NCBI GenBank assembly: GCA_903923795.1
Contig: CAIXYX010000140.1
Span: 1-41,305, forward strand
Source of the DNA: an uncultured Microcaldota archaeon
Lineage (GTDB): Archaea; Micrarchaeota; Micrarchaeia; Anstonellales; Anstonellaceae
Direction: 5' to 3'
DNA: 41,305 bases
The notes under the pieces: model-generated
The model's input: only the letters and a program-made list of their open reading frames with translations
The model's database searches: none
What the model was told of the DNA's origin: nothing
Program-made: the position numbers and the translations under genes
Part shown: one piece after another, positions 1 through 41,305 of the stretch
How positions within the stretch are numbered: the first letter of the stretch is position 1
How the letters are laid out: each line of letters opens with the position of its first letter

Positions 1-339
1 GTTATTCTCCCGCAGGCGGCCTTGACCGGAGTGAATCTGTCAGATATGAGTGCGAGCCATCTGTCGAATGCCTCGGCCGTGGTCGAATACGAGAGGTTGT
101 CGCCGGAGGGGCGGGCAGTCAAGTATCATACAGACCGCACGTCATCGGAGCATTTCCAGCAGCTGGCGCTGGATTTCAATATACTTTTCATACCTGTTGA
201 TTCGCCTTTTATGGGAGATGAGGCGGCCGGGCTCGCGCGCGACGGAATTATGGCGGCGAGAGCGGATGTGCTGATGGTGTGCGACCGGGAGAGCGGAGTG
301 GCATGGGGAAAAATAGAAGAGATGAAACCGGCGGTGTGA
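1..339 (+). CDS. Hypothetical protein, 5'-truncated by window edge
   Basis: Frame 1 is open from base 1 (VILPQAALTGVNLSDMSAS...) to TGA at 337-339; no family recognised. Confidence 0.6.
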   Translation, partial: VILPQAALTGVNLSDMSASHLSNASAVVEYERLSPEGRAVKYHTDRTSSEHFQQLALDFNILFIPVDSPFMGDEAAGLARDGIMAARADVLMVCDRESGVAWGKIEEMKPAV

Positions 340-372
340 AAATCGGCAGTGTGAGTATTGCGGAAAAAAGCC

Positions 373-1275
373 CTAATACATCACTATTACCGATTCCGTG
401 TAATACCTCGCCGAGCCGTAGCGCACGCGGCGGTGCACATTCTCGCTCAATGCATTCCACGCCGCCTCGGGGGATTCGTTCAGATTGCCGAGGTGGAAAT
501 TGAGGCGTATGATGCGGTTCGGTATCATGTGCCGCGTGCTTTTGGGCGGAAGAGGGTGGCCCGCGACCGCCTGCGAGATTATCTCCCCTTTTGTGAATGA
601 GCGGCGCATGATGACGGGAAAACCCTTGTCGAGGAAATAGTCGAGGCGGCTGTCCTCGATGAAATGAAGGCCCGCCCCGTTGCTTGACTCCTCGGGCGGC
701 ACACTATGCGCCGGGGCAGAGCCGTGCTGGCTATTGCCGCCGGAACCGTGCGAGTGGCCGCTGGCGCTGGCGCCATTTGGTTTTAGCATGCCAAGAAAGC
801 GGCTCTGGTCTGATATGAGAGTCTCGAGTTTGCGCTCGGTCGATGGCAGGAGGGAGAAGGAGTCGATGCCGTTTTTGCGCCTGCACAGCATGAATGCCGC
901 ATCCATCCTATCGAGGGCGGCCTGCCCTGCTGCGCGGTCGACCGGTTCTGCGCGGCCCATGCGCTCGAGCGGGAGCGATTGTGTGGCTAAGTACCAGCCG
1001 CCCACGCGTATGTCGGGTGAATCGTAATCCACCACCTGGCACACGGCGTTCTCGGTTTTTAATGAGTGGAGAACGGCGCGGCGGTGGTTGCCGTCCAGCA
1101 CGACGCGGTGCTTTTTGTCGACGATAATCGGGTCGACGAGGCGGCCCAGATTGAGCATGTTCTCGCGCAGGTGGTGCTCGTTCTCGGGGATGGTCTGCTC
1201 ATGAATGCGCAATGTCTCCAAGGGCAGTATCTGCAAAGAGGACAGGATTTCTTCAGCCAGCATAGAATTCCCCAA
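373..1275 (-). CDS. ParB/Srx-fold protein resembling free serine kinase SerK / SbnI
   Basis: ParB-like N-terminus with VVLDGNHRRAVLHSL motif and VDYDSPDIRVGGW; C-terminal LPPKSTRHMIPNRIIRLN resembles the FPPKSTRH region of SerK/SbnI proteins; His/Gly/Ser low-complexity insert in the middle. Confidence 0.65.
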   Translation of the reverse strand: MGNSMLAEEILSSLQILPLETLRIHEQTIPENEHHLRENMLNLGRLVDPIIVDKKHRVVLDGNHRRAVLHSLKTENAVCQVVDYDSPDIRVGGWYLATQSLPLERMGRAEPVDRAAGQAALDRMDAAFMLCRRKNGIDSFSLLPSTERKLETLISDQSRFLGMLKPNGASASGHSHGSGGNSQHGSAPAHSVPPEESSNGAGLHFIEDSRLDYFLDKGFPVIMRRSFTKGEIISQAVAGHPLPPKSTRHMIPNRIIRLNFHLGNLNESPEAAWNALSENVHRRVRYGSARYYTESVIVMY

Positions 1276-1380
1276 GCGTTTGGGCTCTGCAAATGATTGT
1301 GATTAGGAACCCTAACAAATGGACTATGCACCGACGCCTTTTTTAATGCCTTAGCTGGACTATTGCCTGAGGGATAGAGC

Positions 1381-1851
1381 ATGGCGGACAACTACCGACT
1401 CGTTCACGCTATCGCGCTCATATTCACAGTCACCATGGGTTTGATGGTGGTGCTGGGCGCGATGGTCATGATGTACGGCAATTTCGAACTGGGCATCATA
1501 TTGTTCGTGCTGGGCCTCGTGCTGGTCATCTCGAACGAGAGCATATTGCCCCGCCTGCGCAGAATGCGCAATCGGAATTCGAACTCTACTCTCGAGCCTG
1601 GCCTTTTGGAAGAGGTGGCGAACCTGGCCACCATCGGCTACGCCCCGCCGATTCTCGTCGGCGTGTATCTTTACATGAGCGGGCAGAGCGACTTCAAACT
1701 GATTATTTTCATGGCCGTGAGCTTCACGGTGGTGACGATGAAGATATTCGCAAAAGTCGCCTCGAGCCGCTACACTTACCGGCCTCTGGGTGGCGAGGAA
1801 GTGTATGCGTACACACCGCCGGCCGAGGAAGCAAGCGAGCCGGGCGTTTGA
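1381..1851 (+). CDS. Predicted integral membrane protein (about four TM helices)
   Basis: 156-aa ORF with hydrophobic segments (IALIFTVTMGLMVVLGAMVMM, LGIILFVLGLVLVI, IGYAPPILVGVYLYM, LIIFMAVSFTVVTM). Confidence 0.6.
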   Translation: MADNYRLVHAIALIFTVTMGLMVVLGAMVMMYGNFELGIILFVLGLVLVISNESILPRLRRMRNRNSNSTLEPGLLEEVANLATIGYAPPILVGVYLYMSGQSDFKLIIFMAVSFTVVTMKIFAKVASSRYTYRPLGGEEVYAYTPPAEEASEPGV

Positions 1852-1867
1852 ATAATTCATTTGTTTT

Positions 1868-2182
1868 TCACCAAATCTGCTTTCCATAATATCTTTCCAC
1901 TATCCCCAGAATTTTTGCCTTTTGATGCGGATTGAGCGAGATGTGGATTTCGTTGGTCTTCTTGAGCCAGGTGATGAACCCCTCGTCTGCCAGCTCTTTG
2001 GCCAGCTCTTCGGCAATTGGGCGGGCGGCTTGAGGCAAGGCGCTTTTCACGTGCTCAAGCGCAGTATGCTTCGCACCCCATCTCCGATGTCGGGAGAGCT
2101 TGTAGAGGATATGGGCTTTGAGCTGTTCGCGGGAATTTATCTCGGGCATGGCATCAGCCAAAATGAAAAGGAGATTTTTCAT
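1868..2182 (-). CDS. Small hypothetical protein, possibly winged-helix
   Basis: ORF track 1868..2236; start more plausibly MKNLLFILADAMPEIN at 2182; helical, basic; ELADEGFITWLKKTNEIHISLNP resembles a winged-helix wing. Confidence 0.45.
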   Translation of the reverse strand: MKNLLFILADAMPEINSREQLKAHILYKLSRHRRWGAKHTALEHVKSALPQAARPIAEELAKELADEGFITWLKKTNEIHISLNPHQKAKILGIVERYYGKQIW

Positions 2183-2267
2183 TATAAACACCCCGAGGGT
2201 GACTTTCCGCTTATAGTATATTATTTTAAACATCAATATTCATATAATTAGATATAGAGGCGATGCT

Positions 2268-2621
2268 ATGGAAGAGGAAAATTCAATGTTTTTGCAGTTC
2301 TTCGGCGATAGCCCGCAGTTTCGGATGATAGACTTCCTTCTCGAGCACAGGTTGGAGGATTTCACCAAGACCGAAATCGCGGCAGGCGCCGGCATCAGCT
2401 GGGCCAGCCTGTTCAACCACTGGGGCACGCTGGCTGCGCACGGCATCGTCAAGCAGACGAGGAGCGTGGGGCGGGCCACGCTCTATCAATTGGATGAGAC
2501 GAACAAGATTGTCAAGCAGCTTAGGGCGATTGAGCTGGCGCTGATAAAAGAGGGCGCGCAAGTTGAGGAAGAGAGAGTGGAATTGAAAGCCAAAGTATCT
2601 AATAAGAGGCAAAAGAACTAG
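2268..2621 (+). CDS. Winged helix-turn-helix transcriptional regulator
   Basis: FTKTEIAAGAGISWASLFNHWGTLAAHGIVKQTRSVGRATLYQLDE is a typical wHTH with wing; SD-like GAGGCGAT upstream. Confidence 0.7.
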   Translation: MEEENSMFLQFFGDSPQFRMIDFLLEHRLEDFTKTEIAAGAGISWASLFNHWGTLAAHGIVKQTRSVGRATLYQLDETNKIVKQLRAIELALIKEGAQVEEERVELKAKVSNKRQKN

Positions 2622-3904
2622 AAGTCTATCCTTTCAGTCCCCATGAAGTCCTGCAATACTTTTGGAATCGCCACGCCAGCCTCGTCCTGGAAATTTTCCA
2701 AGATGGCAACGAGAGTGCGGCCCACGGCAAGGCCGGAGCCGTTGAGCGTGTGCACAAATTCATTTTTCCCCTCGCGGCGGAATTTTATCTGCGCTCTGCG
2801 TGCTTGGAAATCAGTGCAATTCGAGCATGAGGATATTTCGCGGTAAGTGTCCTGTGACGGCAGCCAGACCTCGATGTCATATGTTTTGGCCGAGGCGAAG
2901 CCCATGTCGCCGGTGCACAAGAGGCGCGTGCGGTAAGACAGGCCCAAACCTTGCAGGATGGATTCGGCGTCGCGCGTGAGGCTCTCGAGCTCGTCATATG
3001 AGCGCTCGGGCAGGCTGAATTTGACCAGTTCGACTTTCATGAACTGATGCTGGCGAATGAGCCCCTTGATGTCTTTCTGGTAATTGCCGGCCTCGGAGCG
3101 GAAGCAGGGCGTGAGGGCGCAATAGCGCAGGGGGAGCTGTGTCTCCTCAAGCACTTCGCCGGAGTGTAAATTTGTGAGAGGCACTTCGGCAGTGGGGATG
3201 AGCCACAAAGAGTTGGCGTCGGCTGCGCCCATCGCCTGCTCGCCCGCTGCCGCCCTGTACAAATCTCCGGCGAATTTCGGTAATTGGCCTGTGCCGGTCA
3301 TTGTCTTGGTGTTGACGAGAAATGGAACCGCCGCCTCTTTGTAATGATTCATTGCGTGCACCGAGAGCATGTAATTTGACAATGCGCGCTCGAGGCGCGC
3401 CATCTCACCGTAGAGGACGGTGAAGCGCGAGCCGGACAGTTTGACGCCCCGCTCGAAATCTAATAGTTTTGGGAAAATGTCGTAATGGGGCAAGACATCA
3501 TCCGCGTGCAGTTTTGGCGCGCCCCATTTGCGCACCTCGACATTTTCGCTCTCATCTTTTCCTAATGGCACGCTTTCGTGCGGCACATTGGGCACTGTGA
3601 GGAGAATAGACTCCATCTGCGCCTCGAGCTGCGCGGCCTGCTCGTCGAGCACTTTTATCTTGGCGGCGATGTCCTGCGTCTGCTTGATTATGGGGGCGAT
3701 TTCCTGCCCTGCCTTTTTCGCGGCATTGATTTCCATTGACAATTTGTTGCGCTCGTTTTTCAGCTTGTCGCCGGAAGATTTGACCTGCCGCCAAGCCTCA
3801 TCGAGCTTGAGTATGTGGTCGATGGGCTCGGTCGGGGCATTTCTTTTCTTTAGCGCGAGGCGGAATGGTTCGGGGCCGGTGCGGAGGGCTTTTAGGTCGA
3901 GCAT
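2618..3904 (-). CDS. serS: Seryl-tRNA synthetase
   Basis: MLDLKALRTGPEPFRLALKKR N-terminal arm; class II motifs including LIPTAEVPLTNLHSGEVL, CFRSEAGNYQKDIKGLIRQHQFMKVELVKF and LNGSGLAVGRTLVAILEN; start taken as MLDLKAL at 3904. Confidence 0.93.
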   Translation of the reverse strand: MLDLKALRTGPEPFRLALKKRNAPTEPIDHILKLDEAWRQVKSSGDKLKNERNKLSMEINAAKKAGQEIAPIIKQTQDIAAKIKVLDEQAAQLEAQMESILLTVPNVPHESVPLGKDESENVEVRKWGAPKLHADDVLPHYDIFPKLLDFERGVKLSGSRFTVLYGEMARLERALSNYMLSVHAMNHYKEAAVPFLVNTKTMTGTGQLPKFAGDLYRAAAGEQAMGAADANSLWLIPTAEVPLTNLHSGEVLEETQLPLRYCALTPCFRSEAGNYQKDIKGLIRQHQFMKVELVKFSLPERSYDELESLTRDAESILQGLGLSYRTRLLCTGDMGFASAKTYDIEVWLPSQDTYREISSCSNCTDFQARRAQIKFRREGKNEFVHTLNGSGLAVGRTLVAILENFQDEAGVAIPKVLQDFMGTERIDF

Positions 3905-3956
3905 GGGAATCACGAGAGGGCGTTGCTCAAGGCAGGGCATCATGCCCGCAAAAGCT

Positions 3957-4862
3957 TCACGCCGTGAGCTTCTGTCGCAATTGAGCTATTAAATCATCGC
4001 CTATGCGCTCCTGCGCCTCTATTGTTGAAGCGGCGATGTGGGGCGTGAGAAGAACATTGTCTAATTTGGTGAGCGGGCCGGAATATGGCTCGGATGGGAA
4101 GACATCGAGGGCTGCCCCTGCCAAATGGCCGGATTTGAGGGCGGAAATGAGCGCGGCCTCATCGACGAGAAATCCTCTTGCCGTGTTGATGACATAGCTG
4201 CCTTTTTTCATCTTCGAGATGCTTTTTGCATTGAGAATCGCCGGGCTGCCGGCGGGCATTGATGCGTGCAAAGAGACGATGTCGACTTGGGGCAAGAGTT
4301 CGTCCACGCTTGCAAAATAGGGATAAGACAAATCACTTGCTTTGTGCGGGTCGGTGTAGATGACGCGCATGCCCAAAGCGACGGCTTTTGCTGCGACTAA
4401 TCGGCCGATGCGGCCCATTCCGACGAGGCCAAGAGTCTTGCCCGAAATCTCATTGCCGGTGCAATTCTTTTTCTCCCATTTGCCGGACAGCATCGAGGAG
4501 TGGGCATATCCGACTTTGCGAAGCAGGGAAATCATCATGCCGATTGTCATCTCGGCAACGGCATTGGAGGAGGCGCCGGGCGTGTTGATGACTTGGATAT
4601 TCTTGGCTTTGCAGGCGGGCACATCGACATTGTCGAGGCCGACTCCGGCGCGGGCGACAATCTTGAGCTTGGTGGCAGACTCAATCAACTCAGCATTCAC
4701 TTTTGTCGCCGAGCGGACGATGAGCACATCGGCATCGGAAAGGGCGGCCGAAAGATTTTTCGGCGTGAGGACGACCGTGCCCAAACCTTGCAAACCTTTC
4801 ACAACCGATGCCTCCATCGGGTCCGCGATAATGATTTTTGAGAATGAGTCCATGGTCAGCAC
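3957..4862 (-). CDS. serA: D-3-phosphoglycerate dehydrogenase family, catalytic and NAD domains only (no ACT/ASB extension)
   Basis: LGLVGMGRIGRLVAAKAVALGM Rossmann motif, NTARGFLVDEAALISALKSGHLAGAALDVFPSEP and LLTPHIAASTIEAQ; context supports SerA. Confidence 0.85.
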   Translation of the reverse strand: MLTMDSFSKIIIADPMEASVVKGLQGLGTVVLTPKNLSAALSDADVLIVRSATKVNAELIESATKLKIVARAGVGLDNVDVPACKAKNIQVINTPGASSNAVAEMTIGMMISLLRKVGYAHSSMLSGKWEKKNCTGNEISGKTLGLVGMGRIGRLVAAKAVALGMRVIYTDPHKASDLSYPYFASVDELLPQVDIVSLHASMPAGSPAILNAKSISKMKKGSYVINTARGFLVDEAALISALKSGHLAGAALDVFPSEPYSGPLTKLDNVLLTPHIAASTIEAQERIGDDLIAQLRQKLTA

Positions 4863-4877
4863 CCCATATCTGATTTG

Positions 4878-5948
4878 TTAAACGCCCAATTTCGATTTCA
4901 CCGCTTGCAAGGCATCCAAGCCCGCATCGATTTTCACCATGTCCAAGTCGCCCATGTTGCAGAAGCGCAAAGTCGTCTCGGCCCAGTCGGCGTGCCCGCC
5001 GCCCAATTTGACCCCATGGTCTGATTGGAGGAACTGGTTTATCTCCTTGTTTTTGGAGCAGAAGAAGGCTGTGACTGTGCTTGATTCGAAGCCTTCTTCG
5101 GTCACAAGAGAAAAACCCATCTTCATAAGGCGCGAGCGCACATGCTCCGCCATCTCGCTCTGGCGGGCGATGAAGGCGGACTGGCCCTCTTTTTTGAGCA
5201 TGTCGAGGGCAATGCGCAAAGAGTAGATGATGGAGACGGCAGGCGTGAAGGCAGTCTCGCTCTTTGGCGCGAATTTGCGGTAAGTCTTGAAATTCATGAA
5301 ATTCGAGCGCACTGGAGCAAGTTCGATGGCCTTGACCGCGTCGGGCGAATGCGAGACTACCGTGAGGCCTGGCGGGCAGCCCAAGCTTTTTTGGCTGGCA
5401 AACGAGTAGAAGTCGATGTGGTCGGCTACATGGTCTACGGGATAGGCGGGCCAGGCAGATGTGCCGTCCAAGAGGGTGAGCATGCCTTTTCCTTTGGCAT
5501 ATTTGCATATTTCGCTTGTTTTGTTCAAGATGCCGGGGGAAGTCTCATGATGAACCATGGCGAAAAGTTTTACTCCGGCCGCTGCGGCTTTGTCGATGTG
5601 GGGTTTGGCTCTCTCTAAATTCCAACCCTTGGCGTCTTTGAGCCGCTCGAAGCGAGTTTCATAATAGAGGGCGCAATGCTCTTTCAATTTGTCGCCGAAT
5701 GCGCCATTTGACAAGACGAGGGCTTTTCCGCCGAGAGGAAGCGCGTTCTGCACATTTGCCTCGACGCCCAAGGAGCCGGAGCCAGTCATGATATGCACTT
5801 CGGCTGCCTTGAGCATGGATTTGAGGTCGACTATGATTGGCTGGTAGATGGCCTGAAATGGCTTGCCTCTATGCGTCATCATCTCTTGTGTCTGCGCTGT
5901 CGAGACTTTCGGGAAAACGGCCACAGGCCCGGGCGTGAAAAGCATCAT
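4878..5948 (-). CDS. Class V aminotransferase (serine/alanine-glyoxylate or phosphoserine aminotransferase type)
   Basis: MLFTPGPVAVFPKV N-terminus, HHETSPGILN, DGTSAWPAYPVD, SFASQKSLGCPPGLTVVSHS with PLP Lys; SD GGTGATTCCCT before ATG. Confidence 0.82.
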   Translation of the reverse strand: MMLFTPGPVAVFPKVSTAQTQEMMTHRGKPFQAIYQPIIVDLKSMLKAAEVHIMTGSGSLGVEANVQNALPLGGKALVLSNGAFGDKLKEHCALYYETRFERLKDAKGWNLERAKPHIDKAAAAGVKLFAMVHHETSPGILNKTSEICKYAKGKGMLTLLDGTSAWPAYPVDHVADHIDFYSFASQKSLGCPPGLTVVSHSPDAVKAIELAPVRSNFMNFKTYRKFAPKSETAFTPAVSIIYSLRIALDMLKKEGQSAFIARQSEMAEHVRSRLMKMGFSLVTEEGFESSTVTAFFCSKNKEINQFLQSDHGVKLGGGHADWAETTLRFCNMGDLDMVKIDAGLDALQAVKSKLGV

Positions 5949-6040
5949 AGGGAATCACCAGATGAATGGATAATCAGTTCATAGACGCCAAAATCTTTAA
6001 TAGACGCGTTAGAAGGGCCAAGACACTCGAGCCAGGATAA

Positions 6041-6883
6041 TTAGTCATACAATACGGTTGTGCCGCCTATGCCGAAGAAGTTCAAGGTTAGCATTACGGC
6101 GAAGAGCAGCAAGAGGACGATGAACGCGCTGCGGATATGCCCGCTCGACACATGCCCCTTCGATAAAGCGATGGAGCCAAAGAATGAGCCGATGGCAGCG
6201 GCGATGCCCGTGCCGAGGAGGAGAGCGACGTTTATCGGTCCGATGAACATGAGATGGCCCAAGAGGCCCAATATGGATGCAAGCAGAGTGCACACGTGCG
6301 AGAGGATGGCGGCGCGCTTTGGAGTCATGCCGGATTCAATGAGAAACGGCACAAGGAATACGCCGCCGCCGATGCCGAGTGTGCCTGAGAGAACACCGGT
6401 TGTGCCGCCCATGGCGGCTCTGCGCATGGCAACACCGGCTGCCTGCCCGCCGGTTTCCTCGAGAAAGCCCGCCTCTCCCTCGGCCAATCTGGGTTTGGGT
6501 TTGCTGATTTTCGACCAGGTTATCATCCGCACGGCGATTGCGAAGAGGGCGAGGGCGAAGAGGCCGATGATGATATGCGGGGGGAGCATCTGCGCGAACC
6601 ACACACCCAGCGGCGCGCCGAGGAAAGCGCCGGCGAAGATGAAGGCGGCCGATTTGTATTCTTTTGCTGTGAGAAGGCCGACGCGGTGGAAGTTGAAAGA
6701 GGAGATGGCGGTTGTGATGACGTTCAGGGACAGGCCCACTAAGATGGCCATATCTATCGGGATGCCGAGCCAGAAGAAGATGGGCACATAGATGGAGGCG
6801 CCGCCCAAGCCAAGGACGGCGAAGATGCCCGAGAGGAAGAGGACGAGGATTGGGGCGATGATTATTGGATCCATGGAAATCAT
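6041..6883 (-). CDS. TauE/SafE family membrane permease
   Basis: Multi-TM protein with duplicated glycine-rich pattern (LGLGGASIYVPIFFWLGIPIDMAI ... LGIGGGVFLVPFLIESGMTPKRA) typical of the family. Confidence 0.85.
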   Translation of the reverse strand: MISMDPIIIAPILVLFLSGIFAVLGLGGASIYVPIFFWLGIPIDMAILVGLSLNVITTAISSFNFHRVGLLTAKEYKSAAFIFAGAFLGAPLGVWFAQMLPPHIIIGLFALALFAIAVRMITWSKISKPKPRLAEGEAGFLEETGGQAAGVAMRRAAMGGTTGVLSGTLGIGGGVFLVPFLIESGMTPKRAAILSHVCTLLASILGLLGHLMFIGPINVALLLGTGIAAAIGSFFGSIALSKGHVSSGHIRSAFIVLLLLFAVMLTLNFFGIGGTTVLYD

Positions 6884-7491
6884 TGTTCTAATATTTCCTT
6901 GGCGATGATTTTCATGGACGAGTCGAATTCGTAGACATAGGAGGTGCCAGTAGGGATTTCGAGCGCCATCACCTGCTCGGGCGAGAGTTTATCGAGATAC
7001 ATGACGATGGCACGAAGCGAATTGCCGTGCGCGGCCACGAGCACATTATTGCCGGCTGCGAGATTTTTGGCGATATTGGACTTGTAGAATGGAACCACGC
7101 GCGCTGCGGTGTCGGCGAGGCATTCGCCGTTCGGCGGGCGCACATCATAGCTTCTCCGCCAGAGCTGCACCTGCTCGGGGCCGTATTTGACGCGCAGGTC
7201 ATCCTTGTTCAAGCCCTGCAAATCACCGTAATGCCGCTCGTTTAGGGCCGCGTCTTTCAGCACAGAGATATTTTTCTGGTTAAGATCGGTCAGTATGATG
7301 TCGAGTGTGTCCTGGGCGCGGATGAGAGCAGAGGTGTAGGCCTTATCGAAACGATAGCCGTTGAGGGCGGCGGCGGCCTTGCTCGCCTCCTTCTCCCCTT
7401 GCGGCGAGAGCTTGACATCTATCCAGCCAGTAAACCTGTTTTGGAGGTTCCATTCAGATTGCCCGTGGCGCACAAGCACAAGGTATGCCAT
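6880..7491 (-). CDS. gpmA: 2,3-bisphosphoglycerate-dependent phosphoglycerate mutase type
   Basis: MAYLVLVRHGQSEWNLQNRFTGWIDVKLSPQGEKEA (RHG), NERHYGDLQGLNK, VAAHGNSLRAI; leaderless start at 7491 about 26 nt from TATA. Confidence 0.92.
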   Translation of the reverse strand: MAYLVLVRHGQSEWNLQNRFTGWIDVKLSPQGEKEASKAAAALNGYRFDKAYTSALIRAQDTLDIILTDLNQKNISVLKDAALNERHYGDLQGLNKDDLRVKYGPEQVQLWRRSYDVRPPNGECLADTAARVVPFYKSNIAKNLAAGNNVLVAAHGNSLRAIVMYLDKLSPEQVMALEIPTGTSYVYEFDSSMKIIAKEILEQ

Positions 7492-7545
7492 GATGAGAGG
7501 TAGTCGAAGAAGATTTATAACCGGTGTCTTGGCATTGGGAAGCAT

Positions 7546-10500
7546 ATGGCGGATTTGAAGGCACCGAAGAGGATTCTTCAGAGCGACTCACAGAACTCCC
7601 TGCCCGTGACGACGATGGAGGAGAACCCGCAGTTGATTGATCTGCTGCACAACCCCTCCAAAGCATATGACCACTTCACCGAGCTGAAGGAAGCGGTTGC
7701 CAGCAGTACCGCCGTGCATCCGAATTACCTGAAAGTTGTGCCGAGCATGAACAACGATAAAAATGTCAAGTCCGGCGAAGTGAAAAACACGCAAGCAAAG
7801 AAAGAAACCTCATTAAACTGCAATCAGGCCATGCAGAAGATTGACCAGTTCTATTCTCTCTATGCTTCCGAGTTGGACAGTATAGAATATGGCAAGAGCC
7901 TGCAGAATGTTCAGGATACATGGACTTCGGGCACTAATTCGCAGAAAGAGGGTCTTTCGTCCTCCGGCGCGCAGATGGACAATCTGGACCCGTTCAAGAC
8001 ACAAAGCACGCCAACGCAATTGGCGGAATCATTTGACGGATATTCAAAATACTCGAAGGCGAATATCGAGAAGAAGGTGGCGGAATTTACAACAGAGGAT
8101 GAGAAAAAGAATTATGTGCTAAACCTCCTGAGCGAGATGGCGGGAGTCGAGGGCGTGGTCCGCTCGATGCGGGCCGAGAAATATATGGCCGGCGCCTATG
8201 ATTTTGGCAAAGATTCCAAAGAGGAGGTGAGGCGCAACCTCGCAGCATGGCTGATTGGCACCCACGCGACGGCAGAATCGATGGCAGGGGAATTGGAGAA
8301 GAGCAAGAACGCGAAAAACCCGAACAGCGTTTATCATGATGCGTGGCTTCTGCTCTACGCCAAAAGCGACAGGGCGTCAGTTGCTTGGGGTGCCAAGAGC
8401 TTGTATGATGCATTAGGCGACAATTGGGAAAATCTTGGCAGAGATGAGCGGAGCATTGACAAAGTCATAGATATGTGCAAAGACATACAGAAAACGCAGG
8501 GCCGAGTCATGGAAGATTTGGCGCATCAGGAAAATGTGGAGATAAACGGATGGACTTTGGCATTTGTAAGTGAGCATGGGCAGGCCATTGTGGATGTGGG
8601 TGTGGCGGCGACCTCGGCGCTCCTCCTCCAGCCCGAGTTGAGCATGTATTATTTCGGATTCCGCGGCGCAGGCATGGCGGTGGAGGGGGCGGTTGAGGGC
8701 GACTGGGGAAAAGCCTTCACAGGCACGATGATGGCGATTCCGCTGGTGGGCAGGGCAGGCAGGGTGCTGGCACCGTCGAGCAAGATGATGAAATGGGGCA
8801 CGAGCGTGGCCGGTGCAACTTCGGCTACCGCATTCACCGGCATGATGGCTTATGACAGCACCAAACTGCTTTACGAAGCCAGTCACACATATTTCACGCT
8901 GTCGGATTATGTTGGAATAGCGCAGAATGCCGCATTTGTGGCAGGAATACAAATGACTGAGAAGATGCTGACGGGCACGAAGAAAGTTATGGCGCAAAGA
9001 AAGAGGGCGGCGGCAAAGCAGGCAGATAAAAATGACAAGACGGTGAAAACAAAGAAGCCTGTGCAGGCATATGCGGAAGCCAAAGACGCACCAGAGACCA
9101 AGTCGATTTATTCTGCAAAAGATTACATGGCTGACCCGTATTCGGGAGCGCGTTTTCGAAAGCTCTATTCGGCTGTCGAGAATGTGGTACCCGGCATTAT
9201 TGAGAAAGACCCCGGCACCGCTCTTTATCTGAACATCATCGCCAAGAGTTTCAGTGACAGAGGAGTGAATGCGCTGCTTAGCGAGATGAACAAAATCAAA
9301 TGGCTGGATGGGAAGAGGGGCAAACTGAAAATGGCATCGCCTGAGGAGCAGAAAGACGGGCTTTGGAAGCTGCTGCTCGATTCCGAACATCTGGAAGATA
9401 TACAGAAAAGAGGCGGCGAAAATCCGTATCCGGTGGATAAACTGTATTCATTCCCGGCCAACATGCTGGACCCGATTATTTGGTTTGGGAAGAAAATCGG
9501 GGCTGCGGCGAAGAAAACCGCGAAGAAGATGAAAAAGAAAGCGAAGCAGACTGCGCCGGTCGCGGAACAACCAACGCAGGAGAAGAGAGTGGAGATCTCC
9601 AAGTTACCTTACGCGAATGAGGAAACCGCCGGCATACCCAAAGCCCTACAGCCCGACGAGGTCAAAAAACCCTTCATCGGCCTAAAGGAGACGAAACCGC
9701 TCCTGCGCCAGGCCATGCTGGACAACCCGAACAAAGACGTCAAGGACATGGTCAACGAGCACTGGGCAGACACCGAAGGACTCCTCAATATGATGTGGAA
9801 TGTGTGGGACAGGAAGATGGTGGATGACTATGCCGATTATATCCGCAAGTGCACCACCGCGGGAGAGGTGGCTGAACACGGCTGGGCGCTCATCGAGCAG
9901 TTCGAGAACCGCTCACGGCGGACCATGATCAGGACGAAGACAAAGACCGGGGTGGCGGATGGCGGCGAGAATGCCCTCGCCCAATTAAGCGACAAGCGCA
10001 AGGTGCTCTTCCATCACTTAAAGAACGATATAGACCATCCATTGGTCATCTGCGAACTTGCCCGCGGAAGGCTTGAAAAGAATGGATTTTCAAAAGAGGC
10101 GCAGGCTATCAAGGAATACGAGGACAAATTGCGGCTCATCTCGCGTGGAGAAGGCAAGGCCGGCGGCCAGATGGGCGCGACAGATTATTACAAACAGATG
10201 ATCTCGAGCGATGCGACGAATGGCACGCTTGCCGCAAACGGCCAGATGGTAATCGATTTATCGGTTGAAGCCGAGAAAGTTTTTGGCGAAGCTTACCAGG
10301 TGCTCAAGAAGATGAATGAGAATGGGCCGACCAAAGGCCTGCTGAGCGGCAGCCTCGAGGATGTGGAGCCCCGCAAGATAATGGACGAACACGGAGCCGA
10401 GACGAAAATCCCCGGATGGTTCGAGAGGATTTCCAAAAACCGCCAGGAAGTCATCAACCCCAGCGAGATGGACATAAAGACCGAGGATATCGGTTCGCTC

Positions 10501-11943
10501 ATCAAAAGCAGATTCGCCGATGTGACTGCGCCTGCCACGAAGATATATGCAGAGGTCGATGGAGATTTGCTCATGCAGGCATTTGATAATGTGCTCGGCA
10601 ACGCGGATAAATACAAGGCGGCGGGCACGAAAGTCAAGGTGGATGTGCTCGAGCGGGATGGCCTGATTCACATACAGGTATCGAACAGGGTGGAGGCGGG
10701 CGGGGGCATAACAAATGAGATGTGGAACCGAGCGTTGCGGGGGGAGTCCAACGACAATGCGACCCCGAACTCGACAGGGGTGGGCATACTGGGGAGCATC
10801 GCAGTCATAGATGGATTCGACGGGCGCATAAATCTCGTTGACGGCGGCAGGGAGAGCGGAACCACCACAATTGAAATCACGGTGCCAAGCAACGAGGAGG
10901 CGGGAGGGAATCTGATGAATTCTGGCCCGACTTCCGGGACCTCGCAGAGCCTGTCCATGCAAAACGCCCTCTCTGATGTCGGGTACACATCCGCAGAAAG
11001 CCAAAGACTGGCGCAGGCTAATATGCAGAGATATCTGGATGACTTCTATCCAGGTGTGAAGATAGAGGACGTGCAGTTCCTGGACTTCGGCGGAGTCAAC
11101 GACGTATATGCCCTGAGATACAAAGACGAGACTCTCGGGCTCATCAAGGGGAGCAGCCTGGTGGCAGATAAATTCATGCTGGATTTGTATCGCAGGATGG
11201 GGTTCGACCAGGGATACTCGATAATGCGCTATGGGAATATCGATATCATGCAGTTTGCGGAAGGCACAAGCCTCTCCGCATGCATACGCGGCGGGCATAT
11301 CCGCTCGGTGCGCACCGGCGATGATGGCAAGCTGATTAGGGAGGATGTCCCGCTTGACGAGAGGATCATGTCCGAGCTGGCATATGAGTACGGGAGGCAG
11401 ATGGCGGTGCACGAAGCATTCTCGCTTCATGACCCCCATGGAGACAATTTTCGGGCAGTCATGATAGACGGCAAAGCCAAAATCATCCGTATAGATATGG
11501 AAGGTGCTACGATCGGAGGGATGGTGTCTGAGGATTATGTCGACGCATTCTCGGACACGCATGCGTGGACCAGCCCTGACGGCCAGTATTACGCCCAGCT
11601 AAAAGCCGGCTTTGAGGCGCAGGCCCAGCTCATCTACGATAATAGGGCCGAGCTGATTCAAAGGCTCGGAGAGGTTGAGTCGGAACTTGGTTCTGATAAG
11701 ACGCTTCCGCATCAGATAGAAGGAATCTCCCAGGCCACAATCGGCACCAGCTTCCCGACCACGATTGCGCGCCTCGCGCGGACACCGCAGATGGCATGGG
11801 AAAGTTTCTTAAAAGAGGGGAAGACGGGGGAGAGCAATGAATACGTTCAACCCGACTTCGACGAGGAGGCGTATCGCTATTATCAGACAATGCATCCGGA
11901 TTGGACCCACGAGCAGATAATGAGGGAGATGGAAGAGGAATGA
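7546..11943 (+). CDS. 1465-aa multidomain protein: long N-terminal helical/hydrophobic region, histidine-kinase-like DHp + HATPase_c core, C-terminal APH/ABC1-like kinase fold
   Basis: H-box-like LFHHLKNDIDHPLVICELARGRLEK; N-box DLLMQAFDNVLGNADKYKAAG; G2-like STGVGILGSIAVIDGFDGRINLVDGG; kinase-like LDFGGVNDVYAL ... LIKGSS ... LHDPHGDNFRAVMIDGKAKIIRIDMEGA. Confidence 0.8.
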   Translation: MADLKAPKRILQSDSQNSLPVTTMEENPQLIDLLHNPSKAYDHFTELKEAVASSTAVHPNYLKVVPSMNNDKNVKSGEVKNTQAKKETSLNCNQAMQKIDQFYSLYASELDSIEYGKSLQNVQDTWTSGTNSQKEGLSSSGAQMDNLDPFKTQSTPTQLAESFDGYSKYSKANIEKKVAEFTTEDEKKNYVLNLLSEMAGVEGVVRSMRAEKYMAGAYDFGKDSKEEVRRNLAAWLIGTHATAESMAGELEKSKNAKNPNSVYHDAWLLLYAKSDRASVAWGAKSLYDALGDNWENLGRDERSIDKVIDMCKDIQKTQGRVMEDLAHQENVEINGWTLAFVSEHGQAIVDVGVAATSALLLQPELSMYYFGFRGAGMAVEGAVEGDWGKAFTGTMMAIPLVGRAGRVLAPSSKMMKWGTSVAGATSATAFTGMMAYDSTKLLYEASHTYFTLSDYVGIAQNAAFVAGIQMTEKMLTGTKKVMAQRKRAAAKQADKNDKTVKTKKPVQAYAEAKDAPETKSIYSAKDYMADPYSGARFRKLYSAVENVVPGIIEKDPGTALYLNIIAKSFSDRGVNALLSEMNKIKWLDGKRGKLKMASPEEQKDGLWKLLLDSEHLEDIQKRGGENPYPVDKLYSFPANMLDPIIWFGKKIGAAAKKTAKKMKKKAKQTAPVAEQPTQEKRVEISKLPYANEETAGIPKALQPDEVKKPFIGLKETKPLLRQAMLDNPNKDVKDMVNEHWADTEGLLNMMWNVWDRKMVDDYADYIRKCTTAGEVAEHGWALIEQFENRSRRTMIRTKTKTGVADGGENALAQLSDKRKVLFHHLKNDIDHPLVICELARGRLEKNGFSKEAQAIKEYEDKLRLISRGEGKAGGQMGATDYYKQMISSDATNGTLAANGQMVIDLSVEAEKVFGEAYQVLKKMNENGPTKGLLSGSLEDVEPRKIMDEHGAETKIPGWFERISKNRQEVINPSEMDIKTEDIGSLIKSRFADVTAPATKIYAEVDGDLLMQAFDNVLGNADKYKAAGTKVKVDVLERDGLIHIQVSNRVEAGGGITNEMWNRALRGESNDNATPNSTGVGILGSIAVIDGFDGRINLVDGGRESGTTTIEITVPSNEEAGGNLMNSGPTSGTSQSLSMQNALSDVGYTSAESQRLAQANMQRYLDDFYPGVKIEDVQFLDFGGVNDVYALRYKDETLGLIKGSSLVADKFMLDLYRRMGFDQGYSIMRYGNIDIMQFAEGTSLSACIRGGHIRSVRTGDDGKLIREDVPLDERIMSELAYEYGRQMAVHEAFSLHDPHGDNFRAVMIDGKAKIIRIDMEGATIGGMVSEDYVDAFSDTHAWTSPDGQYYAQLKAGFEAQAQLIYDNRAELIQRLGEVESELGSDKTLPHQIEGISQATIGTSFPTTIARLARTPQMAWESFLKEGKTGESNEYVQPDFDEEAYRYYQTMHPDWTHEQIMREMEEE

Positions 11944-12035
11944 CGATGAGAGATGACTGGAGGAGACGAAAATGACGAGTGATGCAAAAGCAGCAGCATG
12001 TCGGTATTAAATAATCAAAAAACACAGGTGTGCGC

Positions 12036-12692
12036 ATGAAGAAAAACACAGTCAGCGTCGATCGGCTGCGCAGGTTCGGCGACGAGACGCAAGGCATAGG
12101 CTCGAGGCTGAGCGTATTGGCCAAAATAGGTCCGGCGAAGGAACTGATTGACAGGAGAGTTGACGGGAAGAGCCAGAGTATCGGAAGCGTGTGGGTCGAG
12201 GCAGGTGGCTGGATGAATCCGGACACCGTGAAAGAGGCACCGCAGATAGATGCCTCGCCAATGCTGAACACGCTGATGATGCTGGCCAGAAAGCACGGCA
12301 TAAGAGATGTTGGCTTTGGCAATACGGAGCGCATCATGCTCGGGGCATCCTCGCTCGAATTGCCGAAAAACGCGTTCGCTGGATTTGTTGTGTGGAACGC
12401 CACCAGACCCGAGAGCTTCCATGACGGGCTCGACGCTTTCCTCTCATATATCACGGACGCGACTCCGCAGACTTGGGCGCGGCGCCATGGCGCGAAGAAT
12501 TCGGCGCTGGCGATGTTCGCGGACGGCGTGGCGAATGATGGCGTGGCATTCTTCTCATCGGTGCCGGTGATGAGCGATGAGGCGCTGGCAGGGAAGTTCA
12601 AGACATTCTCGCTCCATCGAAAAGACATCGAGAATTTCGCGGCGGATGAGAAGACAGAGATTTGCGCGGCGGTGGCGAGAAATCAGGCGTGA
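12036..12692 (+). CDS. Hypothetical soluble protein (about 218 aa)
   Basis: ORF MKKNTVSVDRLRRFGDETQGIGSRLS...; TATA-like TATTAAATAA about 30 nt upstream; no family recognised. Confidence 0.6.
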   Translation: MKKNTVSVDRLRRFGDETQGIGSRLSVLAKIGPAKELIDRRVDGKSQSIGSVWVEAGGWMNPDTVKEAPQIDASPMLNTLMMLARKHGIRDVGFGNTERIMLGASSLELPKNAFAGFVVWNATRPESFHDGLDAFLSYITDATPQTWARRHGAKNSALAMFADGVANDGVAFFSSVPVMSDEALAGKFKTFSLHRKDIENFAADEKTEICAAVARNQA

Positions 12693-12790
12693 CACCGGAT
12701 ACGACGCACATAGGTGTTCCGCTTCTTGGAAAAAAGTCCGCGCCCGCACGGCCAAGACCGTTTTAAACACTGCCGCGCTGCCATAGGCAT

Positions 12791-14896
12791 ATGGCCGCCC
12801 GACGAGGAAGAAATGGGGAAAAAACAAACCCGAAAGCGCACGCACCGGCCAGAAAGACGGCGCGCAATCCTGCTTTTGCAAATCAGAAGAAAACAGCCCA
12901 CGCGATAAAACCGCACCAGCGCATTGAGATGGCCGCCGAGTGGAATGCGCGCGCCATGGCACGGGGCGAATTCGAGAAAACCAAGCTCGGGTTCGACAGA
13001 GTCTCGCCGACGGCGGATTTGCCCGAGGGGCCGGCGCCTCTCATCTCCGTGATGCCGCCGCCTAATCCGGTTCCGCAAGCGCCTATCGGCGAGCCGAAGG
13101 CAGATTCTGCCAAGCGAATCGCGAATAGATGGTTCGCGCATAGGCCCGGCACATTGCAGATGGTTCTGGCGCTCACAGTCATGATCACTTTCGTCTTGTT
13201 CACATATCTTGACTGGTGGCCGGCAGTGATGGCGAATCCCCAGACAACGCAGCTGCCTTACTTCATTTTCCGAACGCTGATTCGGATGCTCTTGGCATAT
13301 GTGCTGGTGGTGGCATTCGCGCTGCCTGTCGGCATCATCGCGGGCCTGTATCGAAGACCAAGGCAAATAATCCTCCCGCTGCTCGACATCTTGCAGTCCA
13401 TACCAGTGTTGGGCTACCAGCCGGCAGCCATCGCGCTTTTCGTCGGAATGCTGCCCGCATTGGGCGCGGTGCAGTTCGGATATGAGATGGCCGCCATTTT
13501 CCTCATATTCACCGGCATGGCATGGGCAGTTGTCTTCTCGATAATCGGCGCGGTGCGAAACATCCCCGATGATTTGCGCATGGCATCGAACGCTTTCGGC
13601 ATCCGCGACTGGACGTATATGCGCCATGTGGTGCTGCCGTGCATTTTGCCCTCGTTCATAACGGGCTCTATTCTTGCATGGGGCGGGGGATGGTATTTCC
13701 TCGTGGCCGCCGAGATGATAACATATGGCGCGGCAACGCATTCGCTGCCCGGCCTTGGCACATATTTGGGAGATGCGATTTCGAAACAGGGCAATGTGCC
13801 GTCAGCCGTGTTCGGGCTCATAGTTTTTGTCGCGCTCATCTATTCCATCAACCAGATGGTGTGGAAGCCGTTGCAGGTGTGGGCGCGGCGCTATAGAACG
13901 CAGACCACGACGGGCTCGGCATTGGGGGAGGATACGGAGGTGTCGCACAGCATCGTGCTGACTGCGCTGCGAAACGGATTCGCAAGATTCGATGCCCGGG
14001 CCACGCCGTTCTTTTTGGCATGGTGGCGACGGGCCGTGCGCGCACGGAGATTGGGAGGATTGCTCACCCACGTGCCGAGAAAGAAAAGGCATGTGCCTGC
14101 GCCGCTGTATCGGCAGTGGGCGCTCTATCTCATCTTCTTTGGCGTTGTGGTGATGGGCCTCGCCTACTTCTTCTCGGCCGCTCTTGAGCAGCCGCTTATC
14201 GGCCTCCACGCATCGCTTGCGGCGCATCCGGAAGTTGAGAGCCTGCCGACTTTGGCATTCTACTCGTGGCTGCGAATCGGCATTGCGTATATTCTGGCGC
14301 TTGCGTGGACATTGTGCGCGGCAATCGCCATCACGCGCTCGAAAAAACTTTCGGAAGTTTTCTTTCCGCTCTTTGACATAGGCCAGTCCACGCCGGCATT
14401 GGCGCTCTTTCCGTTCATGGTGCTCATTGTCATCCGCCTGTTCGGCGGAGGCGGTTTCGCCGTGGAAGTCGTCTCGATACTTCTCCTCCTGACCGGCATG
14501 CAGTGGTATCTTCTCTTCAACATCATCGGCGCATTGAGGCAGATGCCGGGCGACATATTGGAGGCTTCGCGGGCTTTCAATATCAAGGGATGGGCGTATT
14601 ACAAGAACATCCTGCTGCCCGCCATATTCCCCGGAATTTTGCTGGGCTCCATTCAGGCGTGGGGCGGGGCGTGGAATGCGTCGATTGTGAGTGAGTTCGT
14701 CACTTTCGAGGGGCACCAGTATTCTGTGCAGGGCTTAGGCTCGTTTTTGACGCAGGCCACGCTGGCACCCTCCCCCGACCCGCGGATACTTGCGCTGGCT
14801 GTGGCGACGATGACGCTTGTCGTGCTTTTGATGAACACGCTTGTGTGGAAGCCCCTGTTCGCATATGCCGAGAGGTTCAGATTCCATCTGACATGA
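12791..14896 (+). CDS. ABC transporter permease, NitT/TauT (SsuC/NrtB) type, two permease domains fused in one polypeptide
   Basis: Two tandem BPD_transp_1-like halves, each with an EAA-like loop (AVRNIPDDLRMASNAFGIRDWTYMRHVVLPCILPSFITG and ALRQMPGDILEASRAFNIKGWAYYKNILLPAIFPGILLG). Confidence 0.9.
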   Translation: MAARRGRNGEKTNPKAHAPARKTARNPAFANQKKTAHAIKPHQRIEMAAEWNARAMARGEFEKTKLGFDRVSPTADLPEGPAPLISVMPPPNPVPQAPIGEPKADSAKRIANRWFAHRPGTLQMVLALTVMITFVLFTYLDWWPAVMANPQTTQLPYFIFRTLIRMLLAYVLVVAFALPVGIIAGLYRRPRQIILPLLDILQSIPVLGYQPAAIALFVGMLPALGAVQFGYEMAAIFLIFTGMAWAVVFSIIGAVRNIPDDLRMASNAFGIRDWTYMRHVVLPCILPSFITGSILAWGGGWYFLVAAEMITYGAATHSLPGLGTYLGDAISKQGNVPSAVFGLIVFVALIYSINQMVWKPLQVWARRYRTQTTTGSALGEDTEVSHSIVLTALRNGFARFDARATPFFLAWWRRAVRARRLGGLLTHVPRKKRHVPAPLYRQWALYLIFFGVVVMGLAYFFSAALEQPLIGLHASLAAHPEVESLPTLAFYSWLRIGIAYILALAWTLCAAIAITRSKKLSEVFFPLFDIGQSTPALALFPFMVLIVIRLFGGGGFAVEVVSILLLLTGMQWYLLFNIIGALRQMPGDILEASRAFNIKGWAYYKNILLPAIFPGILLGSIQAWGGAWNASIVSEFVTFEGHQYSVQGLGSFLTQATLAPSPDPRILALAVATMTLVVLLMNTLVWKPLFAYAERFRFHLT

Positions 14897-14955
14897 GGAT
14901 GGGATAATAAATTGTGTGAATGATTTGAGAAATCGACGATATTTGGAGAAACGCC

Positions 14956-15789
14956 ATGCGAATGCAACCCCGTATCTCGACACGCCCCCGCACACCGGAG
15001 GTCGAAGTGCGCCATGTGCGGCGCGAGTACTCCGAAGGCGGCAAGAGCGTGCTCGCGCTCGACGACTTGTCGTTTCATATAAACGAGCACGAATTCGTGT
15101 GCATCATAGGGCCGTCCGGCTGCGGCAAATCGACATTGCTGCGCCTCTTGGCGGGCCTCGAATTCCCCACCTCGGGCTCTGTGCTGTTCGGCGGCCGGCC
15201 GGTCACGGGCCCTAACCCGAAAAGTTCGGCGATGATTTTCCAGACGTTCGGCCTGCTGCCCTGGCGCACGGTCTATGAGAACATCGAGCTGGGCTTGCAG
15301 GGCATAGCGATGCCCGAGGACAGGAGGAAAGATGTCATAGACAAATATATCAAGCTCATGGACTTGGAGGATTTCACGGACGCCCACCCTGCCGAATTGT
15401 CGGGAGGGATGCGCCAGCGCGTGGGCATAGCCCGTGCGCTTGCCGTCGAGCCTCGGGTGCTTTTGATGGACGAGCCGTTCTCCATGCTTGATGCGCAGAC
15501 CGCCGAGGCGCTGCGGCGTGATGTTCTCGACATCTGGAACGACAAGAGGATGAAGACAAACACATTTGTCATGGTGACGCACCTCATAGAGGAGTCGGTG
15601 TTCATGGCAGACAGGATTATTGTGCTCTCGAAGAGGCCGGGGAGGCTTGTTGCGGATGTGCCGGTCGATGTTCCACGGCCCCGCGCGGAGCATGCGCGAG
15701 ACGCGGAATTCTTCGAGATGTGCGACATGCTCAAAAGGCTCATCACATACCATGGCGGCGCGGACACTGGAGGAATGGGAAAGGTATAG
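14956..15789 (+). CDS. ABC transporter ATP-binding protein, NitT/TauT type
   Basis: Walker A IGPSGCGKSTLLRLLAG, Q-loop MIFQTFGLLPW, signature LSGGMRQRVGIARALAVEPRVLLMDEPFSMLD, His switch VTHLIEE. Confidence 0.95.
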   Translation: MRMQPRISTRPRTPEVEVRHVRREYSEGGKSVLALDDLSFHINEHEFVCIIGPSGCGKSTLLRLLAGLEFPTSGSVLFGGRPVTGPNPKSSAMIFQTFGLLPWRTVYENIELGLQGIAMPEDRRKDVIDKYIKLMDLEDFTDAHPAELSGGMRQRVGIARALAVEPRVLLMDEPFSMLDAQTAEALRRDVLDIWNDKRMKTNTFVMVTHLIEESVFMADRIIVLSKRPGRLVADVPVDVPRPRAEHARDAEFFEMCDMLKRLITYHGGADTGGMGKV

Positions 15790-15873
15790 TGAAGCGGAGA
15801 TTTGGGAAAGTGTGATGGGGGAATTTTGGAAGTGCGATGATAATGATATATTCTTCTTTGATGTAAATTTTCT

Positions 15874-16848
15874 ATGGAGTCGATTGATATGACTGAGAAA
15901 AATTCCTCAAATGTTTATGATGTGCTCATCGTCGGCGCGGGCTGCGCGGGTTCTGGCGCGGCCATGTATGCCGCCCGCTTCGGGCTCAAGGTGCTTATGA
16001 TTGGCGAGATGCCGGGCGGCACCATCACCACCACGCACATCGTCGAGAATTATCCCGGATTTGAGAGCATAACCGGCATGGAATTAGGCGAGCGGCTGCT
16101 GCACCATGCACAAAGCTATGGGGTCGAGATGAAGATGGAGAAAGTCGTGAAGGTGGAGAAGAAAAATGAGTTATTCGCCACAACCACAGACTCGGATGCC
16201 ACATATCTCTCTCGCACCATTATCGCCGCCACCGGCGCCGAATGGAAGAAATTGGGCGCGCCGGGCGAGCGAGAGTTTGCGAACAAGGGAGTGCATTACT
16301 GCGCGCTTTGCGACGGCGGATTCTACAAAAATAAAGTGATTGCGGTCATAGGCTCGGGGGATTCGGCAGCAAAAGAGTCCCAACTATTGGCCGAGTACGG
16401 CTCGCGCGTGTATGTGTTTGTGCGCGGGCCTGCGCTTCATGGCGAGCCCATCAACAATGCGAGAGTGGCCAAGAATCCAAAGATTACGGTTTTCACAGAC
16501 GTGCAGGTTACGGAAATTTTGGGCAATGAGAAGAAGAGGGCGGGATTTTTGAAATTGACAAAACCCTGTGCGCCGGTTGGCGCTAAACCAACCGATAAAT
16601 TCCCCATCGACGCCGTTTTCGTGCTGATCGGGCACGCTCCGATTAGCCAATGGGCCGCCCCATTGGGCGTGGCACTGAACAAGAAAGGCGAGATTGTCAT
16701 AGATCGGGAGAGCCGGACCAATGTGCCCCACCTCTATGCGGCAGGAGATGTGACGAATGGCATATTCAAACAGGCCATTGTGGGCGTGTCGGAAGGGGTG
16801 TCGGCGGCGTATTCGGCATACACGGATTTGAAGAAGGGGGAAAAGTAG
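15874..16848 (+). CDS. trxB: Thioredoxin reductase family (FAD/NAD(P), CxxC)
   Basis: DVLIVGAGCAGSGAAMYAARFGL, YCALCDGGFY redox CxxC, IGSGDSAAKESQLLAEYGS, AAGDVTNGIFKQAIVGVSEGVSAAYSAY. Confidence 0.9.
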   Translation: MESIDMTEKNSSNVYDVLIVGAGCAGSGAAMYAARFGLKVLMIGEMPGGTITTTHIVENYPGFESITGMELGERLLHHAQSYGVEMKMEKVVKVEKKNELFATTTDSDATYLSRTIIAATGAEWKKLGAPGEREFANKGVHYCALCDGGFYKNKVIAVIGSGDSAAKESQLLAEYGSRVYVFVRGPALHGEPINNARVAKNPKITVFTDVQVTEILGNEKKRAGFLKLTKPCAPVGAKPTDKFPIDAVFVLIGHAPISQWAAPLGVALNKKGEIVIDRESRTNVPHLYAAGDVTNGIFKQAIVGVSEGVSAAYSAYTDLKKGEK

Positions 16849-16943
16849 ATTTCGCCAAAAAACTCCGCCCGAAACCGATGACGGATGCCCCCTCGACTGG
16901 CCGGCGGCCCAATCTTTTTAAACACCCCAACCGTTAGGGGGCC

Positions 16944-19900
16944 ATGTTCACCCCGCGTCGTGGTTTGGCAGGCCGGCAGGAGAAGCCGTTCGAAGGAAAA
17001 GAAATGGGTCGGTCGTCGTCCGGGACCCGCGGGGCGCTTGCCATGCGCGCGCAGACAACTGTTGAATATATCGTGCTTTTCGCCGCCATCGCCGTTTTGG
17101 TGCTCGTTCTTGCAAACCTTTTGGGAGTGCTGCCCAAGAACTCCGGAATGCAGATAGAACAGTCGAAGGCATATTGGAGCAGTCAGGCTGGACCCATCAA
17201 AGTGAAGGACTGGTCGATGGCTACAATAAAACAGGACTCGCCGTTGGCTGCGGATGCCAACTTATCACTTGTGCTCTCTAATCCCACACGAGACACCATC
17301 ATTATCAAGGCCATCACGCTTGCGCCGGGCAATTTCAGCTCGGTTATGGATGCGTCAGGGAATTGGATGGGCACAAGCACATCTCTTTCCATTGTCCTGC
17401 TGCCGGGTGAGGAGAGGACTATTGTTGCGCTGCACCATGGAGTGGGGGCTGGCGCGTATATCCCGGCCGAATACTATTCGCAGATATTGACGCTCACATA
17501 CTCTACCGGACTTGGCACTTCGCGCGAGACGGGCGCATTGCCGCTTGTTGGCAGCAACAGGTATATTGTCGGGAGCGTTGGCGCCTGCCCGCCGCCGCTG
17601 ACCAGCTGTGGTGGCGGAGCGTGCGCAGAGGCTGGCCACTGTTGTGGAAGCGGTGCTTGCAATTCCCAGCAGACATGCTGCGGAGGGAGCACATGCTGCA
17701 ACAGCGGATCTGAGAGCTGCCAGAGCGGTTCGTGCGTGGCTGTTTCCGGCTGCAATGCGCCGAATTTCACATGCAATGGCATATGCTGCGATGCGGCTTC
17801 GTATAATCTGTGCCAGGGAGACACGCAGTGCGCATATTGTGACAGAGCAAAGACATGCGGCGAATATTGCTGCGGGGATTCGGAAACATGCGTGAATTCT
17901 GGTGCCGGAAGCTATGCTGGAGCATGCCAGATTGTTACACCTGCATGCACGGCCCCGAACACCACGTGCGGCACATGGTGCTGCGCACAGGGACAGACAT
18001 GCGTGAACAGCAGTGCGGCCACGTATGACGGAGCATGCCAGGCTGCGGCGACCTGCGTATCCCCGAACATCACATGCGGGGCTTGGTGCTGCGCGGACGG
18101 GCTAGGATGCATGAATGACACTGCCAGCACATATGAGGGGGCTTGCCAGGAAGCGATGTTCGAATGCCCTGAGCAGTACGACATTTGCGGGATATGGTGC
18201 TGCGAGCATGGAGACACATGCGATCCGGACGGATTGACATATGATCAGGCATGCCGAGTGGATAGAAACTGCACTTCCCCAAACTCGGTGAAATGCGGAA
18301 CCAACTGCTGCCTGGACAATCAGACATGCAATGAGACGACTCGGGTGTGCGTGGACACTAAATCTTGCTCAGACCCATCAGGGTGGAATTCGTATAATCA
18401 GACATGTGTAAATGACTGCGATGCCACGACGCAGTACTGTGATGGCACTAGTTGCCTGTGCGCCAATCGGAGTCTGATAGCCTGCAGCTCGAATTCGTCG
18501 GATTATGATGCGTCTACGATGACATGCATCGATGACTGTGATCATTCGACCCAATACTGCAATGGAGCTTGCCAGTGCGCCCCGAGCACGAATGTTCCAT
18601 GCAATTCCGGCATCGGAGTGTATGACTCGAGCAGGACGTGCTTGGACAACTGCGACGGCAATACTTATTGTGATGGCAATTGCTTGTGCCAGCCGCGCCC
18701 GGTAGTATACTGCAGCAACAGCCCGGATTTCAACGCGGGCACGAGGATATGCGCAGACGACTGCAACCGCAGCCTGTATTCTGGCTGCGCCGGAGATTGC
18801 ACGTGCATACCCCTTGACTTGACCAGATATTGCAACGCGCACGGAGTTTTCGATGGCGGCAGTCTGCAATGCCTGAGCAATTGCAGTGATTATGCAAATG
18901 CTTTCGGTTTTGATCCAAACACTCTGACGTGTATCGACAACTGCAATTCGGCGACCCAGTACTGCGACCCCAACACCTGCCTGTGCGACATCAAACAACC
19001 GGTGCAATGCGCGAATTTCGCCCGGCCATTTGACTTCAACAATCCCGGCACATACTGGAATAATATGACGATGAGCTGCCAGGATAATTGCGCAGTACTT
19101 GGTTCTGATGTGCAATGCGACGGCTCGAACTGCACCTGCTGCTATGCAGAAGGTCATCAGTGCGATATCACACCGAACTCGCCGCCGCCCGGCTGCTGTG
19201 GTGGACTGGTCTGCAATTCCTCAGGGATGTGCGCACCTGCGCCGCCAGTGATACTATGCTCGAACAGCTCGACTCCCTTGCTACCGGTTCCGGGAGATCC
19301 GGAATATTATGATAGATACTGCCAGGACGATGTCGCGCAGAAAGTTGGAACAGGATATGCATGCAACTTGAACGGCTGCAATTACTATCCGGTTTGCGGA
19401 TACAACACTACATACTGCGCAGAGGGAGCGTGCTGCTATGCAAACCAGAGCTGTGTGAATGGGGCGTGCGTGAACTCGTGCGCGGCTGGCACCACGTATT
19501 GCAATGATACGAACGGAAATTACGTTGGTTGCTGCGCCGCAGGCTCGGTGTGCAATTCGCTCAAGGGAATGTGCGTGGTGAATTCGACATGCTCGGGCGC
19601 GAATCTGTCATTGTGCGGCAATGCGTGCTGCAACCTCTCGAGTCAGGCATGCAGCGGCGGCGCCTGCATAAACTGCGCCGCCGGGATGGGCTCGTGCGGA
19701 AGCACATGCTGCGCTGCATCTGATTGCCGCACAGGCGGAGTTTGCTGCCCGAGCAGCAGATGGGTCAGTGCCACGAACACTTGCTGCGAGATAGGGAATG
19801 TGAGCTCGAATGGCCACTGCTGCCCGGCGAACCAGACATATGCCAACGGCGGATGCTGCCCGGCAGGGCAGATTTATTCAAATGGAGCATGCTGCGCGAT

Positions 19901-21137
19901 CAACACGTGGAATGGCACGATGTGCTGCCCGAGCGGGCAGTATGCGGTGAATGGCACCTGCCAATGCAGCGGCGGAAACCTCACATGTGGCTCGACTTGC
20001 TGCAATCCGACCACGCAGTCGTGCAATGAAGATTCGGGCACTTGCACAACATGTGGAGGCGGCCAGACAATGTGCGGGGGCTCATGCTGCGCTGCAGGGA
20101 ATTGCCGCAATGGAAATGTATGCTGCCCAGCCAATAGATGGAATGCCAGCACGAACACATGCTGCCCGGCCGAGAGATGGAACAGCAACACGAACACATG
20201 CTGCCCGGTCGGGCAGGTGAATGGGAATGGAGTGTGCTGCCAGGCGGGAAGATGGAACGCGGGTACGGGAGTATGCTGCCCAGACAGCAAATGGAGTGGA
20301 AGTCAGTGCTGCCCGGAGGGCAAGACCCCGTATTTGGGCACTTGTTTGTGCAATGGAAGAATAACCTGCAACTACGAATGCTGCAATTCGACAAGCCAGG
20401 GAGATGCGACAGATCAGGTATGCAATATGACGGGGCATATGAATTACAGCACTGGCACCGATTACTACACTTATGCCTGCGTGACCTGCCCGGCAGGAAC
20501 AGATAAATGCGGAACTAGCTGCTGCGCGAGCGGAAGATGCTTTGGCGGAGGAGCGGCCTGCTGCCCAGTTAACACGACGTATTTCAGCTATGGCGCGACA
20601 TGCTGCCCGAATGATCGAGTGGTTAATGGCGCATGCTGCCCGAAAAATAAAGTGATTGCGGGCGGAGTCTGCTGCGATGCGGCGTATGCACACGGAGACG
20701 TGTGCTGCCTCCCCAACCCTTACAACGAAAGCCAATATGCGATGTATTATGGGTATACGAACGGAAACCGCTGGACTGGCTCGACTTGCTGTCCATATGG
20801 ACAGGCATATGTGAATGGAAGCTGCTGTGCGCTGGACCATATTGCCCTCACAAACTCGAATTTGGGAGGATACGCATACTGCTGTGATTCAGGCAGCTGG
20901 GGCACCCCGGGCAGATACTTCGGTGATTCGATATGCTGCCCAGTGGGGACAACGTTTTCATGGACGGGCGGAAACCTGGATAGAGCAGACTTGAACATCT
21001 CAAACGTATGCTGCCCGAACGCACGCTGGGTGCATGATCCACACGGATATGATATCTGCTGCCCGGTCGGAAAAACGATCACGAACGGAGTTTGCGAGTG
21101 CTGGCTGAATAGATATGGAGAATGCGTGACGTCATGA
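16944..21137 (+). CDS. Giant cysteine-repeat surface protein with class III (pilin/archaellin-type) signal sequence
   Basis: ARAQ-like MRAQTTVEYIVLFAAIAVLVLVLANLLGV matches the QxS/TxExxxL class III signal pattern; about 1200 following residues are dense in Cys with CCPxxxx, TCGxWCC and TQYCxGxCxC repeats; TATA TTTTTAAA about 25 nt upstream of ATG. Confidence 0.85.
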   Translation: MFTPRRGLAGRQEKPFEGKEMGRSSSGTRGALAMRAQTTVEYIVLFAAIAVLVLVLANLLGVLPKNSGMQIEQSKAYWSSQAGPIKVKDWSMATIKQDSPLAADANLSLVLSNPTRDTIIIKAITLAPGNFSSVMDASGNWMGTSTSLSIVLLPGEERTIVALHHGVGAGAYIPAEYYSQILTLTYSTGLGTSRETGALPLVGSNRYIVGSVGACPPPLTSCGGGACAEAGHCCGSGACNSQQTCCGGSTCCNSGSESCQSGSCVAVSGCNAPNFTCNGICCDAASYNLCQGDTQCAYCDRAKTCGEYCCGDSETCVNSGAGSYAGACQIVTPACTAPNTTCGTWCCAQGQTCVNSSAATYDGACQAAATCVSPNITCGAWCCADGLGCMNDTASTYEGACQEAMFECPEQYDICGIWCCEHGDTCDPDGLTYDQACRVDRNCTSPNSVKCGTNCCLDNQTCNETTRVCVDTKSCSDPSGWNSYNQTCVNDCDATTQYCDGTSCLCANRSLIACSSNSSDYDASTMTCIDDCDHSTQYCNGACQCAPSTNVPCNSGIGVYDSSRTCLDNCDGNTYCDGNCLCQPRPVVYCSNSPDFNAGTRICADDCNRSLYSGCAGDCTCIPLDLTRYCNAHGVFDGGSLQCLSNCSDYANAFGFDPNTLTCIDNCNSATQYCDPNTCLCDIKQPVQCANFARPFDFNNPGTYWNNMTMSCQDNCAVLGSDVQCDGSNCTCCYAEGHQCDITPNSPPPGCCGGLVCNSSGMCAPAPPVILCSNSSTPLLPVPGDPEYYDRYCQDDVAQKVGTGYACNLNGCNYYPVCGYNTTYCAEGACCYANQSCVNGACVNSCAAGTTYCNDTNGNYVGCCAAGSVCNSLKGMCVVNSTCSGANLSLCGNACCNLSSQACSGGACINCAAGMGSCGSTCCAASDCRTGGVCCPSSRWVSATNTCCEIGNVSSNGHCCPANQTYANGGCCPAGQIYSNGACCAINTWNGTMCCPSGQYAVNGTCQCSGGNLTCGSTCCNPTTQSCNEDSGTCTTCGGGQTMCGGSCCAAGNCRNGNVCCPANRWNASTNTCCPAERWNSNTNTCCPVGQVNGNGVCCQAGRWNAGTGVCCPDSKWSGSQCCPEGKTPYLGTCLCNGRITCNYECCNSTSQGDATDQVCNMTGHMNYSTGTDYYTYACVTCPAGTDKCGTSCCASGRCFGGGAACCPVNTTYFSYGATCCPNDRVVNGACCPKNKVIAGGVCCDAAYAHGDVCCLPNPYNESQYAMYYGYTNGNRWTGSTCCPYGQAYVNGSCCALDHIALTNSNLGGYAYCCDSGSWGTPGRYFGDSICCPVGTTFSWTGGNLDRADLNISNVCCPNARWVHDPHGYDICCPVGKTITNGVCECWLNRYGECVTS

Positions 21138-21324
21138 TAGGGCAAACAAAAGCATAGTGAGGTTATGGCCCGACCAGAAAGTTTCTGGCCAACTTCGGCA
21201 GCCCCGTCCATCTGCCTTTATATACTTTAGTCTGGCCAAATTATCTATTCAGCTGGTCTTTTCGAAGATAGGCATTTGCCGAGAAGGCCATACTGTTTAG
21301 TAAAAACCGTGCGGGTGATCAGGC

Positions 21325-21969
21325 ATGGAAAACGAGTCTATTTTGCAGCAAAAGATGCAGGCGCTAAAGACGGGCACGACTACGGTCGGACTGGCCTGCT
21401 CTGACGGCGTGATTCTGGCCTCGGACAGACGGGCCACAATGGGATATTTCATCGCGTCAAAAGACGTGCAGAAGGTTTTCCAAATTGACGAGAAGATAGC
21501 CATGACGGTGGCAGGCTCGGTGGCGGACGCGCAATTCTTGGTGCGTTTGCTCCAATCCGAATGCCGCCTGTATAAATTACGCTACGGGCGCAACATGACG
21601 ACAAAGAACGCCGCGTCGCTCTTGGCGAACATGATGTTCCAATACAAGTATTTCCCATACTGGGTACAGCTCATAGTCGCAGGATATGACGAGAAGGCCG
21701 AAGTGTATTCGATTGACATGCTGGGCGGAGTGACTGAGGAGAGATTCACCTCCACTGGCTCCGGCTCGCCTGTCGCATACGGAGTCATTGAAGAGGGCTT
21801 CAAGTCGGGCGGTGCGATAAAGGAGAATGCCGCCGTGGCTGCAAAAGCGATTGCCATGGCCATGCGCCGCGATGCGGCCACGGGCGAATATGTCGACGTG
21901 GTGACCATCACCAAATCGGGCTTCAAACGCCTCGAGAAAAGCGATGTAGTGAAATTGCTCGAGAATTAG
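21325..21969 (+). CDS. psmB: Proteasome beta subunit with autocleaved propeptide
   Basis: KTG|TTTVGLACSDGVILASDRRATMGYFIASKDVQKVFQID; conserved VAGSVADAQ and STGSGSPVAYGV; SD GGTGAT 6 nt before ATG. Confidence 0.95.
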   Translation: MENESILQQKMQALKTGTTTVGLACSDGVILASDRRATMGYFIASKDVQKVFQIDEKIAMTVAGSVADAQFLVRLLQSECRLYKLRYGRNMTTKNAASLLANMMFQYKYFPYWVQLIVAGYDEKAEVYSIDMLGGVTEERFTSTGSGSPVAYGVIEEGFKSGGAIKENAAVAAKAIAMAMRRDAATGEYVDVVTITKSGFKRLEKSDVVKLLEN

Positions 21970-21998
21970 ACTAGAAGAGAGATATCGTAACCAGACAG

Positions 21999-22032
21999 AT
22001 GGCCCGGAGTTAAGGCACCCCGGCCATTTTTT
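21999..22032 (+). terminator. Hairpin plus T-tract downstream of psmB
   Basis: ATGGCCcGG ... CCGGCCAT stem followed by TTTTTT. Confidence 0.55.
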
Positions 22033-22128
22033 CATTTATCATTTGTTTTCATGGACATGATTTGTCCAGTCAAACACTTGCAGTCGTCAGACAAATTTAA
22101 ATTAACGTCATATTCGAGAGGTTTTCTA

Positions 22129-24021
22129 ATGGATTTCAAGGAAATAGAGAAGAAGGCGATGGAGCTGATTCCGGCCGAATGCAAGCTCACAAAAGTCGAG
22201 GCCGAAGGCTTGGACGTAGTCATATATCTCAAGGACTTGCACGCTTTTTACGCCAATGACCAGCTTATTCGAAAATTGGCCGGAGCCCTGCGCAAGCGGG
22301 TGCTGATTCGCGCCGACCCATCCGCGCTAAAGCCGCCTGAAGAGTCGCTCATCGCCATACGCGAGATAGTCCCCGCAGACGCGGGAGTGAGCGAAGTGAG
22401 GTTCACGCCAGAATTCGGCGAGGTCATGATTGAGGCATTGAAGCCCGGCCTTGTGGTTGGAAAGGGCGGCGGCACGCTCAAGGCCATTGTTGAGAGGACG
22501 GGCTGGGCGCCGCAGGTGCAGCGCCAGCCTACGATGGCATCCTCCACGGTGAAAGGCGTGCGGGCATCTTTGCAGAAAGAGGCCGGCACGAGGAAGAAAT
22601 TTTTGCAGAATTTGGGCAAAAAGATATGCGGGCCGATTCTCAAATCAGACTATGTAAAAGTGACGGCGCTGGGAGGATTTCAGGAAGTGGGCCGCTCGTG
22701 CGCTCTTGTCGAGACGCCGCATTCGCGTATACTCATAGACTGCGGCATCAACCCCGAAACTTTCGAGCCCACAAAGGCGTATCCTTACCTCTCGGCCATG
22801 AAACTTGAGCTTGACAAGATAGACGCAGTCGTGCTCACGCACGCGCATTTGGACCACTGCGGATTCGTTCCCTACCTCTTCGCATACGGCTATGACGGGC
22901 CGGTGTATTGCACGCCGCCGACGCGCGACTTGATGGTGCTTTTGCAGATGGACTACATTAATTTGGCGGCGCGGCAGAAAGAAGGAGCAGCACCATATGG
23001 CGTGAAGGACATCCAAAAGCAATTGGCGCACACCATATGCTTTGACTACGGCGAAGTGATGGACATCACGCCCGAGGTGAAATTGACATTCTACAATGCA
23101 GGCCACATTTTGGGCTCGGCGCAGGTGCATCTTCACATCGGCGATGGACTGCACAATCTTGTCTTCACAGGAGACATCAAGTACGGCTTCACACGCTTAA
23201 CCGACCAGGCGGCCACGCAGTTCCCGCGCCTCGAATCGCTTTTCATGGAGTCGACATACGGCGGGCACAACGACATCATGCCGAGCAGGTTCGACACCGA
23301 GAAAAGGCTCACCGAACTGGTGAAGAGTGTCATCAGCCGAAAAGGCAGGGTGCTGATTCCGGTGTTCTCTGTGGGCCGCTCGCAGGAATTGATGATGGTG
23401 ATGGAGGAATTCGCGGCCCGAAATCCGGATCTGAATTTCCCGGTTTATATCGACGGCATGGTGCTGGAGGCTTCGGCGATTCATACGGCCTACCCAGAAT
23501 ACTTGAGGCACAACATACAGAGGCGCGTGCTCTCCAACGACTCGCCGTTCGAATCCAAGATATTCGTGCCCGCCAAAGGCGAGCGCAAGGACATCGTCGA
23601 GGGCGACCCGTGCGTCATATTGGCGCCATCAGGCATGATGACGGGAGGCCCGGTGCTCGATTACTTCCGCATGATGGCCGAGGATGAGAAAAACGCGCTC
23701 TTCTTCGTCGGATACCAGTCTTCGCTGTCAGTGGGAAGGAAGATACAGCGGGGGCTCAAGGAGATTCCGGTGATGGGCGATGACGGCAGGAGCAACAGCA
23801 TCAAAATCAACATGGAAGTGGACACAGTCGAGGGATTCTCGGGCCACTCGGACCGCAACCAGCTCATGCATTTCGCCAAAGCCATTCGGCCATCGCCACA
23901 GCGGATATTCACGCTGCATGGAGATGAAAATAAGTGCGAGGATTTGGCGCGAAGCATAAGCAGGCAGTTCAACGTCGAATGCAGGGCGCCGATGGACTTG
24001 GACAGCATAAGGCTGAAATAA
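22129..24021 (+). CDS. aCPSF1 / FttA-type KH-domain beta-CASP ribonuclease and transcription termination factor
   Basis: N-terminal KH region (LVVGKGGGTLKAIVERTGW), MBL motif LTHAHLDHCGFVP, beta-CASP VFSVGRSQELM, PSGMMTGGPVLDYF, GFSGHSDRNQL; ATG at 22129 about 28 nt after TTTAAATTA. Confidence 0.95.
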   Translation: MDFKEIEKKAMELIPAECKLTKVEAEGLDVVIYLKDLHAFYANDQLIRKLAGALRKRVLIRADPSALKPPEESLIAIREIVPADAGVSEVRFTPEFGEVMIEALKPGLVVGKGGGTLKAIVERTGWAPQVQRQPTMASSTVKGVRASLQKEAGTRKKFLQNLGKKICGPILKSDYVKVTALGGFQEVGRSCALVETPHSRILIDCGINPETFEPTKAYPYLSAMKLELDKIDAVVLTHAHLDHCGFVPYLFAYGYDGPVYCTPPTRDLMVLLQMDYINLAARQKEGAAPYGVKDIQKQLAHTICFDYGEVMDITPEVKLTFYNAGHILGSAQVHLHIGDGLHNLVFTGDIKYGFTRLTDQAATQFPRLESLFMESTYGGHNDIMPSRFDTEKRLTELVKSVISRKGRVLIPVFSVGRSQELMMVMEEFAARNPDLNFPVYIDGMVLEASAIHTAYPEYLRHNIQRRVLSNDSPFESKIFVPAKGERKDIVEGDPCVILAPSGMMTGGPVLDYFRMMAEDEKNALFFVGYQSSLSVGRKIQRGLKEIPVMGDDGRSNSIKINMEVDTVEGFSGHSDRNQLMHFAKAIRPSPQRIFTLHGDENKCEDLARSISRQFNVECRAPMDLDSIRLK

Positions 24022-24047
24022 AGAAAAAGAAGCTCTCTTTTGTTTTT

Positions 24048-24587
24048 CTAATTCTTATTCCCGTCAATCTCTTTTCTCACTGCCGCCAGCACAGCCTCGT
24101 AATCCGGATGCGCGCCGGTGTCATTCACATATTGGGCATGGGCCAATTTGCCATCCTGGCCGACGACGAAAACGGCTCTTGAGAGCAGGCGCAGCTCCTT
24201 GAACAGAACGCCGTATTTGACGCCCACATCTGCCAAACGATGGTCGGAGAGGAAATAGGTGTTGGGCTTCGGCGCGCCTGCGCAGAATCTTCCTTGGGCG
24301 AACGGCAAATCCATCGAGACTGTGATGAGGCACGCCTGCCCGCCAAGTTTTCCCACTTCAGCCTCGAAGCGGTGCGTCTCGCCAGAGCACACGCCGGTGT
24401 CAAGCGAGGGCACGGTGGTGATGATTTTCACAATTGAGGATGGAACGAGCGACAGCACGGATTGGAGCTGCTGATTGGCATCCACGGCTTTCGCGTCGGG
24501 GGCCATATCGCCGGTTTCGAGCGCTAAGCCTTCCAATTCCATTGGCTTGCCGCCCCAGAGGGCTGTGCGCACTGCATCGACGGACAT
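24048..24587 (-). CDS. tpx: Thiol peroxidase (Tpx-type peroxiredoxin)
   Basis: PSLDTGVCSGETHRFEAEVGKLGGQACLITVSMDLPFAQGRFC: peroxidatic and resolving Cys spacing of Tpx; SD AGGTGATT before ATG at 24587. Confidence 0.88.
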   Translation of the reverse strand: MSVDAVRTALWGGKPMELEGLALETGDMAPDAKAVDANQQLQSVLSLVPSSIVKIITTVPSLDTGVCSGETHRFEAEVGKLGGQACLITVSMDLPFAQGRFCAGAPKPNTYFLSDHRLADVGVKYGVLFKELRLLSRAVFVVGQDGKLAHAQYVNDTGAHPDYEAVLAAVRKEIDGNKN

Positions 24588-24626
24588 AGAATCACCTGTT
24601 GGTAGAACGATGGCGGGAGATAAAAA

Positions 24627-24740
24627 AGAGGACGGACCGGCGGGTAATAGTCCGGGGGATGCGGCAGCCCATGAGATGGACGAGTAACGGCTCAGGGGAT
24701 GTGATTGCACAGGAGATGGACGGATAACAACCGGAGGATG
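24627..24740. repeat. Three degenerate ~40-nt direct repeats
   Basis: GGACGGACCGGCGGGTAATAGTCCGGGGGATG / AGATGGACGAGTAACGGCTCAGGGGATG / AGATGGACGGATAACAACCGGAGGATG with ~40-nt period, in the intergenic region. Confidence 0.45.
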
Positions 24741-24753
24741 AATGGATAGGATG

Positions 24754-25380
24754 TCAATATTCGCCCAAGGCATACAGCAGGTGGGAATAGGCGTCCGACA
24801 CATAGGAGTCATACATACCATAGATGCGCTCCTGGTGCGCTTTTAGCGCTGCCCGAATGTTCTTGCGCAGACGGCCGCTGAGGCGTTCACTCGACTCCTC
24901 GAGGAGCTTTATGCGGTGCAGGGTGAGATTCTGCTCAAAGAATTTCAGCACAGTCATGACAGGGTGATAGGTGCCCAAATCCATGGCGCAGGACATTATC
25001 TCGGTGTCGAAACGGTCGGGGTCGCCTGAAGCCGGCCGCATGTGCCGCCACAGAGTTATGGCCGACTGCTGCATGACGACCATCTCCTGATGCGCCTTGA
25101 GCGAGGGGTTTCTCAACGACTTTGAATCCAGTTTCGCCAAACGCTGCAGGATATACGTGGCCTGGAGGTTTTTGTCTATCATCAGGTTATGGCCGTCCCG
25201 TTCCATGAAATAGAAGAAACAGTATGTTTTGTCGAGCACCCGCTTCTCCGGAACGGAGATGCGGCGGTTCACGCGAGAGGAATGGTATGGGGAGAGCGGG
25301 CGGCGATTGCAGATGGGCTGGAAATTCGGCATGCCATCCAGCACGCCCAGATTGTACTGCCTGAGGAATTTGTAGCGCAT
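24754..25380 (-). CDS. Hypothetical alpha-helical protein
   Basis: 208-aa ORF MRYKFLRQYNLGVLDGMPNFQPICNRRP...; no family recognised. Confidence 0.6.
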   Translation of the reverse strand: MRYKFLRQYNLGVLDGMPNFQPICNRRPLSPYHSSRVNRRISVPEKRVLDKTYCFFYFMERDGHNLMIDKNLQATYILQRLAKLDSKSLRNPSLKAHQEMVVMQQSAITLWRHMRPASGDPDRFDTEIMSCAMDLGTYHPVMTVLKFFEQNLTLHRIKLLEESSERLSGRLRKNIRAALKAHQERIYGMYDSYVSDAYSHLLYALGEY

Positions 25381-25405
25381 ATTGGTAATTGTTGGGAAAT
25401 GAGGA

Positions 25406-26083
25406 TTATATTCCTATTTGCCCGATTTCGGCAATAGGCGGGCCGGGCGACGGGGGGCTGGCGGCGAGCAGATGGCCAAAGCCGCTGTTTTGGAGCATGA
25501 GCGAGATGCGATAGCGCGCCTTCTTGGGCAGCTTGGGCCGCAACTCGATAAGGAGCCGTGCGCGCCCCTCGTCCATATCCTGCGAGAAGAAGACGAACAC
25601 CGCCTCGAGGGGCAGGGGGATGGCGACAGGGAGGGAGTTTCGGACGATATCTGATTTATAGAGATGGTAAGCTTTTTGCAGAAGATTCCGGTCGAAGATA
25701 TCTGCCGCGTCCGGCCGGATGGCGCGTTGCCGGCCCCAGATTTCGGCTGCCAGCTCTACACACTTGGCCAGACGCCCGATTGAATAATGGTTGATGCTGC
25801 CGGGGCGGATTTCCTGCAGATTGCGCAGGCGATAGAGCAGGTCCTGCGGCCGGTAGATTTTACACGGAGTGACACGTGCGTCGTGGCCCGCCAGTATGTG
25901 GAAGAGGAGGACGGTCCTTCGCAGGAACTGGTATTCGGCCATGTCCGGAATCTGTTTGAACTCTATCTGAGAGTAGAATCTGGCGGAGTAATGTTTAGAC
26001 AATTTTATCTGATTAGAGAAATGCTCGAATGAGGGTTTTTCCTCCAGCTTCCCGTCGCGCAATGCATTGATTAGATTGGCCAT
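25406..26083 (-). CDS. Hypothetical alpha-helical protein
   Basis: ORF track 25406..26191 overlaps the metG start; start MANLINALRDGKLEEKPSFEHF at 26083 avoids overlap. Confidence 0.6.
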   Translation of the reverse strand: MANLINALRDGKLEEKPSFEHFSNQIKLSKHYSARFYSQIEFKQIPDMAEYQFLRRTVLLFHILAGHDARVTPCKIYRPQDLLYRLRNLQEIRPGSINHYSIGRLAKCVELAAEIWGRQRAIRPDAADIFDRNLLQKAYHLYKSDIVRNSLPVAIPLPLEAVFVFFSQDMDEGRARLLIELRPKLPKKARYRISLMLQNSGFGHLLAASPPSPGPPIAEIGQIGI

Positions 26084-26137
26084 ATTGAGGTTTTTTGGGT
26101 TCACATACTTATATTCTTTCGTGCCGATTATGGGAGC

Positions 26138-28447
26138 ATGGCAAAGATCCTCATCACCTCGGCCCTGCCCTATGTGAATAATGTGCCCCACTTGGGCAAT
26201 CTGATAGGCTGCGTTCTGTCAGCCGACGTTTTCGCCCGCTTCTGCCGCTCACGCGGTTATGAGACTCTTTATGTGTGCGGCACGGATGAATACGGCACCG
26301 CCACAGAGGCCAAAGCCATAGAGGAGGGCGTGAGCCCGCGCGAGATTTGTGATAAGTATTTCGCCATACACAAGGGCATCTATGACTGGTTCAACATCTC
26401 GACAGATCGGTTTGGAAGGACTTCGGAACCCCTGCATGCGAAGCACACGCAGGACATATTCACCTCTTTGCACAAGAACAAGATGCTGGTGGAGAAAGAG
26501 GTCGAGCAGCCGTACGACGCGAAGATGAAGATGTTTTTGGCGGACAGGTTCGTGTCTGGAATTTGCCCGTTCTGCAAATCAGCGGATGCACGGGCAGACC
26601 AGTGCGACAAATGCGGCAAATTGCTCACCTATTCGGAATTGGGCGAACCGAAGAGCAAGCTGTCGGGGACAACGCCAGTCATGCGCAAGACGAAACATCT
26701 ATTCTTGGACTTGGCCAAATCACAACCGAAACTGGAGAAATGGATAGATGGCATCGAAGCTGAGGGGAGATGGTCGGCGAATACTGTTGCGATTGCGCGC
26801 TCATGGCTACACGAGGGTTTGCACGCCCGCTCGATTACGCGGGATTTGAAATGGGGCGTGCCTGTGCCGCTCAAGGATTGGGAAAATAAAGTGCTTTACG
26901 TTTGGTTCGATGCGCCGATTGGATATATTTCGATAACGGCTGCTCACACGAAGAAATGGAAAGAGTGGTGGATGGCTGGAAATGGAACTGCGACTGGAAA
27001 GGAAGCAGGGGCGGCAGGAAAAGCGGATGGCTCATCCGGCAAATCCGATGTGCGGCATTACGAATTCATAGGCAAGGACAATGTGCCTTTCCATGCCATA
27101 ATCTTCCCCGCCATGCTCATGGGCACAGAGCAGAACTGGACTCTGCCATATTATATCTCTTCGACCGAATTCTTGAATTACGAGGACGGCAAATTCTCCA
27201 AGAGCAAAGGGGTCGGGGTGTTCGGCAACGACGCCGTTGCGTCGGGGATTCCGGCCGATGTTTGGCGCTACTATTTGCTGGCCACGCGGCCAGAATCTGC
27301 GGATGCCACTTTCTCATGGGATGAGTTCGGAAGCCGGCTGAACAAGGAATTGCTCGGCAACTACGGCAACTTGGTGAATAGGGCACTCATGTTTTTGACG
27401 CAGAATTTCGACGGAGTCGTGCCGGAGGCTGAATTGAGCGATACGGATGAGGCATTCTTGGCAGACGTGCATATCCGCCTTGCGCGCGAAGCCGACCTCT
27501 TGGAGAAAGTGCAATTACGGGCCGCCCTTTCCGAATTCATGGGAGCTGCCGCCGCTGCCAATGCATATTTCCAGACGCAGGCGCCATGGAAGGCGATAAA
27601 GGAAGACCCGCCACGCGCTGCTGCCACGATGAATGTGCTTGTGCAGGTCATCAAGGATTTGGCCATCGCATCAGAGCCGTATTTGCCTAGCAGCTCAGCA
27701 TCTGTTTTCAAACAGTTGAATGTGCAGGCGCAAAGTTGGAAAGATATAGGGCAGAAGAGGATTCCTGCGGGGCACAGAATTGGGACGCCGGTGCATCTGT
27801 TCAAGCCTATTGATGCGAAAGTGCTTGCTTCGCTTAGGGAGAAATATTCGGGGAAACAGAAGAAAACAACAGATGCCTCGCCTGCATCAAAATCGACCAC
27901 TTCGGCTTCGAACTCGAAACCTGCTTCGAACTCGACGTCTCGCGCGAATGCTTCAGCCGCGCCGGTCACTCCACTAACGCTCGAGAATCTCCAGCTTGAG
28001 GTCGGTTTGATCGAATCCGTCGAAAAACATCCTAATGCCGAAAAGCTTTATGTGGAGAAAATCATTTTGTCCGGCGGCGAGATTCGCACGGTCTGCTCGG
28101 GTTTGGCCCAGCACATGCCGATGTCGGATTTGCAGGGGCGCTCTTGCGTGATTGTGAAAAATCTCAAACCAGCCAAATTGCGCGGAGTGGAGAGCGCCGG
28201 AATGCTGCTTGTTGCTGAAGATGAGGCGCACGTGATGGAGATAATTTCACCAGATGCGCCGGCCGGCACGCCGATAACATTTGATGGCGTGAAGTCGAAT
28301 GCGAAATTGCCAGCCATCTCGATTGACGAATTCTTTTCTGTGAAAATGGAGGTGAAAGATGGCAAAATCTTTGCTAACGGGCACGCGCTTCTGGTTGATG
28401 GCAAGCCAATCAAATTGGTGAAAGTAAAAGACGGGAAAGTGAGCTAA
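26138..28447 (+). CDS. metG: Methionyl-tRNA synthetase with C-terminal tRNA-binding (EMAPII/Trbp111-like) OB domain
   Basis: ALPYVNNVPHLGNLIG (HIGH region), CPFCKSADARADQCDKCGKLL zinc knuckle, GKFSKSKGVGVFGND (KMSKS), C-terminal LQLEVGLIESVEKHPNAEKLYVEKI. Confidence 0.95.
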   Translation: MAKILITSALPYVNNVPHLGNLIGCVLSADVFARFCRSRGYETLYVCGTDEYGTATEAKAIEEGVSPREICDKYFAIHKGIYDWFNISTDRFGRTSEPLHAKHTQDIFTSLHKNKMLVEKEVEQPYDAKMKMFLADRFVSGICPFCKSADARADQCDKCGKLLTYSELGEPKSKLSGTTPVMRKTKHLFLDLAKSQPKLEKWIDGIEAEGRWSANTVAIARSWLHEGLHARSITRDLKWGVPVPLKDWENKVLYVWFDAPIGYISITAAHTKKWKEWWMAGNGTATGKEAGAAGKADGSSGKSDVRHYEFIGKDNVPFHAIIFPAMLMGTEQNWTLPYYISSTEFLNYEDGKFSKSKGVGVFGNDAVASGIPADVWRYYLLATRPESADATFSWDEFGSRLNKELLGNYGNLVNRALMFLTQNFDGVVPEAELSDTDEAFLADVHIRLAREADLLEKVQLRAALSEFMGAAAAANAYFQTQAPWKAIKEDPPRAAATMNVLVQVIKDLAIASEPYLPSSSASVFKQLNVQAQSWKDIGQKRIPAGHRIGTPVHLFKPIDAKVLASLREKYSGKQKKTTDASPASKSTTSASNSKPASNSTSRANASAAPVTPLTLENLQLEVGLIESVEKHPNAEKLYVEKIILSGGEIRTVCSGLAQHMPMSDLQGRSCVIVKNLKPAKLRGVESAGMLLVAEDEAHVMEIISPDAPAGTPITFDGVKSNAKLPAISIDEFFSVKMEVKDGKIFANGHALLVDGKPIKLVKVKDGKVS

Positions 28448-28480
28448 AAGAGAAATGCAAGAAAAATGGAGGGGTTTGAG

Positions 28481-28855
28481 ATGGACTTGAGACTCGCCTG
28501 TTTGCTTGCTTTTTCATTTCTCCTAATTTCGGGCTGCTCAGGCCCGTCAACAAATGTGCCGAATATGACTGATGAGCAATGCATCGCGCAAAAGGGCGAT
28601 GTTGTGACACCCATGCAAGCGGGCGCTGCGCCTTGCCCGCTCATGTACATGACACTTATCGGCAACATCTCCAACCCCGCGACAAGCAAAGCGGATTTCT
28701 GCTGCCAGTGGAGGAGCGGGAGCATGCAATACCGCCGCGCATCGCTCAAGAACGCCACGGCAGGGCATTATGTTGTCTATAATATGGGGAATGACAATGG
28801 GACAGTGGCCTATATTGGGCTCACACTTGTCAATGAATCTGACATTTCGAAATGA
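28481..28855 (+). CDS. Small predicted lipoprotein
   Basis: MDLRLACLLAFSFLLISGCSGPS: signal peptide plus lipobox; SD-like GGAGGGG upstream of ATG 28481. Confidence 0.65.
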   Translation: MDLRLACLLAFSFLLISGCSGPSTNVPNMTDEQCIAQKGDVVTPMQAGAAPCPLMYMTLIGNISNPATSKADFCCQWRSGSMQYRRASLKNATAGHYVVYNMGNDNGTVAYIGLTLVNESDISK

Positions 28856-28867
28856 TGGAAGAAGATG

Positions 28868-28979
28868 CGCCCCGGCTGGGATTTGAACCCAGATCACAAA
28901 CTTTCGCCTGAATACCGCATAGGAAGCGGGGTTAAGCCATTCGGAGGCTTGTGTCCTATCCAGGTTGGACTACCAGGGC
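28868..28979 (-). tRNA. tRNA-Arg(CCG) with ~38-nt intron at 37/38 (intron 28903-28940)
   Basis: Reverse complement: acceptor GCCCTGG/CCGGGGC + G73, D arm GTCC-AACCTGGATA-GGAC, anticodon stem CAAGC/GTTTG with loop CTCCGA^A, T arm CTGGG-TTCAAAT-CCCAG; mature length 74 nt after intron removal. Confidence 0.85.
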
Positions 28980-28998
28980 ATTGGTGAACTTAATCATC

Positions 28999-29016
28999 GT
29001 CCTATATTTATAAATT
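28999..29016. promoter_or_regulatory. Near-symmetric TATA element (TATATTTATAAATT) between divergent RNA genes
   Basis: About 25-35 nt upstream of the tRNA-Arg 5' end (minus) and about 25-30 nt upstream of the structured RNA start at ~29041 (plus). Confidence 0.5.
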
Positions 29017-29040
29017 GAAGATGGAAATAGAAATAGTAAC

Positions 29041-29121
29041 CCGCAGGGGGAGGAAATCAGGAAGAACCTCAAACTGAAAGGAGGGGGACGTCTGAATAGC
29101 GAGTGTTCCCCCGCCTTGCGG
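29041..29121 (+). ncRNA. Candidate structured RNA immediately 5' of tRNA-Cys
   Basis: Terminal helix CCGCA(29041-45)/TGCGG(29117-21) stacked near GGGGGA(29046-51)/TCCCCC(29107-12); internal GAGG/CCTC hairpin; second competing GGGGGA at 29083-29088. Confidence 0.45.
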
Positions 29122-29126
29122 TTCGG

Positions 29127-29197
29127 GCCAGGTTGGCAGAGAGGCTATGCATCCGCCTGCAGAGCGGATTAGGGGGGTTCGATTCCCTCACCTGGCT
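29127..29197 (+). tRNA. tRNA-Cys(GCA)
   Basis: Acceptor GCCAGGT/ACCTGGC, anticodon stem TCCGC/GCGGA with loop CTGCAGA (GCA), T loop TTCGATT, discriminator U73; CCA not encoded; T-tract follows. Confidence 0.9.
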
Positions 29198-29203
29198 ACC
29201 GCC

Positions 29204-29210
29204 TTTTTTA
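29204..29210 (+). terminator. Poly-T terminator after tRNA-Cys
   Basis: ACCGCCTTTTTTATG directly downstream of the tRNA, with a second T7 run about 20 nt later. Confidence 0.5.
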
Positions 29211-29303
29211 TGAATACCTGCTTTTTTTATAGATACATAAATTACAGTCGTGCCAAAAAACGCAAGTTGCTAAAAAACAAATTACACATAAAACGTCTCG
29301 AAT

Positions 29304-30254
29304 TTAGTTTCTCTCTTTCCTATCCCCTCTCTCGTCATATCTTTTGCGCAATTCCGCATCGCCTAAAATCGAATAAGCCGCATTGACGTGCCTCATCTGC
29401 TCCTCGGCAGATGGATTGTGAGAATTCACATCGGGGTGAAGCTTCTTTGCAAGAGTGTAATACGTGCGTTTTATCTCCTCGGCAGTTGCGGTTCTCTCCA
29501 GCCCGAGAATGTCATACAACTTGCGCTGGCGGGACATCTCCATGTGCTGCTCCCACACCTGATTAGCTTCTTCCTCACGATGAGGCGCGAATTTGAGGAA
29601 ATTCTCCAATGCCATCTTGGCATATTCTTTGTCGTGGTCTGACAATGCCTCGCGCATCTCCTCCATGGCTCGCTCAGCGAAGAGATGATAGGCTTCCGCT
29701 TTGCGGGAAGGCCCGTAGCGAAGAAGCTCGCTCAATGCCTTTATCTCGACAGGGCCTCCTCTGTTTTCGTTGATGAGTTTCTTGAGTTTCGACATGTAAT
29801 ACTGCGCGATGAGCTGATGAGCCTCGGGTTTGCGCTGCGGGGCGTAGAAAAGCACATTGGCCAATTCTTTTCCATAAGAGGCGATTCCGCTTGTCGAGAG
29901 TATGTCGCTCAATTCGCCCATGTGATAATCGGCGAACCACATGCTGGCCTCATCGATGCGCTCGGGGGCCAATTTCATCAGCATCTCGAGGCATTTCTTG
30001 GCTGACGGCAATTTGCCGGCCTCGAGGCGCGTCTCTATCTCCACCATCAGAAAGTCGGCCAAATGAGGACGGAGAGTCTCTTCGGCCTGAATTGGCTGGA
30101 TAAACTTTGCAGCTCCTGCGAAATCGTCTTTGGCCAATAAGAGGCCGAAAGCGCGGATGGATTCGCCGTCCGCTGCGCTGCGGGCGCCGCTGGCATGGCT
30201 TTCGGGCGTTTGGCCGGTTTTCTCGGGCGTTTGGTTTGTTTTTGAGTGTGGCAT
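29304..30254 (-). CDS. C-terminal J-domain protein with N-terminal helical repeats
   Basis: C-terminal LYDILGLERTATAEEIKRTYYTLAKKLHPDVNSHNPSAEEQMRHVNAAYSILGD (HPD); four upstream repeats of L-[KRF]-x-[AG]-P-x-R-x-x-E-A. Confidence 0.85.
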   Translation of the reverse strand: MPHSKTNQTPEKTGQTPESHASGARSAADGESIRAFGLLLAKDDFAGAAKFIQPIQAEETLRPHLADFLMVEIETRLEAGKLPSAKKCLEMLMKLAPERIDEASMWFADYHMGELSDILSTSGIASYGKELANVLFYAPQRKPEAHQLIAQYYMSKLKKLINENRGGPVEIKALSELLRYGPSRKAEAYHLFAERAMEEMREALSDHDKEYAKMALENFLKFAPHREEEANQVWEQHMEMSRQRKLYDILGLERTATAEEIKRTYYTLAKKLHPDVNSHNPSAEEQMRHVNAAYSILGDAELRKRYDERGDRKERN

Positions 30255-30379
30255 CTAATCCCTTTGATGCTTGAATTAGGCAGATTGCCCGTTTTAATAC
30301 CGCCATAGGCGGGTTCTGAGCGTTTGGATTGCGAGAAATGACCAATCGGCTTTTATTTGCGCAATACATCTCTCATCTT

Positions 30380-31606
30380 ATGGCGGGAATACGGATTCTG
30401 GCGTTGTTTTTGCTTCTCTTCGCGTCGATGGCATGCATAGAGCAGAAAACAAACGAAACGAATCAGAATGCGACCTCGGATTTATCGAATTCGACCCAGA
30501 GCTATTCGAATCTGTCGGATAATGCAACTGCCGCGCCTTATTTCCACCTCAACACCGTGCCCCCGCAGAGGATAAAAAATCTGGCGCGGGGAGTGAATGT
30601 GGCCAACTGGTTCTGGTATCCGGCATATAGCGATTCGGCGCATTTCGAAGAATATATGACAGACACAGAATTGGAATGGCTGAATGCACGGGGTTTCACT
30701 TTCATCAGATTGCCCGTGGACCCGAAACTGCTTTATTTGGAGGGCATGCCCGGAACGCCGAATGAGACGACTCTTGCACACATCAATAATGCCACAGCAA
30801 GAGTGCTTGCCCATAATCTCTCTATTGTCATAGAGCTGCACGAGAATGACTGGAGCCGTTTGGAGAATGACGCGGCATATGATGACGGATTGGTGAAATT
30901 GTGGGGCGCTATGGCGAAGAACTTGAGCCGTTTCGATTCGGACAAAGTTTTCTTCGAGCCGGTGAATGAGCCGCGTTATTACACAAATCCTCTCGCATGG
31001 TTTTCGCTGCAAGACAGATTTTTGAGCGCTATTCGCGCATCGGCGCCGAATAACACTATTTTCGCCACCGGGCCTATCATGTCATCAGTGCAGGGCACAA
31101 TGCTCAATGAGCCGGTCGATGATGGAAACATCATCTACACATTCCATTTCTATGACCCTGCCGCGTTCACCCATCAGGGCGCGGGATGGCTGCCGGGCGG
31201 ATTCGACCAGATAAAGAATTTGGCTTATCCATATGAGGAGGCGAATTGCGGGGAAGTGGCGGCCAACACCACCCCCGCGCTGGCAAAGGCTGCGGTGAAA
31301 CAGTATTGCGCGGATGAGTGGAATGCGACAGTTGTGCGCAAGAAGATTGGGGTGATTGCCGATTGGGCAAAAGAGAAGAATGTCACCTTGCTGGCCGGAG
31401 AATTCGGCACGTATGAAGTGGTGACTCCTCCGGCTTCGCGCGCTGCTTGGCTGAAAGATGCGAGGATGACATTTGATGAGAATAAAATCGGCTGGTGCGT
31501 GTGGAGCTATGACACGGGCTTTGGCATAGGGGCGAAATTAGGCGAGGATGGAGAAGTGCATGCAGATGAGGCGGCCATGGATGCGCTTGGCTTGGGGCAG
31601 AAGTAG
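30380..31606 (+). CDS. Secreted/lipoprotein glycoside hydrolase family 5 (cellulase-like)
   Basis: ILALFLLLFASMACIEQ lipobox; ARGVNVANWFWY, GFTFIRLPVDP, VFFEPVNEPRY (NEP acid/base), LLAGEFGTYE nucleophile; upstream alternative start at 30338. Confidence 0.85.
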   Translation: MAGIRILALFLLLFASMACIEQKTNETNQNATSDLSNSTQSYSNLSDNATAAPYFHLNTVPPQRIKNLARGVNVANWFWYPAYSDSAHFEEYMTDTELEWLNARGFTFIRLPVDPKLLYLEGMPGTPNETTLAHINNATARVLAHNLSIVIELHENDWSRLENDAAYDDGLVKLWGAMAKNLSRFDSDKVFFEPVNEPRYYTNPLAWFSLQDRFLSAIRASAPNNTIFATGPIMSSVQGTMLNEPVDDGNIIYTFHFYDPAAFTHQGAGWLPGGFDQIKNLAYPYEEANCGEVAANTTPALAKAAVKQYCADEWNATVVRKKIGVIADWAKEKNVTLLAGEFGTYEVVTPPASRAAWLKDARMTFDENKIGWCVWSYDTGFGIGAKLGEDGEVHADEAAMDALGLGQK

Positions 31607-31636
31607 AAGCGGCGAGCGGAATTTGGCAAAATCAAT

Positions 31637-31774
31637 CTAATCTTTTTTCCAGCCGATGAGGCCCGTGCATTCGGGGCAAATCAAAAGAGTGCCGGCGGGC
31701 GTGTCAGATTCTTTGGGCTCAACTAACGCGCCGCAGCGGGGGCAATTCACTTTCTTGCTCGAGGGGTTTGTCAT
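31637..31774 (-). CDS. 45-aa zinc-ribbon microprotein (not in supplied ORF track)
   Basis: Translated reverse complement: MTNPSSKKVNCPRCGALVEPKESDTPAGTLLICPECTGLIGWKKD*; two CPxC pairs; SD GAGGTAA upstream. Confidence 0.75.
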   Translation of the reverse strand: MTNPSSKKVNCPRCGALVEPKESDTPAGTLLICPECTGLIGWKKD

Positions 31775-31794
31775 AATATTACCTCAGCATTTTT

Positions 31795-33078
31795 TTATGG
31801 AAGCAATAATTTTAGATAAAACAGGGGGTCTTTCACCTGCTGTTTCGCCTCATCTGAACCGAGCATGTCGATTATCATCTGCCTGAACGCGGGCTTGCTC
31901 GCCGCTTTGCCTATGAACATGTTGAGCAAAAATCTGCTGCGCGAGGCCTGCTGCAAATTATAAGATGTTTTTATCTCGGGGCGGAGCTGGCTTTCCACGA
32001 GTGCGGAATAGGGAGCGAGTGATTGGGCGGAGAGCGGCTCTTCTCCCGACTCTTTGCCAAGAGCTTCATCGATCGTTTGCGCGGCGAATTGGCCGGAGGA
32101 GAGCGCATTGCCCACGCCCTCACCCGAGAATGGGTCGACAAGGGAGGCGGCATCGCCAACAAGCACCCATCCGTCTCCGAAATTTGTGCGGGCGTATGAG
32201 CCGTTGGGGATTATCCATGCGCCTATTTGGCCCTCCTGTTTCGCGTTCGCGAAACGGGCTGAGAGCATCGGGTGATTTGCGATGGCGTTGAGAAGAATCT
32301 TGTTCGGATGCTCTGGGCGCTTCTTTATGTCGGAGTTAAGGATGCCCAAGCCGACGTTGGCCGTGCCGTCGCCCATAGGAAAAACCCACAGATAGCCAGG
32401 CAGCACCTGGTCGATGAAGAAGAGCTCTATGTGGTCGGAGAGGCCGGCGACATCGCGCCAATAGCCGCGGACAGCCATGAATTGATGTTCGGGAGGGACG
32501 CCGGGCAAACCCAAAAGGCGGACAATGGCAGAACCTGCGCCGTCTGCGCCGATGACGACTCTGGAGCGGAAAGTGCGGGCTTTGCTGATAGGTGGAGCCG
32601 CTGTGGCTCGGTCGGCATCGCAGCCCGACACCCCGCACACGCGCCCGTTTGCATCGCGCTCGAGCGCCAGGACGGTGAAATTGTCCAAGAGAGTGATGTT
32701 GGGCTCGGATTTGGCGGCTGAATAGAGGATGGCATCTGTCGATTTGCGGCGCAGGCAGTAGCCTGCGCATTGCATGCCGTCGGCATTGGGGAATGGTACC
32801 ATCACTTGCTTGCCATTTGGCGAGACCATTTTGAGGCCGGTTATGACGCCGTGAGCGGGCGCCTCGAGCTTGTCGAGAAGATGCAGGCGGCGCAGCACGC
32901 CGATAGATTTGCCGGATACGGCGTCTCCACAGACCTTCTCGCGCGGGAATTTCGCCTTGTCGATGAGCAGCACATAATGGCCCGCTCGTGCCAAAAAGAG
33001 GGCTGCCGAGCAGCCGGCCGGGCCGGAGCCGACGACGATGGCGTCATAAAGAAGGTCTTTAGTGGGGGATGTGCTCAT
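31795..33078 (-). CDS. Geranylgeranyl reductase family FAD-dependent oxidoreductase
   Basis: YDAIVVGSGPAGCSAALFLARAGHYVLLIDKAKFPREKVCGDAVSGKSI; GDAASLVDPFSGEGVGNALSSG. Confidence 0.9.
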   Translation of the reverse strand: MSTSPTKDLLYDAIVVGSGPAGCSAALFLARAGHYVLLIDKAKFPREKVCGDAVSGKSIGVLRRLHLLDKLEAPAHGVITGLKMVSPNGKQVMVPFPNADGMQCAGYCLRRKSTDAILYSAAKSEPNITLLDNFTVLALERDANGRVCGVSGCDADRATAAPPISKARTFRSRVVIGADGAGSAIVRLLGLPGVPPEHQFMAVRGYWRDVAGLSDHIELFFIDQVLPGYLWVFPMGDGTANVGLGILNSDIKKRPEHPNKILLNAIANHPMLSARFANAKQEGQIGAWIIPNGSYARTNFGDGWVLVGDAASLVDPFSGEGVGNALSSGQFAAQTIDEALGKESGEEPLSAQSLAPYSALVESQLRPEIKTSYNLQQASRSRFLLNMFIGKAASKPAFRQMIIDMLGSDEAKQQVKDPLFYLKLLLP

Positions 33079-33140
33079 GAAAACGACCAATAGAGATACG
33101 AAAGATAAGTATTAGAGGTTTATGGACGCAACGAAAATAT

Positions 33141-34310
33141 ATGCTGCAACGCGATATCCTGCTCATCGCCGCTTTAGCGCTCCTTTTGTTCAGCGCAAGC
33201 GCCAATGTGATGCAATGGATGGGGAACGGCGACCTGTCGAAAGATATGGCCACGCTCAATGACAGCTACAATTCCGACAGAGTCGCATGGTCGGCGCAGA
33301 GCCAGGATTTCTCGGCGCAGATAGCGCGGCTGAATTCGCATTCTGATGCGCTGCAGGCGCAGATAGACGGCCTGCGGGCGCAATTAACCACGCAGACTTC
33401 GCAGAGAGTGGCGGCCGAGAACGCGCTTGCGCAGGCGCAGTCTGACATAACGTCGCGCGAAGCCATGCTGGCCGCGCAGTCGGCACGGATGCAGAACCTG
33501 CTCGCCAATTTCACGAATTTGCAGAACGACATAAACGATTCGATGAAATGGTTTCGGGACAATTCCGTCATCAGGGCCGACATGAACACGAATCTGGATT
33601 ATATCGAACCCCGCGTCATCGAGGATTGCGTTGATGGGGGCGTGCTGAATCTGGCATGCGTGGACCACATCCTGCAGCAGAGGATGGCCACGATAAGGTA
33701 CCGCCACGATTCATCGTCGAATTCTAGCAACAGGTTCCAGTCATTGGCCGAGACTGCGGCGAGGGGGAGCGGGGACTGCAAGGACTATTCCCTGCTGCTA
33801 AAAGCCATACTCAACACCGTGAAGGAGAAGAATCCGGGCTTGCACATAAGCGCGTGGGAGCCGGGTGGCTTGGACTCGTATATCATATTTCCGAAAGCCA
33901 GCCTGAACCCGCTTGGAAAAGACACATATTGGTATATGCCAAATTCGCGCGGGGTTGATTTGGGGAGCTTGGATGACGTGCATGGATATGTGGTGTGCTA
34001 TGCCATCAATTCGAGCGAGGGGCATTGCACAGTGGCGCTGTCAGGGGTGGAGGTGAATGACAGCTCGCAGATTCCCCTCGCGATGAATGGGGCGGCGGTG
34101 TTCGAGCCGCAGGACGGGCAGTATTACGGGCGCATAGGCCATGAATTCTCATTGTGCACGGCTTCTCGGTGGTGGGACTGCAGCACCACGCCAAATGTCA
34201 TCATTTTGATAATCAGCGACAAGGATTTGTACAGGATAGAGAATGGCAAGTGGGTGGGCTACGGGGATTATGCGAAAGAGGTTGCGGATGTTTCTGCGGC
34301 GGGCGGATAG
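33141..34310 (+). CDS. Secreted/anchored coiled-coil protein with transglutaminase-like domain
   Basis: N-terminal hydrophobic segment ILLIAALALLLFSASA, Gln-rich coiled coil, then SLAETAARGSGDCKDYSLLLKAIL (catalytic Cys region). Confidence 0.7.
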   Translation: MLQRDILLIAALALLLFSASANVMQWMGNGDLSKDMATLNDSYNSDRVAWSAQSQDFSAQIARLNSHSDALQAQIDGLRAQLTTQTSQRVAAENALAQAQSDITSREAMLAAQSARMQNLLANFTNLQNDINDSMKWFRDNSVIRADMNTNLDYIEPRVIEDCVDGGVLNLACVDHILQQRMATIRYRHDSSSNSSNRFQSLAETAARGSGDCKDYSLLLKAILNTVKEKNPGLHISAWEPGGLDSYIIFPKASLNPLGKDTYWYMPNSRGVDLGSLDDVHGYVVCYAINSSEGHCTVALSGVEVNDSSQIPLAMNGAAVFEPQDGQYYGRIGHEFSLCTASRWWDCSTTPNVIILIISDKDLYRIENGKWVGYGDYAKEVADVSAAGG

Positions 34311-34386
34311 AGGGGATTTAAATTAACGAGGATGGATAACATATTGAAGATGATTTGCCTAAAACAAACGAATTGTGGTGATTTTG

Positions 34387-34521
34387 ATGAGAAAAGCAGG
34401 TTCAGCACGGCGCAATCTTTCGAGAAAAGGCGTGGCACGCGGCAAAGTGAAGGCGCGCAAGACAGTTGGCAAGGCGCAGTCCATGAGGGACAAGGGTAAA
34501 TGTTGTTGCGGCAAATGCTAG
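34387..34521 (+). CDS. 44-aa highly basic peptide with CCCGKC tail (not in supplied ORF track)
   Basis: MRKAGSARRNLSRKGVARGKVKARKTVGKAQSMRDKGKCCCGKC*; SD GGTGAT at 34377-34382, 4 nt before ATG. Confidence 0.65.
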   Translation: MRKAGSARRNLSRKGVARGKVKARKTVGKAQSMRDKGKCCCGKC

Positions 34522-34564
34522 ATGGAATTTTTCTTTATTTTTAATTTCTGATTTTATTTATCGC

Positions 34565-37000
34565 TCATTCGTTTTTCTCTGCTTCCAAACCTTTAGCGGC
34601 CAGCTTCTTCGCCTCCTCCTTGTCGAGGAACTTGTTGTTGTTGCCGCACTGCGGCGAGAAGATGCATCTTGGACAGCCTGATTCACACGGGCAGGCAGCA
34701 AGTCTGTCCGCCGACATCTGGATGCATTCGCCATATCTTGGCATCACCATTTTTGAGAGGCCCGAGCCGCCTTCGCTGCCCTCGTAATAGAAAATTCTGC
34801 CGTCTGGATATGAGATGCCGCCTATCTCGGCAGGGTCTGCGCCGCACAGGGCCGGCATCATTGCGATGGAAACATGCTCCAAGGCATGCAAACCGTCGGC
34901 GAAGAGTGCATTGCCTGCATTTGAGAATGACCAGTCTGTCCAAAAGGCGGAAGTGTCGAATTCGTGAATCAGAGGCTCATCTAATTCGTGGCGGGCGATG
35001 ACTTGGCTTGTGAAAGAATCCTTGAGCATGTAGCCGTAGACTTCGTTTGAGATGTGCACCGGCCCTCTTGCCATGGGCACTGCACCCCACTGACTTTCGC
35101 TTTCGGTGTCGAGGATGCTGGCAGTCTTTTTTCTTAGTGACTGGGTGAAATATGGCTCGTCGCCATGGATTCTTGTGACATGCGCGACTTGCTCATCCAA
35201 ATCGAGTGACTGCGAGCGGTAGCGCCTGCCGCCGATGAGATAGATGGCGCCGGGGTAGAGCTCTCCGATGGCAATGGACGCCTCGCGCTCGCCGACTTGC
35301 TTGCCGGTCTCTGCGTCTATTATCCGCACCCTCTTGCCTGCATTTCGCAAGGAGAGTGTCTGCGCTTTTCTTATGCCGGCGACGGTTGTGGAATAGCGGC
35401 CCGCCCATGTGCGGAGGAATTGCTCTTCGACGAGTTTGGCGCATAATGCCTTGTCTGATTCATTCAATTCAGCATCATCGAGAGGCGCGTCTCTTGCCGC
35501 CGAGAGGAGGTGCCACAGGCGCACATGTGGATTGTCGGGTTTCGCGTGGCAATTTTCGGCTTTGCCCAAGAGGTAGACGTTTGGATTCGAGGCATAATAT
35601 TGGTCAAGAGGATTGTCTCTTGCCACGAGAATCGCGTAGCTGTCCTGTCCTTTCCTTCCCACTCTTCCGATGCGCTGGCGAAGCCTTGTGACTGTGCCGG
35701 GGAAACCTGCCAAAATGGCGGCATCGGCATCGCCGACATCCATGCCCAACTCGAGCGCGCTTGTGGCAGCCAGAATTTTCGTGCGGCCCGAATGGAAAGA
35801 CGCCTCGAGGTCGCGGCGCTGGTCGGGGGGAAGGCCGGAGCGGTAGACTGCGAGAGGAAGATCCATCTTCTCGGCGATGAGGCCCAAACGCTCCACCATA
35901 TTGTGAGAATTGCCGAAGATGAGGGTTTTTTTCTCTAGCTCCTTGGCTAATTTGAGGCAGGTGGTGATGACGCTCTCCTCGGATTCGCTGATGACTGCAT
36001 GGTGTATGAGGCCTCTGGGGGCACCCGTGCCCTGCACCAGTTCGAAATGTTTTCTGCCCGTGAGAAGTTCGGCGAATTCGAGCGCGTTGCCGATTGTGGC
36101 GGAGGAGCAGATGAATTGGGTGTGCATTGCCGCAGGGTCAATGTCTATTTCTTCATCTGTTTTGATTTGCGCAGATTCTGACTTTGCGGCAGCCATTAGA
36201 GAGTCGGCTGTTTTGAAAGCTGAGAGAGGGGAGGATGAGATGGGGAGCGAGGAAGAAGTTGCGCCGAGCGAAGCATGGGCAGAATTCTCGTCCAAATCGA
36301 GCTCGAAAAGCCGGCGCTGAGATGGGTCGAACTTCGGTTTTTTTGAATTCTGCTTGTTATTTTTTTTCTCATCCGGCTCCTTGATTTTCACTTTTTTTGC
36401 CAATGCATGCGGGTTTGCTCGTATGTATTTGATGAGCCTCTGCAAACGCCACAGCACATTGGAGACGTGCGAGCCAAGAGTGCCCGAATAGGCGTGCATC
36501 TCGTCCACCACGACGTATTGAAGTCTTGAGAAAAACGGTTTCCACAAGCGCGAATTGAGCAGCATGAAATGGAGCATGTCAACATTGGTGATTATGACAT
36601 GGGGGAAATCGCCGCGTATTTTCGTGCGCTGGGCGGTGGGCGTGTCGCCGTCATAGACTGCGGAGCGCACGCCCAAGAGGTTGAATTCTCTTATCCTGTT
36701 CCACTGGTCGCGGGAGAGGGCTTTTGTCGGGAAGAGCAAGAGAGAGCACTTGCCCGCCATTGCGGCTTCGACAACCGGCACCATGTAGCATTCGGTCTTG
36801 CCGGCAGCGGTGGGGGCCATGAGGACGAGGTCTTTTCCTTGGCGGATTAATTGAATGGCTTTGGTTTGATGGTCATAGAATCGCGTTATGCCCCGGTTTC
36901 TTAGCACTTCGCGCAGATTCGGCCTCATCTCCAGTGAGTCGTCGTATTGAGGGGGGTGGGGAGGCTCCTCAATCCATTGGGGATGGTAGGACTCGAGCAT
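34565..37000 (-). CDS. DEAD/H-box helicase with C-terminal four-Cys (DUF1998/MZB) domain, Hrq1/MrfA-like
   Basis: LMAPTAAGKTECYMVP Walker A, VVDEMHAYSG, LGMDVGDADAAILAGFPGTVTRLRQRIGRVGRKGQ, C-terminal CPCESGCPRCIFSPQCGNNN. Confidence 0.88.
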   Translation of the reverse strand: MLESYHPQWIEEPPHPPQYDDSLEMRPNLREVLRNRGITRFYDHQTKAIQLIRQGKDLVLMAPTAAGKTECYMVPVVEAAMAGKCSLLLFPTKALSRDQWNRIREFNLLGVRSAVYDGDTPTAQRTKIRGDFPHVIITNVDMLHFMLLNSRLWKPFFSRLQYVVVDEMHAYSGTLGSHVSNVLWRLQRLIKYIRANPHALAKKVKIKEPDEKKNNKQNSKKPKFDPSQRRLFELDLDENSAHASLGATSSSLPISSSPLSAFKTADSLMAAAKSESAQIKTDEEIDIDPAAMHTQFICSSATIGNALEFAELLTGRKHFELVQGTGAPRGLIHHAVISESEESVITTCLKLAKELEKKTLIFGNSHNMVERLGLIAEKMDLPLAVYRSGLPPDQRRDLEASFHSGRTKILAATSALELGMDVGDADAAILAGFPGTVTRLRQRIGRVGRKGQDSYAILVARDNPLDQYYASNPNVYLLGKAENCHAKPDNPHVRLWHLLSAARDAPLDDAELNESDKALCAKLVEEQFLRTWAGRYSTTVAGIRKAQTLSLRNAGKRVRIIDAETGKQVGEREASIAIGELYPGAIYLIGGRRYRSQSLDLDEQVAHVTRIHGDEPYFTQSLRKKTASILDTESESQWGAVPMARGPVHISNEVYGYMLKDSFTSQVIARHELDEPLIHEFDTSAFWTDWSFSNAGNALFADGLHALEHVSIAMMPALCGADPAEIGGISYPDGRIFYYEGSEGGSGLSKMVMPRYGECIQMSADRLAACPCESGCPRCIFSPQCGNNNKFLDKEEAKKLAAKGLEAEKNE

Positions 37001-37103
37001 GAAGGGATTTTATGCGGAGAGGAATTTAAACGGGTGTTCGGACAGTTTGGCTTGACCGAACAAAATGGCGAGTAGTATTAAAAGAGGAAATAAAGTCAGA
37101 GAT

Positions 37104-38339
37104 ATGAAAACGCGTGAATCGGATCTGTTGAATGAAACGAAATGGCAGCGTCGTGTTTCTCGAAGTAAAATGATTGGCTGGATAATCCTGGTTCTGCTTG
37201 CCCAGATGATGATTGTTTGCGCAGGCTCTAATTATGCGCAAGTGGGGGTCTGCATAAACGATAAATCAGCCCCGGATTCGTCAGCTGGAATTTGGCAAAA
37301 TGGATATCACTGCAGTTATGACGAGACTGGAATTTCGGGTGATGAACCGCAAATCAGATGCGTGGTGTGCACAGCGGCAGGAGATGCGGCAAATTCAGGG
37401 GCAGCTCAAACAGACAAGACAACTCTGAATTTTGAATCTGGCGACAAGGACGCCAAAAAAGCTTCGGCAGGATGGTTTGATGGAATTGGCGGATGGTTCG
37501 GGGAACAGGCGGACAGCTTCGCACAGGCGCTTGCTGGAGCCGGCAAAAGTGTGCGCAAGGCGCTTGACCCCGGCTTCTGCGAGACAAATGCGGATTGCAG
37601 CGCAAATGAGATATGCAAGCCGGGCTTAGGCTGCAGCGCGGCTCCGGCCTGCAACACCTGGAGAAAAGATGAGGGGAGCTCCGGACAAGTCAGGTTGGTA
37701 TTCATTGGAGACGGTTTTAGGACAGATGAAGACTTGAGAAAGGCAGTTGATGGAGTTGTTGATTGGGATGGCACGAATTATGGCCTGATGTCGCTCGAAC
37801 CATTCAAAAGCCACAAATTCCAGTTCGACATCTATTATGTGAGGTTGAATGAGAGCATCTGGGTCACAAATCAGAATAATCGAAGTCATGTGGATGAAGA
37901 AACCGTCGAAGAACAAAGTAAAATCTGTGGAGATACCGACCAATACATACTGCTCTCAAGACAGAGTTTTCGGTCATATGCTTATTTTGAATATGGAGAG
38001 GCATATGTTTCCTTGGGTAATGAATGGCTTTCCCAGTTCCAAAACAGGCTCGTGGACCATGAGTTCGGCCACTCGTTCGGGAAACTTAAGGATGAATATG
38101 TTGAGGACGGAAAAGAAGACTTGCCCGGACCACCCAATTGCGCCAGCAGCCAAGAAGAAGCCGAAAGCTGGTGGGGAGACATGCCGGGGACAGGCTATTT
38201 CGATGGATGCAGTTATGTGAGCGGCAATATCCGGCCCACGGAGAATTCAGTCATGCGGGACCAGTATTTGCTGTGGGATAGTTACGGACCGGTGAATGAG
38301 ATGCAGATACGGGATGTGCTCAACAGCGTCAGTAGGTGA
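37104..38339 (+). CDS. Membrane-anchored M64 (IgA peptidase-like) metallopeptidase with Cys-rich linker
   Basis: RLVFIGDGFRTDEDL, NRLVDHEFGHSFGKLKDEYVE (HExxH), CETNADCSANEICKPGLGC linker; TATA TATTAAAAG about 28 nt before ATG 37104. Confidence 0.82.
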   Translation: MKTRESDLLNETKWQRRVSRSKMIGWIILVLLAQMMIVCAGSNYAQVGVCINDKSAPDSSAGIWQNGYHCSYDETGISGDEPQIRCVVCTAAGDAANSGAAQTDKTTLNFESGDKDAKKASAGWFDGIGGWFGEQADSFAQALAGAGKSVRKALDPGFCETNADCSANEICKPGLGCSAAPACNTWRKDEGSSGQVRLVFIGDGFRTDEDLRKAVDGVVDWDGTNYGLMSLEPFKSHKFQFDIYYVRLNESIWVTNQNNRSHVDEETVEEQSKICGDTDQYILLSRQSFRSYAYFEYGEAYVSLGNEWLSQFQNRLVDHEFGHSFGKLKDEYVEDGKEDLPGPPNCASSQEEAESWWGDMPGTGYFDGCSYVSGNIRPTENSVMRDQYLLWDSYGPVNEMQIRDVLNSVSR

Positions 38340-38345
38340 TCTCTT

Positions 38346-39035
38346 ATGCGGGCATGGATGATTATTATCGGAATGATGCTATTAGTTGGCAACGTGCTCG
38401 CCGCCAGCACTCTTCCGCGTTATGGCATGGCGTATTCTCTTAATTTCGAATTGGCGGATGGAAAACTGACCTGCCCGAACTGGAGTCTTAGCGATGGAGA
38501 TGGGCGGAGATATGATGTTTACGAAGCAGATGGCACCCACCGCCTGTCTGCATTCGACGCGAGCGGGAAGGAGCTTTACACATTCAGGTTCTATCTATTT
38601 GCCACACCGTCTTATGCCGCACCCCGGGATTTCTTTGATGAAAACGGGACACAGATAAAATTCAAGGATGATAGTGATCTGCCAAGAGACCCCCGCTTGC
38701 GATCGTATCTGTACCCCCCTTACCACCCAAATGCCACCCGGTTGGAGGTGAGCGAGCTCAACGGCACGGTTTTGCTTGAGGTGGATGTTTCCAAATACGC
38801 GCATCTGGACTGGCAGGCAATCAAGAGGAACCGGGATGAATTCTACAAGAATAAGGCGAATCAGACCTCTGGAGATGCCAATCCGCCAAAACCGCCAGTG
38901 AACTGGACGAACGCATTCTACGGACTGTTGATGATACTCGCGGCCATCGCGTTGGTTTTGGGGAGTGCCATATTCTTGAAAAATTGGATGAAAAAGAGTG
39001 AAAAACAAAATGACGGAAAAATATTGAAAAAATGA
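38346..39035 (+). CDS. Secreted protein with C-terminal TM anchor, probable partner of the M64 peptidase
   Basis: MRAWMIIIGMMLLVGNVLAAS signal peptide; FYGLLMILAAIALVLGSAIFLKNWMKKS TM; starts 6 nt after the M64 stop. Confidence 0.7.
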   Translation: MRAWMIIIGMMLLVGNVLAASTLPRYGMAYSLNFELADGKLTCPNWSLSDGDGRRYDVYEADGTHRLSAFDASGKELYTFRFYLFATPSYAAPRDFFDENGTQIKFKDDSDLPRDPRLRSYLYPPYHPNATRLEVSELNGTVLLEVDVSKYAHLDWQAIKRNRDEFYKNKANQTSGDANPPKPPVNWTNAFYGLLMILAAIALVLGSAIFLKNWMKKSEKQNDGKILKK

Positions 39036-39042
39036 AAAAGAC

Positions 39043-39960
39043 TTATTTCGCCTTGGCCATCTCGGCGGCGATTATCGTCTTGAAGCCCGGCTGGAGCTTC
39101 CCGGCGTTGTCGGTGTAGTTCTCGTATGGCAGGGCGCCGACAACCAATCTGCCGGTCACGATGTCGCCTTTTCTCACGCCGATGATGAAGCTGGGGGTTC
39201 CGCCCACTCCGGCCGCGCTGCCGGCTGCCTGCTGGGCTGCCAATGTGGCATCTTTGCCAGTGGCGGTGCAGTTGTTGAATTTGGCCATGTCGAGGCCGAG
39301 GGATTGCGCGAGGGTCTTCAATCCCGTGTCATCAGTCGTGCTGGTGTTGAATATCAGGTCGTGCATGGCCCAGTATTTGTTCTGGTCGCCTGCGCATTCA
39401 ACTGCCACGTGGGCGGGCTTGGCGGTCGGGTGCACGATGTAGTTGATGTGTATCATGTCGATTTGGCCGCCTGAGGCGTTCATGACCTGATGCATGGTGG
39501 GCTGCACCCTGACGCAGAATGGGCACTGGAAGTCGGAGAATTCCACTATGGTGAGTTTGGCGCTTGCGTTGCCCAAGATGGCACGGCCGCTCACATTCAC
39601 CACGCCGGTCTGCACGGGCGCTGGGGCTGACGGGGCGGATGGAGCCTGCTGGCCTGTTCCGCACCCGTTTTGCGCGCCATTGTTCGCCGCATTGGCTGCT
39701 GCATTATTCGCTGCATTGGCTGCCGCGTTGGCGGCTGTGCCGGTCGGAGCGGTGAGGTTGATGGTGTTGTTCACCGGCGCATTGACCACGACGGTGAAAC
39801 TCTTGGCTGAGAGGGTTTCATTGAGCGAGCTCATGGAGAAGTATATGGAGGCGGAGATGAGGGCGCCGACAAGAATCAATGAGAAGGCCAGAAGATATGT
39901 CGGATTGGCCTCGGACGAATGTGAATGCGTATGGCCCGCATATGACTTATCCTCGCTCAT
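39043..39960 (-). CDS. Membrane-anchored DsbA/thioredoxin-fold protein
   Basis: N-terminal TM, Ala/Asn repeat linker, TIVEFSDFQCPFCVRVQPT (CPFC), GVGGTPSFIIG cis-Pro region; SD GGAGGTAATTCT before ATG. Confidence 0.88.
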   Translation of the reverse strand: MSEDKSYAGHTHSHSSEANPTYLLAFSLILVGALISASIYFSMSSLNETLSAKSFTVVVNAPVNNTINLTAPTGTAANAAANAANNAAANAANNGAQNGCGTGQQAPSAPSAPAPVQTGVVNVSGRAILGNASAKLTIVEFSDFQCPFCVRVQPTMHQVMNASGGQIDMIHINYIVHPTAKPAHVAVECAGDQNKYWAMHDLIFNTSTTDDTGLKTLAQSLGLDMAKFNNCTATGKDATLAAQQAAGSAAGVGGTPSFIIGVRKGDIVTGRLVVGALPYENYTDNAGKLQPGFKTIIAAEMAKAK

Positions 39961-39994
39961 AGAATTACCTCCCTCGTATTTTTGTCTTTCCTCG

Positions 39995-40012
39995 AACCCA
40001 CCACGAGGTTAG
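39995..40012. promoter_or_regulatory. Inverted repeat CCTCG-aacccacca-CGAGG upstream of the DsbA-like gene
   Basis: Read directly in sequence. Confidence 0.35.
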
Positions 40013-40102
40013 ACGTCGTTTGTTTGTGAAGGCAATGCAGAGATGGTTTTTAATTATGACGACTATGGTGGGAGAAAGAGAGATGGATTGTGAAAAAAAT
40101 AT

Positions 40103-40684
40103 TTATGTATTCCGGCGAGGGATGACTTTGAGCCGGTCTTTCATTTCGCTCAGTTTCTTGTCGGAATCTGTCGCGAGATCTTGTGTGTCGTTGACGGTTT
40201 TGTTGATTAGATTCTGATTGGCGACACCAGTCATGCCTTTGTCGGTTGCGGGGTTGCGGGAGGAGAAATCTTCGGAGGATTCAGAATCGGGAACGACTAT
40301 ATTTTGCTCGCTTCTCGAGATGCCGCTATTTTTCAGGAATGTGCGGATAGCGGTTCTTTCTGCTGATAGTTCTTTCTTTTCGCCAGCGCTTGTTTCCGGG
40401 GCCGCGAGTTTTGTGCGGATTTCCCTTAGCCTATGAAAGATTTCGTCAGTATCTGCGCTGGTTCCGGTTGGCTCATGATGAAAGATGTCCTTGAACTCCT
40501 CACGACCGGTTTTGCCTGAGATTTTGTCTTTTGCGTCGGAATTCAGATGAATTGAGATAAGACGATCGAGCCTTTCCGCCCGCTCCGGATTTCGGATTCT
40601 CCATGCGCTTTGCTTGTCCTGAGGTTGTGCATTCTGAACAAGGTTCGGTGGATAGTTGTTTGCTATGAGTTGGAAGAGAAGCAT
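40103..40684 (-). CDS. Hypothetical charged/helical protein
   Basis: 193-aa ORF; no family recognised. Confidence 0.5.
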   Translation of the reverse strand: MLLFQLIANNYPPNLVQNAQPQDKQSAWRIRNPERAERLDRLISIHLNSDAKDKISGKTGREEFKDIFHHEPTGTSADTDEIFHRLREIRTKLAAPETSAGEKKELSAERTAIRTFLKNSGISRSEQNIVVPDSESSEDFSSRNPATDKGMTGVANQNLINKTVNDTQDLATDSDKKLSEMKDRLKVIPRRNT

Positions 40685-40847
40685 CAGAATCCCTCAGAAA
40701 TTTCCCTTGACTTCATGGAGTACAAAGAGGACAAAGGCTCTTAAAATCGATGATGAAACATGGGGTAGGCATCACACACGAAAAGCAGATGTTTTGAGAC
40801 CGTCCAATATCCAAACCTATATATCTGATTTTCGAAAAAGTTATCGC

Positions 40848-41305
40848 ATGACCATCGAACCGTTCCAAGAGATGAAACAAAGCATCGAGGAAAGAATCCC
40901 TGACTACGACACCGAGCAGTTCGAGACCATGAGGGACCGGATTCGCAAGGCGCTCAGGGAGAAAGAGAGCGAGATGCTGCTTTCGGTGCGCAGCCTCAAA
41001 ATTCTCATCTTGGGAGATTGGAATGACAAGGCCAAAATGGAACGATTGGTGGAACTAAAGCGCCTCCTGCTCAAAAATGGATTGTATGCAGAGACCATCG
41101 ACTCTTACTACAATCCGAATACGCGGGGTGGTTTGAGTCAGATACAAGTGTTCGAGACCTGCTGCATCATGCACCAGCTCATCGTATTCATCGATGGCGA
41201 AGGCCCGGGCACGCTCACCGAACAAAACTACCTGGCCCTCAATTACCAGTTCCAGTTCAAAGTCCTGTTCTACATCGAGGAATCGAAGTTCGACCGGCTC
41301 AAGGA
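40848..41305 (+). CDS. Hypothetical protein with Rossmann-like segment, 3'-truncated by window edge
   Basis: MTIEPFQEMKQSIEERIPDYDTEQ...LKILILGDWNDKAKMERLVELKRLL...HQLIVFIDGEGPGTLTEQNYLALNYQ...; TATA CCTATATATC about 28 nt before ATG. Confidence 0.65.
   Translation, partial: MTIEPFQEMKQSIEERIPDYDTEQFETMRDRIRKALREKESEMLLSVRSLKILILGDWNDKAKMERLVELKRLLLKNGLYAETIDSYYNPNTRGGLSQIQVFETCCIMHQLIVFIDGEGPGTLTEQNYLALNYQFQFKVLFYIEESKFDRLK

Follow-up and report, generated by a model that had tools for sequence, protein, structure and literature searches.

A stretch of 41,305 nucleotides from an uncultured Micrarchaeota archaeon, analysed here at its full length and called the window, encodes a protein that is best explained, with a probability of roughly 0.6, as a giant modular type IV pilin, probably a minor pilin located at the filament tip, bearing a disulfide-rich and probably glycosylated attachment rod. 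As read from the sequence, a class III signal is followed by a head that belongs to a widespread pilin family and then by about 1,180 residues of Cys-rich repeat modules. An additional C-terminal module following the pilin module is thus present, as in modular type IV pilins. The gene is an open reading frame of 1,397 codons on the forward strand (16944-21137), and the feature is genuinely present. Its parts are listed in Table 1, in which residues are numbered from the arginine encoded at 17046 (residue 1).

Table 1. Layout of the giant pilin gene and its upstream region (positions in the window).
Feature	Position	Strand	Basis and remarks
TATA-like box TTTTTAAAC	16915..16923	+	Sequence and alignment with the G005 orthologue; putative promoter
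Prepilin leader	16944..17051	+	36 aa from ATG 16944, 3 aa from ATG 17043; predicted start
Class III signal hydrophobic helix QTTVEYIVLFAAIAVLVLVLANL	17052..17120	+	PF04021 match; AF2 helix at residues 5-25
Pilin head, predicted all-beta, without Cys, conserved S..YW motif	17121..17585	+	Homology to plain ~150-aa pilins
First Cys block	17586..17837	+	Residues 181-264; Cys pattern conserved in G005
Class 1 repeats, five tandem copies	17838..18350	+	Residues 265-435; Cys spacing, aligned copies
Class 2 repeats, six aligned units	18366..19142	+	Residues 441-699; Cys spacing, alignment
Less regular Cys-rich region	19143..19589	+	Cys spacing
Super-repeat 1	19590..19964	+	Residues 849-973; 48% identical to super-repeat 2
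Super-repeat 2	19965..20354	+	Residues 974-1103; AF2 mean pLDDT 82, short hairpins
Super-repeat 3	20355..21110	+	Residues 1104-1355; 46% identical to super-repeat 2
Short C-terminal tail and stop codon	21111..21137	+	

The TTTTTAAAC box lies about 21 nt 5' of the ATG at 16944, and an alignment of this upstream region with the orthologous locus of the sister species (G005) retains TTTTTAAACACCC..ACCG, with the ATG at equal spacing. Because box and spacing are common to both loci, ATG 16944 and a leaderless mRNA are favoured; the box is probably the gene's own promoter, and the transcript may be leaderless. The ATG at 17043 is a possible alternative start. From either start the leader is expected to end in ...MRA before Q, with a putative cleavage after the A of MRA/QTTVEY, and Glu occupies position 5 of the mature protein.

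An earlier note on this DNA had described a class III signal sequence in front of a very long Cys-rich ectodomain, and this description holds. The class III signal family PF04021 is matched at 24.8 bits in a whole-genome search (cut-off 23.7), residues 3-25 (QTTVEYIVL...) fit a QxSxExxxL-type motif followed by a hydrophobic helix of about 20 residues, and all 192 Cys of the protein lie at residues 181-1363. With the giant pilin itself as query, the PF04021 score is 18.5-20.7 bits, under the cut-off. The head that follows the signal spans about 155 residues (26-180), and profile searches with it retrieve many proteins of about 150 residues with a class III signal and the S..YW motif, across the order and beyond. 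Within the phylum, dozens of these relatives are plain class III pilins of ~150 aa, some encoded as tandem arrays, and the plain homologues stop where the Cys-rich tail of the giant pilin begins. The concern that homologues might reveal a plain transmembrane anchor at the N-terminus is not borne out, as they are ordinary pilins across the whole head. Since this entire head is common to plain pilins, homology indicates that the N-terminus is truly that of a class III pilin.

A tree of 89 heads, in which bootstrap values are rough, places the window protein with its G005 orthologue (support 100/92), within a clade (support 100/97) that comprises six Cys-tailed pilins and two plain ones. On well-supported branches of this tree the Cys-tail label changes at least five times, which suggests that gain or loss of Cys-rich tails has occurred several times; neither of the two is favoured by the tree.

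The machinery that such a pilin would use is encoded in the host genome (G000), a Micrarchaeota assembly of 1.24 Mb that is 88% complete and comprises 146 contigs; the counts for this genome rest on family searches. One A24 prepilin peptidase (G000:C78), carrying AAYFD and GGAD motifs, scores 29.3 bits against PF01478 in the genome search (cut-off 26.5) and 25.8 bits, slightly below that cut-off, as a single-protein query. Three pilus-type ATPases (T2SSE) and six platform domains (T2SSF) exceed their cut-offs, and one pilus locus (C29) also encodes a small class III protein. The earlier note had held that it would be refuted if the genome lacked a prepilin peptidase/TFF system, which is not the case here. 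An AglB/STT3 oligosaccharyltransferase is encoded as well, and a membrane-anchored DsbA-like protein with a CPFC motif is found at 39043-39960, 18 kb from the giant pilin gene. No VKOR was found in this 88% complete genome; VKOR was accordingly dropped as a candidate oxidising partner, and its absence counts against the modular pilin reading.

According to the leading alternative, which is considered fairly unlikely, the class III helix, cleaved or not, serves as a membrane anchor only, and the protein is a stalk or coat component that never enters a pilus. This reading draws on the genomic context, as the giant pilin gene is not linked to a pilus ATPase locus or adjoined by other pilus machinery genes, and its contexts vary between genomes; the missing linkage weighs against the pilus reading. 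It also draws on size, since the 1,180-residue module alone exceeds the most extreme of more than 1,200 bacterial modular pilins (264 architectures), which measures 860 residues in all (PMC8179133). The conserved head argues in the opposite direction: a plain anchor would not need the entire ~155-residue domain that is common to plain pilins.

Cys accounts for 14% of the giant pilin, compared with 1.2% across 19 other genes of the window, while His and Lys are scarce. The ectodomain contains 36 NxS/T sequons, about twice the expectation from shuffled sequences (17.7 +/- 3.8), and no C-terminal transmembrane stretch is seen in the sequence. The three repeat classes that had been reported as occurring in series are present, with the spacings C-6-C-3-CC-5-C-(4..11)-C (class 1), C-12-C-3-C-6-C-3-C-1-C-7 (class 2) and CC-(9..12)-CC (class 3); the layout is richer than a simple series, as it includes a separate first block and three mixed super-repeats. 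Each super-repeat has class 1-like units and a CC-pair ladder and closes with C-x-C. The first two are about 125-130 residues long and the third is longer, with insertions in its CC ladder; identities among the super-repeats are 46-48% at the protein level and 53-60% at the DNA level.

The significance of the repeat classes was assessed with 2,000 composition shuffles of the sequence. The strict class 1 pattern occurs 3 times (shuffle mean 0.08, maximum 3), its loose form 10 times (mean 0.93, maximum 7) and the class 3 pattern 19 times (mean 2.8, maximum 12), so that classes 1 and 3 are above chance by shuffling. Class 2 occurs 5 times (mean 0.57), and because the shuffle maximum is 6, it is weaker by this simple-pattern test; its units nevertheless align.

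Super-repeat 2, modelled from a three-row alignment of the super-repeat copies, gave a pTM of 0.53, so that its overall shape, rod-like or otherwise, is tentative, and its best PDB fold match had an E-value of 0.31, with no granulin among the 50 matches listed. The CC-ladder super-repeat is possibly a disulfide-rich fold that no solved structure matches. The head with the first Cys block, modelled from a two-row alignment, reached a pLDDT of 57 and shows a helix followed by beta strands. A comparison with 350,542 PDB chains yields weak fold matches, most of them to generic beta sandwiches, which counts against the pilin reading; for this low-confidence model, two archaeal type IV pili (8fk7 and 8q30) stand at ranks 7 and 19, with E-values of 3-5e-3, and such matches among the top 20 are only suggestive of a pilin fold.

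At the sequence level, the window repeats match no Pfam family, NCBIfam and PDB sequence searches of the tail are also empty, and the tail contains no known ligand-binding domain, a further point against the favoured reading. The description of class 3 as granulin-like does not survive as a statement of family membership: the Pfam granulin family (PF00396) gives no match at E<=1, a class 3 profile finds no PDB sequence match, and the sole granulin match (2jye) is weak (E 0.093) and came from a profile of the head with the first Cys repeats. With these Pfam, NCBIfam and PDB sequence searches empty, granulin or another named Cys-rich domain was rejected for the tail. The resemblance to granulin lies in runs of CC pairs spaced by about 10-12 residues and in the short hairpins predicted, whereas the CC ladder has no Pfam, sequence-profile or fold match. 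Similarly, the C-C-CC-C-C spacing of class 1 resembles inhibitor cystine knot or Dickkopf_N repeats, unlike which the window repeats match no Pfam family.

Related genomes show how this architecture varies. The earlier note had directed attention to DPANN genomes; the host is indeed a member of the Micrarchaeota, and the combination of pilin head and Cys-rich tail recurs in related genomes. The sister species G005, which belongs to the same genus group, encodes an orthologue of 1,342 aa with 179 Cys at the matching locus, where the order of ABC permease, ATPase, trxB, giant pilin, one extra gene, proteasome beta and FttA is shared with the window. The orthologue shares the head and the start of the Cys-rich region at 41-48% identity; the alignment stands at 41% over the first ~360 residues and is weak beyond them. 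This pattern suggests that the head is kept while the arm changes. The odd number of Cys in the orthologue counts against the modular pilin reading with its disulfide-rich arm.

Among 303 Micrarchaeota genomes, the window-type long pilin was found in only five, all of one family: the window genome, G005 and three further genomes whose proteins fall in the clade of the giant pilin, namely G001 (1,220 aa, 170 Cys), G006 (1,064 aa, 118 Cys) and G009 (at least 601 aa, 74 Cys, the gene being cut by the contig end). The gene contexts of the long pilins differ between genomes. More broadly, long Cys-tailed pilins occur in at least 8 of 20 genomes. In the same organism family, G008 has several other Cys-tailed pilins and G007 two or three, and other related pilins carry long tails low in Cys (L094-L096). 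One scan of viral contigs returned no relative of the giant pilin, and viral spread was rejected on this basis.

A pilin relative in G014, from the same organism family, has a different Cys tail. This protein of 836 aa carries about 24 units of C-6-C-5-CC-4-C-4-C, a cystine-knot spacing, and scores as Dickkopf_N (PF04706, 74.5 bits, cut-off 25) and Toxin_12 (PF07740, 33.7 bits, cut-off 21). It lends some weight to the improbable idea that the giant pilin is a carrier of small cystine-knot modules acting on neighbouring cells in an inhibitor- or toxin-like manner, and not a passive binder. The window protein, however, matches neither profile, its repeats are kept in one chain, which suggests a structural role, and no immunity gene or release site was recognised, albeit without a systematic search. 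Across the phylum, PF04706 occurs both in pilin-headed proteins (G007 and G008) and in secreted proteins that lack the class III signal, indicating that Dickkopf-type repeats are not pilin-specific.

The abundance of Cys also raises the question of a thiol-rich coat protein that binds metals or buffers redox conditions, a role that would be suggested by the 192 Cys and by a thioredoxin reductase gene (trxB) directly upstream in both the window genome and G005. There is little probability in this reading. TrxB enzymes are cytosolic, the gene neighbourhoods scanned in G001 and G006 lack trxB, and the conserved TATA-like box separates trxB from the pilin gene; a redox operon with trxB was rejected, as adjacency beyond the window is seen only in G005 and the box lies between the two genes. 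The paucity of His and Lys and the regular Cys spacing, which is that of disulfide folds, argue against a metal or redox coat, and a metallothionein-like role was rejected on the same grounds. An artefact of assembly, frame or chance, conceivable in such a fragmented assembly, is effectively refuted by the G005 orthologue of near-equal length at the matching locus, together with a third-position GC of 0.62 inside the range of other genes, the patterned Cys and the shared upstream box.

On the modular pilin reading, the giant protein would be exported by the Sec pathway, and the A24 prepilin peptidase would cut it ahead of QTTVEY, with the hydrophobic helix keeping it in the membrane. Outside the cell, the repeats would oxidise to form an elongated, disulfide-rich and N-glycosylated arm, perhaps assisted by the CPFC-bearing DsbA-like protein. 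One of three pilus-type machines could then take up the pilin head. Placement would most likely be at the filament tip, as a C-terminal module of this size would probably be sterically hindered along the shaft; the argument is borrowed from PilB of Streptococcus sanguinis (PMC8179133). From this position the arm may touch another cell, a host archaeon or the matrix; a quick turnover of repeats under a conserved head fits a surface-binding part.

The closest parallels are the S. sanguinis pilins PilB and PilC, in which an N-terminal class III pilin module is joined to a bulky C-terminal module and, as here, varied modules are grafted on one kind of head (PMC8179133). An adhesive role has been demonstrated for PilB (PMC8179133). 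Unlike the bacterial proteins, which carry modules such as vWA or lectin domains (PMC8179133), the protein described here belongs to an archaeal pilin family and bears ~1,180 residues of Cys repeats. The bacterial survey used the pilin signature IPR012902, covers bacteria and does not contain the word 'archaea' in its text (PMC8179133). The parts consulted of the archaeal pilus census (Makarova et al. 2016, PMC4858521) describe class III and minor pilins that share the class III signal, stand-alone genes and many paralogues with the present family, as well as large proteins and Cys-bearing components in some type IV pilus systems; a giant Cys-repeat pilin is not described in those parts. Large surface proteins are also known from the Micrarchaeota-related Mia14, where host contact has been proposed for them and some are linked to type IV pilus loci, but those proteins contain PKD, beta-propeller and LamG folds in place of Cys repeats (PMC5498576).

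The view that such an architecture had not been described stands for archaeal Cys-repeat pilins and not for modular pilins as such, which are known in bacteria (PMC8179133): no paper on archaeal or Cys-repeat modular pilins was found among the open-access papers searched. As far as could be found, the novelty thus lies in the Cys-rich cargo and the archaeal host.

The giant pilin represents a concrete candidate for a host-contact part in DPANN archaea: the gene is named, relatives are known and the predicted N-terminal cleavage site can be tested. More tentatively, it may belong to a Micrarchaeota family with interchangeable disulfide-rich pilus-tip arms, repeatedly grafted and fast-changing, that could act as a contact organ to partner cells. 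If the modular pilin reading is true, the principle of modular pilins known from bacteria would extend to archaea.

A domain of the type IX secretion sorting type (PF18962) lies at the C-terminal end of proteins in 13 of the 20 genomes of this Micrarchaeota family, including the window's own. Its occurrence here is odd, since the type IX system is familiar from Bacteroidota. Two such proteins are encoded directly next to a giant Cys pilin, in genomic settings that differ.

The genome also encodes a shorter paralogue of the giant pilin, in which the pilin head is followed by one small Cys module and then by a glycine-rich domain, incomplete at the contig end; the gene for the oligosaccharyltransferase AglB shares this contig. 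Within the window, the DsbA-like protein is a candidate disulfide catalyst. Separately, the large protein with the kinase-type ATPase domain and its counterpart both lie upstream of ABC genes in their two genomes.

A class III pilin of G014 carries tandem cystine-knot-type units, for which Dickkopf_N and Toxin_12 both score over the cut-off. The tail repeats of three further long pilins (L094–L096) are of the GGxxPYxW type, and these proteins with low-Cys tails make up a second type of long modular pilin in archaea.

Features of the window and of related loci (L, locus; G, genome; C, contig)
Feature	Location	Strand	Remark
Large protein, histidine-kinase-type ATPase domain	window 7546-11943	+	domain assigned from window protein
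Large counterpart protein	L039:484-4056		other genome
GH5 cellulase-type glycosidase	window 30329-31606	+	in a DPANN genome
M64 peptidase match	window 37065-38339	+	predicted protein of 424 aa; score just above cut-off
DsbA-like protein, CPFC motif	window 39043-39960	-	membrane-anchored
Shorter giant-pilin paralogue	L042:11389-12624		same genome; contig end interrupts gene
PF18962-type protein	L039:13625-15394		adjoins giant Cys pilin, G005 (sister species)
PF18962-type protein	L090:11701-13713		adjoins giant Cys pilin, G001
PF18962-type entry	G000:C2:1276-1476		window's genome
Class III pilin	L093:2496-5003	-	G014; ~24 tandem cystine-knot-type units
Long class III pilin	L094:4371-6848		repeated low-Cys tail
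Long class III pilin	L095:4729-6783		repeated low-Cys tail
Long class III pilin	L096:2158-4062		repeated low-Cys tail
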